Source of the DNA: Propioniciclava sp. MC1595
GTDB lineage: Bacteria; Actinomycetota; Actinomycetes; Propionibacteriales; Propionibacteriaceae
Assembly (NCBI RefSeq): GCF_017569205.1
Contig: NZ_CP071870.1
Coordinates: 1,860,001-1,924,000 of the forward strand
DNA length: 64,000 nt
Reading direction: 5' to 3'
In this document: piece by piece, positions 1 through 64,000 of the stretch
How the letters are laid out: each line of letters begins with the position of its first letter
Numbering within the stretch: the first letter of the stretch is position 1
Position numbers and translations under genes: made by a program
Notes under the pieces: generated by a model
Told to the model about the DNA's origin: nothing
What the model saw: the letters and a program-made list of their open reading frames with translations, nothing else
Databases searched by the model: none

Positions 1-1348
1 CGGTGTCGGGGTCCGCGCCGCTGCGCCGCGCGACCTGCACGATGAGGTCGCTCGCGACCGCGGTGTCCTGCAGCTCCCCGAGGGACTCGGTGACCGCCTC
101 CCACGCGGTGACCTCGTCGGACAGCCCGGGGACGGACGCCTCCATGGCCTCACACGCGTAGCGCACCGCCTTGGCGGCCTTGCGCACCTCGTGCCAGCGT
201 TCGAGCTCCTCGGGGGCCTCGCGGGCCTCCTCCCGGAGGCGGGACACCTCGGCGACGGCCCGGGCCAGCAGGGGCGGCAGGACCTCGCCAGCCGGCCGGT
301 CGGCGCGGCCGCGCAGGGGCGGGTCGGTGAGCAGGGAGACGAGGGCCGCCCGCAGCGCGGCGGCGCGCTCGCCGTCCAGCTCGGTGACGAGGGCCGCGTG
401 GGCCCGGTCGTGCTCGGCGCGCAGGTGGTCGAGCAGCCCGTGGCGCACCTCGGGCGCCACGTCGGTGCCCAGCTCGGCCAGCAGGTCGCCGAACTCCTCC
501 CGCAGCACCTCGGCGTCGCGGGGTTCGCCCAGGACGGTGCCCAGCCAGCGCAGCTCGGCCCGGAGCGGTCGCGTGCGGTCGGTGTCGAACAGGCGGGCGA
601 AGGTCTTCAGCAGGCTGCGCAGCCGGCGGGTCGCGACGCGCGCCTTGTGCACGTGGTCGGGCTCGTCGGTGCGGACGCCGGCCTCCAGGGCCTGCAGCAC
701 CCCGACCTGGCGCGCGGCCCAGGCCAGCAGGACGTCGGCGGCCGGGGCTTCGGGCGAGGCGGGCGGGGTGAAGCGGGGCACCGCGGCCAGCGCCCTGGCG
801 ACCTTGGAGGTGTGCGGGGCCACGGTGGCGCCAGCGGCGACGAGGTGCTCCGACAGCCCGTCCAGCAGCGCGGCGGGCACCCCGGGCACCAGCTCGACCT
901 CGACCTCGGCCCAGGCATCCTCCCCCGCCCGCGTGGTGGCCCGCACCGCATCCTGGGCCAGGGTGGCGACGGGGACGCCGTCGGTGCCGAGGAAGGTCTC
1001 CACGCGGGTGGTGCGGAGGCGGGCCACGGGGATGACGGCCGCCAGACCGGTCACCTCGCGGACCTCCTGGCGCAGCGCCCCGGGAACATCGGCCGACAGG
1101 GCGGCGGTGACCTCGACCCGTCCCTCGCCCGTGGCGGGCCGCTTCAGGTGCCAGCCGTCGTCGTGCCCGCCGGTGCGGCGGCGCAGGGACCAGCCGGCGT
1201 CGGCGAGGTCGCAGGCCAGGGTGTCGTGGTAGGTGGCATCCAGCTCGTGGACCGCGGTGGCCAGCACCTCGACGAGCCCCGTGAAGTCGGGGGCGAACCC
1301 GGCCGGTGCGGTGAACTTCCGCTCGACCTCGAGGGCCCGCTCAGGCAT
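1..1348 (-). CDS. CYTH and CHAD domain protein (3' part outside the window)
   Basis: The frame is open from an ATG at 1348 to the left edge, so at least 449 residues are present and the C-terminus is missing. The N-terminus carries the CYTH signature ExExK (LEVERKF, residues 6-12) followed by a CYTH-like region to about residue 200. A helical CHAD domain follows, with HKARVATRRLRS near residue 235 and a second Lys/Arg-rich helix (KAAKAVRYACEAM). CYTH domains bind triphosphates or polyphosphate through basic and acidic tunnel residues and CHAD domains bind polyphosphate; the fused protein is common in actinobacteria but its exact substrate is not settled. The start overlaps the stop of the upstream membrane-protein gene by 8 bases (ATGCCTGA), implying translational coupling. 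Domain assignment is confident, physiological role is not. Confidence 0.85.
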   Translation of the reverse strand, partial: MPERALEVERKFTAPAGFAPDFTGLVEVLATAVHELDATYHDTLACDLADAGWSLRRRTGGHDDGWHLKRPATGEGRVEVTAALSADVPGALRQEVREVTGLAAVIPVARLRTTRVETFLGTDGVPVATLAQDAVRATTRAGEDAWAEVEVELVPGVPAALLDGLSEHLVAAGATVAPHTSKVARALAAVPRFTPPASPEAPAADVLLAWAARQVGVLQALEAGVRTDEPDHVHKARVATRRLRSLLKTFARLFDTDRTRPLRAELRWLGTVLGEPRDAEVLREEFGDLLAELGTDVAPEVRHGLLDHLRAEHDRAHAALVTELDGERAAALRAALVSLLTDPPLRGRADRPAGEVLPPLLARAVAEVSRLREEAREAPEELERWHEVRKAAKAVRYACEAMEASVPGLSDEVTAWEAVTESLGELQDTAVASDLIVQVARRSGADPDT

Positions 1349-1871
1349 CGCGGGGCGCCTTGGCGACCTCGGGGCCCAGGGACGCGGCGAACAGCGGGAC
1401 GGCGACGGCGGCGAACACCCAGACGGCCAGGGCGGACGGCGCGGACAGCAGCAGCGCGACCTCGACCTTGTCGCCGGCCTGGGCGGCGGCCAGGCGCTCG
1501 GGGAACGGGCCGGGGCCGAACACCTCGCCCAGCCACCAGCAGGTCAGCCCGCCGACGACGGCCAGGGCGGCCGTGATCACCGCGACCGGCCACCCGATCA
1601 CCCGCAGCCGCACCCACGCGGCGATGCCGAGGGCGAGGCCGCCGGCCATGGCGAGGATCGAGTACCAGAACGAGGCGGAGAACATCTCGGCGCGGCCGCT
1701 GTCGGAGATCTCGGCGTGGCCGTCGGCCTGGACCGTCCACTCCGGCAGCACCGCGAGGTTCGCCCACAGCAGCGCGGCCACCGCCCCGACCAGGACGGCC
1801 AGGACGGTCAGCACCAGCGTGCGGCTCACCGCGCTGCGGAACCCCATGGCAGTGATGCTAGGCGCTGACAC
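1341..1871 (-). CDS. Small membrane protein resembling the DUF2567 type
   Basis: A 176-residue hydrophobic protein with about four predicted membrane helices: residues 15-37, an externally placed ADGHAEISDSGRAEM segment, then helices near 67-85, 92-112 and 143-165. The layout (short N-terminal helix, a polar loop of about 30 residues, three more helices) resembles DUF2567-type actinobacterial membrane proteins, but I assign this by overall pattern only. The start is uncertain: GTG at 1871 overlaps the end of dnaE by 14 bases, and an in-frame ATG at 1847 lies just beyond the dnaE stop; neither has a clear Shine-Dalgarno. Downstream it overlaps the CYTH-CHAD gene, so dnaE, this gene and the CYTH-CHAD gene are probably cotranscribed. 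Confidence 0.7.
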   Translation of the reverse strand: MSAPSITAMGFRSAVSRTLVLTVLAVLVGAVAALLWANLAVLPEWTVQADGHAEISDSGRAEMFSASFWYSILAMAGGLALGIAAWVRLRVIGWPVAVITAALAVVGGLTCWWLGEVFGPGPFPERLAAAQAGDKVEVALLLSAPSALAVWVFAAVAVPLFAASLGPEVAKAPRDA

Positions 1872-4800
1872 AGGACGGCCCCAACAGCGCCTTGAGGTCG
1901 GCCACGAGCGAGTTGGTGTTCTGCACGCGCAGGCGGTCGTCCAGGCGCCACACCGTCGCGCGCTGCGGGCTCACCAGCCGGACGCGCACCTCCTGGGTGC
2001 CCGGGTGCTGGCGCAGCGTGAACTTGAGCTGCTCGACGACCTCGGGGGTGCACCGCGCGGTGGGCAGGGAGATCGTCACCGGCCCGGACGGCCCGGCGCT
2101 CACGTCGGGGAAGCTGACGTCGGAGGCGGTGAGCTCGACCGAGTCGTCGCGGTCGCGCAGGCGCCCCTTGATCCGGACGACCACGTCGGTGCCCAGCGAC
2201 ATCGCCACGGGGGCGTAGGCCTTGTTGAACACCAGCACCTCGATCGAGGCGTCCAGGTCCTCCACGCTCAGGATCGCCCAGACCTTGCCGTCCTTGGTCT
2301 GCTTGCGCTGGATGCCGGTGATCATGCCGCAGATCGTGACCACGCCGTCCCGGGGGCCGTCGTCGGCGGTCAACTGCTGGATGCCGAGGTCGCGGTTGGC
2401 CGCGAGGACGTGCTCGAGGCCCTGCAGCGGGTGGTCGGAGACGTAGAGGCCGAGCATCTCGCGCTCGAACGCCAGCCGCGTCATCTTCTCCCACTCGGCC
2501 AGGTTGGGCACGGGGGTGGAGTGGAGCAGGCCGCCGCCCTCGGCGTCCGCGTCGTCGCCCCCGAAGAAGTCGCCGAACAGGTCGTCCTGGCCGAGCGCCT
2601 GGTTGCGCTTGAGGCCGACCACCTGGTCGACCTTCTCCTCGAAGACCTCCATCAGCCCGCGCCGGGTGTGGCCGAGCGAGTCGAACGCCCCGGCCTTGAT
2701 CAGCGACTCGATGACGCGCTTGTTGCACACCACGGCCGGCACCTGGTCGAGGAAGTCGTTGAAGTCGCGGGCCGGCCCCTTCTCGGTGCGGGCCTCGATG
2801 ATGCCCTGCACCACGTTGTGGCCGACGTTGCGGATCGCGCCCAGCCCGTAGCGGATGTCGGAGCCCACCGGGGTGAACATCTCCTCCGACTCGTTGACGT
2901 CGGGCGGCAGCACCTTGATGCCCATCCGGCGGCACTCGCCGAGGTAGATCGCGGTCTTGTCCTTGTCGCCCTTCACCGACTCCAGCAGCGCGGCCATGTA
3001 CTCGGCCGGGTAGTGGGCCTTGAGGTAGGCGGTCCAGTAGGAGATCACGCCGTACGCGGCGGTGTGGGCCTTGTTGAACGCGTAGTCGGAGAACGGGACG
3101 AGGATGTCCCACAGCGCCTTGATCGCGGCGTCGGAGTACCCGTTGGCCCGCATGCCGTCGCTGAACGGCACGAACTCGGCGTCGAGGACCTCCTTCTTCT
3201 TCTTGCCCATCGCGCGACGCAGCAGGTCGGCCTTGCCGAGGCTGTACCCGGCCACCTTCTGCGCGATCTGCTGCACCTGCTCCTGGTAGACGATCAGGCC
3301 GTGGGTCGTGTCGAGGATGTCGGCCAGCGGCTCGGCCAGCTCGGGGTGGATGGGCTCGATGGCCTGCCGGCCGTTCTTGCGCAGCGCGTAGTTGGTGTGC
3401 GAGTCGGCGCCCATCGGGCCCGGCCGGTAGAGCGCGAGCGCCGCGGAGATGTCCTCGAAGTTGTCGGGCTGCATCAGCCGCAGCAGCGAGCGCATGCCGC
3501 CACCGTCGAGCTGGAAGATGCCCAGGGTCTCGCCCGAGGCCAGCAGCTCGTAGGCCGCCTTGTCGGTCATGTCGCGGGCCAGCGCGTCGAGGTCGAGGTC
3601 GACGCCGGTGTTGATCTTCACGTTGCGCACGGCGTCGTCGAGGATCGTGAGGTTGCGCAGGCCCAGGAAGTCCATCTTGACCAGGCCCAGGCTCTCGCAG
3701 CTGGGGTAGTCGAACTGGGTGATGATCTGGCCGTCCTGCTCCCGCTTCATGATCGGGATGACGTCCAGCAGGGGCTTGCTCGACATGATCACGCCGGCGG
3801 CGTGGACGCCCCACTGGCGCTTGAGGCCCTCGATGCCGCGGGCGGTGTCGACGACCTCCTTCACCTCGGGGTCGGTGTTGTACAGCTCGCGGAACTCCGC
3901 ACCCTCGCCGTAGCGGCCGTGCTCGGGGTTGAAGACCTCGGCGATCGGCACGTCCTTGCCCATGACGGGCGGCGTGTACGCCTTGGTGATCTTCTCGCCC
4001 AGGGCGAAGGGCTTGCCGAGCACGCGGCCGGCGTCCTTGATCGCCTGCTTCGCCTTGATCGTGCCGTAGGTGACGATCTGGCAGACCCGGTCGTCGCCGT
4101 ACTTCTCGGTGACGTACCGGATCACCTCGCCGCGACGACGCTCGTCGAAGTCGACGTCGAAGTCGGGCATCGAGGGGCGCTCGGGGTTCAGGAACCGCTC
4201 GAAGATCAGGCCGTGGGGCACGGGGTCGAGGTCGGTGATCCGCATCGCGAAGGCGCACATCGAGCCGGCGCCCGAGCCACGGCCCGGACCCACCCGGATG
4301 CCGTTGGCCTTGGCCCAGTTGATGAAGTCGGCCACGACGAGGAAGTACCCGGCGTAACCCTTGCCGATGATGACCTGCTCCTCGAACTCCGCCTGCTTGA
4401 TGGCGTAGTCGGGGACGCCGTCGGGGAAGCGCTCCTCGAGCCCGCGGCGGACCTCCTTGTGGAACCAGGACTCCTCCGACTCCCCCACCGGGACGGGGAA
4501 CTGGGGCATGTAGGTGCCCATCCCCTCGTCGAAGGTGACGTTGCACCGCTCGGCGATCGCCAGCGTGTTGTCGCACGCCTCGGGCAGGTTGCTGAACAGC
4601 TGCCGCATCTCGGTCGGGCTCTTGAGGTAGTAGCCCGTCCCGTCGAACTTGAAGCGGCCCGGGGTGTCCTTGTTCGCGCCGGCGCTCACGCACAGCAGTG
4701 TGTCGTGGTCGTCGGCGTCGGTCGCGTGCACGTAGTGCAGGTCGTTGCTGGCCACCAGCGGCAGGGCCAGCTCCTTGGCCAGGCGCAGCAGGTCGGCGCG

Positions 4801-5397
4801 CACGCGGGTCTCGATGTCGAGCCCGTGGTCCATGAGCTCGACGTAGAAGTTGCCGGCCCCGAAGATGTCGCGGAACTCGGCGGCCGAGGCCACGGCCTGC
4901 TCGTACTGCCCCAGGCGCAGGTAGGTCTGGACCTCGCCCGAGGGGCACCCGGTCGTGGCGATCAGGCCCTTGCCGTAGCGGTTCAGCAGCTCCCGGTCGG
5001 CGCGCGGCTTGTAGAAGAACCCCTCCAGGCTCGACAGCGAGCTCAGCCGGAACAGGTTGTGCATGCCCTCGTTGTCGGAGGCCCACATCGTCATGTGGGT
5101 GTAGGCGCCCTTGGACGCCACGTCGTCGCCCGTGCCGTCGCCGAACTGAACCCGCTTGCGCTCGGAGCGGTGGGTCCTCGGGGTGAGGTACGCCTCGAGG
5201 CCGATGATCGGCTTGACGGGGCTGCCCTTCGCCGTCTTGTACCACTCGTAGGCGCCGAACACGTTGCCGTGGTCGGTGACCGCCAACGCGGTCATGCCCA
5301 TGTGTTCGGCACCCTTCGCGAGCGCCTTCAGGCGCGCCGCGCCATCCAGCATCGAGAACTCGGAATGGCAGTGCAGGTGAACGAATTCGTCGCCCAT
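1858..5397 (-). CDS. dnaE: DNA polymerase III alpha subunit
   Basis: Replicative polymerase catalytic subunit, 1179 residues from the chosen start, typical for bacterial DnaE. It opens with the PHP domain signature HLHCHSE (residues 7-13). The polymerase core has VGPGRGSGAGS, the catalytic aspartates in PDFDVDFDE near residue 410, and the third in KMDFLGLRNL near residue 575. Tandem helix-hairpin-helix and an OB fold (ICGMITGIQRKQTKDGK near residue 1020) follow. I choose ATG 5397 rather than an in-frame start 30 bases upstream because GGGAGG lies 11 bases before it and the upstream residues are not family-like. It is divergent from the arginase gene, and its 3' end overlaps a small membrane-protein gene. 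Confidence 0.97.
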   Translation of the reverse strand: MGDEFVHLHCHSEFSMLDGAARLKALAKGAEHMGMTALAVTDHGNVFGAYEWYKTAKGSPVKPIIGLEAYLTPRTHRSERKRVQFGDGTGDDVASKGAYTHMTMWASDNEGMHNLFRLSSLSSLEGFFYKPRADRELLNRYGKGLIATTGCPSGEVQTYLRLGQYEQAVASAAEFRDIFGAGNFYVELMDHGLDIETRVRADLLRLAKELALPLVASNDLHYVHATDADDHDTLLCVSAGANKDTPGRFKFDGTGYYLKSPTEMRQLFSNLPEACDNTLAIAERCNVTFDEGMGTYMPQFPVPVGESEESWFHKEVRRGLEERFPDGVPDYAIKQAEFEEQVIIGKGYAGYFLVVADFINWAKANGIRVGPGRGSGAGSMCAFAMRITDLDPVPHGLIFERFLNPERPSMPDFDVDFDERRRGEVIRYVTEKYGDDRVCQIVTYGTIKAKQAIKDAGRVLGKPFALGEKITKAYTPPVMGKDVPIAEVFNPEHGRYGEGAEFRELYNTDPEVKEVVDTARGIEGLKRQWGVHAAGVIMSSKPLLDVIPIMKREQDGQIITQFDYPSCESLGLVKMDFLGLRNLTILDDAVRNVKINTGVDLDLDALARDMTDKAAYELLASGETLGIFQLDGGGMRSLLRLMQPDNFEDISAALALYRPGPMGADSHTNYALRKNGRQAIEPIHPELAEPLADILDTTHGLIVYQEQVQQIAQKVAGYSLGKADLLRRAMGKKKKEVLDAEFVPFSDGMRANGYSDAAIKALWDILVPFSDYAFNKAHTAAYGVISYWTAYLKAHYPAEYMAALLESVKGDKDKTAIYLGECRRMGIKVLPPDVNESEEMFTPVGSDIRYGLGAIRNVGHNVVQGIIEARTEKGPARDFNDFLDQVPAVVCNKRVIESLIKAGAFDSLGHTRRGLMEVFEEKVDQVVGLKRNQALGQDDLFGDFFGGDDADAEGGGLLHSTPVPNLAEWEKMTRLAFEREMLGLYVSDHPLQGLEHVLAANRDLGIQQLTADDGPRDGVVTICGMITGIQRKQTKDGKVWAILSVEDLDASIEVLVFNKAYAPVAMSLGTDVVVRIKGRLRDRDDSVELTASDVSFPDVSAGPSGPVTISLPTARCTPEVVEQLKFTLRQHPGTQEVRVRLVSPQRATVWRLDDRLRVQNTNSLVADLKALLGPSCVSA

Positions 5398-5425
5398 GTG
5401 TGGTGTCAACCTCCCAAGGTGCCCC

Positions 5426-5431
5426 ACCCTA
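5426..5431 (-). promoter_or_regulatory. Candidate -10 box for dnaE
   Basis: On the minus strand TAGGGT (TANNNT consensus) would place the transcript start near 5418, giving a leader of about 21 bases that contains the GGGAGG ribosome site. No good -35 is visible; GTTAAC lies 16 bases upstream. Confidence 0.4.
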
Positions 5432-5491
5432 GCCTGCGCAGGTGACAGTTAACGGTTGCGACCCGGCCACCCCCTCGGGAGACTGGCGACC

Positions 5492-6427
5492 ATGCGTCTT
5501 TCCCTGATCGGAGCACCCACCGACGTCGGCGCCTCCGTCGCCGGCTGCCGCCTCGGCCCCGGCGCGCTGCGCGTCGCCCTGCTCGGCTCGGCCCTGCGTG
5601 AGCTCGGCAATGACGTCCGCGACGTCGGCGACGTCGAGGGCCCGCCCAACCCCCGGCAGGGCCCCGTCGACGGCTACAAGCACCTGCCCGAGGTCACGGC
5701 CTGGAACCACGCCGTCCGGGACGCCGTGGCTGCCGAGCTGGCCGACGGGCGCCTGCCGATCCTCATGGGCGGGGACCACTCGCTGGCCATCGGGTCGATC
5801 AGCGCCGTCGCCGCCCACTGCCGCGCCGCGGGCAAGCGCCTGCTCATCATCTGGGTGGACGCCCACGCCGACATCAACACCAACGAGATGACCCCGTCGG
5901 GCAACATCCACGGGATGCCGGTGGCCTGCCTGCTGGGCCACGGCCCCGACGTCCTGACCGGGCTCTCCGACCGGACCCCCGCGATCACCCACGACCAGAT
6001 CCACCAGGTCGGCCTGCGCAGCGTCGACGAGGGCGAGAAGGTCTTCCTCCACGAGCTGGGCATGGCCGTCTACGACATGCGGTTCCTCGACGAGGTCGGG
6101 ATGCGCCGGGCCATGACCCGGGTGCTGGCCTCGGTTGGCGAGGACACCCACCTGCACCTGTCCCTCGACCTGGACTTCGTCGACCCGAGCGTCGCCCCCG
6201 GCGTCGGCACGCCCGTCGTCGGTGGCCCGACCTACCGCGAGGCCCACCTGGTCATGGAGATGATCGCCGACACCGGCCGGCTGGGGTCGCTGGACATCGT
6301 CGAGGTCAACCCGGCCCTCGACGTGCGCAACGCGACCGCCGAGCTGGCGGTCGACCTCGTGGAGTCGCTGTTCGGCAAGTCCACGCTGCTGCGCGTCACC
6401 GACCTGGACAACCCGCCCGCCGGCTGA
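5492..6427 (+). CDS. rocF: Arginase
   Basis: 311-residue ureohydrolase, normal length for arginase, which hydrolyses arginine to ornithine and urea at a binuclear manganese centre. The metal ligand motifs are all present: GGDHS near residue 92, DAHAD near 124 and SLDLDFVDP near 225, followed by APGVGTP and GGPTYREAHL. The N-terminus MRLSLIGAPTDVGASVAGC is arginase-like (short strand, then the ADLG-type loop) rather than agmatinase-like, so arginase is preferred. The start at 5492 follows GGGAG by about 10 bases. It is divergent from dnaE and convergent with the reductase gene, whose stop is only 3 bases away, so no terminator fits between them. Confidence 0.88.
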   Translation: MRLSLIGAPTDVGASVAGCRLGPGALRVALLGSALRELGNDVRDVGDVEGPPNPRQGPVDGYKHLPEVTAWNHAVRDAVAAELADGRLPILMGGDHSLAIGSISAVAAHCRAAGKRLLIIWVDAHADINTNEMTPSGNIHGMPVACLLGHGPDVLTGLSDRTPAITHDQIHQVGLRSVDEGEKVFLHELGMAVYDMRFLDEVGMRRAMTRVLASVGEDTHLHLSLDLDFVDPSVAPGVGTPVVGGPTYREAHLVMEMIADTGRLGSLDIVEVNPALDVRNATAELAVDLVESLFGKSTLLRVTDLDNPPAG

Positions 6428-6430
6428 GGG

Positions 6431-7780
6431 CTATTCGGCCTCCCGCTCCAGCGGTCCACCCGGCCGGCCGTGGCGGACGAGGTCGAACAGGGCGTGCCAC
6501 GTCGCGACCTTGACCCGCGGCCGGCCGAACCGCTGCCCCGCCGCCTGCTCCTCGGCGTCGATGCGCTCCCAGTCGGCGAACGTGGACGCCGGCCTCCCCC
6601 GGTCCGCCAACAGCGCCCCGGCGTCCGGCCCCGTCGGGGCGGGCAGGTCGGCGAGGTCGGCCAGGAGGTTGCGGACGGTGGCCGCGGCGTCCGCCTTGTT
6701 GGTGCCGATCACGCCGAGCGGGCCACGCTTGATCCAGCCGACGACGTACTCGCCGGGGCGCGGGCCGGCGGCGTCGACCACCCGGCCGTCGGTGTTGGGC
6801 ACCACCCCCGCCTCGGGGTCGAACGGGACGCCCGGCAGCGGCTTGCCCCGGTACCCGATCGCGCGCAGCACCAACTGGGCGACGACGACCTCGCGCTCGC
6901 CCGTGCCGACCACCCGGCCGGCCTCGTCCAGCGCGGTGCGTTCCAGCACCACCGCGCGCACCCCGGACGCCCCCACGAGCTCGACGGGCCGGCGCCAGAA
7001 GGCCAGGTGCAGGCGCGCCCGCGGTTCCTCGACGACGCGGTCGGCGGCCTCGCGCAGGGCGGCCAGGTTCTGGCGCACGCGCCGGTCGGCGTCCACGGGG
7101 TCGTCGGGCACGGGGTCGTGCAGCACGGGCTGGACGCCGTCCAGCGCCAGCAGCTCGCGCAACTCGGTGGTGGTGAAGGTCGCGTGCTCGGGCCCGCGGC
7201 GTCCGACGACCCACACGTCGGCGACCCGGTGGGCGCGGAGCTCGTCGAGGACGGGCGGGGGCATGTCGGTCGTGGCCAGGTGGTCCGGGTCGGCGAGCAG
7301 GATGCGGGCCACGTCCACGGCCACGTTGCCGACGCCGAACGTGATCGCCGTGTCGACCCCGGCGAGCGACTGCGCCTCGGCGTCGGGGTGGCCGCAGTAC
7401 CAGGCCACGAACTCGCGGGCCGAGCGGCTGCCGGGCAGGTGCTCGCCCCGGACGTCGAGGCGGCGGTCCTCGGAGGCGCCGGCCGCGTACACGACCGCGT
7501 CGTAGCCCTCGCGCAGCTCGTCGGCGGTGATGTCGGAGCCCAGCTCGACCATGCCGAAGAAGCGCACCCTGTCGGAGGCGAACGGCTCGGCCAGCACCCG
7601 CTGGATGCCCTGCATGCTCGTGTGGTCGGGCGCCACCCCGTAACGCAGCAGTCCGTAGGGCGTGGGCAGGCGGTCGAGGATGTCGACGCGGACGTCGTCG
7701 GACCCCTTGAGCAAGGACCCTGCCGCGTACAGCCCCGAGGGGCCGGCACCGACGATGGCGACGCGTGGCTGCTCCGTCAT
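6431..7780 (-). CDS. fprA: Ferredoxin-NADP reductase, FprA type
   Basis: 449-residue two-dinucleotide-binding flavoprotein of the adrenodoxin reductase/FprA family, which moves electrons between NADPH and ferredoxin. An FAD fold starts at once with IVGAGPSGLYAA (residues 9-20), then the family hallmark RLPTPYGLLRYGVAPDH, and a NADP-binding GVGNVAVDVARILL near residue 155. The C-terminus has GWIKRGPLGVIGTNK, also characteristic. ATG 7780 is chosen with AGGA about 10 bases upstream. It lies 109 bases downstream of gltD on the same strand and may be read through from it or have its own promoter; proximity to gltBD could link it to reductant supply, which is inference. Confidence 0.92.
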   Translation of the reverse strand: MTEQPRVAIVGAGPSGLYAAGSLLKGSDDVRVDILDRLPTPYGLLRYGVAPDHTSMQGIQRVLAEPFASDRVRFFGMVELGSDITADELREGYDAVVYAAGASEDRRLDVRGEHLPGSRSAREFVAWYCGHPDAEAQSLAGVDTAITFGVGNVAVDVARILLADPDHLATTDMPPPVLDELRAHRVADVWVVGRRGPEHATFTTTELRELLALDGVQPVLHDPVPDDPVDADRRVRQNLAALREAADRVVEEPRARLHLAFWRRPVELVGASGVRAVVLERTALDEAGRVVGTGEREVVVAQLVLRAIGYRGKPLPGVPFDPEAGVVPNTDGRVVDAAGPRPGEYVVGWIKRGPLGVIGTNKADAAATVRNLLADLADLPAPTGPDAGALLADRGRPASTFADWERIDAEEQAAGQRFGRPRVKVATWHALFDLVRHGRPGGPLEREAE

Positions 7781-7824
7781 GGCGGCATCCTGCCAGTTGG
7801 CCCGGGCGGGGCCAAGGGTCACGC

Positions 7825-7864
7825 GGGGCCGGCCAGCCGCGCCCCGTACCGGCCGGGCGGCCGG
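7825..7864 (-). terminator. Tandem GC hairpins downstream of gltD
   Basis: Two inverted repeats sit between gltD and the reductase gene: CCGGCC-GGGC-GGCCGG at 7849-7864 and a GGGGC/GCCCC stem with an inner CGGC/GCCG at 7825-7845. Neither is followed by a T-run, so termination is only suggested by position. Confidence 0.35.
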
Positions 7865-7889
7865 ACGGGCGAGGCTCCGCCGTGAACCG

Positions 7890-9356
7890 TCATACCATCA
7901 TCGGCCGCTCGGTGGGCAGGATCGGCTTCGGCAGCGCCGAGCTGCCCTGCAGGAAGGCGTCCACGCCGTTGGCCGCGCTGCGGCCCTCGGCGATGGCCCA
8001 CACGATCAGCGACTGGCCGCGGCCGGCGTCCCCGGCCACGAACACGCCGGGCACGTTGGTGGCGTAGTCGGCGTCGCGGGCGATGTTGCCCCGGGCGTCG
8101 AGCTCGACGCCCAGTTCCTCGACCAGGCCGGCCTTCTCGGGCCCGACGAAGCCCATGGCGAGCAGCACCAGGTCGGCCGGGATCTCCCGCTCGGTGCCCT
8201 CGACCGGCGCGAACCGGCCCTCGGTGAACGCCACCTCGGTCAGGCGCAGGCCGCTCACGCGGCCCTCGGTGCCGACGAACTCGGTCGTCGAGACCGAGTA
8301 GACACGGTCGACCTCGCCCTCCTCGTGGGAGGTGCTGACGCGGAACAGCATGGGGTAGGTGGGCCACGGCTGGCCCGCCGGGCGTCCGTCGGACGGGGTG
8401 GGCATGATCTCGAGCTGCGTGACGGACGCCGCACCCTGGCGCAGGCTCGTCCCGATGCAGTCGCTGCCGGTGTCGCCGCCGCCGATGACCACGACGTGCT
8501 TGCCGGTGGCGACGATCTGCTCCTCGACCTTCTTGCCGACCGCGACCTTGTTGGCCTGGGGCAGGAACTCCATGGCCTGGTGGATGCCCGTGAGCTCGCG
8601 CCCCGGGATCGGCAGGTCGCGGGCGACCGTGGACCCGATCGCCAGCACCACCGCGTCGAAGCGGTCGAGCAGCTGCTCGCCGGTGATGTCGACGCCGATC
8701 GTCGTGTTCGGCTTGAAGACCGTGCCCTCCTGACGCATCTGCTTCAGGCGACGGTTGACGACCTTCTTCTCCATCTTGAACTCGGGGATGCCGTAGCGCA
8801 GCAGCCCGCCGATGTCGTCGGCGCGCTCGTAGACAACGACCGTGTGCCCCGAGCGGGTCAACTGCTGGGCGGCGGCCAGGCCGGCCGGGCCCGAGCCGAC
8901 CACCGCGACGGTCTTGCCGGTGTGCCACTCGGGCACGACCGGGATGACGCGGCGGTCGTCCCACGCCTTGTCGGCGATGGCGACCTCGACGTTCTTGATC
9001 GTCACCGGGTCCCGGTTGATGCCGACCACGCAGGCCGTCTCGCAGGGGGCCGGGCACAGGCGTCCCGTGAACTCGGGGAAGTTGTTCGTGGCGTGCAGCC
9101 GGTCGGTCGCCTCCCGCCACAGGTCGCGGTGGATCAGGTCGTTCCACTCGGGGATCAGGTTCCCCAGCGGGCACCCGGTGTGGCAGAACGGGATTCCGCA
9201 GTCCATGCACCGGCTCGCCTGCTGGCGGATGATCGGCAGCACGGCCCGGCCGGGCGAGCCCGGGTAGACCTCGTCCCAGTCCTGGACCCGCTGGGTGGGG
9301 TCGCGGCGCTCGGCGACCTGCCGAGCGATCGTCATGAAGCCCTTGGGGTCAGCCAT
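7890..9356 (-). CDS. gltD: Glutamate synthase small (beta) subunit
   Basis: 488-residue partner of GltB that takes electrons from NADPH through FAD and passes them via iron-sulfur clusters to the large subunit. The N-terminal cluster-binding cysteines are in [17 protein letters not shown] (near residues 50-66) and [10 protein letters not shown] near residue 100. An FAD fold ([15 protein letters not shown] near 150) and a NADP fold ([12 protein letters not shown] near 290) follow. Length matches GltD. Its ATG lies inside the end of gltB (overlap ATGGCTGA, 8 bases), which fits the fixed subunit ratio of the enzyme. Confidence 0.96.
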
Positions 9357-12300
9357 GAGCGGCCTCCATCATCGTGCGAACGGTCTCGTCCTCGCCGAGG
9401 CCCGCGGCCTCGGCGTCGGCGCGTGCGGCGAGCACGCGGGCGTAGTCACGCGGCAGCAGCTTGGTGAAGCGCTCCCGCCAGGCCGGGGCGCCGGCGTCCA
9501 GCAGGCGCTGGGCGACGGCCGAGCCGGTCATGTCCACGTGGCGGCGCAGCAGCGTCTCCACCCGGTCGACGTCGGAGTCGGTCAGGGGAACGGGGTCGAC
9601 GAGCTCGGTGTTGACCCGGGCCGCGTCGAGGTCGAGGACCCACGCGAGGCCGCCCGACATGCCCGCGGCGACGTTGCGCCCGGTGCCGCCCAGGACGAGT
9701 GCCTCACCGCCGGTCATGTACTCCAGCGCGTGGTCGCCCACCCCCTCGACGACCGCCGTGGCGCCCGAGTTGCGCACGCAGAAGCGCTCGCCCACCTGGC
9801 CGCGGATGTAGATCTCGCCCGAGGTGGCCCCGTAGCCGATGACGTTGCCGGCCACGATCTGCTCCTCGGCCACGAACGGCGCGTCGTCGGCCGGCCGGAC
9901 CGCGAGGCGTCCGCCCGACAGGCCCTTGCCGAGGTAGTCGTTGGTGTCGCCCACCAGGCGCAGGGTGACGCCGCGGGGCACGAACGCCCCGAAGCTCTGG
10001 CCGCCGGTGCCGGTCATCGTGATGTCGATCGTGTCGTCGGGCAGGCCCTTGCCCTTGGTCGCCCTGGTCACGGCGTTGCCGAGCATGGTGCCCACCGTGC
10101 GGTCGACGTTGGTCACCGCGGTGGCGAACCGCACCTTCGCGCCGGTCTCCAGGGCGGACGCCGCGCGCTCGATCAGCTCGTTGTCGAGCTTGGCGGCCAG
10201 GCCGTGGTCCTGGGTCGTGACGCAGTGCAGCGGCCCGCCGGTCTCGACGCGGTGCAGGATCGGCGTGAGGTCGAGGCCCTGCGCCTTCCAGTGGTCGACG
10301 GCCGCCCGGGTGCGGAGCACCTCGACGTGTCCGACGGCCTCCTCGATCGAGCGGAACCCGAGCGCGGCCAGGTGCTCGCGCACTTCCTGGGCGATGAACT
10401 CGAAGAACGTAACGATGTAGTCGGCGTGGCCGGAGAACTTCGCGCGCAGGTCGGGGTTCTGGGTCGCGACGCCCACCGGGCAGGTGTCGAGGTGGCAGAC
10501 CCGCATCATGATGCAGCCGTTGACCACCAGCGGCGCCGTGGCGAAGCCGAACTCCTCCGCGCCCAGCAGGGCGCCGATGACGACGTCGCGGCCGGTCTTG
10601 AGCTGGCCGTCCACCTGCACGACGATGCGGTCGCGCAGTCCGTTGAGCAGCAGGGTCTGCTGGGTCTCGGCCAGGCCGAGCTCCCACGGGCCGCCCGCGT
10701 GCTTGAGCGAGGTGAGCGGCGCCGCGCCCGTGCCGCCGTCGTGGCCCGAGATGAGCACGACGTCGGCCTTGGCCTTGCTGACGCCCGCCGCGACCGTGCC
10801 CACGCCGACCTCGGCGACCAGCTTCACGTGGATGCGGGCGACCGGGTTGGCGCACTTGAGGTCGTGGATGAGCTGCTTGAGGTCCTCGATCGAGTAGATG
10901 TCGTGGTGCGGCGGCGGGCTGATCAGGCCCACGCCCGGCGTCGAGTGCCGCGTCTTCGCCACCCACGGGTACACCTTCTGGCCGGGCAACTGGCCGCCCT
11001 CGCCGGGCTTGGCGCCCTGCGCCATCTTGATCTGGATGTCGTCGGCGTTGGTCAGGTAGTCGCTCGTGACGCCGAAGCGTCCCGAGGCCACCTGCTTGAT
11101 GGCCGACCGACGGGTCGGGTCGTAGAGCCGCTCGGCGTCCTCGCCGCCCTCGCCGGTGTTGGACTTGCCGCCCAGCCGGTTCATGGCGATCGCGAGGGTC
11201 TCGTGGGCCTCCTGGCTGATCGAGCCGTAGCTCATCGCGCCGGTGGAGAACCGCTTGACGATCGCGCTCACCGGCTCGACCTCGTCGATGCTGATCGGCT
11301 CGCGCACCCCGGTGTCGAACTCGAGCAGGCCGCGCAGGGTCATCAGGCGGCGCGACTGGTCGTCGACCCGGTTGGTGTACTGCTTGAAGATGTCGTAGCG
11401 CTTCTCCCGGGTGGAGTGCTGCAGGCGGAACACCGTCTCGGGGTCGAACAGGTGCGGCGGGCCCTCCCGGCGCCACTGGTACTCACCGCCCACCGCGAGC
11501 GTGCGGTGCGGCACGGTGCGGCGGTCGACCGGGTAACCGACGTCGTGGCGTGCCTGCACCTCGCGGGCGATCTCGGCCAGGCCGACGCCCTCGATCCGGC
11601 TGGTGGTGCCGGTGAAGTACTTCTCGACGAAGTCGGACGCCAGGCCGAGCGCCTCGTAGATCTGCGCGCCGGTGTAGGACGCGATCGTGGAGACGCCCAT
11701 CTTGCTCATCACCTTGAGCACGCCCTTGCCCAGCGCCTTGCGGACGTTCACCAGCGCCTTCTCGGGGTCGACGGTGACGAACACCTCGCGGCGGGCGAGG
11801 TCCTCGGCCGACTCGAACACCAGGTACGGGTTGACCGCGGCGGCGCCGTAGCCGATCAGCAGGGCGACGTGGTGCACCTCGCGGACGTCGCCCGCCTCGA
11901 CGATCAGGCCCACCTGCGTGCGGGTCTTCTCTCGGACGAGGTGGTGGTGCACGGCCGAGGTGAGCAGCAGGCTCGGGATCGGCGCGTAGTCGATGTTGGC
12001 GTGGCGGTCGGACAGGATGATGATCCGCGCGCCGTCGGCGATGGCCGCGCTGACCTCGGCGCAGATCTCGTCGATCCGCCGGGCGAGCTCGTCCGGGCCG
12101 TCGAGCAGCCGGTACAGGCCGCGCACGACGTGGCTGGCGTAGGCCGGCATCGAGCCGTCGCGGTTGATGCGCACGAGCTTGGCCAGCTCGTCCGAGTCCA
12201 GCACCGGGTAGTTGATCACGATCTGCTGGCACGACTCGGGGCCGGCCTGGAGCAGGTTGGCCTCCGGCCCGACCGAGCTCGCGAGGCTCGTGACGAGCTC

Positions 12301-13866
12301 TTCGCGGATCGCGTCCAGCGGCGGGTTGGTGACCTGCGCGAACAACTGGCTGAAGTAGTCGAACAGCAGGCGCGGCCGGTCGCTCAGGACGGCGACCGGG
12401 GTGTCGGTGCCCATCGACCCGATCGGCTCGGCGCCGGTCTGCGCCATCGGCGCGATGATCTGCTTGAGCTCCTCGTGGGTGTAGCCGAACACCTGCTGGC
12501 GCCGGACCACCGACGCGTGGCTGTGCACGACGTGCTGCCGCTCGGGCAGGTCCTCCAGGTTCAGGCGCTCGCTGACCCACTCGCCCCACGGCTGCTCGGC
12601 GGCCAGGCCCGCCTTGATCTCGTCGTCGCCGATGAGGCGGTGCTGGGCCAGGTCGACCAGCAGCATGCGGCCGGGCTGCAGGCGGCCCTTCTCGACCACC
12701 CGGCTCTGCTCGATCGGCAGCACGCCGGCCTCGGACGCGAACACCACCAGCCCGTCGTCGGTCACCCAGTAGCGGCCCGGGCGGAGCCCGTTGCGGTCGA
12801 GGGTGGCCCCGATCAGGGTGCCGTCGGTGAAGCAGACGGCCGCGGGGCCGTCCCAGGGCTCCATGACCGAGCTGTGGAAGGAGTAGAAGTCGCGGCGGGC
12901 GGCGTCCATCTCGGCGTGGTTCTCCCACGCCTCGGGGATCATCATCAGCACGGCGTGCGGCAGGGAGCGGCCGCCCAGGTGCAGCAGCTCGAGCACCTCG
13001 TCGAAGCTCGCCGAGTCGGACGCGTCGGGGGTGCAGATCGGGAAGAGCCGGTCCAGGTCACCCGGGATGAGGTCGGTGGAGAGCAGGGCCTCACGGGCAC
13101 GCATCCAGTTGCGGTTGCCCTTGACCGTGTTGATCTCGCCGTTGTGGGCGATGAACCGGAAGGGGTGGGCCAGCTCCCAGCTCGGGAACGTGTTCGTCGA
13201 GAACCGGCTGTGCACGAGGGCCAGCGCGGTCTCGGTGCGCTCGTCGAGCAGGTCGGGGAAGGTCTCCGCGAGCTGCTGCGTGGTGAGCATGCCCTTGTAG
13301 ACCGTGGTGCGGGAGCTCAGCGAGGCGAAGTAGACGCCCACCTCGGTGCGGACCCGCTTGACCAGCGGGTAGACGCGCCGGTCGAGGTCGATGCCGGTGG
13401 CGCGCCCGGAGGTGACGAACAGCTGCTCCATGTGGGGCATGACCGCCAGGGTCACGGGGCTGAGGGTGTCGCCGCTCATCGGCACCTCGCGCCAGCCGAG
13501 GACGCGCAGGCCCTCCTCGATGGCGAGGTACTCGATGCGGCGCTTGGCCTGGCCGCGCTCGGCGTCGTCGGCCGGCAGGAACGCCATGCCCACCGCGTAG
13601 CCGCCCTGCGGGGGCAGGACGAAGTCGACGGTGTGGCGGAAGAGTCGGTCGGGGACCTGGAGCAACATGCCGGCGCCGTCGCCGGCGGCCTCATCGGCGC
13701 CGGTGGCGCCGCGGTGGTCCAGGTTCTCCAGGGCCAGCAGGCCCTGGGCGACGATCGCGTGGCTCGGCTCGCCGCTCAGGTGCGCGACGAAGGCGACCCC
13801 ACACGCGTCGTGTTCGAAGTCGTGGCGGTACAGGCCCTGGTCGGGCCTGTGGTTCATCGTGTTCAT
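9349..13866 (-). CDS. gltB: Glutamate synthase large (alpha) subunit
   Basis: 1505-residue large subunit of NADPH glutamate synthase: glutamine amidotransfer to 2-oxoglutarate. The class II amidotransferase nucleophile is Cys22 in HDACGVAF, implying removal of a 21-residue propeptide. The FMN/2-oxoglutarate domain includes [18 protein letters not shown] and [11 protein letters not shown]; the [3Fe-4S] cluster cysteines lie in [15 protein letters not shown]. The C-terminal GXGXG beta-helix (TGGQSFGAF onward) is present. ATG 13866 is chosen because GGGAAG sits 7 bases before it and the family N-terminus starts here; the open frame further upstream is not family-like. Together with GltD this is the ammonia-assimilation enzyme downstream of glutamine synthetase. 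Confidence 0.97.
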
Positions 13867-13947
13867 TTGTGTTCTTCCCGGCCAACGGGCTTTGTGGCAG
13901 CGGCCCCTTCGGACAACCTTCCTGGCCACACCGCATGGCGCGGGAAA

Positions 13948-13953
13948 AAAGTA
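13948..13953 (-). promoter_or_regulatory. Candidate -10 box for gltBD
   Basis: TACTTT on the minus strand fits TANNNT and would start a transcript near 13941, leaving a leader of about 75 bases before gltB. No -35 consensus is present; the GlnR-like box occupies that region. Confidence 0.35.
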
Positions 13954-13964
13954 GCGCGACTTCT

Positions 13965-13980
13965 GTTTCGGGCGCGTTAC
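13965..13980 (-). promoter_or_regulatory. GlnR-like box upstream of gltB
   Basis: Read on the minus strand this is GTAAC-GCGCCC-GAAAC, an exact match to one a-b half-site pair (GTnAC-N6-GaAAC) of the actinobacterial nitrogen regulator GlnR. A second pair at the usual spacing is not evident. It lies about 100 bases before gltB and overlaps the region where a -35 element would be expected. Confidence 0.5.
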
Positions 13981-13989
13981 AGCGCGCCC
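13970..13989. repeat. Inverted repeat between lgt and gltB
   Basis: GGGCGCG and CGCGCCC form a perfect 7-bp stem with a 6-base loop. It could end the trp-lgt transcript (no T-run follows) and it overlaps the GlnR-like box. Confidence 0.4.
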
Positions 13990-14011
13990 AACTTTCCAGA
14001 ATCTGGACGGG

Positions 14012-14890
14012 TCAGGCCTTCGCCACGCCCTCCGCCTCGGCCGGCTCGTGGTCGGGCCCGCCCACACCCTTGCGCTCCACCCACGGCTCGCGGCCGGGCT
14101 TCGTGCGCTGCAGGAGGGCGAAGATCGCCAGCCCGGCCAGGGCGACGAGCAGCGCGGTCACCTGGTTGGTGCGGAGCGGCCCGAAGTAGTAGCTGAAGTC
14201 GGTGCGGATCCCCTCGATGAAGAACCGGCCCGTGCCGTAGACGACCATGTACAGCGCGAAGAGCTTGCCCCAGCCGAGCTTGAACTTCCGGTCGAGCAGA
14301 AGCAGCAGCAGACCGCCGGCGAGGTTCCAGCTCATCTCGTACAGGAAGGTCGGCTGGAACGTGGGCACGTCGGCGTGCTCGGCGGGACGGTACTGCGGGT
14401 CGATCTCGAGGCCCAAGGGCCCGTGGTCGGGGCCGCCGAAGAGCTCCTGGTTGAACCAGTTGCCGAGGCGTCCGATGGCCTGGGCGATGATCAGGCCCGG
14501 GGCGAGGGCGTCCGCAAACGCCGTCAGGCGCGCACCCAGCTTGCGGGCGGCGATCCACGCGCCGATCGCGCCGCCGATGAGCGACCCGAACATGGCGATG
14601 CCGCCCTCCCAGATGAACAGGGCCGACAGCGGGTTCCGGTCGGGGCCGAAGTAGTCCTCCCAGTGCGTGACCACGTGGTAGATGCGGGCGCCGACGATGC
14701 CGGACGGGATCGCGACGAGCACGATGGTCTCGAAGGTCTCCGCGAGTCCCCCGCGGGCGACCCAGCGGCGCGAGCCGATGAACCAGGCCGCCACCATGCC
14801 GGTCATGAGGCACAGGGCGTAGATGTGGATCGTGAGCGGCCCGATCTGGAACTGGCTGATGTCGGGGCTGGGGATCGAGAGCAGCGTCAC
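14012..14890 (-). CDS. lgt: Prolipoprotein diacylglyceryl transferase
   Basis: 292-residue polytopic membrane enzyme that transfers diacylglycerol to the lipobox cysteine of prelipoproteins, the first step of lipoprotein maturation. About seven membrane helices are visible, with the Lgt signature [13 protein letters not shown] near residue 138 and the C-terminal [14 protein letters not shown] segment carrying essential Arg and Glu residues. The GTG start at 14890 overlaps the trpA stop as GTGA, and the first residues lead straight into [19 protein letters not shown], typical of Lgt. Being the last gene of a trp operon is a recurrent actinobacterial arrangement with no obvious functional link. 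The lipoprotein cyclophilin at 54.7 kb would be one of its substrates. Confidence 0.96.
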
Positions 14891-15710
14891 GCCCGCACCC
14901 CCGCCGCGAGGTCGGCGACGACGGCGCGCAGGGCGGCCAGGTCGTCCGGCGTCCCCGCGTCCTCGGCGGCGATCAGCGTCTTGACCAGGGCCGAACCCAC
15001 GATCACGGCGTCCGCGAAGCCCGCCACCTCGGCGGCCTGCGCGCCGTTGCTGACGCCCAGCCCGACGCCGACGAGGGTGTCGGGGGCCAGCTGCCGCAGC
15101 CGGGACACCAGCTCGGGCGCCTGCGAACTCGTCTGCTGCCGCGCCCCGGTCACGCCCATCACCGCGGTGGCGTAGACCCACCCGCGGCAGGCCTGGGTCG
15201 TGGACACGATGCGCTCATCGGTCGAGCTCGGCGAGACCAGGAAGATGCGGTCCAGGCCGTGGTCCTCGGAGGCGACCAGCCAGTCGTGGGCCTCGTCGGG
15301 GGTCAGGTCGGGCGTGACCAGGCCGGCGCCGCCGGCGTTGGCGAAGTCGCGGGCGAAGGCGTCGACGCCGTAGCGGTCGACGATGTTCCAGTACGTCATG
15401 CAGACCGGCACGACGCCGGTCGAGGCGACGGCCTCGACGGCGGCGAAGATGTCGCGGGTCCGGACGCCGCGGTTCAGCGCCGCGGTACCCGCGCGCTGGA
15501 TCACGGGGCCGTCCATCATCGGGTCGGAGTACGGCATGCCGATCTCGACCATGTCGACGCCCGGCCCGTCGCCCGGGACGCAGATCGCGCGGAAGGCGTC
15601 CAGCGAGCCGGCCACGGTCGGGTAGCCCACCGGCAGGTAGCCGACCAGCGCCGCGCGCCCCTCGGCCTTGGCCGTGGCCAGCACCTGGCCCGAGCGTCCG
15701 ATGCCGCCCA

Positions 15711-15711
<1 letters not shown>
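14887..15711 (-). CDS. trpA: Tryptophan synthase alpha chain
   Basis: 274-residue TIM barrel that cleaves indole-3-glycerol phosphate to indole and glyceraldehyde 3-phosphate and channels the indole to TrpB. The catalytic Glu is in VEIGMPYSDPMMDGP (near residue 55) and the catalytic Asp in the following SDPMMDGP. The phosphate-binding end has VGVGLGVSNGAQ and GFADAVIVGSALVK. It overlaps trpB by one base (TGATG) and lgt by four (GTGA), so it sits inside a translationally coupled chain. Confidence 0.96.
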
Positions 15712-16955
<1,244 letters not shown>

Positions 16956-16959
16956 CCGC

Positions 16960-17760
16960 CTATTGTGCCCGCTGCGCCGCGGACCCGGCGGAGATGAACT
17001 CGGCCACGGACGCCCGGGGGTCCCCATGGCGGACCAGCGCCTCGCCGACGAGGATGACGTCGGCGCCGGCGGCGGCGACCCGCTCGACGTCGGCGACGGA
17101 CAGGATGCCGCTCTCGGCGACCCGGGTGCGGTCGGCGGGGATCAGGTCGACCAGGTTCTCGAACTGGGCGATGTCCACCTCGAGGGTCTGCAGGTTGCGG
17201 TTGTTGATCCCGACCAGCTGGGCGCCCAGGTCGACGGCGCGCCGCGCCTCGTCGGGGGTGTGCACCTCGACCAGCGGGGTCAGCCCCAGCTCGAGCGCCA
17301 GCGCGTGCAGGCGGTGCAGGTCGGGGTCGCCGAGCGCCGAGCACATCAGCAGGGCCAGGTCGGCGCCGGCGGCGCGGGCCTCCCACAGCTGGTACTCGGT
17401 GACGATGAAGTCCTTGCGCAGGACCGGGGTGTCGACCGCGGCGCGGACGGCGACGAGGTCGGCCAGGGAGCCACCGAAGCGGCGGCGCTCGGTGAGCACC
17501 GAGATGGCGCCCGCTCCCCCGGCGGCGTACTCGGCGGCGAGCGCGGCGGGGTCGGGGATGTCGGCCAGCGCCCCCTTGGACGGGGAGCTGCGCTTGACCT
17601 CGGCGATGACCGACAGGCCGGGGGCGGCGAACGCCTCCAGCACCCCACGGGTGGGCGGCATGGCCGCCACCGCGTCCATCAGGTCGGACAGGCTCCGGTG
17701 GGCCTGCCGCTCGGCGAGGTCCTCGCGAACACCGACGATGATGTCGTCGAGGACGCCCAC
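16960..17760 (-). CDS. trpC: Indole-3-glycerol phosphate synthase
   Basis: 266-residue TIM barrel forming indole-3-glycerol phosphate from CdRP. The expected elements are visible: [10 protein letters not shown] at the start, [20 protein letters not shown] (catalytic Lys, near residue 50), [22 protein letters not shown] near residue 115, [13 protein letters not shown] and VAESGI. The GTG start at 17760 begins two bases after the stop of the 76-residue membrane-protein gene. There is no fused TrpF domain. trpD, trpG and trpF are not in this window and must be elsewhere. Confidence 0.95.
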
Positions 17761-17762
17761 GA

Positions 17763-17993
17763 CTAGTGGTGCTCGCCCTCGACCAGCGACTGGCCGTAGC
17801 CCATCTTGACCATCACGCCACCGACGATGACGGCGGCGACCATGGCGCCGAGGCCGATCCAGACGACGGTCCAGTTGATGTTCATGAAGAAGCCGATCGT
17901 CGCGATGATCGCGCCGATGCTGGCAATGATGGTGGACGTCCACGCGGCCGGCGTCTTGCCGTGGTGGTACTTCTCCGTGACCGTGCTGCTCAT
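17763..17993 (-). CDS. HGxxPAAW family small membrane protein of the trp operon
   Basis: 76 residues with the motif HHGKTPAAW (residues 10-18) followed by two predicted membrane helices, about 19-37 and 43-65, and a charged tail ending GEHH. The HGxxPAAW family is known from actinobacterial trp operons but has no assigned function. ATG 17993 has a strong AAGGGGAG ribosome site and overlaps the stop of the preceding membrane protein (ATGA). Position between trpE and trpC argues for a job tied to tryptophan synthesis or its membrane export/import, which is inference only. Confidence 0.85.
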
Positions 17994-18544
17994 GCGCGCT
18001 CCCCTTCAGAGTCGGTCGGATCCTGACCGTCGTCCATAGCTTTCCAAGAAGCGAGCGGATCTGTCACGTCGCCACTCGCCCCGCCCGCCGTGCGGACGCG
18101 GCGCACCGGCGGTCGCACGACCAACCAGAGCGCTGCCGCAGCCACCAGCAGACCGACCACACCATAGGCGATCGGGGACGCCGTGGGCGTCAGGCTCCAG
18201 GCCCCGCCCAGCGTCGCGGCCAGCACGTGCTGCTCGACGACCGCGTCCGACGGCGGCCCCCCGAACAGGCCGAGGGCCGCCATCCCGAGCCCGGCCGCCG
18301 CGGCGACCAGGCCGACCGCGCGCCGCCCGGTGGTGGCGAGGGTGAGCGTCGCGAGCATGGCGGCCAGCACCACCCCGGGCAGGATCGCCGCCAGGCCGCC
18401 GGTGCCCAACGACCCCGACAGGCCCGCGGAACCGCCCCCGGCCATGCCGTCTCCCCACGTGACGGTCCACCAGTCGGCCAGCGCCGCGACGCCGAGCGCG
18501 ACCAGGGCCCCGGCCGCGGTGGCCAGGCGCGGGTCGGCCCTCAC
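17990..18544 (-). CDS. Trp-region conserved membrane protein (TIGR02234 type)
   Basis: 184-residue protein with four predicted membrane helices: about residues 7-25, 45-65, 70-90 and 125-145, and a polar C-terminal tail. The pattern (a WWT-containing loop after helix 1, glycine-rich loop, Trp-rich final helix LWLVVRPP) and the location directly after trpE match the actinobacterial family annotated as Trp region conserved hypothetical membrane protein. Function is unknown. GTG 18544 overlaps the trpE stop as GTGA, and the 3' end overlaps the HGxxPAAW gene as ATGA, so it should be made in step with TrpE. Confidence 0.8.
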
Positions 18545-20049
18545 CCGACCCGCCTCATCCCGGACGCCGCGACCACCGCCCGCAGCGCTGCCGCGGCCTT
18601 GTTGCGGGACTCGAGGTCCTCCGAGGCCGGGACGGAGTCGGCGACGATGCCGCCGCCTGCCTGCACGTAGGCGGTGCCATCCTTGAGCACGGCGGTGCGG
18701 ATCGCGATCGCGACGTCGGAGTTGCCCGCGAAGTCGAAGTAGCCGACCACGCCGCCGTAGAGCCCGCGACGCGAGGCCTCGAGGCGGTCGATGATCTCCA
18801 TCGCCCGCACCTTGGGTGCCCCCGACAGCGTGCCGGCCGGGAAGCAGGACAGCGTGGCGTCCAGCGCCGTGCGGCCCGGCGACAGCTGGCCGACGACGGT
18901 CGACTCCAGGTGCATGATGTGGCTGTAGCGGCGCACCTGCATGAACTCCACGACGCTGACGGTGCCGGGCACGCACACCCGGCCCAGGTCGTTGCGGCCG
19001 AGGTCGACGAGCATGAGGTGCTCGGCGCGCTCCTTGGGGTCGGCCAGCAGGTGGGCCTCGTGCGCGGCGTCGGCCTCGGGGGTCGCCCCGCGCGGCTGGG
19101 ACCCGGCGATCGGGTGGGTGAGCACGTGCCGGTCGTGCACGGTCACCAGCGCCTCGGGGCTGGAGCCGACGACATCGAGGCCGTCGAGGCGCAGCAGGTA
19201 CATGTACGGGCTCGGGTTCGAGCGGCGCAGCACGCGGTAGACGTCGAGGGCGTCGGCGGTGCAGGGCACCTCGAAGCGCTGGCTCACCACGACCTGGAAC
19301 GTCTCGCCGGCCTTGATGTCCTCGACCGCCTCGAGCACGGCGGCCTCGAACTCCTCCTGCGTGCGCTGGCGGGTGACGTCGGGCTCGACGTCGACGTCCG
19401 GGCGCAGGCTGAGCAGCGGCTGCATCGGCTCGCGCAGGCGGGCCACCATGGCCTCCAGGCGGGCCACGGCGTCCGCGTACGCCTCGTCGACGCGCTCGGT
19501 GCTGTCGTCGAAGTTGATCGCGTTGGCCACCAGCCACACCTCGCCGGTGTGGTGGTCGAGCACCGCCACGTCGGCGGCCAGCATCATGACCAGTTCGGGC
19601 AGGGCGAGGTCGTCGAGGTTGCTGTCGGGCAGGCGCTCCAGGCGCCGGACGATGTCGTACCCGAGGTAGCCCACCATGCCCGAGGTCATCGGGGGCAGGG
19701 CCTCGTCGCGGGGGGTGTGCAGGCGCTCGAGGGTCTCGGCGAGCACGGCCAGCGGGTCACCGCCCCGGGGCAGGTTGGCGAGCTCGCGGCCCGACCAGGT
19801 GGCCTGGCCCCCGGACTCCGACAGCACGGCCGCGGCGTTGACGCCGATGATCGAGTAGCGCGCCCAGACGCCCTGCTCGGCGGACTCGAACAGGAACGTG
19901 TTCGTGCGGTCGCCGCACAGGTGGTGGTAGAGGCCGACCGGGGTGACGTCGTCGGCGAACAGCCGGGTGTGCACCGAGACGACGCGGCGTCCCTGCTCGG
20001 CGGCCTGGGCGCGGAACCCGGCGAGGTCGGGGGTGACGGGGGCGTTCAT
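18541..20049 (-). CDS. trpE: Anthranilate synthase component I
   Basis: 502-residue chorismate-utilising enzyme, the committed step of tryptophan synthesis. The feedback-inhibition region LFESAEQG is present near residue 50 (LLESA-type). The catalytic domain has IAGSQPRG near residue 315, [11 protein letters not shown] near 350, [10 protein letters not shown] and [18 protein letters not shown] near 420, ending with [20 protein letters not shown] 20049 overlaps the hisI stop as ATGA. There is no tryptophan-rich leader peptide upstream because hisI occupies that space, so any regulation must act at the hisI promoter. The TrpG amidotransferase partner is not in the window. Confidence 0.95.
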
Positions 20050-20402
20050 CGGACGTCGTCCCCCAGCAGCTCGCGGGCGTCGAAGCAGGTGGCGTCCCCG
20101 GTGTGGCAGGCGCCTCCGACCTGGTCGACGCGCAGCAGCACGGTGTCGCCGTCGCAGTCGAGGTGCACGCTGCGCACGTGCTGGGTGTTGCCGCTGGTCA
20201 GCCCCTTGACCCACAGCTCGCCGCGCGAGCGGGACCAGTACGTCGCCTCGCGGGTGGCGAGGGTGCGCGCGAGCGCCGCGTCGTCCATCCAGGCCTGCAT
20301 CAGCACGGCGCCGCTCGTGGCGTCCTGCACGACGGCGGCGACGAGGCCGTCGGCGTTCCGCTTGAGGGCGGCGGCGATCGACGGGTCGAGGGAGTTGGGC
20401 AT
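20046..20402 (-). CDS. hisI: Phosphoribosyl-AMP cyclohydrolase
   Basis: 118-residue single-domain HisI, third step of histidine synthesis, without the fused HisE domain found in enterobacteria. Metal and active-site residues appear in [14 protein letters not shown] and [11 protein letters not shown] near the C-terminus, and [25 protein letters not shown] near the middle is family-typical. ATG 20402 is chosen because GGAAGA stands 9 bases before it; an ATG nine bases upstream would leave no spacing. It leads the trp operon and is divergent from the TIGR03085 gene with 39 bases between start codons. Other his genes are absent here. Confidence 0.93.
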
Positions 20403-20429
20403 GCCGGTCATTCTTCCACGCGCGGCGGC

Positions 20430-20435
20430 TAGGGT
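20430..20435 (+). promoter_or_regulatory. -10 box of a leaderless transcript (TIGR03085 gene)
   Basis: TAGGGT ends 6 bases before the ATG at 20442, the spacing expected when transcription starts at the start codon itself. No Shine-Dalgarno is present. Confidence 0.55.
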
Positions 20436-20441
20436 TGCGCC

Positions 20442-21074
20442 ATGGGTTTCGCTGGTCAGGAACGGGCTGCACTGTGTGACGCGCTGCTGGAGGCGGGCCC
20501 CGACGCGCCCACCCTCTGCGAGGGCTGGACGACGCACGACCTCGCCGCGCACGTGTGGGTGCGCGAGAACGACCCCTCCGCGATGCCGGGCCTCCTGGTC
20601 GGCGCGCTGGCCGACGTCACGGCGTCCCGGATGGAGGCGACCAAGCGGCGCTGGCTCTACCCCGAGCTGGTCGAGCAGATCCGCCGCGGCCCGCGTCCGA
20701 TCTCGCTGTTCGCGCTGCCGGTGCTCGACGAGCTGGCCAACACGACCGAGTTCTTCGTCCACACCGAGGACGTGCGCCGCCCCGCCGGCCTGCCCCCGCG
20801 CGAGACCACGCCCGAGTTCGAGGACCACGTGGCCAAGGGCCTCAACACCACCGCCAAGGCGCTGTTCCGCAAGGCGCCGTGCGGGATCATGCTCGAGCGC
20901 ACCGACCGCCCCCAGCGGCTGCGGGCCAAGGCGGGCGACACCACGGTGATCGTGATCGGCAAGCCGTCCGAGCTGCTGCTGTTCGCGTTCGGCCGCATGG
21001 CGGACGCCGACGTGCAGCTCGTCGGCCCCCCGGAGGTCAAGGATGAGCTCCTCGCCACGCACTCGGGGGTCTGA
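20442..21074 (+). CDS. TIGR03085 family metal-binding protein
   Basis: 210-residue member of the DinB/mycothiol-dependent maleylpyruvate isomerase-like metal-binding superfamily. Likely metal ligands are the histidine of HDLAAHVW (near residue 35) and that of [10 protein letters not shown] (near residue 105). The C-terminal half contains [35 protein letters not shown], a SCP-2-like or regulatory segment shared across the family. TIGR03085 proteins are widespread beside hisI-trpE in actinobacteria and lack a known reaction; mycothiol-linked chemistry is a reasonable guess. The mRNA appears leaderless. Its 3' end overlaps the next gene by 32 bases. Confidence 0.85.
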
Positions 21075-21663
21075 GGGCTGGGGCCGCGTCCTGGCGGCCC
21101 GTGACCGGTTCGTGGACGCCGCCCGCGCGGCCGGGCCGGACGCCCCCACGCTCTGTTCGGGCTGGACGGTGCGGCACCTGGTCGGCCACCTGCTGACGCT
21201 GCGCGACGACCCGCTGTCCTGGCCGGGGGTCGCGCTGCCCCGGCTCGCGGGCCTGACCGAACGGCGGATGGCCGCGGCCACGGCGTCCGGGTTCGAGGAC
21301 GCGCTCACGCGCCTGGCCGAGGGCTCACCGTTCATGCCCATGGTCTTCGAGTCACCGCGCTCGGCGTGGGGTCACCACCTGGGCGAGTACGCGGCGCACA
21401 CCGAGGACGTGGTGCGCGCGAACGCCCTGCCCCCGACCATGGTGGACGGTGTCACCGCCGACGCGCTGTGGCGCCGGGCGCGGGTGGCCGCGCGGCAGCT
21501 CCACCGCCGCTCGGGAGGCCTCGTGTTGGAGCGCGCCGACACGGGTGCGGTCGCCCGGGTGCTCCCCGGGGCGTCGACGCGCCACGTGGTCGGCGTACCG
21601 CTGGACCTGCTCGTGTGGGCCCACCGGGGCGCCGGGCCGGCCGGCGTGCGCGTCATCGGGTGA
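21043..21663 (+). CDS. TIGR03085-like metal-binding protein, tandem paralogue
   Basis: 206 residues, clearly a diverged copy of the upstream gene. Shared blocks include [12 protein letters not shown] near residue 30, the HLVGHL metal site, [13 protein letters not shown] near residue 115, and a Leu-Glu-Arg-Ala-Asp segment matching the C-terminal half of the first protein. It keeps both putative metal-binding histidines but has lost much of the first copy's N-terminal lead-in. ATG 21043 is supported by GGAGG 6 bases upstream, placed within the end of the first gene, so translation is coupled. It converges on the sugar kinase gene with 25 bases between stops. Confidence 0.8.
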
Positions 21664-21688
21664 CGGCACGCCCGCCGGGGCGCCGGGC

Positions 21689-22762
21689 TCAGCGCTGAAC
21701 GCGCGCGTTGCCCGCCCAGAAGTCCCAGACCTGCTTCTCGTCGGCCGGGGCGCCGTAGTCGTACAGCGAGGTGGCCGCGAGCGCGCCGGTGGCCCAGCCG
21801 AACTGGGCGCACTTCTCGACGTCCCAACCCTGCACGATGCCGTAGAGGACGCCGCCGACGGAGCCGTCGCCGCCGCCGATGCGGTCCATGACGTCGATCG
21901 CGCGCAGCGGGGCGAGGTAGAACTCCCCGTCGTTCCACAGCAGGATGCCCCACTGGTGGCGGTTGGCCGACTCGACCTCTCGCAGCGAGGTGCCGATCCA
22001 GTGCGCGTTGGGGTAGGTGTCCTTGATGCGGCCGATCATCTTCTTGAACTCGTCGATCTCGTCCTCGATCGACTCGCCGCCGGCCTCGGGGCCCTCGATG
22101 CCCAGGCAGAGCTGGAAGTCCTCCTCGTTGCCGTAGAGGATGTCGCAGTTCTTGGCGATCTCGTCGAACGCGGCGGTGAGCTCCTCCTCGCGGCCCTTCC
22201 AGAAGGTGGCGCGGTAGTTGAGGTCCATCGCGACGAGCGTGCCGTGCTCGCGGGCGGCCTTGGCGAGCTCGACGCAGAACTTCGAGGTCGACGGGGACAG
22301 CGCGGCGATCAGGCCGGACAGGTGCAGGACCTTGACGCCCTCCACCCGGAACAGCTGGTCGAGGTCGAACTGGTCGACGCTCAGCTCGCGACCGACCTCG
22401 CCGGAGCGGTCGTTCCACACGCGGGGGGCACGGCCGCCGAAGCCGGAGTCGGCGATGTTGAACTGGTGGCGCAGGCCCCAGGCGTCGCCCTGGTCGAGGT
22501 CGGGACCGCGGTAGCTCATGTTGCGCTTGCGCAGGTCGGCCTTGATGAGCGCGGAGATCGGGGAACCCTTGACGAAGGCGCTCAGCACGAGCGTGGGCTC
22601 ACCCAGGTGCGACATGACGCTCGCCACGTTGGTCTCGGCGCTCGTCGCCTGCAGGAAGAAGCGGTCGGCGGTGTGCACCGGGGCCCGGTTCTCGGGGGTG
22701 ATGCGCACGCCCATCGAGGTGGGCACGACGAGGGACCACTGGGCGTCTTCACGGACGGTCAT
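21689..22762 (-). CDS. PfkB family sugar kinase, probably 2-keto-3-deoxygluconate kinase-like
   Basis: 357-residue ribokinase/PfkB-fold kinase. The C-terminal signature is MDRIGGGDGSVGGVLYG with the catalytic base Asp near residue 299, followed by GWATGALAATS. The mid-protein DLNYRATFW and LYGNEEDFQLCLG are typical of 2-keto-3-deoxygluconate kinases and related carbohydrate kinases, so a hexonate substrate is likely but not proved. ATG 22762 has AAAGG about 7 bases upstream. It forms its own unit: a TAGGCT -10 box lies 36 bases before the start and a short hairpin separates it from vanZ. No sugar-acid dehydratase or transporter is adjacent. Confidence 0.82.
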   Translation of the reverse strand: MTVREDAQWSLVVPTSMGVRITPENRAPVHTADRFFLQATSAETNVASVMSHLGEPTLVLSAFVKGSPISALIKADLRKRNMSYRGPDLDQGDAWGLRHQFNIADSGFGGRAPRVWNDRSGEVGRELSVDQFDLDQLFRVEGVKVLHLSGLIAALSPSTSKFCVELAKAAREHGTLVAMDLNYRATFWKGREEELTAAFDEIAKNCDILYGNEEDFQLCLGIEGPEAGGESIEDEIDEFKKMIGRIKDTYPNAHWIGTSLREVESANRHQWGILLWNDGEFYLAPLRAIDVMDRIGGGDGSVGGVLYGIVQGWDVEKCAQFGWATGALAATSLYDYGAPADEKQVWDFWAGNARVQR

Positions 22763-22797
22763 GGGGCTACCTTTCAGCGGCGAATGGAATGCTCGCC

Positions 22798-22803
22798 AGC
22801 CTA
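22798..22803 (-). promoter_or_regulatory. Candidate -10 box of the sugar kinase gene
   Basis: TAGGCT on the minus strand would start a transcript near 22791 with a leader of about 28 bases including the AAAGG ribosome site. The -35 region is C-rich with no consensus. Confidence 0.4.
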
Positions 22804-22814
22804 GACACACCCCG

Positions 22815-22830
22815 CCCCCTCCGCCGGGGG
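22815..22830 (-). terminator. Short hairpin after the vanZ-like gene
   Basis: CCCCC-N6-GGGGG begins 3 bases after the vanZ stop on the minus strand. Five GC pairs and no T-run, so a weak or U-less terminator for gatCAB-vanZ. Confidence 0.4.
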
Positions 22831-22832
22831 AT

Positions 22833-23219
22833 TCACTCAGTTGCCGTGGCCTCGTCGAACCGCGCGGTCGACCGGACCGTCCACCAGCCCACCGCGATGC
22901 CGACCAGGTCGGCCACGGCGTCCCACCACTCGCCGCCGCGGCCGGGCAGCAGGTTCGCCTGCACCAGTTCGCTGACCGGCACGTGCAGGAGCATGGGCAC
23001 CAGCGCGAACCACTGGTTGGGGACCACCTTCATCAGTGCCCAGGTCGGCACGGCGAACAGGATCACGTGGGCGACCTTGTCGATGCCGGGGAACGAGAAG
23101 CCCCCCGCGTCGGGCGGGCTGGTGGTGTAGAGCCCCCACAGGTGGAACACCAGCGCGAGCGCGACGACGACCCACGGCACGAACGCGCGCCGGGTCGGGT
23201 CGGTCGGCTCCCCGATCAT
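22833..23219 (-). CDS. VanZ-like membrane protein
   Basis: 128 residues with four predicted membrane helices (about 12-30, 45-63, 68-85 and 95-115) and the VanZ-like motif [19 protein letters not shown], where Asp-Lys-xx-His is the conserved core, followed by [17 protein letters not shown] (the D-xxx-N/D-xxG segment). VanZ-fold proteins are small membrane proteins of unclear biochemistry, some affecting teicoplanin resistance. ATG 23219 overlaps the gatB stop (ATGA), so it is the last gene of the gat operon. Confidence 0.85.
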
Positions 23220-24703
23220 GTCAGCTTCTCGAGGATCAGCTCCCGCACGCGCGCGGCGTCAGCCTTGCCCTGCATCTGCTTCATCACCTGGCCGATCAGC
23301 GCACCGGCGGCCTGGACCTTGCCGTCGCGGATCTTCTCGGCCACGTCGGGGTTGGCGGCGATGACGGCGTCGACGGCCGCGCCCAGCGCCCCGTCGTCGG
23401 AGACCACGGCCAGGCCGCGCCCCTCGACCACCTCGGACGCCGTGCCCTCGCCGGCCAGCAGCCCGTCGAAGACCTCGCGGGCGAGCTTGTCGTTGACGGT
23501 GCCCGCGTCGACGAGCGCCTGCACCTCGGCGACCTGCGCCGGGGTGACGCCGACGTCGGCCAGCTCGACCCCGGCCTCGTTGGCGCGCCGGGCCAGCTCG
23601 CCCAGCCACCACTTGCGGGCGGACGCCGGGCTCGCGCCCGCGCCCACGGTCGCGTCGATCAGGTCGATGGAGCCGGCCGTGCCGTTGACGTCGCGCATCT
23701 CGAGGTCGGTGAAGCCCCACGCCTCCTGCAGGCGCGCGCGGCGCTCGGCCGGCGGCTCGGGCAGGGTGCCGCGCAGCTGCTCGACCCATTCGGAGCTGGG
23801 CGCCACCGGGACCAGGTCGGGCTCGGGGAAGTAGCGGTAGTCCTCCGCCTGCTCCTTCGAGCGGCCCGGCGAGGTGTAGCCCTCCTCGTGCCAGTGGCGA
23901 GTCTCCTGGTGCACGCGCCCGCCGTCGGCCAGGATCGCGCCCTGCCGCTGGATCTCGTAGGTGAGCGCGCCCTCGACCGAGCGCAGCGAGTTGATGTTCT
24001 TGGTCTCGGTGCGGGTACCCAGCACGTCGGAGCCCTTGGGCGCCAGCGACACGTTGGCGTCGCAGCGCATGTTGCCGGCCTCCATGCGGGCGTCGGATAC
24101 CCCGAGGGCGAGCATGAGCTCGCGCAGGTGCGCGAGGTACGCCTTCGCCACGGCGGGTGCCTTGGCCCCCAGCCCCAGGACCGGGCGGGTGACGATCTCC
24201 ATGAGCGGCGTCCCGGCGCGGTTGTAGTCGACCAGCGAGTGGCTGGCGTCGTGGATGCGCCCGGTCACACCGCCGTGCGTAAGCTTGCCGGCGTCCTCCT
24301 CCATGTGCACGCGCTCGATGTCGATGCGGTGCACCTCACCGTCGACCTCGATGTCAACGTGGCCGTCGAAGCAGATCGGCTCGTCGTACTGCGAGGTCTG
24401 GAAGTTCTTGGTCATGTCGGGGTAGAAGTAGTGCTTCCGCGAGAACCGGCCCCACGGCGCGATCGAGCAGTTCAGCGCCAGCCCGATGCGGATCGCCGAC
24501 TCCACCGCCTTGCCGTTGACCACCGGCAGCGAGCCCGGCAGGCCGAGGCACACCGGGCACACCTTGGTGTTCGGCTCGCCGCCCGGAGTGTTGTCACAGC
24601 CGCAGAACATCTTGGACGCCGTGTTGAGCTCGACGTGGACCTCCAGGCCCAGCGCGGGGTCGAAGTCGGCGATGACGTCGTCGTAGTCCATCAGGTCGGT
24701 CAT
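23216..24703 (-). CDS. gatB: Asp/Glu-tRNA amidotransferase subunit B
   Basis: 495-residue GatB, which binds the misacylated tRNA and activates its Glu or Asp for transamidation. Features: [10 protein letters not shown] at the start, zinc cysteines in [25 protein letters not shown] (near residues 34-52), [17 protein letters not shown] near residue 85, HMEEDAGK, and a C-terminal YqeY-like tail domain [17 protein letters not shown] lies 6 bases before ATG 24703. It follows gatA after 1 base. Confidence 0.97.
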
Positions 24704-24704
24704 G

Positions 24705-26213
24705 TCAGGCCTCCACCCAGCGCTCGGCGATCCGGTCGGTCAGGACTCCCCCGTCGCGCTCGGCGAGCGCACGCTCGAGCGCGGCGCCCACGCGGTAGAC
24801 GCGGTCGTCGGCCTGCGGCGGTGCCATCACCTGCAGGCCCACGGGCATCCCGTCCTCGGGGGCGACCCCGCACGGGAACGACCCGGCCGTGTTGCCCGCC
24901 ATGTTGGAGGGGATCGTGCACAGGTCGGACTTGTACATCGCCAGCGGGTCGGACAGCTTCTCCCCCACCAGGAACGCCGTGGTCGGCGTCGCCGGGCTGA
25001 CCAGGACGTCGACCTGCTCGAAGGCCGCGTCGAAGTCGCGGCTGATCAGGGTGCGCACCTTCTGGGCCGAGCCGTAGTAGGCGTCGTAGTAGCCGGAGCT
25101 CAGCGCGTAGGTGCCGATGATGATGCGGCGCTTGACCTCGGCGCCGAGGCCCTCGGCGCGGGTGAGGTTCATGACCTCCTCGGTCGAGCGGGTGCCGTCG
25201 TCGCCGGAGCGCAGCCCGTAGCGCATGGCGTCGTAGCGGGCCATGTTCGAGCTGACCTCGCTGGGCATGATCAGGTAGTAGGCGCCCAGCGCGTAGGTGA
25301 AGTGCGGGCAGGACACCTCGACCACCTCGGCGCCGGCCGCCTCGAGCGCGGCCACCGCCTCGCGGAAGCGCAGCTCGACGCCGGGCTCGTAGCCCTCGCC
25401 GCCGAGCTCCTTGACCACGCCGATGCGCATGCCGGCGATGTCGCCCGAGCGGGCGGCCTCGACGACCGGGGGCACGGGCGCGTCGATGGAGGTCGAGTCC
25501 ATCGGGTCGTGGCCGCAGATGACCTCGTGCAGGAGGGCGGCGTCCAGGACGGTGCGGGCGCACGGGCCGGGCTGGTCGAGGCTGCTCGCCATCGCGATCA
25601 CGCCGTAGCGGGACGCCCCGCCGTACGTCGGCTTCACGCCCACCGTGCCGGTGACCGCGCCCGGCTGGCGGATGGAGCCACCCGTGTCGGTGCCCAGCGC
25701 CAGCGGCGCCTGGAACGCGGCGAGGGCGGCGGCCGAGCCGCCGCCGGAGCCGCCGGGGATGCGGTCCAGGTCCCACGGGTTGCGGGTGGTGCCGTAGGCC
25801 GAGGTCTCGGTCGAGGAGCCCATCGCGAACTCGTCGAGGTTGGTCTTGCCAAGGACCACCAGGCCTGCGTCCAGCACGCGCTGCACGATCGTGGCGGAGT
25901 ACGGAGGGCGCCAGCCCTCGAGGATCTTCGAGGCAGCCGTGGTGGGCACCCCGGCCTGGCAGAACAGGTCCTTGACGGCGATGGGGACGCCGGCCAGCGG
26001 GCCCAGCTCCTCCCCCGCGTCCAGCCGCGCGTCGACCGCGGCAGCCTGGGCACGCGCGCCCTCGGCGTCCACGTGCAGGAAGGCGTGGACGTCGCCGTCG
26101 ACGCGCTCGATCTGGGCCAGGAAGGCCTCGGTGACCTCGACGGCGGTGAGCTCGCGCGCCGCGATGCGGCGGCCGAGGTCGGCGGCCGTGGCGGTGAGGA
26201 TGTCGGCGGTCAT
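24705..26213 (-). CDS. gatA: Asp/Glu-tRNA amidotransferase subunit A
   Basis: 502-residue amidase-signature enzyme releasing ammonia from glutamine. The Ser-cisSer-Lys triad is visible: Lys in PIAVKDLFC near residue 78, the cis-Ser in [13 protein letters not shown] near residue 155, and the nucleophile in [13 protein letters not shown] about 25 residues later. The C-terminus contains PATPTTAF and GLQVMAPP. It overlaps gatC by one base (TGATG). Confidence 0.97.
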
Positions 26214-26509
26214 CAGGCCTCCTCGCCCAGGATCCGCGGGACCAGGAACTTGCCCTCGTCGGTGGCGGGCGCGCCGGCCAGCGCCTGCTCCTGGGTGAGG
26301 CCCGGGCGCACGACGTCCTCGCGGAAGACGTTGGTCAGGGGCATGGCGTGCGACATCGGCGGCACGTCGGCGTCCGCGACCTCGGAGACCGAGGCCACCG
26401 CCTCGAGGATGATGGCGAGCTCGGGCGCCATGCGCTCCAGCTCCTGGTCGGTCAGCTCGATGCGCGCCAGCGCGGCGAGCTGCGCGACGTCGTCGGTGGT
26501 CAAGGCCAC
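26213..26509 (-). CDS. gatC: Asp/Glu-tRNA amidotransferase subunit C
   Basis: 98 residues, standard for GatC, the belt-like subunit that stabilises GatA-GatB. The N-terminal helix [28 protein letters not shown] and the downstream [20 protein letters not shown] are family hallmarks. It starts at GTG 26509 with AGGAG 8 bases upstream. First gene of gatCAB-vanZ; a TAGGAT -10 box lies about 34 bases before it. Confidence 0.95.
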
Positions 26510-26542
26510 GGGAGGACTCCTGATCGGGTCGGGGACCCGCTC

Positions 26543-26548
26543 ATCCTA
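26543..26548 (-). promoter_or_regulatory. Candidate -10 box for gatCAB
   Basis: TAGGAT on the minus strand, giving a leader of about 27 bases with AGGAG before gatC. A -35 consensus is not visible. Confidence 0.45.
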
Positions 26549-26651
26549 GGCCCGGTCGCGTGCCCGGCGGACGTTTCGATCACGCTACAAGCTGGCGACG
26601 ATCCGGGACAGGTGTTGGGCCGGGCCGGGGGCGTCCTGTATCAAGGGGGCC

Positions 26652-27287
26652 ATGTACCTGGTGCGCGTCGTCCTGCCCGATCGCCCCGGCACGCTCGGTG
26701 CCGTGGCGACCGCCCTGGGCCACGCCCAGGCCGACATCAACGCGGTCGAGATCGTGGAGAAGGGCACCGGCTACGTCATCGACGACTTCATGCTGACGCT
26801 GCCCGCCGACGCGCGGCCCGACCAGCTGGTCACCGCCTGCACGGCGCTGCCCGACGTCGAGGTGTTGTGGGTCTCCTTCTACCCCGAGAACTGGGGCCTG
26901 CACGCCGACCTCGACGTGCTCGACGCCATGGCCGAGAGCCCCGAGCGCGCCGAGGTGCTGCTCACCGACAAGGCGCCCTCGACATTCCACTGTTCGTGGG
27001 CGCTCCTGGTCGACCGCGAGCGCGGCATGGTGCTGCACCGCAGCGCGCTGGCCCCCATCGGCACGCAGGTGCCGGTGGGCGTGTTCGGGGACCTGGCGAC
27101 CGCCCACGTCGCCGAACTGCCCGCCGGCTGGCACGACGGGTGGGGCGAGGCCGCGGTCGCCGTGGCCCCCTGCCGCAGCGCCCACAGCATCGTGATCGGA
27201 CGCCCTGGGCCCGAGTTCCGCAAGGCCGAGCTCGCCCGGCTGCGCCACCTCGCGCTGATGGCCAGCGAGCACGAGCACGCGGTGTGA
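26652..27287 (+). CDS. ACT domain protein
   Basis: 211 residues. The first 75 form an ACT domain: RVVLPDRPGTLGAVATALGHAQADINAVEIVEK is the classic ligand-binding strand-loop-helix with Gly in RPGTLG. The second half (SWALLVDRERGMVLHRSALAPIG onward) resembles a small GAF-like sensory fold. Such proteins are found upstream of gatC in many actinobacteria; the ligand is probably an amino acid but is unknown. The ATG at 26652 is preceded closely by AAGGGGG. It is divergent from gatC. Confidence 0.78.
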   Translation: MYLVRVVLPDRPGTLGAVATALGHAQADINAVEIVEKGTGYVIDDFMLTLPADARPDQLVTACTALPDVEVLWVSFYPENWGLHADLDVLDAMAESPERAEVLLTDKAPSTFHCSWALLVDRERGMVLHRSALAPIGTQVPVGVFGDLATAHVAELPAGWHDGWGEAAVAVAPCRSAHSIVIGRPGPEFRKAELARLRHLALMASEHEHAV

Positions 27288-27288
27288 G

Positions 27289-27495
27289 TCAGTAGCCCCG
27301 CAGCATCAGGTAGGCGAAGTAGCCGAAGGCGACCACCGCGACGAGGACCACGCTGAGGACCGTGATCGTCCACCAGCGCTGGTTGCGCTTGCTGCGCGTC
27401 GTGGGGACGTCCGCCGGCGCCCACTCACCGACCCGCGGCCGCACGCGCGGCGACGCGGAGCCGTTCAGGTCCAGGTCGGTGTTCAGTCCCTCCAC
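27289..27495 (-). CDS. Small single-helix membrane protein
   Basis: 68 residues: a polar N-terminal region with PRVRPRVGEWAPADVPTTRSK, then a Trp pair and one membrane helix (WTITVLSVVLVAVVAFGYFAYL split over residues 44-64), ending LRGY. N-in topology is suggested by the Arg/Lys cluster before the helix. I use GTG 27495; a CTG four codons later directly after GGAGG is a less likely alternative. No function can be assigned. It converges on the ACT protein gene with one base between them. Confidence 0.6.
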   Translation of the reverse strand: MEGLNTDLDLNGSASPRVRPRVGEWAPADVPTTRSKRNQRWWTITVLSVVLVAVVAFGYFAYLMLRGY

Positions 27496-27558
27496 GGCCC
27501 CCAGCGTACGCGTCTCACGATGCGGCGCACCGGTGTGCACGCGTGGGCCTGCGTCACC

Positions 27559-27564
27559 TACCCT
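27559..27564 (+). promoter_or_regulatory. -10 box of the leaderless polycysteine ORF
   Basis: TACCCT ends 6 bases before ATG 27571, the same geometry as the other leaderless candidates here. No ribosome site exists between box and ATG. Confidence 0.55.
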
Positions 27565-27570
27565 GCTCCC

Positions 27571-27648
27571 ATGGCCACGACCGCACGCACCCTCGCGCTG
27601 CCGTCGTTCACCGTGCCCGCGGGCTGTTGTCCGTGTTGTCGCGCCTGA
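27571..27648 (+). CDS. Polycysteine leader peptide (25 codons)
   Basis: A 25-codon ORF whose last seven residues are CCPCCRA: four cysteine codons (TGT, TGT, TGT, TGT) at positions 19, 20, 22 and 23, followed by Arg-Ala-stop. It begins at an ATG with a -10 box at leaderless spacing and no Shine-Dalgarno. The next gene, 75 bases downstream, encodes a NIL-domain protein. Leaderless polycysteine short ORFs of this kind are established in mycobacteria as cysteine-responsive attenuators of sulfur-metabolism genes; here the ribosome would pause on the Cys codons when Cys-tRNA is scarce. The peptide itself probably has no function. The alternative, chance clustering of cysteines, is unlikely in a genome this poor in TGT codons. 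Confidence 0.75.
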   Translation: MATTARTLALPSFTVPAGCCPCCRA

Positions 27649-27694
27649 CTCCCTGAAGCCCTTGGCTCGGGAGTCGCGCACCAGCACCCTCCCG
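27648..27694 (+). promoter_or_regulatory. Two mutually exclusive hairpins between the leader ORF and the NIL gene
   Basis: Hairpin A pairs ACTCCC (27648-27653) with GGGAGT (27669-27674), with an inner AGCC/GGCT stem; its left arm begins in the leader ORF stop codon. Hairpin B pairs CGGGAG (27668-27673) with CTCCCG (27689-27694). Both need the same GGGAG, so only one can form. A ribosome at the stop codon would block A and favour B. Neither has a T-run. Confidence 0.55.
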
Positions 27695-27723
27695 ACAACA
27701 CGCCAGATCCTCGGAGCACAGCC

Positions 27724-27954
27724 ATGACCCTCGACCTCGTCTTCGTCGGCGCCGACGCCGGCCGCGCCGCCCTCGCCCAGCTGACCGCCGAACTCGGCGT
27801 CACCGTCCGCCTGCTCGGGCAGCGGGTGACCACGATGGAGATCTTCCCCGTCAACGTCCTCACCATCGAGGTGGACGCCGCCGCCGCGCAGCTGGACGCC
27901 GCGGCGTCCTGGTTCGCCCGCCGCGGGATCCACCGCTTGCCCGTCGCCGCCTGA
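27724..27954 (+). CDS. NIL domain protein
   Basis: 76-residue stand-alone NIL domain, the ferredoxin-like fold named for its Asn-Ile-Leu motif, here seen as FPVNVLTIEVD (residues 42-52). NIL domains otherwise cap the methionine-import ATPase MetN, where they bind methionine as feedback signal, and also occur on iron-sulfur proteins. A link to sulfur amino acids fits the polycysteine leader upstream. GGAG lies 7 bases before ATG 27724. It is followed after 16 bases by the DUF5701 gene, perhaps in the same unit. Ligand and partner are unknown. Confidence 0.75.
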   Translation: MTLDLVFVGADAGRAALAQLTAELGVTVRLLGQRVTTMEIFPVNVLTIEVDAAAAQLDAAASWFARRGIHRLPVAA

Positions 27955-27970
27955 CGGGCACACTGGCCCG

Positions 27971-28576
27971 ATGAGCATGCGGGCGCAGGTCGAACGGTTG
28001 GTCGCGGCAGGGGTCCCGGACGTGGCGGGCGTCAGCGCCGACGAGTTCCGGGAGCTGGCCGCTGACCTGACCGGCGAGGGGGTGCTGTGCGTGCACCCCG
28101 AGCTCGCCGGACCCAGCCAACTGGCCCCGCTCCTGCGCCGCGGCGACCGCCCCGGCTTCGTGGTCGCGGACATGGACGACCTCGACGCCTTCGACCCCAT
28201 CGAGTCCGTGGTGGTCCCCGATCGTGCCCTCTACCTCGTGCACGGGGTCGACCGTGGGGACGACCTGCTCGGGTGGACCCCCGACCGGGCACTGCCCGAG
28301 ATCCTCGCCCGCGGCCGGAGCCCGCTGACGATCGGCGAGGGCATCAGCTGGCTCCTCCAGGCCCCAGAGGTGCTCGAACCCAACCGGTGCTTCATGTGCA
28401 TCGGCTCCCGCAAGCGCAAGGCCCGCGGGCTCGACGCCCGCACCCCGGCCATCTGGATCAGCCGCGGGACCGGGCGCGACGGCGCCGACCGGCGCGATGC
28501 CCCCAAGGTCGGGTGGTGCCGGGCCGGCAACCACCACACCTGGCTGGGCTTCGCGTCGGCCCTCAGCCGAAGCTGA
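27971..28576 (+). CDS. DUF5701 family protein
   Basis: 201 residues with the pattern I associate with DUF5701: a helical N-terminus with VSADEFRELAADL, a central YLVHGVDRGDDLLGWTP, then RCFMCIGSRKRKARGLD near residue 140 and the C-terminal APKVGWCRAGNHHTWLGFAS. It is soluble with no signal peptide. Biochemical role is unknown. A weak CACACT hexamer 6 bases before ATG 27971 could allow a leaderless start; otherwise it is read from the NIL gene. Its last 14 bases overlap the 3' end of the convergent DUF222 gene. Confidence 0.75.
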   Translation: MSMRAQVERLVAAGVPDVAGVSADEFRELAADLTGEGVLCVHPELAGPSQLAPLLRRGDRPGFVVADMDDLDAFDPIESVVVPDRALYLVHGVDRGDDLLGWTPDRALPEILARGRSPLTIGEGISWLLQAPEVLEPNRCFMCIGSRKRKARGLDARTPAIWISRGTGRDGADRRDAPKVGWCRAGNHHTWLGFASALSRS

Positions 28577-29822
28577 CGTCAGCGCCGCCGGCATTGGGCA
28601 CGTCCCCGCGCGGGTGCGTTCCCTGACGGTCGACCAGCCACTCGTAACCGAGACGGGTGACCCACGCGAGGATGCCGGGTGCGGTCTGGGTGAGCTCGAA
28701 GTCGCCGTGCGTCTTGGCCCGGTGGGCGAAGCGGCCCAGTGGGGCGAGGTTGGCTGCCCGCGTCTGCCCCCGGGTGCCGTCGTCGCGCCACGGGTCGCAG
28801 TGGTCGAGGTCGAGCCCCCGGGAACCGCGCACCGAGAACGGGAACATCTCGAACGGGTCCCGCGCCCGCACGTGCCGGCCGATGCCGACGGGCACCTCGT
28901 AGGCGTCGACCTGCGGGTGGTCGGCGAGGTCGACCACCGGCAGGACCCGGATCCGGTGGTGCTGGAGCAACTCGGCGAGGTGGGCCTTGAGCACCGGCCC
29001 GAGGTCGCCCTCGGTGCGCACGACCTCGCTGTCGGGGCTGAGGTGCACCACGACCGTCGCCTCGGGGCGACGCAGGGTGCCGGCGGCGTCGGATGCGGCG
29101 GTCGGCGTCGCGAGCCGGACCAGACCCTCCGCGCGCAGGACGTCGACCTGCTCGGTCGACCCCGCCGCGACCTCCTGTCGGACGTAGCCGTCCACCGCGG
29201 CCCCCAACAGCACGGCTCCCGCCGTGCGCAGCCGGGCCACCAGCGTGCTCATGCCGTCCCCGTCGTGGGTGACCCGCACGAACTGCTCACCCCGCGCCCG
29301 TTCGGCGCGCGCAGCGGCCGCCTCGGTGTCGGCCGCCACGATGAGCCCGGCGAGCTTGCGCAGGACGCGGCGCCAGGCGAGCCGGCCGAGGCAGGGCTCC
29401 ACGAGGCGGTCCACGCGGGCGGCGGCCGCCCGGTCGAGGTCGCGCATCCCCTTGGCCTGGGCAACCTGCAGGCCCTGCCAGAGTTCGACGCGACCTGCCA
29501 GCAGGGCCGCCCACGTGCGCGGCAGGCGGTGCCGCAGGTCGATCACGTCGGACACCAGCGCGGAGGCGGCCGGGATCGTCACGCCCAGCAGGGGCGCCAG
29601 TTCGGCGTACAGGAACTCGGCCACGAGCGGCGTGCCCTCGTGCCCCGACCGGACGAGCCGCTCGGCCCCGGGGGCCGGGTTCGACGCGACCGTGTCGTGC
29701 AGGTCGACCAACCCCGCCACCAGCAGGGCCTTCGTGGCGCCCAGCGAGCGCTCCAGCGACAGCACGCCGAGCAGCTCATCGGCCACCCGCCTGCTGTCGA
29801 TCGGCGCCGCGCTGGCGCTCAC
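28563..29822 (-). CDS. DUF222 protein with C-terminal HNH endonuclease-like motif
   Basis: 419 residues. Residues 10-290 are the helical DUF222 (13E12 repeat) region, and residues 330-385 form an HNH motif: LDLDHCDPW, then an Asn in AANLAPLGRFAHRAKTHG with the final His. DUF222-HNH genes are multicopy, repeat-like elements in many actinobacteria; nuclease activity is rarely tested. One Cys usual in the second half of the motif is replaced (LGRF). GTG 29822 is used, with GTG 29786 as an alternative; no clear ribosome site is seen. Both ends overlap neighbours: 14 bases with DUF5701 and the expected first helix of the membrane gene on the other strand, suggesting insertion. Confidence 0.8.
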   Translation of the reverse strand: MSASAAPIDSRRVADELLGVLSLERSLGATKALLVAGLVDLHDTVASNPAPGAERLVRSGHEGTPLVAEFLYAELAPLLGVTIPAASALVSDVIDLRHRLPRTWAALLAGRVELWQGLQVAQAKGMRDLDRAAAARVDRLVEPCLGRLAWRRVLRKLAGLIVAADTEAAAARAERARGEQFVRVTHDGDGMSTLVARLRTAGAVLLGAAVDGYVRQEVAAGSTEQVDVLRAEGLVRLATPTAASDAAGTLRRPEATVVVHLSPDSEVVRTEGDLGPVLKAHLAELLQHHRIRVLPVVDLADHPQVDAYEVPVGIGRHVRARDPFEMFPFSVRGSRGLDLDHCDPWRDDGTRGQTRAANLAPLGRFAHRAKTHGDFELTQTAPGILAWVTRLGYEWLVDRQGTHPRGDVPNAGGADVSFG

Positions 29823-29826
29823 CGTC

Positions 29827-32221
<2,395 letters not shown>

Positions 32222-33190
32222 TCAGCGGGAGAGTTCCTCGTCCATCCGCTCGGCGGTGGTGCGCAGCGCCCGCAGCACCGCGGAGACCGCGGCCGGCGTC
32301 CAGCCCGCCAGCCCACAGGCGGGCGTCAGCACGACCCGGTCGAGCACGACCGGCCCCAGCTCGAGGGGGCGCAGGGCCCCCAGCACACGCCGCGTCAGCG
32401 CGTCGGCCGACAGCGGCACCCCGGACGCCGTGGGTGCGGCCCCGAGCCACAGCTCCTTCCCGTCCTCGACCAGCGGCGCGAGGGCGTCCCAGGCTGCGCG
32501 GGAGAGCAGGTCCTGGTCGAGCGCGACGCCGGTGAAGCCGGCCCCGTGCGGCCCGAGCACCAGGCCGACGTCGAGCCCCGGTGCGCAGCAATGCAGCACG
32601 TGGCCGCCCAGCTCGCGCAGCAGTTCGACGGCCTCGGGTCGGTCGACCGCGCGGTGGCGGAAGTAGCCGCCCTCGGTCGGCACGGCGCCGGCCAGCACCG
32701 CCGGCAGCGCGGGCTCGTCGACCTGCACCAGCACCTCGACCCCGGGCAGGCGGCGTTCGACGTCAGCCACCAAGTCGCGCACGCCGGCGGCAATCGACTG
32801 CGCCACGTCGCGGCGCGCGCCGCGGTCGGCGAGCACGCGGCCGCCCAGCGGCCGGAACACGGATGCGGCGAGCGTCCACGGGCCGGTGACGGCCACCTTC
32901 AACGGCCCGGTGAGCCCCTGCGCGTTCTCCTCCAGCACGTCGAGGTCGTCGCGCAGCGCGGCCCTCGCGCGACGCTGGTCCACGCCGGGCACGGCGGCCA
33001 GCCGCCACTCCCCGGCCGACAGCTCGGCGCCCAACCCGTCCAGCAGGCCGAGCGCGCGCCCGACCATCCCGGCCCACGGCCCCCGCGCCGGGAACTCCGG
33101 CAGCCACGGCACCGACACGGCCTCCAGGGCGAGCCGGACGCCGGCGCCCAGGTCGGTCCCGGGCAGCGACCCGATCGCGGACGTCCTCAC
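32222..33190 (-). CDS. Cobalamin-independent methionine synthase-like protein (C-terminal half only)
   Basis: 322 residues matching the UROD/MetE-type TIM barrel: [12 protein letters not shown] at the start, [12 protein letters not shown] near residue 110, [13 protein letters not shown] near 160, the zinc-ligand pair His-Cys in HVLHCCAPG near 210, and a third Cys in [10 protein letters not shown] near 295. It lacks the N-terminal domain of full MetE. Short proteins of this kind are common between mnmA and ligA in actinobacteria; whether they make methionine, and with what methyl donor, is not established. GTG 33190 overlaps the mnmA stop as GTGA. Confidence 0.82.
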
Positions 33191-34260
33191 CGGGCACCCG
33201 CGATCGTCGCGGCCCCGACCACGAGGTCGCCGTCGTAGAGCACCGCGGCCTGGCCGGGCGCGATCCCGAAGGCCGGCTCGTCGAGCGCGATCCGGACGCC
33301 CTCGGCGTCGGCCTTGATCCCGCACGGCAGCGGCGTCCCGTGGGCGCGGACCTGGACGAGCCCCCGCCACGAGCCCAGACGCGGCTCGGCGACCGCCCAC
33401 GTCGGCCGGATGCCGGTGATCTCGCTCACGGCCAGCGCCTCGTGCGGCCCGACCGTCACCGTGTTGTCGACCGGCGAGATCGCCAGCACGTAGCGCGGCT
33501 GGCCGTCGGCGGCGGGCACCCCGAGGCGCAGCCCCTTGCGCTGGCCGACGGTGAACCGGTGGTGGCCGCCGTGGGTGCCGAGGACCGCGCCCGCGGCGTC
33601 CACGACCTCGCCGGGCCGCTCGCCCAGCGCACGGTCGAGGAAGCCGGCGGTGTCGCCGTCGGCGATGAAGCAGATGTCGTGGCTGTCGGGCTTGGACGCG
33701 ACCCGCAGGCCGAGCGCCTCGGCCTCGGCGCGCACGTCGGCCTTGACGGTCCCGTAAAGGGGGAAAAGCGAGCGGCGCAGCTGCGCCTGGGTCAGGACGC
33801 CGAGCACATAGCTCTGGTCCTTGGCGGCGTCGGCGGCGCGGTACAGCTCGGCGTCCTCGCCGGCGAACTCGAGCCGCGCGTAGTGGCCCGTCGCCACCGC
33901 GTCGAAGCCGAGGGCCACCCCCCGCTCGAGCACGGCGGCGAACTTGATCTTCTCGTTGCAGCGCAGGCACGGGTTGGGCGTGCGGCCGGCGGCGTACTCG
34001 GCGACGAAGTCCTCCACGACGTCGGCGTGGAAGCGGTCGGAGAAGTCCCAGACGTAGAAGGGGATGCCCAGGGTGTCGGCCACCCGACGGGCGTCGTTGG
34101 AGTCCTCCAGCGAGCAGCAGCCGCGCGACCCGGACCGGTAGAGCTCGGGGTTGCGGTTCAGCGCCAGGTGGACGCCGGTGACCTCGTGGCCCTCCGCCAC
34201 GAGGCGCGCGGCGGCGACGGAGGAGTCGACTCCCCCGGACATCGCGACCAGGACACGCAC
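33187..34260 (-). CDS. mnmA: tRNA-specific 2-thiouridylase
   Basis: 357-residue enzyme making 2-thiouridine at the wobble position of Lys, Glu and Gln tRNAs. PP-loop MSGGVDSS at residues 7-14 binds ATP; the nucleophilic Cys is in [13 protein letters not shown] near residue 97 and the persulfide Cys in DSHDICFI near residue 195. TGHYARL and GQRKGL are also present. GTG 34260 is the start with AGGA some 10 bases upstream. It lies 10 bases after the cysteine desulfurase gene, its probable sulfur donor. Confidence 0.95.
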
Positions 34261-34270
34261 CCGATGAATC

Positions 34271-35401
34271 CTAGGCGGACGCCGCGCGGGCCCGGGACAC
34301 GGCCGCCGGCCAGGCGTCCAGGACCGCGGTCACGTCGGCGGGGGTCGTGGTCCAGCCCAGCGAGAACCGCAGCGACCCGGTGGCCGCCTCCTCCCCCAGG
34401 CCCATCGCCAGCACGACCTCGCTGGGCTGCTGGACGCCGGCCGTGCACGCCGAACCGGTGGAGCAGTCGATGCCCGCGGCGTCCAGCAGCAGGAGCACGT
34501 CGTCGGCCCGGACGCCGTCCACCGTCACGTGGCAGATCGAGGGGCTCACGTCGGCGGGCCCGTTGACCCGGACGTCCTCCACGCGGGTGAGGCCCGCGAC
34601 CAGCACCTCCCGGAGCCGGGCGAGCCGCGGCCCCTCTTGTGCCAAGGCGGCCACGGCCGCGGAGGCCGCCACCGCGAACCCCACCGCCAGCGCGACCGGC
34701 ACGGTCCCCGACCGCAACCGGCGCTCCTGCCCGCCGCCGTGGCTGACCACGGCCAGCGGGGCGTCGCGACGCAGGACGAGCGCACCGACCCCGACCGGCC
34801 CGCCGAGCTTGTGTGCGGAGACGGTCAGGGCGTCCAGCCCCGAGTCGGCGAACGACACCGGCACGTGGCCGACCGCCTGCACCGCGTCGCTGTGCGCCCG
34901 GACGCCGGCCCTGCGGCAGGCCTGCACGAAGGACCCGATCGGCTGCAGCGCGCCGGTCTCGTTGTTGGCCCACATCACCGAGGCCCACGCCACCTCGTGT
35001 GTGAGCTGGGCCAGCCCCGACGTCCGCAGCACGCCGGCGCGGTCGACCGGCAGCCAGACGGCCCGCTCCCCCAGCGCCCGGACGGCGTGGGCGACCGCCG
35101 GGTGCTCGACCGTGGACGCGGCCACCCGTGGCCGCCCGGTCGTCTCCCCCAGCGCCGCGGCGCCGCTGACCAGGAGGTGGTCGGCCTCGGTGCCCCCGCC
35201 GGTGAACACGACCTCGCCGGGATGCGCGTCGAGCGCGTCGGCGAGCTGCTCGCGGGCGTCCTCGAGGAGCGCGCGGGCGTGGCGGCCGGAGCCGTGGAGG
35301 GAGCTGGCGTTCCCGGTCACGTCGAGGGCGGCGAGCATGGCCGACCGCGCCTCCTCGCGCAGCGGCGTGGAGGCCGCGTGGTCCAGGTAGACGCGTCGCA
35401 C
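34271..35401 (-). CDS. Cysteine desulfurase, IscS/NifS type
   Basis: 376-residue PLP enzyme that forms an enzyme-bound persulfide from cysteine. YLDHAASTP begins at residue 5, [10 protein letters not shown] near 68, the PLP-contacting ASTVEHPAV near 95, Schiff-base Lys in [10 protein letters not shown] near 200, and the catalytic Cys in [16 protein letters not shown] near 325. The stand-alone location next to mnmA, without iscU or suf genes, points to tRNA thiolation as a main job, though iron-sulfur supply is possible. GTG 35401 has AGGAGG 6-7 bases upstream. Confidence 0.93.
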
Positions 35402-35421
35402 CGTGCCCTCCTCGTGCGCCG

Positions 35422-35427
35422 AGTCTA
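35422..35427 (-). promoter_or_regulatory. Candidate -10 box of the cysteine desulfurase-mnmA unit
   Basis: TAGACT on the minus strand would give a leader of roughly 13 bases carrying GAGGAGG. The 126-base gap shared with glgX holds no clear box for glgX. Confidence 0.4.
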
Positions 35428-35527
35428 GAGGGAGCGCGAATGGACCGGACTGTTCCTTTACGGCAGAATGAATCGTCCGCCCTCACCCCACCGGGGCTGA
35501 CCGCGAGTCCGAGTCCGTCGATCGAGA

Positions 35528-37657
<2,130 letters not shown>

Positions 37658-37671
37658 CTCTGCGGGTGCAG

Positions 37672-37677
37672 TAGCGT
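37672..37677 (+). promoter_or_regulatory. -10 box of a leaderless glgE transcript
   Basis: TAGCGT ends exactly 7 bases before GTG 37685, with no ribosome site. It lies just after the glgX stop, so glgE may have its own promoter inside the cluster. Confidence 0.5.
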
Positions 37678-37684
37678 GGTCTGC

Positions 37685-39757
37685 GTGACGCAGCGCAACG
37701 TGACCCAGTCCAAGACCACCGCCGCCACCACGCCGAAGAAGGCGGCCCCCGCGACCGCGCCCACCCGGGTGCCGGTCGACCTCTCCCCCACGAAGACCGT
37801 CGTGCGCGGCTTCGGCCGCATCCCGGTCACCAAGGTCTCGCCCGTCATCGAGGGCGGCGCCTACGCCGCCAAGGCGACCGTCGGGGAGCTCGTCCCGATC
37901 CGGGCGCGGGTGTTCCGCGAGGGCCACGACGCCGTCAACGCGTCGGTCATCGTCACCGACCCGTCCGGCCGCGAGACCCGCCACGACATGACCCCGCTCG
38001 AGCCCCGCGGCCTCGACCCGTGGGAGGCCTGGGTCCGGTTCGAGGTCGAGGGCGCCCACACCTTCCGGGTCGAGGGTTGGTCCGACCCCTGGGGCACCTG
38101 GCTGCACAACGCCGAGGCGAAGCTGCCCGCCGGCGTCGACATCGAACTCGTCTGCATGGAGGGCCGCGACCTGTTCGAGCGCACCGCCAAGGCCGCCGAC
38201 GAGGCCGGCGACCCGGTCGAGGCGTCCATCCTGCGCGCCACCGCCCAGCTGTTGATCCCGCAGCGCCCGGCCGAGGACCTGCTCGACGTGGCCACCGGCT
38301 CCGGCCTGGCCAAGGCCATGCGCAAGTACGGCCCCCGCGAGCTGGTCTCGCCCACCGCCGAGTTCCCGATCTTCGTCGACCGCCGCAAGGCGCTGTTCGC
38401 CTCCTGGTACGAGTTCTTCCCGCGCTCGGAGGGTGCCACCTACGACGCCGAGACCGACACCTGGACCTCGGGCACCTTCGACGACTGCCACCAGCGGCTC
38501 GAGGAGGTCGCCGCGATGGGCTTCGACGTCGTCTACTTCCCGCCCATCCACCCGATCGGCACCGCGTTCAAGAAGGGCAAGAACAACTCCCTCGACGCGA
38601 CCGAGAAGGACCCGGGCTCGCCGTGGGCCGTCGGCAGCCCCGACGGCGGCCACGACGCGATCCACCCCGACCTGGGCGACTGGGAGAGCTTCGACCGGCT
38701 GGTGGCCAAGGCCAAGCAGCTCGGCATCGAGATCGCCCTCGACTTCGCGCTGCAGGCCAGCCCCGACCACCCGTGGGTGACCGACCACCCCGAGTGGTTC
38801 ACCACCCGTCTGGACGGCACGATCGCCTACGCCGAGAACCCGCCGAAGAAGTACCAGGACATCTACCCGATCAACTTCGACAACGACCCCGAGGGCATCT
38901 ACAACGAGGTCCTGCGCGTGCTGCGCCTGTGGATGAGCCACGGCGTCCGCATCTTCCGCGTGGACAACCCGCACACCAAGCCGGTGCAGTTCTGGGCCTG
39001 GATCTTCGACCAGATTCGCGCCACCGACCCCGACGTGTTGTTCTTCGCCGAAGCCTTCACCAAGCCGGAGATGATGCACGCGCTGGGCAAGGTCGGCTTC
39101 CACACCAGCTACACGTACTTCACGTGGCGCGTCACCAAGCACGAGCTCGTCGAGTACATGGGTGAGCTGTCGCGCGAGACGGACGCCTTCTACCGGCCGA
39201 ACTTCTTCGTCAACACGCCCGACATCAACCCGTTCCACCTGCAGTCGGGCAACCCGGCCATCTTCGCCATCCGGGCGATCCTGGCCTCGATGCTGTCGCC
39301 GGCGTGGGGCGTGTACTCGGGCTTCGAACTGTTCGAGCACGTGCCGAACGCCCCCGGGCGCGAGGAGTACCTCGACTCCGAGAAGTACGAGTTCCGCCCG
39401 CGCGACTACAACGCCCAGCCGAACCTGAACATGCTGATGGGCACGCTGAACGCGATCCGGCAGAACCACCGCGCCCTGCAGCAGCTGCGCCAGGTCGACT
39501 TCCACACCGCGCCACACGAGAAGCTGCTGGCCTTCAGCAAGGTCGACGGCGACAGCAAGGTGGTCGTGATCGTGTCCCTCGACCCCGACAACACCGTCGA
39601 GTCCGAGGTGCACCTCGACCTCACCAAGCTGGGGCTCGCGCCCGACGCCCCGCTGCGCGTGCGCGACGAGCTCACCGGCGCCACGTTCACGTGGGGCGCC
39701 CGCAACTTCGTCCGGCTCACCCCCGCGAACCCGGCCCACATCCTGGTGATCGTGTGA
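37685..39757 (+). CDS. glgE: Alpha-1,4-glucan:maltose-1-phosphate maltosyltransferase
   Basis: 690-residue GH13_3 enzyme that extends alpha-glucans using maltose 1-phosphate. After a low-complexity Thr/Ala/Lys N-terminus (residues 1-30) come GRIPVTKVSP, PPIHPIGTAFKKGKNN near residue 285, nucleophile Asp in RIFRVDNPHTKP near 426, acid Glu in FFAEAFTKPEMM near 454, and the phosphate-pocket region with SYTYFTWR. GTG 37685 is chosen on leaderless spacing; GTG 37676 three codons earlier is possible. It is followed by maltokinase with a GTGA overlap, which supplies its donor substrate. Confidence 0.95.
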   Translation: MTQRNVTQSKTTAATTPKKAAPATAPTRVPVDLSPTKTVVRGFGRIPVTKVSPVIEGGAYAAKATVGELVPIRARVFREGHDAVNASVIVTDPSGRETRHDMTPLEPRGLDPWEAWVRFEVEGAHTFRVEGWSDPWGTWLHNAEAKLPAGVDIELVCMEGRDLFERTAKAADEAGDPVEASILRATAQLLIPQRPAEDLLDVATGSGLAKAMRKYGPRELVSPTAEFPIFVDRRKALFASWYEFFPRSEGATYDAETDTWTSGTFDDCHQRLEEVAAMGFDVVYFPPIHPIGTAFKKGKNNSLDATEKDPGSPWAVGSPDGGHDAIHPDLGDWESFDRLVAKAKQLGIEIALDFALQASPDHPWVTDHPEWFTTRLDGTIAYAENPPKKYQDIYPINFDNDPEGIYNEVLRVLRLWMSHGVRIFRVDNPHTKPVQFWAWIFDQIRATDPDVLFFAEAFTKPEMMHALGKVGFHTSYTYFTWRVTKHELVEYMGELSRETDAFYRPNFFVNTPDINPFHLQSGNPAIFAIRAILASMLSPAWGVYSGFELFEHVPNAPGREEYLDSEKYEFRPRDYNAQPNLNMLMGTLNAIRQNHRALQQLRQVDFHTAPHEKLLAFSKVDGDSKVVVIVSLDPDNTVESEVHLDLTKLGLAPDAPLRVRDELTGATFTWGARNFVRLTPANPAHILVIV

Positions 39758-40974
39758 CGGAGCTCGACCGCGCCTGGGAGCGCCACCTCGAGACGGTCCG
39801 CTGGTTCGGGGGCAAGGGCGCCGGCGCGCGCATCGTGCGCCGCGACGTCCTGCCCGCGTGGACGCCCCCGGGCGTCGAGCCGGCCGTGCGCAGCGAGGTG
39901 GCCACCCTGGCCTACCCCGACGGCCACACCGAGCACTACCACCTGCTGGTGGCCCACCACCCGGCCGGGCGCGAGGCGTCCGGCACGGTGCTGGGCACCG
40001 ACGAGGTGGACGGCGAGCCGATGCAGGTCGTCGACGCCACCACCGACCCCGCGGCGCTGGCGGCGTTCGTGGCCGCGACCCAGCCCGACTTCGCCGACCA
40101 CCCGGTCAAGGTGTGGTCCGGCGAGCAGTCGAACACGACGTTGGTCCTGGGCGACACCGACCTGTACAAGCTGTTCCGGCGGGTCGAGCCCGGCCCGAAC
40201 CTGGACGCCGAGGTGCTGCTCGCCCTGGGCGGGGGCACGGTCCCGGCCGTGCACGGCCGGCTCACCGGGGCATGGCCCGAGGGCGGGACGACCGACCTCG
40301 GCCTGGTGATCGAGCGCGTGGTCGGCGCCGAGGACGGCTGGGAGCTGGCCACCCGCACCTGCACCGCGGGGGCCGACTTCGTCGAGGCGGCGGGCGACCT
40401 CGGCGTCGCGCTGCGCGCGGTGCACGGACGCCTCGCGGACGCGTTCGGCGCCCACGTGCTCCCCGGTGACGAGGTCGCCGACACCATGGGTGCCCGGCTC
40501 GACGCGGCGGTCACGGCCGCCCCGGAGCTGGCGCCCCACGCCGAGACCGTCCGCGCCGCGTTCGAGGCGCTGCGGGGCCGGACGCTCCCGGTGCAGCGCG
40601 TGCACGGGGACTTCCACCTCGGCCAGACCCTGCACAGCCCCACGGGCTGGACGATCATCGACTTCGAGGGCGAGCCGGCCAAGACCGCCGCCGAACGCCG
40701 CGCCTTCGACTCGGTGTGGCGGGACGTGGCCGGCATGGTGCGGTCCTTCGACTACGTGCGCAGCGCCCACCCCGAGCCGTCGTCGCCCGAGGCCGTGGCC
40801 TGGGCCGACGCGTGCCGCGACGCGTTCCTCGCCGGGTACGGCGACGGGGCAGACGCCGACGTCCTGGCCGCGTACGTCCTGGACAAGGCCGTGTATGAAG
40901 TCTTGTATGAGTTGCGCAATCGCCCCGACTGGGTCGGGATCCCCCTGCGAGCCATCCAGGAGTCCAACCCGTAG
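39754..40974 (+). CDS. mak: Maltokinase
   Basis: 406-residue aminoglycoside-phosphotransferase-like kinase forming maltose 1-phosphate from maltose and ATP. The N-terminal cap has VRWFGGKG; the kinase core has GEQSNTTLVLGD, the catalytic loop VHGDFHLGQTL near residue 284 and the metal-binding IIDFEGEP near 302 (DFE in place of DFG, normal for Mak). It is unfused; in many actinobacteria it is joined or adjacent to trehalose synthase TreS, which is absent here. GTG 39754 overlaps the glgE stop (GTGA), tying donor synthesis to polymerisation. Confidence 0.93.
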   Translation: MTELDRAWERHLETVRWFGGKGAGARIVRRDVLPAWTPPGVEPAVRSEVATLAYPDGHTEHYHLLVAHHPAGREASGTVLGTDEVDGEPMQVVDATTDPAALAAFVAATQPDFADHPVKVWSGEQSNTTLVLGDTDLYKLFRRVEPGPNLDAEVLLALGGGTVPAVHGRLTGAWPEGGTTDLGLVIERVVGAEDGWELATRTCTAGADFVEAAGDLGVALRAVHGRLADAFGAHVLPGDEVADTMGARLDAAVTAAPELAPHAETVRAAFEALRGRTLPVQRVHGDFHLGQTLHSPTGWTIIDFEGEPAKTAAERRAFDSVWRDVAGMVRSFDYVRSAHPEPSSPEAVAWADACRDAFLAGYGDGADADVLAAYVLDKAVYEVLYELRNRPDWVGIPLRAIQESNP

Positions 40975-41002
40975 GAGGGGGACGAGTACCCGGGGGGAAC
41001 GC

Positions 41003-41029
41003 ATGGCCGTGCGGCTGCTCCCCGAGTGA
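41003..41029 (+). other. Eight-codon open frame inside a hairpin before glgB
   Basis: ATG-GCC-GTG-CGG-CTG-CTC-CCC-GAG-TGA follows a G-rich run, with its ATG in a CGCA/TGCG stem enclosed by CGGGG (40991-40995) and CCCCG (41020-41024). It may be no more than the end hairpin of the glgX-glgE-mak transcript. Confidence 0.2.
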
Positions 41030-41086
41030 GGCCGGACCACTCCGCGGACCTCGCCGGGGTTCCGACACCGGCCCCGCGCGAAGCAC

Positions 41087-41092
41087 TAGGGT
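41087..41092 (+). promoter_or_regulatory. Candidate -10 box for glgB
   Basis: TAGGGT would start a transcript near 41100 with a leader of about 22 bases that carries AGGAGAGG before ATG 41122. The rest of the 147-base gap after maltokinase holds only the G/C hairpin region. Confidence 0.45.
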
Positions 41093-41121
41093 GGAGTGAC
41101 CGACCAGTGTTAGGAGAGGCG

Positions 41122-43104
41122 ATGGCACACGATCCGTTCGGCGGATTGACCGGATGGGATCTCGAGGGGTTCCACAACGGTGGCGACACCGAGGTCTGGA
41201 GGCGGCTCGGCTCCCACGTCGTGACGCTCCACGACGACGAGCGTGGTGAGGTTACCGGCACCCGGTTCGCGGTCTGGGCGCCCAACGCGCAAGAGGTGCG
41301 CATCAACGCAGACTTCAACTGGTGGACCGGCGACGCCATGCACCTGGTCCCCGGGTCGGGCGTCTGGGCGCTGTTCGTCGAGGGCGTCGGCGACGGCACG
41401 CTGTACAAGTACAACATCCTCGGCGCCGACGGCGTGTGGCGGGAGAAGGTCGACCCGATGGCGTTCTTCGCCGAGCAGGCGCCCGCCAACAGCTCGATCG
41501 TCTACACCTCCCAGATGGGCTGGGGCGACGACGCGTGGATGGAGGCCCGCAAGACCAAGAACATGCAGGTCGAGCCCATGAGCATCTACGAGGTGCACCT
41601 CGCCAGCTGGCGCAAGGGCAAGACCTACCTCGAGCTGGCCGACGAACTCGTCGAGTACGTGACCTGGCAGGGCTACACCCATGTCGAGTTCATGCCGATC
41701 ACCGAGCACCCGTTCGAGCCGAGCTGGGGCTACCAGGTCACCAACTACTTCGCGCCGCAGAGCCGCCTGGGCAAGCCCGACGAGCTGCGCTACCTGATCG
41801 ACCGCCTGCACCAGGCCGGCATCGGCGTCATCCTGGACTGGGTCCCGGGGCACTTCCCCAAGGACGAGTGGGCCCTGGGTCGCTTCGATGGCACCGCCCT
41901 GTACGAGCACGCCGACCCGCGCCAGGGCGAGCACACCGACTGGGGCACCTACATCTTCAACTACGGCCGCAACGAGGTGAAGAGTTTCCTGGTTTCCAAC
42001 GCCCTGTACTGGGTGCAGGAGTTCCACTTCGACGCGTTGCGCATCGACGCCGTCGCCTCGATGCTCTACCTCGACTACAGCCGCGAGCCGGGGCAGTGGG
42101 TGCCGAACGAGTTCGGCGGCAACCACAACCTCGAGGCCATCGACTTCCTGCGTTACGTGAACCGCCACCTGTACGAGCGGGTGCCCGGCGTGACGATGAT
42201 CGCCGAGGAGTCGACCTCGTTCGGCGGCGTCACCCAGCCGACCAACCTCGGCGGCCTGGGCTTCGGCTTCAAGTGGAACATGGGCTGGATGAACGACTCG
42301 CTGCGCTACCTGGCGCTCGAGCCGATCTACCGCCAGTGGCACCACCACGAGATGACGTTCGCGATGGTGTACCAGTACTCCGAGAACTTCATCCTGCCGA
42401 TCAGCCACGACGAGGTCGTGCACGGCAAGGGGTCGATGATCAACAAGATCCCGCAGGACGCGTGGCGCCAGTTCGCCACCCTACGCGCGTTCTACTCCTT
42501 CATGTGGTCCTTCCCGGGCAAGCAGCTGCTGTTCATGGGTCAGGAGTTCGGCCAGCGGTCGGAGTTCAACGAGGCCGTCAGCCTCGAGTGGTGGGTCAGC
42601 GACCTGTGGGGCCACCACGGCCTGCAGCGCATGATCAAGGACCTCAACGAGCTGTACAAGGCCCACCCGGCCCTGTGGAAGCTGGACAACGACCCGTCCG
42701 GGTTCCAGTGGATCAACGCCGACGACGCGGGCCGCAACGCCTACTCGTGGGTGCGCCGTGACGGCGAGGGCCAGCAGATCGCGGTCGTGGTCAACTTCAG
42801 CTCCGAGCCCTGGTACGACTACGAGATCGGCCTGCCCGAGACCGGCCGCTGGACGGAGATCTTCAACTCCGACGCGACCGTCTACGACGGCTCCGGCATC
42901 GGCAACTTCGGCGGCGTGGACGCCCACGAGGGCGACTGGGGCGGCTTCCCGGCCCGCGCGACCGTCCAGGTTCCGCCGCTGGGTGCGGTCTTCTTCCGGC
43001 TCGACGAGCCGGCCGAGGACGCCGAGCCCCGCCGCGCGATCGTCGAGGACGAGGTGGACGTGACCGCGCCGGTCGACGCCGCCGACGTCGAGGCGTCCGA
43101 GTAG
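41122..43104 (+). CDS. glgB: 1,4-alpha-glucan branching enzyme
   Basis: 660-residue GH13_9 enzyme that introduces alpha-1,6 branches. CBM48 (GTRFAVWAPNAQEVRINADFN) at residues 45-70; barrel motifs ILDWVPGHFPKDEW near 240, nucleophile Asp in LRIDAVASMLYLDYSR near 309, acid Glu in MIAEESTSFGGV near 361, and ISHDEVVHGKGSM near 430. The last 30 residues are an acidic tail (EDEVDVTAPVDAADVEASE) not found in short GlgBs. AGGAGAGG stands 4 bases before ATG 41122. The protein lacks the extra N1 domain of enterobacterial GlgB. Confidence 0.96.
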   Translation: MAHDPFGGLTGWDLEGFHNGGDTEVWRRLGSHVVTLHDDERGEVTGTRFAVWAPNAQEVRINADFNWWTGDAMHLVPGSGVWALFVEGVGDGTLYKYNILGADGVWREKVDPMAFFAEQAPANSSIVYTSQMGWGDDAWMEARKTKNMQVEPMSIYEVHLASWRKGKTYLELADELVEYVTWQGYTHVEFMPITEHPFEPSWGYQVTNYFAPQSRLGKPDELRYLIDRLHQAGIGVILDWVPGHFPKDEWALGRFDGTALYEHADPRQGEHTDWGTYIFNYGRNEVKSFLVSNALYWVQEFHFDALRIDAVASMLYLDYSREPGQWVPNEFGGNHNLEAIDFLRYVNRHLYERVPGVTMIAEESTSFGGVTQPTNLGGLGFGFKWNMGWMNDSLRYLALEPIYRQWHHHEMTFAMVYQYSENFILPISHDEVVHGKGSMINKIPQDAWRQFATLRAFYSFMWSFPGKQLLFMGQEFGQRSEFNEAVSLEWWVSDLWGHHGLQRMIKDLNELYKAHPALWKLDNDPSGFQWINADDAGRNAYSWVRRDGEGQQIAVVVNFSSEPWYDYEIGLPETGRWTEIFNSDATVYDGSGIGNFGGVDAHEGDWGGFPARATVQVPPLGAVFFRLDEPAEDAEPRRAIVEDEVDVTAPVDAADVEASE

Positions 43105-43140
43105 GTGACGACGCAGGAGCCGCGCCGGCAGGAGGAGCGC

Positions 43141-43767
43141 GTGGCGGCCGATGACTGGCCCGCCCGCCGCGACCTCCACCGGCGCGGCTTCCGCCTGGAG
43201 GGGCGCCTGCGGCAGGCCCGGGCGTCCGGCGACCGCTTCGTCGACGAGCTGGTGTACGGACGCCTCGCGGGCGAGCCGGCCGGCCGCGAGGCCTTCACGC
43301 ACGTGATGAACTCCGTCACCCCGCGCAAGCGGCTGATCGCGCACGCCCTCGTGACCGACGAGGCCGGCCGCGTGCTGCTGTGCGAGACCTCCTTCAAGGC
43401 CGACTTCGAGCTGCCCGGCGGCATCGTGGAACCCGGCGAGTCGCCCCGGCTGGCCTGCGAGCGCGAGATGGTCGAGGAGATGGGCGCCTCCCCCGGCGTC
43501 GGCGACGTGCTGGTCGTCGACTGGCTGCGCCCCTACAAGGGCTGGGAGGACGCGATCGAGCTGGTCTTCGCCTCCCCGGTGGTGGCCGAGGCCGACAAGG
43601 CCCGGTTCGTCCCCGACGGGGTCGAGATCCTGGCCCTCCATTGGCTGGACCCGGCCGACCTCGACACCGTGATGACCCCGTTCGGCGCCGACCGGGCCCG
43701 GTCCGCGGTGGCCGCGCTGGCGTCCGCCCGGACGACCTACACCGAGGGCGGGCTGCCCGTCGAGTAG
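43141..43767 (+). CDS. Nudix hydrolase
   Basis: 208 residues with a perfect Nudix box at residues 92-114: GGIVEPGE, then REMVEEMG (pattern GX5EX7REUXEEXGU). The N-terminal 70 residues are Arg-rich and helical ([19 protein letters not shown]), the C-terminal part predicts a short helix after [10 protein letters not shown]. Substrate cannot be told from the motif; nucleoside-diphosphate derivatives are typical, and a sugar nucleotide would suit the neighbours. GTG 43141 is preferred because AGGAGG lies 5 bases before it; GTG 43105, directly after the glgB stop, would add 12 residues but has no ribosome site. Confidence 0.85.
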
Positions 43768-43770
43768 CAT
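43765..43770 (+). promoter_or_regulatory. -10 box of a leaderless ppc transcript
   Basis: TAGCAT ends 7 bases before GTG 43778; the TAG is also the Nudix stop codon. No ribosome site lies between. Confidence 0.5.
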
Positions 43771-43777
43771 GCGCGCC

Positions 43778-46558
<2,781 letters not shown>

Positions 46559-46559
46559 C

Positions 46560-47444
46560 TCAGAACAGCGCGGTCGTCAGGTTCCGCCGGGCGGTCAGCA
46601 CGGCGGGGTCGGCGTGGCCGACGGTCTCGAACAGCTCCAGCAGGCGGGTGCGCGCCTTGTCGCGCGCGGGCCCGGCGTTGAGCCGCACGGCCTCGACCAG
46701 GCGGGCGAAGGCCGGCTCCAGCTGGCCGCCGGCGACCTCGAGGTCGGCCATGGCCATCTGGGCGTCCACATCGGCCGGGTCGGCGGCCGCTCTCGCCTGC
46801 ACGTCGGCGGGGTTCGCGCCGCCCAGCCGCACCATGAGGCTCGCCTGCGCCCGGCCCGCGGACGCCTCGGCGTCGGCCGGGTTGGCGGCCAGCAGCTTGT
46901 CGAACTCCTCCACGGCCGCGGCGAAGTCGCCGCGGTCGAGGGCCGCGTCGGCGGCCTCGAAGCGGGGGTCCGGCCCGGCGGCGGCCTCGGGGTCGGCGAT
47001 GATCGGCTGCGCGCGGCCGGACAGGCCGTTCTGGTGGGCCAGCATGACCAGCTGGTCGATGACCGCCTTGGCCTGCGCCTTGTCCGTGGTGCCCTGGAAC
47101 ATCGGGGCGAGTTGTCCGGCGACCACGCCGACGACCATGGGTACGGCGGTGACCTGCAGGGCCTGCGCCACGGTGGGCGCCTCGTCCACGTTCACCCGCA
47201 CGAGCAGGTACGCACCCGCGGCCTCGTTGGCCAGGCTCTTGAGGTCAGCCGACAGTTGGGCGGCGTTCGGCGCGCGCGGCGACCAGAACTCGACCACGAG
47301 GGGGTGCTGCATCGACTGGGCGAGGTGGGACTCGAAGGAGCGGTCATCGGCCTCCACCCACCACACGGCACCCGCGGGGGCGGGCGGGGCGGGCTTGAGC
47401 GCGGACAGGTCGATGGCTCCACCACGGAACGGCACAGAAGTCAT
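46560..47444 (-). CDS. YbbN-like thioredoxin-fold co-chaperone without a CxxC
   Basis: 294 residues. A thioredoxin fold spans about 25-135: VVEFWSPRAPNAAQL occupies the active-site position, but both redox cysteines are absent, and cis-Pro is in TAVPMVVG. Residues 165-294 are TPR-like helices (DAALDRGDFAAAVEEFDKLLAANPADAEA and later repeats) as in YbbN/CnoX-type proteins. YbbN family members bind client proteins and cooperate with chaperones; lacking cysteines, this one is not a redox enzyme. ATG 47444 has GGAAGA 9 bases upstream. It is divergent from pgm with 74 bases between starts. Confidence 0.85.
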   Translation of the reverse strand: MTSVPFRGGAIDLSALKPAPPAPAGAVWWVEADDRSFESHLAQSMQHPLVVEFWSPRAPNAAQLSADLKSLANEAAGAYLLVRVNVDEAPTVAQALQVTAVPMVVGVVAGQLAPMFQGTTDKAQAKAVIDQLVMLAHQNGLSGRAQPIIADPEAAAGPDPRFEAADAALDRGDFAAAVEEFDKLLAANPADAEASAGRAQASLMVRLGGANPADVQARAAADPADVDAQMAMADLEVAGGQLEPAFARLVEAVRLNAGPARDKARTRLLELFETVGHADPAVLTARRNLTTALF

Positions 47445-47518
47445 GGGACCATTCTTCCACCGCGCCCCAATCGCACCGAACCGTGCCCGCGGCGTCCGCG
47501 AAGGGGCAAGATGGTGAC

Positions 47519-49147
47519 ATGGTTCACGCACGCGCCGGGCAGTTGGCACTGCCAGAAGACCTCACCGACATCGACGCCCTCATCGCGGCCTACTACGACC
47601 TGGTCCCCGACCCGGGCAACCCCGACCAGATGGTCGTGTTCGGCACGTCCGGTCACCGCGGCTCCTCGCTCAGGACCGCCTTCAACGAGGCCCACATCGC
47701 CGCGACCACGCAGGCGATCATCGAGTACCGCGCGGGCCAGGGCATCACCGGCCCGCTGTTCATCGGCAAGGACACCCACGGCCTGTCGCTCCCCGCCTGG
47801 AAGACGGCGCTGGAGGTCCTCCACGCCCATGGCGTGGACGTCCGCGCCGAGCGTGAGGACGAGTACACCCCGACCCCGGCCGTCTCGCGCGCGATCATCG
47901 TGTTCAACCGCGACCACTCCGGCCCCCGCGCCGACGGCATCGTGGTCACGCCGTCGCACAACCCGCCGACCGACGGCGGCTTCAAGTACAACCCGCCGCA
48001 CGGCGGCCCGGCCGACAGCGACGCCACCTCGGTGATCGCCAAGCGGGCCAACGAGCTGATGGCGGACTGGACGTCGATCAAGCGGACGCCCTACGAGCAG
48101 ATCGCCGGCGAGATCACCCGCCACGACTACCGGACGCCCTACTGCGAGGACCTGGCCAACATCATCAACCTGGACGCCATCCGCGGCGCCGGGCTGAACA
48201 TCGGGGCCGACCCCATGGGCGGCGCCGCCGTGCAGTACTGGGAGTACATCGCCGACACGCTGGACATCGGCCTCTCGGTGGTCAACCGCGTGGTCGACCC
48301 CGCGTGGCCGTTCATGACCCTGGACTGGGACGGCAAGATCCGCATGGACTGCTCCAGCCCGCACGCGATGGCGTCGCTGATCAACAACCGCGACTCCTAC
48401 GACCTGTCGACCGGCAACGACGCGGACGCCGACCGGCACGGCATCGTGACCCCCGACGCGGGACTCATGAACCCGAACCACTACCTGGCGGTGGCCATCC
48501 AGTACCTGTTCAGCCACCGCGACGGCTGGGACCCGGGCGCGGGCATCGGCAAGACCCTGGTCTCCAGCTCGATGATCGACAACGTGGCTCGCAAGCTGGG
48601 CAAGACGCTGGTCGAGGTGCCGGTGGGCTTCAAGTGGTTCGTGCCAGGCCTCTCCGACGGCTCGATCGGCTTCGGCGGCGAGGAGTCGGCGGGCGCGTCG
48701 TTCCTGACGCTGGACGGCAAGACGTGGACGACCGACAAGGACGGCATCATCCTCGACCTGCTGGCCTCCGAGATCCTGGCCGTCACCGGCAAGACCCCGA
48801 GCCAGCACTACGCCGAGCTCGAGGCCGAGTTCGGCAAGACCGCGTACGCGCGCATCGACGCGCCGGCGAACCGGGAGCAGAAGGCCAAGCTGGGCAAGCT
48901 CTCCCCCGCCGACGTGACGGCCACCGAGCTGGCCGGCGAGGCCATCGTGGCGAAGATGACCGAGGCCCCCGGCAACGGGGCGTCCATCGGTGGGCTGAAG
49001 GTCGTGACCGAGAACGCGTGGTTCGCCGCGCGCCCGTCGGGCACGGAGGACGTCTACAAGATCTACGCCGAGTCCTTCAAGGGCTCCGAGCACCTCGCGC
49101 AGGTGCAGAAGGAGGCCAAGGAGGTCGTGGACGCCGTCCTCGGCTGA
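47519..49147 (+). CDS. pgm: Phosphoglucomutase, alpha-D-glucose-specific
   Basis: 542-residue mutase interconverting glucose 1- and 6-phosphate, feeding glycogen synthesis. FGTSGHRGSS near residue 40, the phosphoserine loop in VVTPSHNPPTDGG near 144, metal-binding DADADRHG (as GNDADADRHGI) near 300, sugar-binding GGEESAGAS near 385, and phosphate-binding ARPSGTEDVYKIYAE near 505. ATG 47519 has AAGGGG 12 bases upstream and a CAAGAT hexamer 6 bases upstream, so the transcript could be leaderless. Completes the alpha-glucan set of this region. Confidence 0.94.
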   Translation: MVHARAGQLALPEDLTDIDALIAAYYDLVPDPGNPDQMVVFGTSGHRGSSLRTAFNEAHIAATTQAIIEYRAGQGITGPLFIGKDTHGLSLPAWKTALEVLHAHGVDVRAEREDEYTPTPAVSRAIIVFNRDHSGPRADGIVVTPSHNPPTDGGFKYNPPHGGPADSDATSVIAKRANELMADWTSIKRTPYEQIAGEITRHDYRTPYCEDLANIINLDAIRGAGLNIGADPMGGAAVQYWEYIADTLDIGLSVVNRVVDPAWPFMTLDWDGKIRMDCSSPHAMASLINNRDSYDLSTGNDADADRHGIVTPDAGLMNPNHYLAVAIQYLFSHRDGWDPGAGIGKTLVSSSMIDNVARKLGKTLVEVPVGFKWFVPGLSDGSIGFGGEESAGASFLTLDGKTWTTDKDGIILDLLASEILAVTGKTPSQHYAELEAEFGKTAYARIDAPANREQKAKLGKLSPADVTATELAGEAIVAKMTEAPGNGASIGGLKVVTENAWFAARPSGTEDVYKIYAESFKGSEHLAQVQKEAKEVVDAVLG

Positions 49148-49171
49148 GGCCAGTGTCCGGCGCCCGGGTGG

Positions 49172-49711
49172 TCAGACGCCGTCGAACTCGTCGACGGGCT
49201 CCATCCGGGCGCGCAGGCCGGCGCGCTGGATGACGCGCTGGATCGTGAGGTCGCGCCGCTCGATGTGCGGCACGAAGTTGATCTGCTTCAGGCCCTGGTC
49301 CTGCGCCGCCGACTCGAAGACGAAGTGGCCGTAGCCGAGGAGCTGGCCCAGGAACGTCTGGCGCACCGAGATGTCGAGGATGCGCGCGATCGGCATCGTC
49401 GCCATGTGCTGGTCGACGATGCCGTGCACGCGGAACACCCGCATGTTCGTGATGACGAAGCGGTCCATGAACTCGAGGTGGATCCGGTAGAAGCCGTACC
49501 CGCCCAACCCCAGGCCGAGCAGCAGGCCGACCCACCAGCCGGCGCCGAGCAGCGGCATGACGGCGAAGCACGCCATGCCGGCGATGACGATGAGCACGGG
49601 GACCACGCGTGTCACCCAGTGGCGCGTGACCTCGTCGACGATGAACTCGCCCTCGTCGACCAGCATCCGGCGCGACGCCTCGGGGCGCAGGAATCGCGAC
49701 AGGAGCGCCAT
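49172..49711 (-). CDS. Bacterial PH domain membrane protein (YdbS/DUF304 type)
   Basis: 179 residues. Two helices at about 37-55 and 58-75 form a membrane hairpin, preceded by DEGEFIVDEVTRHW and followed by a bacterial PH-like domain with the conserved FVITNMRVFRVHGIVDQHMATMPIARILDISVRQTFLGQLLGYG. These proteins are membrane-anchored and of unknown function. It starts one base after the stop of the 52-residue membrane gene, so the two are coexpressed. Confidence 0.85.
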   Translation of the reverse strand: MALLSRFLRPEASRRMLVDEGEFIVDEVTRHWVTRVVPVLIVIAGMACFAVMPLLGAGWWVGLLLGLGLGGYGFYRIHLEFMDRFVITNMRVFRVHGIVDQHMATMPIARILDISVRQTFLGQLLGYGHFVFESAAQDQGLKQINFVPHIERRDLTIQRVIQRAGLRARMEPVDEFDGV

Positions 49712-49712
49712 G

Positions 49713-49871
49713 TCACCCTCGCGCGAGCGAGTCGAAGAACCGACCGATCGAGTCGAAGATCCCGAAGATGAACTTCACGAACTCCGCCGCCGCCTCGGGG
49801 CGCGTGTAGAGGTAGAAGATCGCGAACATGACGAGCAGGGCGAGCAGGATCGTGCGGATCCATTTACCCAT
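49713..49871 (-). CDS. 52-residue membrane protein
   Basis: A short protein with one strong helix (IRTILLALLVMFAIFYLYT, residues 5-23) and an amphipathic second half (FVKFIFGIFDSIGRFFDSLARG). ATG 49871 has GGAGG 6 bases upstream. Gene order with the PH-domain protein suggests a pair acting at the membrane. Family not identified. Confidence 0.7.
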   Translation of the reverse strand: MGKWIRTILLALLVMFAIFYLYTRPEAAAEFVKFIFGIFDSIGRFFDSLARG

Positions 49872-49980
49872 GGCGGCCTCCAGGGGGAAGTCTGGTTCGG
49901 ACGGCGTTACCCGGTCAGTCTGCCGCACGCGGGCGTCCCCGGCTGTGCGGCGCGCCGCCGGGAGTGGGAGGATGGGGGCC

Positions 49981-50433
49981 ATGGACAACACCGATCTGTT
50001 TGTGTGCATCGACCACGTCGGCCTCGCGGTTCCGAACCTCGACGAGGCCATCAAGCTCCACACCGAGGTCTTCGGCTGGCGCGTGCTCCACCGCGAGACC
50101 AACGAGCAGCAGGGCGTCGAGGAGGCGATGCTGGGTACTGGCGACCAGCACGTCGAGAACGCCCAGATCCAGCTGCTCGCCCCCCTGTCCGAGCAGTCGA
50201 CCATCGGCAAGTGGCTCGCCAAGAACGGCGGACGCGGTGGCATCCAGCAGCTGGCCTACCGCGTCAAGGACATCGACGCCGTGTGCGCGACCCTGCGCGA
50301 GCGTGGGGTGACCCTGCTGTACGACGAGCCGAAGATCGGCACCGGCGGCTCCCGCATCCAGTTCGCGCACCCCAAGAGCACCGGCGGCGTCCTGCTCGAG
50401 CTCGTCGAGCCGGCCGCCGACGCCGCCCACTGA
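49981..50433 (+). CDS. mce: Methylmalonyl-CoA epimerase
   Basis: 150-residue VOC-fold metalloenzyme interconverting (S)- and (R)-methylmalonyl-CoA. The first metal His is in CIDHVGLAVPNLDEAI near residue 11, QIQLLAPLS near 65, HRE-type middle segment VLHRETNEQQGVEEAML, and the final Glu in LLELVEP near residue 142. It links propionyl-CoA carboxylation with the B12-dependent mutase, and the cobalamin adenosyltransferase at 55.5 kb is consistent with that. Purine-rich GGAGGATGGGGG precedes ATG 49981. A strong hairpin follows the gene. Confidence 0.92.
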   Translation: MDNTDLFVCIDHVGLAVPNLDEAIKLHTEVFGWRVLHRETNEQQGVEEAMLGTGDQHVENAQIQLLAPLSEQSTIGKWLAKNGGRGGIQQLAYRVKDIDAVCATLRERGVTLLYDEPKIGTGGSRIQFAHPKSTGGVLLELVEPAADAAH

Positions 50434-50453
50434 CTGCGACAACCCCAGCGGAA

Positions 50454-50484
50454 GGGCCCGCCCGACTTCGTGTCGGGCGGGCCC
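50454..50484 (+). terminator. Strong hairpin terminator after mce
   Basis: GGGCCCGCCCGAC and GTCGGGCGGGCCC form a perfect 13-bp stem with a TTCGT loop, beginning 20 bases after the mce stop. No T-run follows, as is common for actinobacterial terminators. Confidence 0.8.
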
Positions 50485-50563
50485 CGTCGTCCCACCACCC
50501 GTCACGGGCGCGGGGTACCATCAGGATCACCCGATCGGCATGACCCCGCGAGAGGACGCAGCG

Positions 50564-51682
50564 GTGACCCACGAGCAAGACCACCACGGACTCGACCTGT
50601 TCGACGAGAACGCGAGCGCCGTCCGCGGCTTCCCCAACGCGATGCTCGGTTACGACAAGAAGGCCGTCGACGAGTACATCCGCGACCTCGAGCGCCAGCT
50701 CTCCCTGGCCAAGCACCAGATGCGCGAGGTGCAGCGCGAGCTGACGGCGGCCAACCTCCGCGTCGACGACACCGATTTCAGCAAGCTGGGCGCCCACACC
50801 GCCAACCTGCTCAAGGTCGCCGAGGCCCAGGCCGGCGACCTCATGCAGAAGGCACGCTCCCGGGCCGAGTCGATGCTGGAGGAGGCGCGCGTCGAGGCCG
50901 AGCGCACCCGCAACGAGGCCGCCCAGACCGCCGAGGCCGCCCGGCAGGAGGGCATCGCCTCGATCAAGGTGCTCCGCACCGACCTCGAGCGCCAGACCAC
51001 CCAGGAGCTGGACGCCGCCCGCACCGAGGCCAAGGGCCTGCGCGAGGCCGCCGACACCCACCACTCGATCGTGCTCGCCGACGCCGAGCAGAAGGCGAAC
51101 GCCCTGGTCGAGGGCGCCAGGCGCGAGGCCGCCGCGATCAAGGAGGCCGCAGAGCGCGAGGCCGCCGAGGCGCGCGCCGCCGCCGCGGCCGCACACGAGC
51201 AGGCCCTCGCGACGTTCCACACCGAGCACGCCGCGGTGTCCGAGAAGATGACGACCGCGACGGCCGAGGCGCGCACGCGCTCGGAGGAGCTCCTCGCCGC
51301 CCTGACCCAGGCGTCGGAGGACCTGCGCGGTCGCCTCCAGTCCGCGTGGGCCGAGGCCGAGGACATCAAGGCCGGCGCGATCTCCGAGGCCGCCGCGATC
51401 GTCGCGCAGGCCCGCGCCGACGCCGAGGACAAGCTGACCGAGACCGACGCTGAGCTGGCCGCCCGCAACGACCGCCTCAAGCAGGACAACCGCCTCCTGC
51501 GCCAGCGCAAGCAGGCGCTGCTCACGCAGCTGGCCCAGCTGTCGAGCCTGGCCACCGAGACGGCCAGCGAGTTCCCCGAGGACGAGGCCACCGGCCCGAT
51601 CCCGGCCGCCCTGGTCGCCGAGCCCGAGGTGGGCGGCGACGAGGCCGTCGACGAGACCCCCGAGGACCAGGACGGTCAGTGA
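50564..51682 (+). CDS. DivIVA-like coiled-coil protein
   Basis: 372 residues. An N-terminal segment FPNAMLGYDKKAVDEYIRDLERQL resembles the DivIVA lipid-binding start (GYDxxxVDxxI), then a nearly continuous alanine/glutamate-rich coiled coil from about residue 40 to 330, and an acidic Pro-rich tail. No enzyme motifs. Likely a polar or envelope scaffold. GTG 50564 has AGAGGA 7 bases upstream; an ATG at 50540 is the alternative. Its stop overlaps the transporter start (GTGA), so the pair is translationally coupled. Confidence 0.75.
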   Translation: MTHEQDHHGLDLFDENASAVRGFPNAMLGYDKKAVDEYIRDLERQLSLAKHQMREVQRELTAANLRVDDTDFSKLGAHTANLLKVAEAQAGDLMQKARSRAESMLEEARVEAERTRNEAAQTAEAARQEGIASIKVLRTDLERQTTQELDAARTEAKGLREAADTHHSIVLADAEQKANALVEGARREAAAIKEAAEREAAEARAAAAAAHEQALATFHTEHAAVSEKMTTATAEARTRSEELLAALTQASEDLRGRLQSAWAEAEDIKAGAISEAAAIVAQARADAEDKLTETDAELAARNDRLKQDNRLLRQRKQALLTQLAQLSSLATETASEFPEDEATGPIPAALVAEPEVGGDEAVDETPEDQDGQ

Positions 51683-52941
51683 CCCCGTCCACCCTGCCCG
51701 ACCCGCAGGAGGACCCGCGCGAGGAGTCCGCGCCCGAGTCCCCGTCGTCGGCCGCGCCCGCCCCGGCCCCTGCCCAGGTCCCGCCCGAGGCCGTCACCAC
51801 GGCCGCCCCGCCCCGCAAGTGGTGGCGCAGGCTGCGTCGCACCAGCCAACTCACCCCCGCCGACCCCGAGCGTGAGCTCGCGGCGATGGCGATCCCCGCG
51901 GGCCCCACGAGCCTGCTCTACCGCTCGCCCTTCCAGATCGGCTTCCTGATCACGCTGGGCGGGTTGGTGGCGTTCGGGCTGCTGGGCGCCGTCGTGGCCC
52001 TGCAGGGCGTGCTGATCCTCGGCGTCCTGTCCCTGTTCCTGGCCCTCGGCCTCAACCCGCTGGTCGAGGCCCTCCACCGCGCCGGCGCACCCCGCGGCCT
52101 GGCCGTGGCCATCGTCGCGCTGTCCCTGGTGGTCCTCATCGGGCTGGGCGCCTGGGCCGTGCTGCCGCTGCTGACCGACCAGGTCAACATCCTGATCCAG
52201 AATACGCCCGGGTACCTCCAGGGCCTCCGCGAGAACCCCCAGGTCGCCGAGTTCGACCGCCAGTACGACGTGATCAACCGGGTGAGCCAGATGTTCACCT
52301 CCGGGGCCTGGGTCGAGGGGCTCTTCGGCGGCATCCTCGGCGCCGGCGCGGCGATCGCCAACGTCGTGTTCAGCGTCGTCGTGACGCTGGTGCTGACCCT
52401 GTGGTTCCTCGCCTCGCTGCCCTCGATCAAGGAGACCATCTACCAGCTCGCCCCGGCCTCGCGCCGCCCGCGGGTGAAGTACCTGGCCGGCGAGATGTTC
52501 CGCCGGATCGGGGGCTACATGTCGGGCCTGTTCACCGTGGTCCTGCTCGCGACCGGGTCGGCCTTCGTCCTCCTCAACGCCGTGGGGCTCGGCTCGCTGT
52601 CGCTGGCCCTGGCGGTCGTCGTGGCGATGTTCGCCTTCATCCCCCTGGTCGGCCCCACGATCTCCATGCTCATCGTGAGCCTGGTCGCGTTCTCCAACGA
52701 CACCACCACCGGCATCATCACGCTGGTGTTCTTCATCGTCTACCAGCAGGTGGACGCCTACCTGCTCCAGCCGCGGATCTTCCAGAAGTCCGTCAACGTC
52801 CCCGGCCCCCTGATCGTGCTGGCCGCCATCAGCGGCGGCGTGCTGTTCGGCATCGCCGGGGCGCTCCTGGCGATCCCCACCGTGGCCTCGCTGCTGCTGG
52901 TCTACCGCGAGGTCATCGTCCCGGCGCTCGACCGCGCCTGA
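51679..52941 (+). CDS. AI-2E/PerM family transporter
   Basis: 420 residues. Residues 1-80 are a Pro/Glu/Ala-rich cytoplasmic extension unusual for the family; then about eight membrane helices with the family landmarks LGLNPLVEALHRAGAPRGLAV near 130, a central soluble loop, and the C-terminal GPTISMLIVSLV, QQVDAYLLQPRIFQKSVNV and GALLAIPTVASLLLV. Family members are exporters of AI-2, sodium or other solutes; substrate unknown. GTG 51679 overlaps the coiled-coil gene. Converges with nucS with 3 bases between stops. Confidence 0.88.
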   Translation: MTPSTLPDPQEDPREESAPESPSSAAPAPAPAQVPPEAVTTAAPPRKWWRRLRRTSQLTPADPERELAAMAIPAGPTSLLYRSPFQIGFLITLGGLVAFGLLGAVVALQGVLILGVLSLFLALGLNPLVEALHRAGAPRGLAVAIVALSLVVLIGLGAWAVLPLLTDQVNILIQNTPGYLQGLRENPQVAEFDRQYDVINRVSQMFTSGAWVEGLFGGILGAGAAIANVVFSVVVTLVLTLWFLASLPSIKETIYQLAPASRRPRVKYLAGEMFRRIGGYMSGLFTVVLLATGSAFVLLNAVGLGSLSLALAVVVAMFAFIPLVGPTISMLIVSLVAFSNDTTTGIITLVFFIVYQQVDAYLLQPRIFQKSVNVPGPLIVLAAISGGVLFGIAGALLAIPTVASLLLVYREVIVPALDRA

Positions 52942-52944
52942 GGG

Positions 52945-53640
52945 CTAGAACAGGCGGTCCTCGGCGTCGTCGATCCCGCGCAGCGCGTCGTAGTCGACCG
53001 TCACGCAGTTGATCCCCCGCGCCGCCGCGACCACGCGCGCCTGCGGCTTGATCTGCTGCGCGGCGAAGACACCCTGCACCGGCCGCAGGTGCGGGTCGGC
53101 GTTGAGCAGCTCCAGGTAGCGCGACAGCTGCTCCACCCCGTCGATCTCGCCGCGCCGCTTCACCTCGACGGCCACGTGCGCGCCGTCGGCGTCGCGGAAC
53201 AGGATGTCGACCGGGCCGATCGCGGTCATGTGCTCGCGCCGGACCAGCGTCCAGCCCTCGCCGAACGTGGCGGGGTTGTCGGCCAGCAGCGCCTGCAGGT
53301 GCGCCTCCACGCCGTCCTTGACCAGACCCGGGTCGACGCCCAGCTCGTGGGAGCTGTCGTGCAGCACCTCGGCGATCGAGACGACCAGCTTGTCACCGTC
53401 CTTGTTCGCGACCTCCCAGCGCTGCGCCAGGCCGGCCTGGTCGGGGTCGGCCGGGTCGGCGTCCCGCATCGTGATCGAGCAGGGCGGGTTCATCCAGTTC
53501 AGCGGCTTGTAGGCGCGGTCGTCGGCGTGGATCGAGATCGAGCCGTCGGCCTTGAGCAGGATCAGCCGCGTCGCCATCGGCAGGTGCGCCGATAGGCGGC
53601 CGGCGTAGTCGACCTGGCAGCGGGCAATCATGAGACGCAC
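52945..53640 (-). CDS. nucS: NucS/EndoMS mismatch-specific endonuclease
   Basis: 231-residue nuclease of the non-canonical mismatch repair pathway used by actinobacteria and archaea that lack MutS/MutL. N-terminal DNA-binding domain: [24 protein letters not shown] and [15 protein letters not shown]. The nuclease core has Asp in [11 protein letters not shown] near residue 146 and Glu-x-Lys in [17 protein letters not shown] near 160. The C-terminus ends DAEDRLF, a beta-clamp-binding-like tail. GTG 53640 fits the family N-terminus and lies 7 bases after TAGGCT, so it looks leaderless. Confidence 0.95.
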
Positions 53641-53647
53641 CCGGGGA

Positions 53648-53653
53648 AGCCTA
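53648..53653 (-). promoter_or_regulatory. -10 box of leaderless nucS
   Basis: TAGGCT on the minus strand ends 7 bases before GTG 53640. Only 5 bp separate it from the opposite-facing box at 53659-53664. Confidence 0.5.
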
Positions 53654-53658
53654 CCCGG

Positions 53659-53664
53659 TACGAT
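53659..53664 (+). promoter_or_regulatory. -10 box of the leaderless small zinc-protein gene
   Basis: TACGAT ends 7 bases before ATG 53672. Its -35 region would fall on the first codons of nucS. Confidence 0.5.
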
Positions 53665-53671
53665 CGGCCCC

Positions 53672-53944
53672 ATGGCCCGACGTCCCAGCAAGCACCTGCG
53701 CCCCGCGCGGCCGCTGTCGACGTCCCTGTCGCGGGCCGAGACCAAGCGCGACGGCACGTGGGTCGTCCAGTCGGTGGTGGGTGGGCGCTCCGAGAAGGAG
53801 TACACCTGCCCCTCCTGCCACCGTGTCATCCCGGCCGGTGCCGCGCACGTCGTCGCCTGGCCCCGGACGCCGCACGTCGGGGCGTCCTCGGCCGTCGAGG
53901 ACCGGCGGCACTGGCACACCGCCTGCTGGAGCCGAAGGGGCTGA
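53672..53944 (+). CDS. Small putative zinc-binding protein
   Basis: 90 residues: a basic N-terminus ([11 protein letters not shown]), then [16 protein letters not shown] near residues 49-64 and HWHTACW near 82-88. Two Cys and two or three His/Cys residues are spaced as a single zinc site. Actinobacterial homologues are often misannotated as ATP/GTP-binding proteins; there is no P-loop here. Function unknown. Divergent from nucS, from which it may be coordinately expressed. Confidence 0.7.
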
Positions 53945-53947
53945 GCC

Positions 53948-54748
53948 GTGGAGCTGCACACCACCACCATCGGTCGAGGGACGCCGCGGGTCGCCTACCT
54001 GCATGGACTGCTGGGCCAGGGCAAGAACCTGGCCACGGTCGCCAAGGCCGTCTCGGCGTCCGACCCCGGCCTGCTGTACGACCTGCCCAACCACGGCCGC
54101 AGCCCCTGGACCGAGGGCTTCGGCTACGCCTCGATGGCGGACGCCGTGGCCGCCGACCTGCGCGACCGGCTCGGCCACGGTACCCCGGTCACCGTGCTCG
54201 GGCACTCGATGGGCGGGAAGACCGCGATGGCGCTGGCGCTGCGGCACCCCGACCTCGTCCGGGGCCTCGTGGTGGCCGACATCGCGCCCGACGACTCCTC
54301 GCACGGCTACGGCTTCCACCGCCTCATCGGCGCCCTGAAGGACCTCCCCCTCGACCGCGTGGGCAGCCGGCAGGACGCGGACGACCTGCTCGCCCCGTCC
54401 GTGCGCGACGCCGGAGTGCGTTCGTTCCTGCTGCAGAACCTGTACCGGACGCCGCAGGGCTGGGGCTGGCGCGCCAACCTGGACCTGCTGGCCGAGTCGC
54501 TGCCGTTGATCAGCGGCTGGCCCGCCGGCGTCCGGGGCACCTACGACGGGCCCGTGCTGTGGCTGCGCGGGGCCGACTCCGGGTACGTGACGGAGGAGCA
54601 CGTCCCGGTCATGAAGGAGCTGTTCCCGCGCGCCCGGCTGGTGACCATCAAGAACGCCGGGCACTGGCTGCACGCCGACCAGCCCGAGGCGGTCGCCCAG
54701 TCGGTCGGGATGTTCCTGGCCAGCCTGCGGCCCCAGCTCAGCGCGTGA
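53948..54748 (+). CDS. Alpha/beta hydrolase
   Basis: 266 residues with the alpha/beta hydrolase fold: [16 protein letters not shown] (oxyanion loop) near residue 18, LPNHGRSPW near 45, nucleophile elbow GHSMGG near 85, and catalytic His in [12 protein letters not shown] near 240. Resembles the YbfF-type esterases that act on short acyl esters, but substrate is not identifiable. GTG 53948 follows the zinc-protein stop by 3 bases, so they form a unit. Confidence 0.85.
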
Positions 54749-55441
54749 TCAGCCGCTGACCACCGACCGGATCACGGTCGGCAGGTTGGGCTTGCCGGTG
54801 CCGTCGGGGTACTGGGCGTCGTGGCCCTGGAACGCCCGGTCGGCGATGACCTGGTTGCTGGCCTCGTCGAGGTGGCCGAACACCGTGTAGTTGGGCGGGA
54901 GCGGCGTGTCCTCGAAGACGAAGAAGAACTGCGAGCCGTTGGTGTTGGGGCCGGCGTTCGCCATCGCGAGGGTGCCCGCGGGGTACGTCCGGGTCTGGCC
55001 CAGCTCGTCGTCGTAGGTGTAGCCGGGGCCGCCCCGGCCGGTACCCGTCGGGTCGCCGCACTGCAGGATGAAGATGCCGGTGGTGGACAGCCGGTGGCAC
55101 TCGGAGCCGTCGTAGTAGCCCTGCGCGGCGAGGCTCTCGAAGGAGTTCACCGTGCAGGGGGCGGCCTCGCGGTCGAGCGTGGCGACGACCTTCGCGTCGC
55201 CGAGGTCGATGGTCACCGTGGCGGTGCCCTTGGCGGGGACGTCGGTGCCGTTCGGCGGGTCGACCGGCTTCGCGGGCGTGCCGCCCGGCCGGTAGGTGCA
55301 GGTGACCGTTTCGGGGCCCTCGCCGGGCGCCCTGGGCGTCTGCCGGGTCTGGTTCAGCCCCTGCGGCGGGGTCGTCGCGCACCCGGCGGTGGCGAGCAGG
55401 ACGAGGACGGCGGAGGCGGCGGCGAGGCGGCGGAGGATCAC
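54749..55441 (-). CDS. Lipoprotein cyclophilin-type peptidyl-prolyl isomerase
   Basis: 230 residues. Signal sequence MILRRLAAASAVLVLL with lipobox ATAGC, so lipidation at Cys21; Lgt encoded at 14.0-14.9 kb would act on it. A Pro-rich linker to residue 60 precedes the cyclophilin domain: TVNSFESLAAQGYYDGSECHR near 100, FILQCGDPTGTGRGGPGY near 125, MANAGPNTNGSQFFFVFEDT near 160 and YTVFGHL near 185. It should act outside the membrane. GTG 55441 has GGTGGG before it; divergent from PduO with 28 bases between start codons. Confidence 0.92.
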   Translation of the reverse strand: MILRRLAAASAVLVLLATAGCATTPPQGLNQTRQTPRAPGEGPETVTCTYRPGGTPAKPVDPPNGTDVPAKGTATVTIDLGDAKVVATLDREAAPCTVNSFESLAAQGYYDGSECHRLSTTGIFILQCGDPTGTGRGGPGYTYDDELGQTRTYPAGTLAMANAGPNTNGSQFFFVFEDTPLPPNYTVFGHLDEASNQVIADRAFQGHDAQYPDGTGKPNLPTVIRSVVSG

Positions 55442-55456
55442 GGTCCCACCTCACAT

Positions 55457-55462
55457 TAGGGT
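55457..55462 (+). promoter_or_regulatory. -10 box of leaderless cobalamin adenosyltransferase gene
   Basis: TAGGGT ends 7 bases before ATG 55470. The minus-strand TAATGT (55453-55458), a candidate box for the cyclophilin gene, overlaps it by two bases. Confidence 0.5.
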
Positions 55463-55469
55463 GGGTGCC

Positions 55470-56126
55470 ATGGTCAACTTGACGCGCATCTACACCCGCA
55501 CCGGCGACGCCGGGACGACCCGCCTCTCCGACATGTCGACGGCGCGGAAGACCGACCTGCGCGTCGAGGCGTACGGGCACGTGGACGAGGCGAACGCGGC
55601 CGTGGGGCTGGCCGTCACGCTGGGCGGGCTGCCCGATGCGGTCGTGGGCGTGCTGCGCGAGGTCAGCAACGAGCTGTTCGACGTCGGGGCGGACCTGTCC
55701 AACCCGCTGGTCACCGAGCCGAAGTGGGAGCCCCTGCGCATCACGCAGGGCAGCATCGACCGGCTCGAGGCCTGGTGCGACGAGTTCTCCGAGCCCCTGC
55801 CCGACCTGGTCTCGTTCATCCTGCCCGGGGGGACGCCGGGGGCCGCGTACCTGCACCTCGCCCGGACCGTGGTCCGTCGCGCCGAGCGCGCGGGCTGGGC
55901 CGCGGCCGACGCCTACGGTCTGGAGGCCACCGACGGAGAGGAGCCCGGCGGCGTCAACGTCCTGGCGCTCACCTACCTCAACCGGCTGAGCGACCTGTTG
56001 TTCATCCTCGGGCGGGCCGCCAACGAGGGCGTGGGCGACGTGCTGTGGATCCCGGGCAAGGACCGCGAGCCGCTCGGCGAGCGCGCGCGTCGGCAGCGGG
56101 AGAAGATCGAGAGGGCCCAGGGCTAG
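55470..56126 (+). CDS. Cob(I)alamin adenosyltransferase, PduO type
   Basis: 218 residues. It transfers the adenosyl group of ATP to cob(I)alamin. The ATP loop IYTRTGDAGTTRLSDM starts at residue 7, YGHVDEANAAVGLAV near 37, and the R-x-x-E segment in TVVRRAERAGWAA near 135 with LNRLSDLLFILGR near 170. Size is slightly above the usual 190. Adenosylcobalamin would serve methylmalonyl-CoA mutase, matching the epimerase at 50 kb. Its TAG stop shares CTAG with the opposite-strand DUF2550 stop. Confidence 0.93.
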   Translation: MVNLTRIYTRTGDAGTTRLSDMSTARKTDLRVEAYGHVDEANAAVGLAVTLGGLPDAVVGVLREVSNELFDVGADLSNPLVTEPKWEPLRITQGSIDRLEAWCDEFSEPLPDLVSFILPGGTPGAAYLHLARTVVRRAERAGWAAADAYGLEATDGEEPGGVNVLALTYLNRLSDLLFILGRAANEGVGDVLWIPGKDREPLGERARRQREKIERAQG

Positions 56127-56554
56127 GGGCCGCCTGGGCGTCCCGCCTCGGTCCAGGAGGAGAAGGCGGTCAGGTCCTGGCGGTCCATCGCCAGCATCGT
56201 GCCCTCGTGGGCGCCGCCCAGCTCGGTCACGACGTGGCCGTCGTAGAGCTCGGCCGCCTCGCCGGGCTCAGGGGTGCGCACGCGCAGGACCCTGGTCTCG
56301 TGCCGGTGGAAGACCACCTTCGGGCGCAACGAGAGGCTGAACACCCGGTACCACTCGAGGTCCTCGTCCCGGAAGCGGGCGACCCCGAGGGTCCAGCCGG
56401 AGGACGTGGTGCCGCTGCGCCGCAGGGAGCACTCGAAGACCCGTCCGCGCCCGGCGAGCCAGCGCCGCCGGACGATGAGCCAGACAACGGGGATGAGCAG
56501 CACCGCGGCCAGCAGACCGACCGCCATCGCGGTCCAACTCCACCAGTCGGGCAC
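56123..56554 (-). CDS. DUF2550 membrane-anchored protein
   Basis: 143 residues with one N-terminal helix (AVGLLAAVLLIPVVWLIV, residues 11-28) and a soluble domain: RVFECSLRRSG, GWTLGVARFRDEDLEWYRVFSLSLRPKV. This is the DUF2550 family that follows atpC in actinobacteria; function is unknown. GTG 56554 lies 17 bases after the atpC stop, so it is the last gene of the ATP synthase operon. Confidence 0.88.
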   Translation of the reverse strand: MPDWWSWTAMAVGLLAAVLLIPVVWLIVRRRWLAGRGRVFECSLRRSGTTSSGWTLGVARFRDEDLEWYRVFSLSLRPKVVFHRHETRVLRVRTPEPGEAAELYDGHVVTELGGAHEGTMLAMDRQDLTAFSSWTEAGRPGGP

Positions 56555-56571
56555 TGCTCACCCCCGCTTCG

Positions 56572-56991
56572 TCAGTTGCGGCCGGCCGCCTTCTGGGCGG
56601 CTCGCACCTGCGCACTGGCTCGATGGTAGTGCTGCATCGTCTCGGTGCTCACGTCACCCTCCTCGAGGGCGAGCTGGGCCTTGGCCAGCTCGCTCTCGGC
56701 CTCGGGCAGCGAGATCTCGCGAGCCATGCGTGCGTAACCGTTCAGCAGCGACACACGGTTGTCGGACACCGACATGAACCCGCCGTCGACGGCCACGACC
56801 TCACGCTTGCCCTCGGTGGTGAACACCTCGGCGGCGCCGGGGACCAGGATGCCCAGGAAGGGCTCGTGGTTCGCCATGATGCCGATGTCGCCCTCGGTCG
56901 TGCGGGCGATCACCTGCACAGCGTCGCCTTCCCAGATGAGGCCTTCGGCGCTGACGACCTCGACCCGCAACGGGGTGGAGTCGAACGCCAT
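56572..56991 (-). CDS. atpC: ATP synthase F1 epsilon subunit
   Basis: 139-residue epsilon subunit that couples rotation and inhibits hydrolysis. N-terminal beta sandwich: LRVEVVSAEGLIWEGDA and EGDIGIMANHEPFLGILVPG; a C-terminal helical pair from residue 90. It begins 3 bases after the atpD stop. Full-length helical arm suggests the inhibitory conformation is possible. Confidence 0.95.
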   Translation of the reverse strand: MAFDSTPLRVEVVSAEGLIWEGDAVQVIARTTEGDIGIMANHEPFLGILVPGAAEVFTTEGKREVVAVDGGFMSVSDNRVSLLNGYARMAREISLPEAESELAKAQLALEEGDVSTETMQHYHRASAQVRAAQKAAGRN

Positions 56992-56994
56992 GCC

Positions 56995-59366
<2,372 letters not shown>

Positions 59367-59367
59367 G

Positions 59368-61002
59368 TCAGCGCTTCTGGACCACGATCTTCTCGGCGTC
59401 GACGTCGTCGTCGCCCAGGGACTTGGACTCGCCCTCGCCCACCGGGGCCTGCTGCGACGAGGTCTTGAACTGCTGCTTGACCTTGCCGATCTCGGCCACG
59501 ACGGCGTTGGCGGTGTCGTCGTCCCACTTCTGGGTCTCGGCGATGGTGGCCAGGATCGGCGTGTTGCGGCGCAGGTGCTCCAGCAGCTCGGACTCGAAGC
59601 GTAGGACGTCCTCGACGGGGATGTCGTCGAAGTGGCCGTTGGTGCCGGCCCACACGGAGACGACCTGGTCCTCGACCGGGTACGGCTGGTACTGGCCCTG
59701 GCGCAGCAGCTCGGTGAGGCGGGCGCCCCGGTCGAGCTGGCGGCGGGAGGCCGCGTCGAGGTCGGACGCGAACATCGCGAACGCCTGCATGTCGCGGTAC
59801 TGGGCCAGGCCGATCTTCAGCGTTCCGGCGACACCCTTCATGGCCTTGATCTGCGCGGCACCACCGACGCGGGACACGGAGATACCGACGTCGATCGCGG
59901 GGCGCTGGTTGGCGTTGAAGAGGTCGGACTGCAGGAAGATCTGGCCGTCGGTGATCGAGATCACGTTGGTCGGGATGTACGCCGACACGTCGTTGGCCTT
60001 CGTCTCGATGATCGGCAGGCCGGTCATCGAACCGCCACCCAGCTCGTCGGAGAGCTTGGCGCAGCGCTCCAGCAGGCGGGAGTGGAGGTAGAAGACGTCA
60101 CCGGGGTACGCCTCGCGGCCCGGGGGACGACGCAGCAGCAGCGACATGGCGCGGTAGGCCTCGGCCTGCTTGGTCAGGTCGTCGAAGATGATCAGGACGT
60201 GCTTGCCCTGGTACATCCAGTGCTGGCCGATCGCGGAACCCGAGTAGGGCGCGATGTACTTGAAGCCGGCGGGGTCGGAGGCCGGGGCGTGCACGATGGT
60301 GGTGTACTCCATCGCGCCGGCCTCCTCCAGCGTCTTGCGCAGCGCGGCGATGGTCGAGCCCTTCTGGCCGACCGCGACGTAGATGCAGCGCACCTGCTTC
60401 GTGGGGTCGCCGGAGGCCCAGTTGGCCTTCTGGTTGATGATCGTGTCGATCGCGATGGCCGTCTTGCCGGTCTTGCGGTCGCCGATGATCAGCTGGCGCT
60501 GGCCGCGGCCGATCGGGATCATCGCGTCGATGGCCTTCAGGCCGGTCTGCAGCGGCTCGCGGACCTCCTGGCGGTCCATGACGCCGGCGGCCTGGAGCTC
60601 GAGCGTCCGGCGCTCGGGGATGTCGGTGAGCTCGCCGAGGCCGTCGATGGGGTTGCCCATCGCGTCGACCGTGCGGCCGAGGTAGCCGTCGCCCACCGGG
60701 ACGGAGAGAACCTCGCCGGTGCGGCGCACCTGCGAACCCTCCTCGATGCCCTCGGAGTCGCCGAGCACGACGACACCGATCTCGCGGACGTCCAGGTTGA
60801 GGGCGATGCCGAGCGTGCCGTTGGCGAACTCGAGCAGCTCGTTGGCCATGGCCGAGGGCAGGCCCTCGACGCGGGCGATGCCGTCACCCGAAGTCACGAC
60901 GGTGCCGACCTCCTCGCGGGTGGAGGTGTCCGGCGTGTAGTTGGAGACAAACCGGTCAAGGGCGTCCCGAATCTCGTCGGGACGAATGGTCAGATCCGCC
61001 AT
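59368..61002 (-). CDS. atpA: ATP synthase F1 alpha subunit
   Basis: 544-residue non-catalytic nucleotide-binding subunit. P-loop GDRKTGKTA near residue 175, [29 protein letters not shown] near 270, [15 protein letters not shown] near 370. About 30 residues longer than E. coli AtpA at the C-terminus ([18 protein letters not shown]), as usual in actinobacteria. Follows atpH by 58 bases. Confidence 0.97.
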
Positions 61003-61060
61003 GTCGAATGCGTTCCTTCGCTGCTTCGCTGCTTGCTTGAAATCAGGTCTGGGTTGGCCC

Positions 61061-61855
61061 TCAGGCCAGCTTGCGCTGCGCGTCGGTCAGACGCCCAGCA
61101 ACCGTGCCCTCGATGACCTCGTCACCCAGGGACACACGGACACCGCCTACGACGGTGGGGTCGATCACCACGCGCACGTTGACCTCACGACCCACCTGGC
61201 GGGAGAGGGCGGCCCGGAGGCGCTCCTCCTGCTCGGGGGCGAGGGGCTGTGCCACGGTGACGGTCGCCACCGCGCGCTCGCGCAGTTCTGCTGCTGCCTT
61301 GAGGTAGCCCTCGACCGTGAGGTCGAAGGTCCGCTGGCGTGCCGCGACCGCTCGCTTCGCGAGGCGGGCCACGCTCGGGAGCACCTTGCCCGACAGGAGG
61401 CCGGCGAGGAGTTCCTCACGGCCCTCGATCGGGGCTCGGCGGTCCCCCAGCGCACGACGCAGCTCGGGGTTGGCGTCGACCAGTCGCTCGACCTTGAAGA
61501 GCTGGTCCTCCAGCTCGTCGAGCCGGCCGGCGTCCTGCGCGGTGCGGAGCAGGGCGCGGACGCCCTGGCGCTCCAGCGCCGCGACGAAGGAGCCCGCCGT
61601 GCCCCAGCGGGCACGGGCAGCCTCCGTCAGGACGGCCACCGCAGCCCCGCTCACGCGGTCCCCGAACAGCGACTGCGTGAGCTGGGAGCGCACCTCGTCC
61701 GGCGTGGACGGGTCGGTCAGCGCACGGCGGAGGGAGGGCTGGGCGCCCACGGCCTCCACGACGGCGAACAGCTCGTCGGCCAGGGCCTCGGAAGCGGGTT
61801 GCCTGTCCAGGACACCGTCCAGGGCCTTCAGTCGGGACTCGGCGGCTGCGCTCAT
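61061..61855 (-). CDS. atpH: ATP synthase F1 delta subunit
   Basis: 264 residues, longer than the 180 of E. coli delta but normal for actinobacteria without the b-delta fusion. N-terminal helical bundle, then the C-terminal [25 protein letters not shown] and [23 protein letters not shown] hallmark near residues 200-250. ATG 61855 overlaps the atpF stop (ATGA). Confidence 0.93.
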
Positions 61856-62391
61856 GCCTGCTCCACCGGCTGGGACTCGAGGTCGGCGATGAAGCGGTCC
61901 ACCGTGCGGCGGGCGCGAGCGTCGTCATCGAGGGACTCGCCCACGATGCGGCCGGCCAGGGTCGTGGCCAGACCACCGATCTCGGTGCGGAGCGAGCTCA
62001 CCGCGGCGGCGCGCTCGGCCTCGATCTGCGCCTTGGCGTTGGCGAGGAGGCGGCTGCTCTCCTCGGTCGCCTGCTGGCGCATGTCGGCCACGATCGCGGC
62101 GCCCTGGGTCTTGGCCTCCTCGCGGATCCGCGAGGCCTCCTCCCGTGCCGTGGCGAGCTGGGCCTTGTACTCCTCCAGTGCGGCAGCGGCTTCGGCCTGG
62201 GCGGCCTCCGCCTTCTGGATCCCGCCCTGGATGGCGGCCGTGCGCTCGGCGTACGTCTTCTCGAACATCGGCACGACCACCTTCCACATCACCGCGAGGA
62301 TGATGGCGAAGAGGATCAGGCCGACGAAGAGCTCCTCGATGTGCTCCGGGAGGAGCGGACCAAGAGGAGATTCACCTGCGAGGGGCAGCAT
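61852..62391 (-). CDS. atpF: ATP synthase Fo b subunit
   Basis: 179 residues. One membrane helix (residues 22-40, LFVGLILFAIILAVMWKVV) followed by a long Ala/Glu-rich stalk helix, KTYAERTAAIQGGIQKAEAAQ onward. Peripheral stator linking Fo to delta and alpha. ATG 62391 lies 15 bases after atpE. Confidence 0.95.
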   Translation of the reverse strand: MLPLAGESPLGPLLPEHIEELFVGLILFAIILAVMWKVVVPMFEKTYAERTAAIQGGIQKAEAAQAEAAAALEEYKAQLATAREEASRIREEAKTQGAAIVADMRQQATEESSRLLANAKAQIEAERAAAVSSLRTEIGGLATTLAGRIVGESLDDDARARRTVDRFIADLESQPVEQA

Positions 62392-62406
62392 GTGTCAACC
62401 CTCAGG

Positions 62407-62634
62407 TCAGCTGAGCACGAAGGCGAGGGCGATGCCGATGATGGCGAGCGCCTCGACCACGGCGAAGCCGATCCACGCGGTGCCCATCATGGCGCCACGG
62501 GCCTCGGGCTGACGCGCGGTGCCGTTGATGACCGACGCGAAGATCCAGGCCACACCGAGGGCCGGGCCGAGGGTCGCCAGCGCGTAGCCGATCATGTTGA
62601 TCGAGCCGTTGATCTCCAGGAGGGAGAGGAGCAT
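62407..62634 (-). CDS. atpE: ATP synthase Fo c subunit
   Basis: 75-residue hairpin that forms the proton-driven rotor ring. Helix 1 [21 protein letters not shown], polar loop ARQPEARG, and helix 2 with the ion-binding Glu in [20 protein letters not shown] near residue 60. No sodium-type Gln/Ser ligand set is obvious, so proton coupling is expected. ATG 62634 has AAAGGA 7 bases upstream. Confidence 0.94.
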
Positions 62635-62657
62635 GGTTCGTTCCTTTCGGATGGTTT

Positions 62658-62671
62658 CTTTCTGACGAAAG
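62658..62671 (-). repeat. Small hairpin between atpB and atpE
   Basis: CTTTC-N4-GAAAG stem of 5 bp just before the atpE ribosome site, in an intergenic segment unusually rich in A and T. Such leaders often raise c-subunit translation. Confidence 0.3.
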
Positions 62672-62681
62672 CTCTGGTGGT

Positions 62682-63506
62682 TTAGTGGTCTTCGGCGATG
62701 GCCGAGGACACGTACTGGGCGGTCAGGACGGTGAAGATGTAGGCCTGGATCGAGCCGACCAGCAGCTCGAGGGCGAAGATCGCGAAGCTGAACAGGATCG
62801 AGACCACGCCGGCGACGTTGAGCAGCGGGATCGGGAAGCCGCCGAGGTTCTCGGTGGCGGTCAGCAGGAGCGTGCCACCGACGACGAACACCACGATGAC
62901 GAGGTGGCCGGCGAACAGGTTGGCGAAGAGACGCAGGCCCAGCGTGAGCGGCCGGACGATGATGTTGGAGAGGAACTCCAGCGGGATGATCAGGGGCCAC
63001 AGGAACTTCGGGACGCCGGCCGGGAGGGTGGCGTGCTTGAGGTAACCGAAGAGGCCGTGCTTCTTGATGCCCGCACCGTTGTAGACGACCCATGCGACGA
63101 GGGCCAGGCCCCAGGCGAAGCCGATCTTGGAGAAGGTCGGGAACATGAAGAGGAAGAACTGCCCGAAGAGGTTGTTCACCAGGATGAAGGAGAACAGCGT
63201 CAGCAGCAGGGGCAGGTACTTGCGGAACTCGGGCCCGAGGATGTCACGGGCGATGCCGTTGCGGACGAAGTCGTACACGAACTCGCCGACGGCCTGCTTC
63301 TTGCCGGGGACGATCGACTGGCCCCGCGCCATCCACAGCCAGAAGCCGATCACCAGGATCGCACCGATGACCGCCTGCGCGGCGTGGTTGGTCAGCCAGC
63401 CGGACTCGACGCCCGGGAAGAGGTAGCGCGAGCCGAAACTGTGCTCGCCGGGAGGCCAGGACGCCTCTCCCTCCAGCGGAAGGATCAGCCCGTTGAGCCC
63501 ACCCAT
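62682..63506 (-). CDS. atpB: ATP synthase Fo a subunit
   Basis: 274-residue proton channel subunit with about six membrane helices. The essential Arg is in [18 protein letters not shown] near residue 185 and conserved residues of the last helices lie in [25 protein letters not shown] 63506 is chosen over one 18 bases upstream because AGGAGG sits 4 bases before it. Confidence 0.95.
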
Positions 63507-63541
63507 TGCGCCTCCTTGCATCAACCTTCGCTGGACATGCT

Positions 63542-63567
63542 CCCGAGGATTTCGGGCATTCCTCGGG
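63542..63567 (-). promoter_or_regulatory. Hairpin in the leader of atpB
   Basis: CCCGAGGA and TCCTCGGG form a perfect 8-bp stem with a 10-base loop, between the predicted transcript start and the atpB ribosome site. A shorter CCCGA/TCGGG pairing uses part of the same bases. Confidence 0.5.
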
Positions 63568-63578
63568 GTGCGGTCAGG

Positions 63579-63608
63579 ACTCTAGCAACGCCTTTGCCGC
63601 GGAGTCAC
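63579..63608 (-). promoter_or_regulatory. Promoter of the atp operon
   Basis: On the minus strand GTGACT (63603-63608), an 18-base spacer, and TAGAGT (63579-63584). This is the best full sigma-70-type promoter in the window; it gives a leader of about 66 bases before atpB. Confidence 0.5.
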
Positions 63609-63610
63609 AT

Positions 63611-64000
63611 TCAACTTCGCCGTGAGATCTCCGACGGTTCGTCGTAGACGAGCACCCGCATGCGGGAGAACCGCCACAGCTCCAGGGCCAGCCAGCCCAT
63701 CACCGTGGCGATGGTCGAGACGAACAGGGCGACCGGGTCGAGCCACGCCCAGCGCTCGGCGTTGGCGAGCACGGCGGCCAGCCCCAGCCCCAGGAGGCTG
63801 ACGCGGGTCACGTAGGAGGCGAACCAGGCGAACAGCACGACCTTGGGCGAGGCGTCCGCCACCGCGAGCTGGACGCCGAGCGCGATCGTGTAGAAGGCGA
63901 TCGTCACCGCCGCGCCGATGGCCGCGGTGGCGGCCGACTGCGTGCCGCCGAGCGCCAGGAACAGCCCCACCACCGTGAGTGCGGCCACGTGGCCGCCCAC
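63611..64000 (-). CDS. atpI: ATP synthase protein I-like membrane protein (5' end outside the window)
   Basis: At least 129 residues with three or four membrane helices: LTVVGLFLALGG, a long AIGAAVTIAFYTIALGVQLAV segment, VVLFAWFASYVTRVSLLGLGLAAVL and LDPVALFVSTIATVMGWLALELW. Position directly before atpB and this helix layout fit the actinobacterial AtpI/UncI type, a c-ring assembly factor. The frame is open to the right edge, so the true start is probably beyond it. Confidence 0.7.
   Translation of the reverse strand: MGGHVAALTVVGLFLALGGTQSAATAAIGAAVTIAFYTIALGVQLAVADASPKVVLFAWFASYVTRVSLLGLGLAAVLANAERWAWLDPVALFVSTIATVMGWLALELWRFSRMRVLVYDEPSEISRRS

Follow-up and report, generated by a model that had tools for sequence, protein, structure and literature searches.

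A conserved cysteine-run leader ORF, probably a translational attenuator, ahead of a stand-alone NIL-domain gene in Propionibacteriaceae

We describe a short, leaderless-type open reading frame ending in a run of cysteine codons that stands ahead of a small gene for a free-standing NIL domain in Propioniciclava sp. MC1595. Its conservation, its anatomy and its co-variation with the downstream ribosome-binding region make it very likely, in our judgement, that this leader is a cysteine-responsive translational attenuator of the NIL gene. Cysteine-run leaderless attenuators are already known as a kind from mycobacteria. New here are the NIL target, a leader that matches neither NCBIfam nor Pfam, the near-exclusive use of UGU for cysteine, and a methionine-plus-cysteine leader ahead of metQNI. 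On our comparative evidence, the sensing of cysteine by ribosomes would reach beyond mycobacteria into another actinobacterial family, and the small NIL protein family would be tied to sulfur-amino-acid shortage. A leader of this sort serves as a label, in that the gene behind it probably takes part in a cysteine response, and the role of NIL thereby becomes directly testable.

The locus lies on the plus strand of the 64,000-base window that was analysed, and its layout is as the first-pass annotation described it: a −10 hexamer 6 bases before an ATG, a 25-codon ORF, a 75-base gap and the NIL gene. The −10 element, TACCCT (27559-27564), is of the leaderless promoter type and is separated by GCTCCC from the ATG at 27571; it has no −35 match, and a search for a TTGACA/TATAAT-type pair found none. 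The leader ORF MATTARTLALPSFTVPAGCCPCCRA (27571-27648) closes with a TGA (27646-27648), and its peptide ends in CCPCCRA, with a Cys-Cys-Pro-Cys-Cys codon run (27625-27639) in which every Cys codon is TGT. The gap (27649-27723) contains the Shine-Dalgarno (SD) sequence of the NIL gene, GGAG (27713-27716, positions −11 to −8), and is followed by the gene itself (27724-27954), which encodes 76 aa belonging to PF09383.

From this arrangement we infer where the transcript starts, that ribosomes pause on the leader, that cysteine is the signal and in which direction the gene responds. The spacing of the −10 element would place the start of the RNA at or beside A27571, so that a ribosome would begin on the 5′-terminal AUG of the short ORF. 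With ample Cys-tRNA, this ribosome would cross UGU UGU CCG UGU UGU and exit at the stop, after which the end of the ORF would pair with the SD region of NIL and hold it closed. With scarce Cys-tRNA, it would stall on the Cys codons and cover the pairing partner, and the SD would open. The NIL protein would then be made under cysteine shortage, together with the products of the other genes in this genome that lie behind Cys-run leaders. To our knowledge, NIL does not belong to the recognised cysteine genes, and we count this against the attenuator reading.

A profile search with the NIL protein found the family in 16 of 198 Propionibacteriaceae genomes, representing 4 of 29 genera. Two wider genome sets were draws from larger groups, with completeness of at least 80. 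At the level of the order, 14 of 391 genomes matched the profile at E ≤ 1e-5, every one of them within Propionibacteriaceae; at the level of the phylum, 396 genomes gave three matches at E ≤ 0.001, namely MC1595 itself and two weak ones (3.0e-4 and 8.5e-4). No strong match outside Propionibacteriaceae was seen among the genomes searched. Each of the 16 genomes with the gene has exactly one candidate leader arrangement ahead of it. The distance from TAnnnT to the ATG or GTG is 6 bases in 3 genomes and 7 in 13, the ORFs have 23-36 codons, and their stops lie 63-98 bases upstream of NIL. The motif CCxCC occurs in 14 of the leaders (as CCxCCC in G105, G106 and G110), the exceptions being CCRCR in G010 and CCRSCC in G109. 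The first-pass annotation had looked to relatives for a conserved Cys-run ORF upstream of NIL and had named loss of the run as evidence against its reading; the run is kept in every relative that carries the gene.

That the ORF is a chance product without any regulatory role is, in view of this conservation, barely credible. Short ORFs are abundant, but the occurrence of one in 16 of 16 genomes, with both the promoter spacing and the Cys run, already contradicts such an account, and ORFs so spaced are few: both strands of 139,006 bases of the MC1595 genome (the window plus six stretches picked for sulfur or PALP-family genes) hold only 4 that begin 6-7 bases downstream of TAnnnT and do not exceed 40 aa. 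Three of these 4 contain CC, namely those ahead of NIL, sulfite reductase and MetQ. The sequence TGYTGYNNNTGYTGY is present at 30 places in the genome, with a leaderless-type Cys-run ORF around the NIL leader only. The leader observation is real and goes beyond chance.

Searches with leader-derived patterns also returned matches elsewhere. We read none of the matches to TGTTGTCNGTGTTGTC beyond the NIL set, in five genomes, as a further NIL-type leader: two fall in the C-terminus of dnaK and in an apparent dnaA-dnaN spacer (genes named by reading), two have no in-frame start, and one falls within a reading frame 80 or more codons long. The pattern ACAACAN{15,45}CATN{6,7}ANNNTA, whose gap range excludes the MC1595 leader, proved uninformative over 96 genomes. 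Among the matches listed, a leaderless-type start, MASHFDVV, recurs in many genomes of one genus (family f2/genus g22, e.g., L093); it resembles lipoamide dehydrogenase.

Cysteine codon usage in the NIL leaders is the opposite of that in genes near the NIL locus of MC1595. Across the 16 leaders, TGT accounts for 60 of 66 Cys codons. In six genes near the locus, TGC outnumbers TGT by 21 to 1, and in SirA, MetQ, MetN and MetI combined by 8 to 1. For the other leaders of this genome, the TGT/TGC counts are 2/1 (sulfite reductase), 1/2 (MetQ) and 5/1 (sulfur transporter). The UGU bias may slow decoding or tune the pairing, and the difference from the mostly UGC-using neighbours is a clue to how the sensitivity of the leader is set.

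The same codon counts bear on whether the ORF instead encodes a functional Cys-rich micropeptide, e.g., one that binds metals or thiols and is expressed together with NIL. The Cys pairs are kept across the 16 leaders and an N-terminal TTAR-like stretch recurs, as one might expect of a working peptide. However, its length varies from 23 to 36 aa, much of the peptide outside the Cys run diverges between genera, and what is kept is codons and not amino acids alone; the pairing of the ORF with the NIL SD also co-varies, as set out below. We therefore regard a micropeptide as highly improbable.

The RNA structure that matters here links the ORF with the ribosome-binding region of NIL. The first-pass annotation had placed hairpins in the 75-base gap. 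Taken from the leader stop on (27646-27735), the sequence folds no better than expected by shuffling (z −0.42, with 70 of 200 shuffles as good), whereas stretches that include the 3′ part of the ORF fold better, with z −3.59 for 126 nt (0 of 200 shuffles as good) and z −2.34 for 146 nt (5 of 200). One predicted hairpin lies beside the leader stop, with arms GACUCCC/GGGAGUC lengthened by GCGC/GCGC (27647-27675). The region predicted to pair with the ribosome-binding region of NIL is 27613-27640 (by folds and by co-variation, p ~0.001). In the predicted fold of the MC1595 leader, bases just 5′ of the Cys codons pair with bases over the SD (GUGC.. with ..GCAC), and the Cys-codon region pairs with the sequence around GACAACAC (27694-27701), a complement of the leader Cys codons; within the ORF, it is GUGUUGUC (27633-27640) that is complementary to it. 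No Rfam family matched anywhere in the window at the gathering score.

We assessed co-variation without alignment, comparing by permutation the duplex energies of region pairs within one genome with those between lineages. The 16 genomes were reduced to 11 lineages, which we grouped ourselves, and nine region pairs were compared, with p values left uncorrected. The Cys run with 16 bases on either side fits the SD region of its own genome better than those of other lineages (p=0.0010 for 11 lineages, uncorrected, one of the nine pairs), and so does the region preceding the Cys codons (p=0.0019, uncorrected). The Cys codons and GACAACAC show no co-variation of their own (p=0.55), because the Cys codons are nearly invariant. 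Co-variation was likewise absent when the ORF tail was paired with mid-gap sequence (p=0.89) and in four control pairs (p=0.16-0.95). The signal between the Cys run and the SD held up: it had p<0.05 in 15 of 15 window choices and p=0.0004-0.0054 when any one of the 11 lineages was dropped. A sliding control peaked at the Cys run: p was 0.009-0.018 from −12 to +4 relative to the first Cys and 0.11-0.95 at the other positions.

When the first Cys codon occupied the A site of a modelled ribosome, the SD-AUG region became cheaper to open by a mean of 2.5 kcal/mol, and by more than 1 in 11 of 16 leaders; G110 showed no gain. The fall was greatest 1-5 codons before the first Cys (−3.0 to −3.5) and not on it. 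Between 9 and 16 codons upstream the mean change was −0.2 to +0.5, and between 7 and 10 codons downstream it was 0 to +0.5. Values scattered from −2.6 to +1.5 farther upstream, where few ORFs reach (n 1-4), and falls of −1.0 to −1.6 recurred 11-13 codons past the first Cys in the few longer ORFs (n 6-9). The equilibrium probability that the SD is unpaired barely shifted with a ribosome on the Cys codons, from a mean of 0.22 to 0.26, and was up in 11 of 16; we count this, and the position of the greatest fall, against the attenuator reading. The ORF is therefore predicted, from sequence, to pair with and hide the NIL SD, and the folding, co-variation and opening-cost results support translational attenuation, short of proof.

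Control at the level of transcription, with translation of the leader coupled to Rho-dependent or other termination in the 75-base gap, appears unlikely. Rho has been proposed for the cys leaders of mycobacteria and P. acnes in passages of Seliverstov et al. 2005 (PMC1262725), and the stem GACUCCC/GGGAGUC adjoining our leader stop does co-vary (p=0.0012, uncorrected). A search for an intrinsic terminator, however, gave 0 terminator-like sites in 27400-28650, and the co-variation of the Cys run peaks with the SD region, which points to translation.

The translational attenuation proposed for the NIL leader has close counterparts in the literature. Passages of PMC9031893 and PMC13236596, citing Canestrari et al. 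2020, describe leaderless polycysteine ORFs that act as attenuators responding to cysteine in M. smegmatis, and such short ORFs of mycobacteria are also treated in passages of PMC9094748. By the features that can be checked in sequence, the NIL leader resembles these: as in the passages cited, there is a leaderless-type Cys-run ORF, predicted to be able to pair with the SD, and a target that probably belongs with sulfur metabolism. Unlike the mycobacterial leaders as described there, it belongs to a Propionibacteriaceae host, its target is one small NIL gene, and it has no NCBIfam leader match. The NIL leader and the leaders of two relatives found no NCBIfam model at E up to 10, a range in which HMMER filters drop most matches above about 0.1, and the NIL leader has no Pfam match.

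Passages of PMC1262725 report candidate leaders with a Cys run for the cys operons of mycobacteria and P. acnes and for the cbs gene of B. longum. As far as those passages go, these leaders share with ours a Cys run and the lack of an evident intrinsic terminator, and one of them comes from a propionibacterium. They differ in their targets, cys operons and cbs. No NIL gene is mentioned in the passages, and those on cys leaders take up neither leaderless initiation nor pairing with the SD.

The target itself was identified as a NIL domain by its match to PF09383, which is modest but clears the Pfam cut-off (28.6 bits, cut-off 24) and which 13 of the 16 family members share at E ≤ 0.01. An AlphaFold model built from 16 sequences (mean pLDDT 88.5) matched 11 PDB chains at E ≤ 0.001, all of them MetN or the C-terminal/NIL domains of such ABC transporters, at 11-16% identity. 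The link of the NIL protein to MetN through sequence comparison is thin: a search of the PDB with its profile returned no chain of MetN at E ≤ 1, its similarity to the MetN of MC1595 was not significant (E 0.059), and NCBIfam models gave no match. It shares fold and Pfam family with the NIL (C2) domain of MetN, and differs in being free-standing at 76 aa and not fused. The NIL domain of MetN binds methionine and regulates its protein. A NIL domain does the same in an archaeal ferredoxin subunit, according to passages of PMC12068725. Among open-licence PMC papers, we found none on NIL domains with cysteine and actinobacteria, on stand-alone NIL domains, or on NIL domains with leader peptides.

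Further Cys-run leaders in the MC1595 genome precede sulfur genes. A leaderless-type Cys-run leader, MLNRMPKLVGRPHVDFARVRSSQCCRGC (L125, 6459-6545), precedes sulfite reductase and then two PAPS-reductase-family genes; it is weakly similar to NF042936, the Ms4527A family Cys-rich leader peptide (18.6 bits, cut-off 45), and to NF042934, a putative leader peptide (17 bits, cut-off 27). A second leaderless-type leader, MGQIISAANAVMMMPTCCRRMCA (L130, 4519-4590; genome 1472518-1472589), lies ahead of metQNI and matches nothing in NCBIfam or Pfam. It holds a Met run plus Cys codons, and could sense methionine as well as cysteine. A third, MTGHADARQPHTARLACGMCVAACPCCCRA (L128, minus strand from 9520), precedes a Sulf_transp-family gene and then a cysK-like gene; it ends in CPCCCRA and is not of the leaderless type, with AAGGA before its ATG and no TAnnnT at leaderless spacing. 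Given such leaders before sulfite reductase, metQNI and the sulfur-transporter/cysK genes, NIL probably joins a sulfur regulon.

We scanned for sister leaders at 16 of 18 MetQ and 24 of 25 sulfite-reductase places, with a filter (CC or CxC near the end, spacing 5-8) that single-Cys leaders escape. Among the 16 MetQ genes scanned, the 6 closest ones (E 1.2e-103 or better) have a leaderless CCRRM ORF ahead of them, in some cases without a Met run; ahead of the remaining 10, no leaderless Cys-run ORF was found. Sulfite reductase has a leaderless-type CC leader in 7 of the 24 places, including 6 of 8 within the genus (L155, with a leader, and L137, without one, are within these counts). Upstream of two of those 10 genes, both distant MetQ-like ones (L139/L144), short ORFs without leaderless promoter spacing end in MMRAGSFCCCG (G006) and MMQVSSRQCRCC (G010), i.e., in CCC and CRCC types, and are perhaps further Met/Cys leaders. 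The presence of NIL and that of sulfite reductase do not correlate cleanly, and we discarded the idea that NIL follows the reductase: G002 has the reductase without NIL, and G006, G012 and G013 have NIL without the reductase.

Since NIL domains elsewhere bind methionine, a methionine-binding regulator is a natural, if unproved, guess for the NIL protein. We tentatively suggest, as an idea with a modest chance of being right, that it is a cysteine-controlled regulator acting in trans, e.g., on MetNI or on a sulfur-assimilation enzyme. MetNI carries the same domain in fused form, and metQNI itself stands behind the Met-plus-Cys leader in this genome. If the suggestion is true, cysteine would be sensed by ribosome pausing and methionine by the NIL protein, giving a two-tier sulfur-amino-acid circuit, and the leader and NIL would travel between genome places as one module.

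Comparison of ten loci shows leader and NIL together in differing surroundings. Five of them have the pair flanked on one side by a gatC/ACT-domain/small membrane protein group and on the other by ligA, one has it beside ligA in another arrangement, and four have it away from these genes; five of six further loci that were inspected have other flanks where genes were readable. No neighbour common to the NIL loci was seen in the 15 of 16 loci inspected, two of which had flanks that gave little, and we rejected the idea that NIL is tied to one particular neighbour. The gene that follows NIL in MC1595 belongs to DUF5701 (PF18959, 271.7 bits). The first-pass annotation had the leader controlling a NIL/DUF5701 pair. 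Within the flanks compared, DUF5701 adjoins NIL in MC1595 only and at none of the nine other loci, so we reject it as part of the unit: the conserved unit is leader plus NIL, although DUF5701 may be co-transcribed with NIL in MC1595. The attenuator part of that annotation has fared better than the pair, having gained the leader in all 16 genomes, the ORF-SD co-variation and the sister leaders of sulfur genes. A DUF222 gene (window 28563-29822, minus strand; 26.6 bits, cut-off 24.4) lies with DUF5701 between NIL and ligA in MC1595; neither was found in the four relatives with the same neighbourhood, and the two genes are an apparent local insertion.
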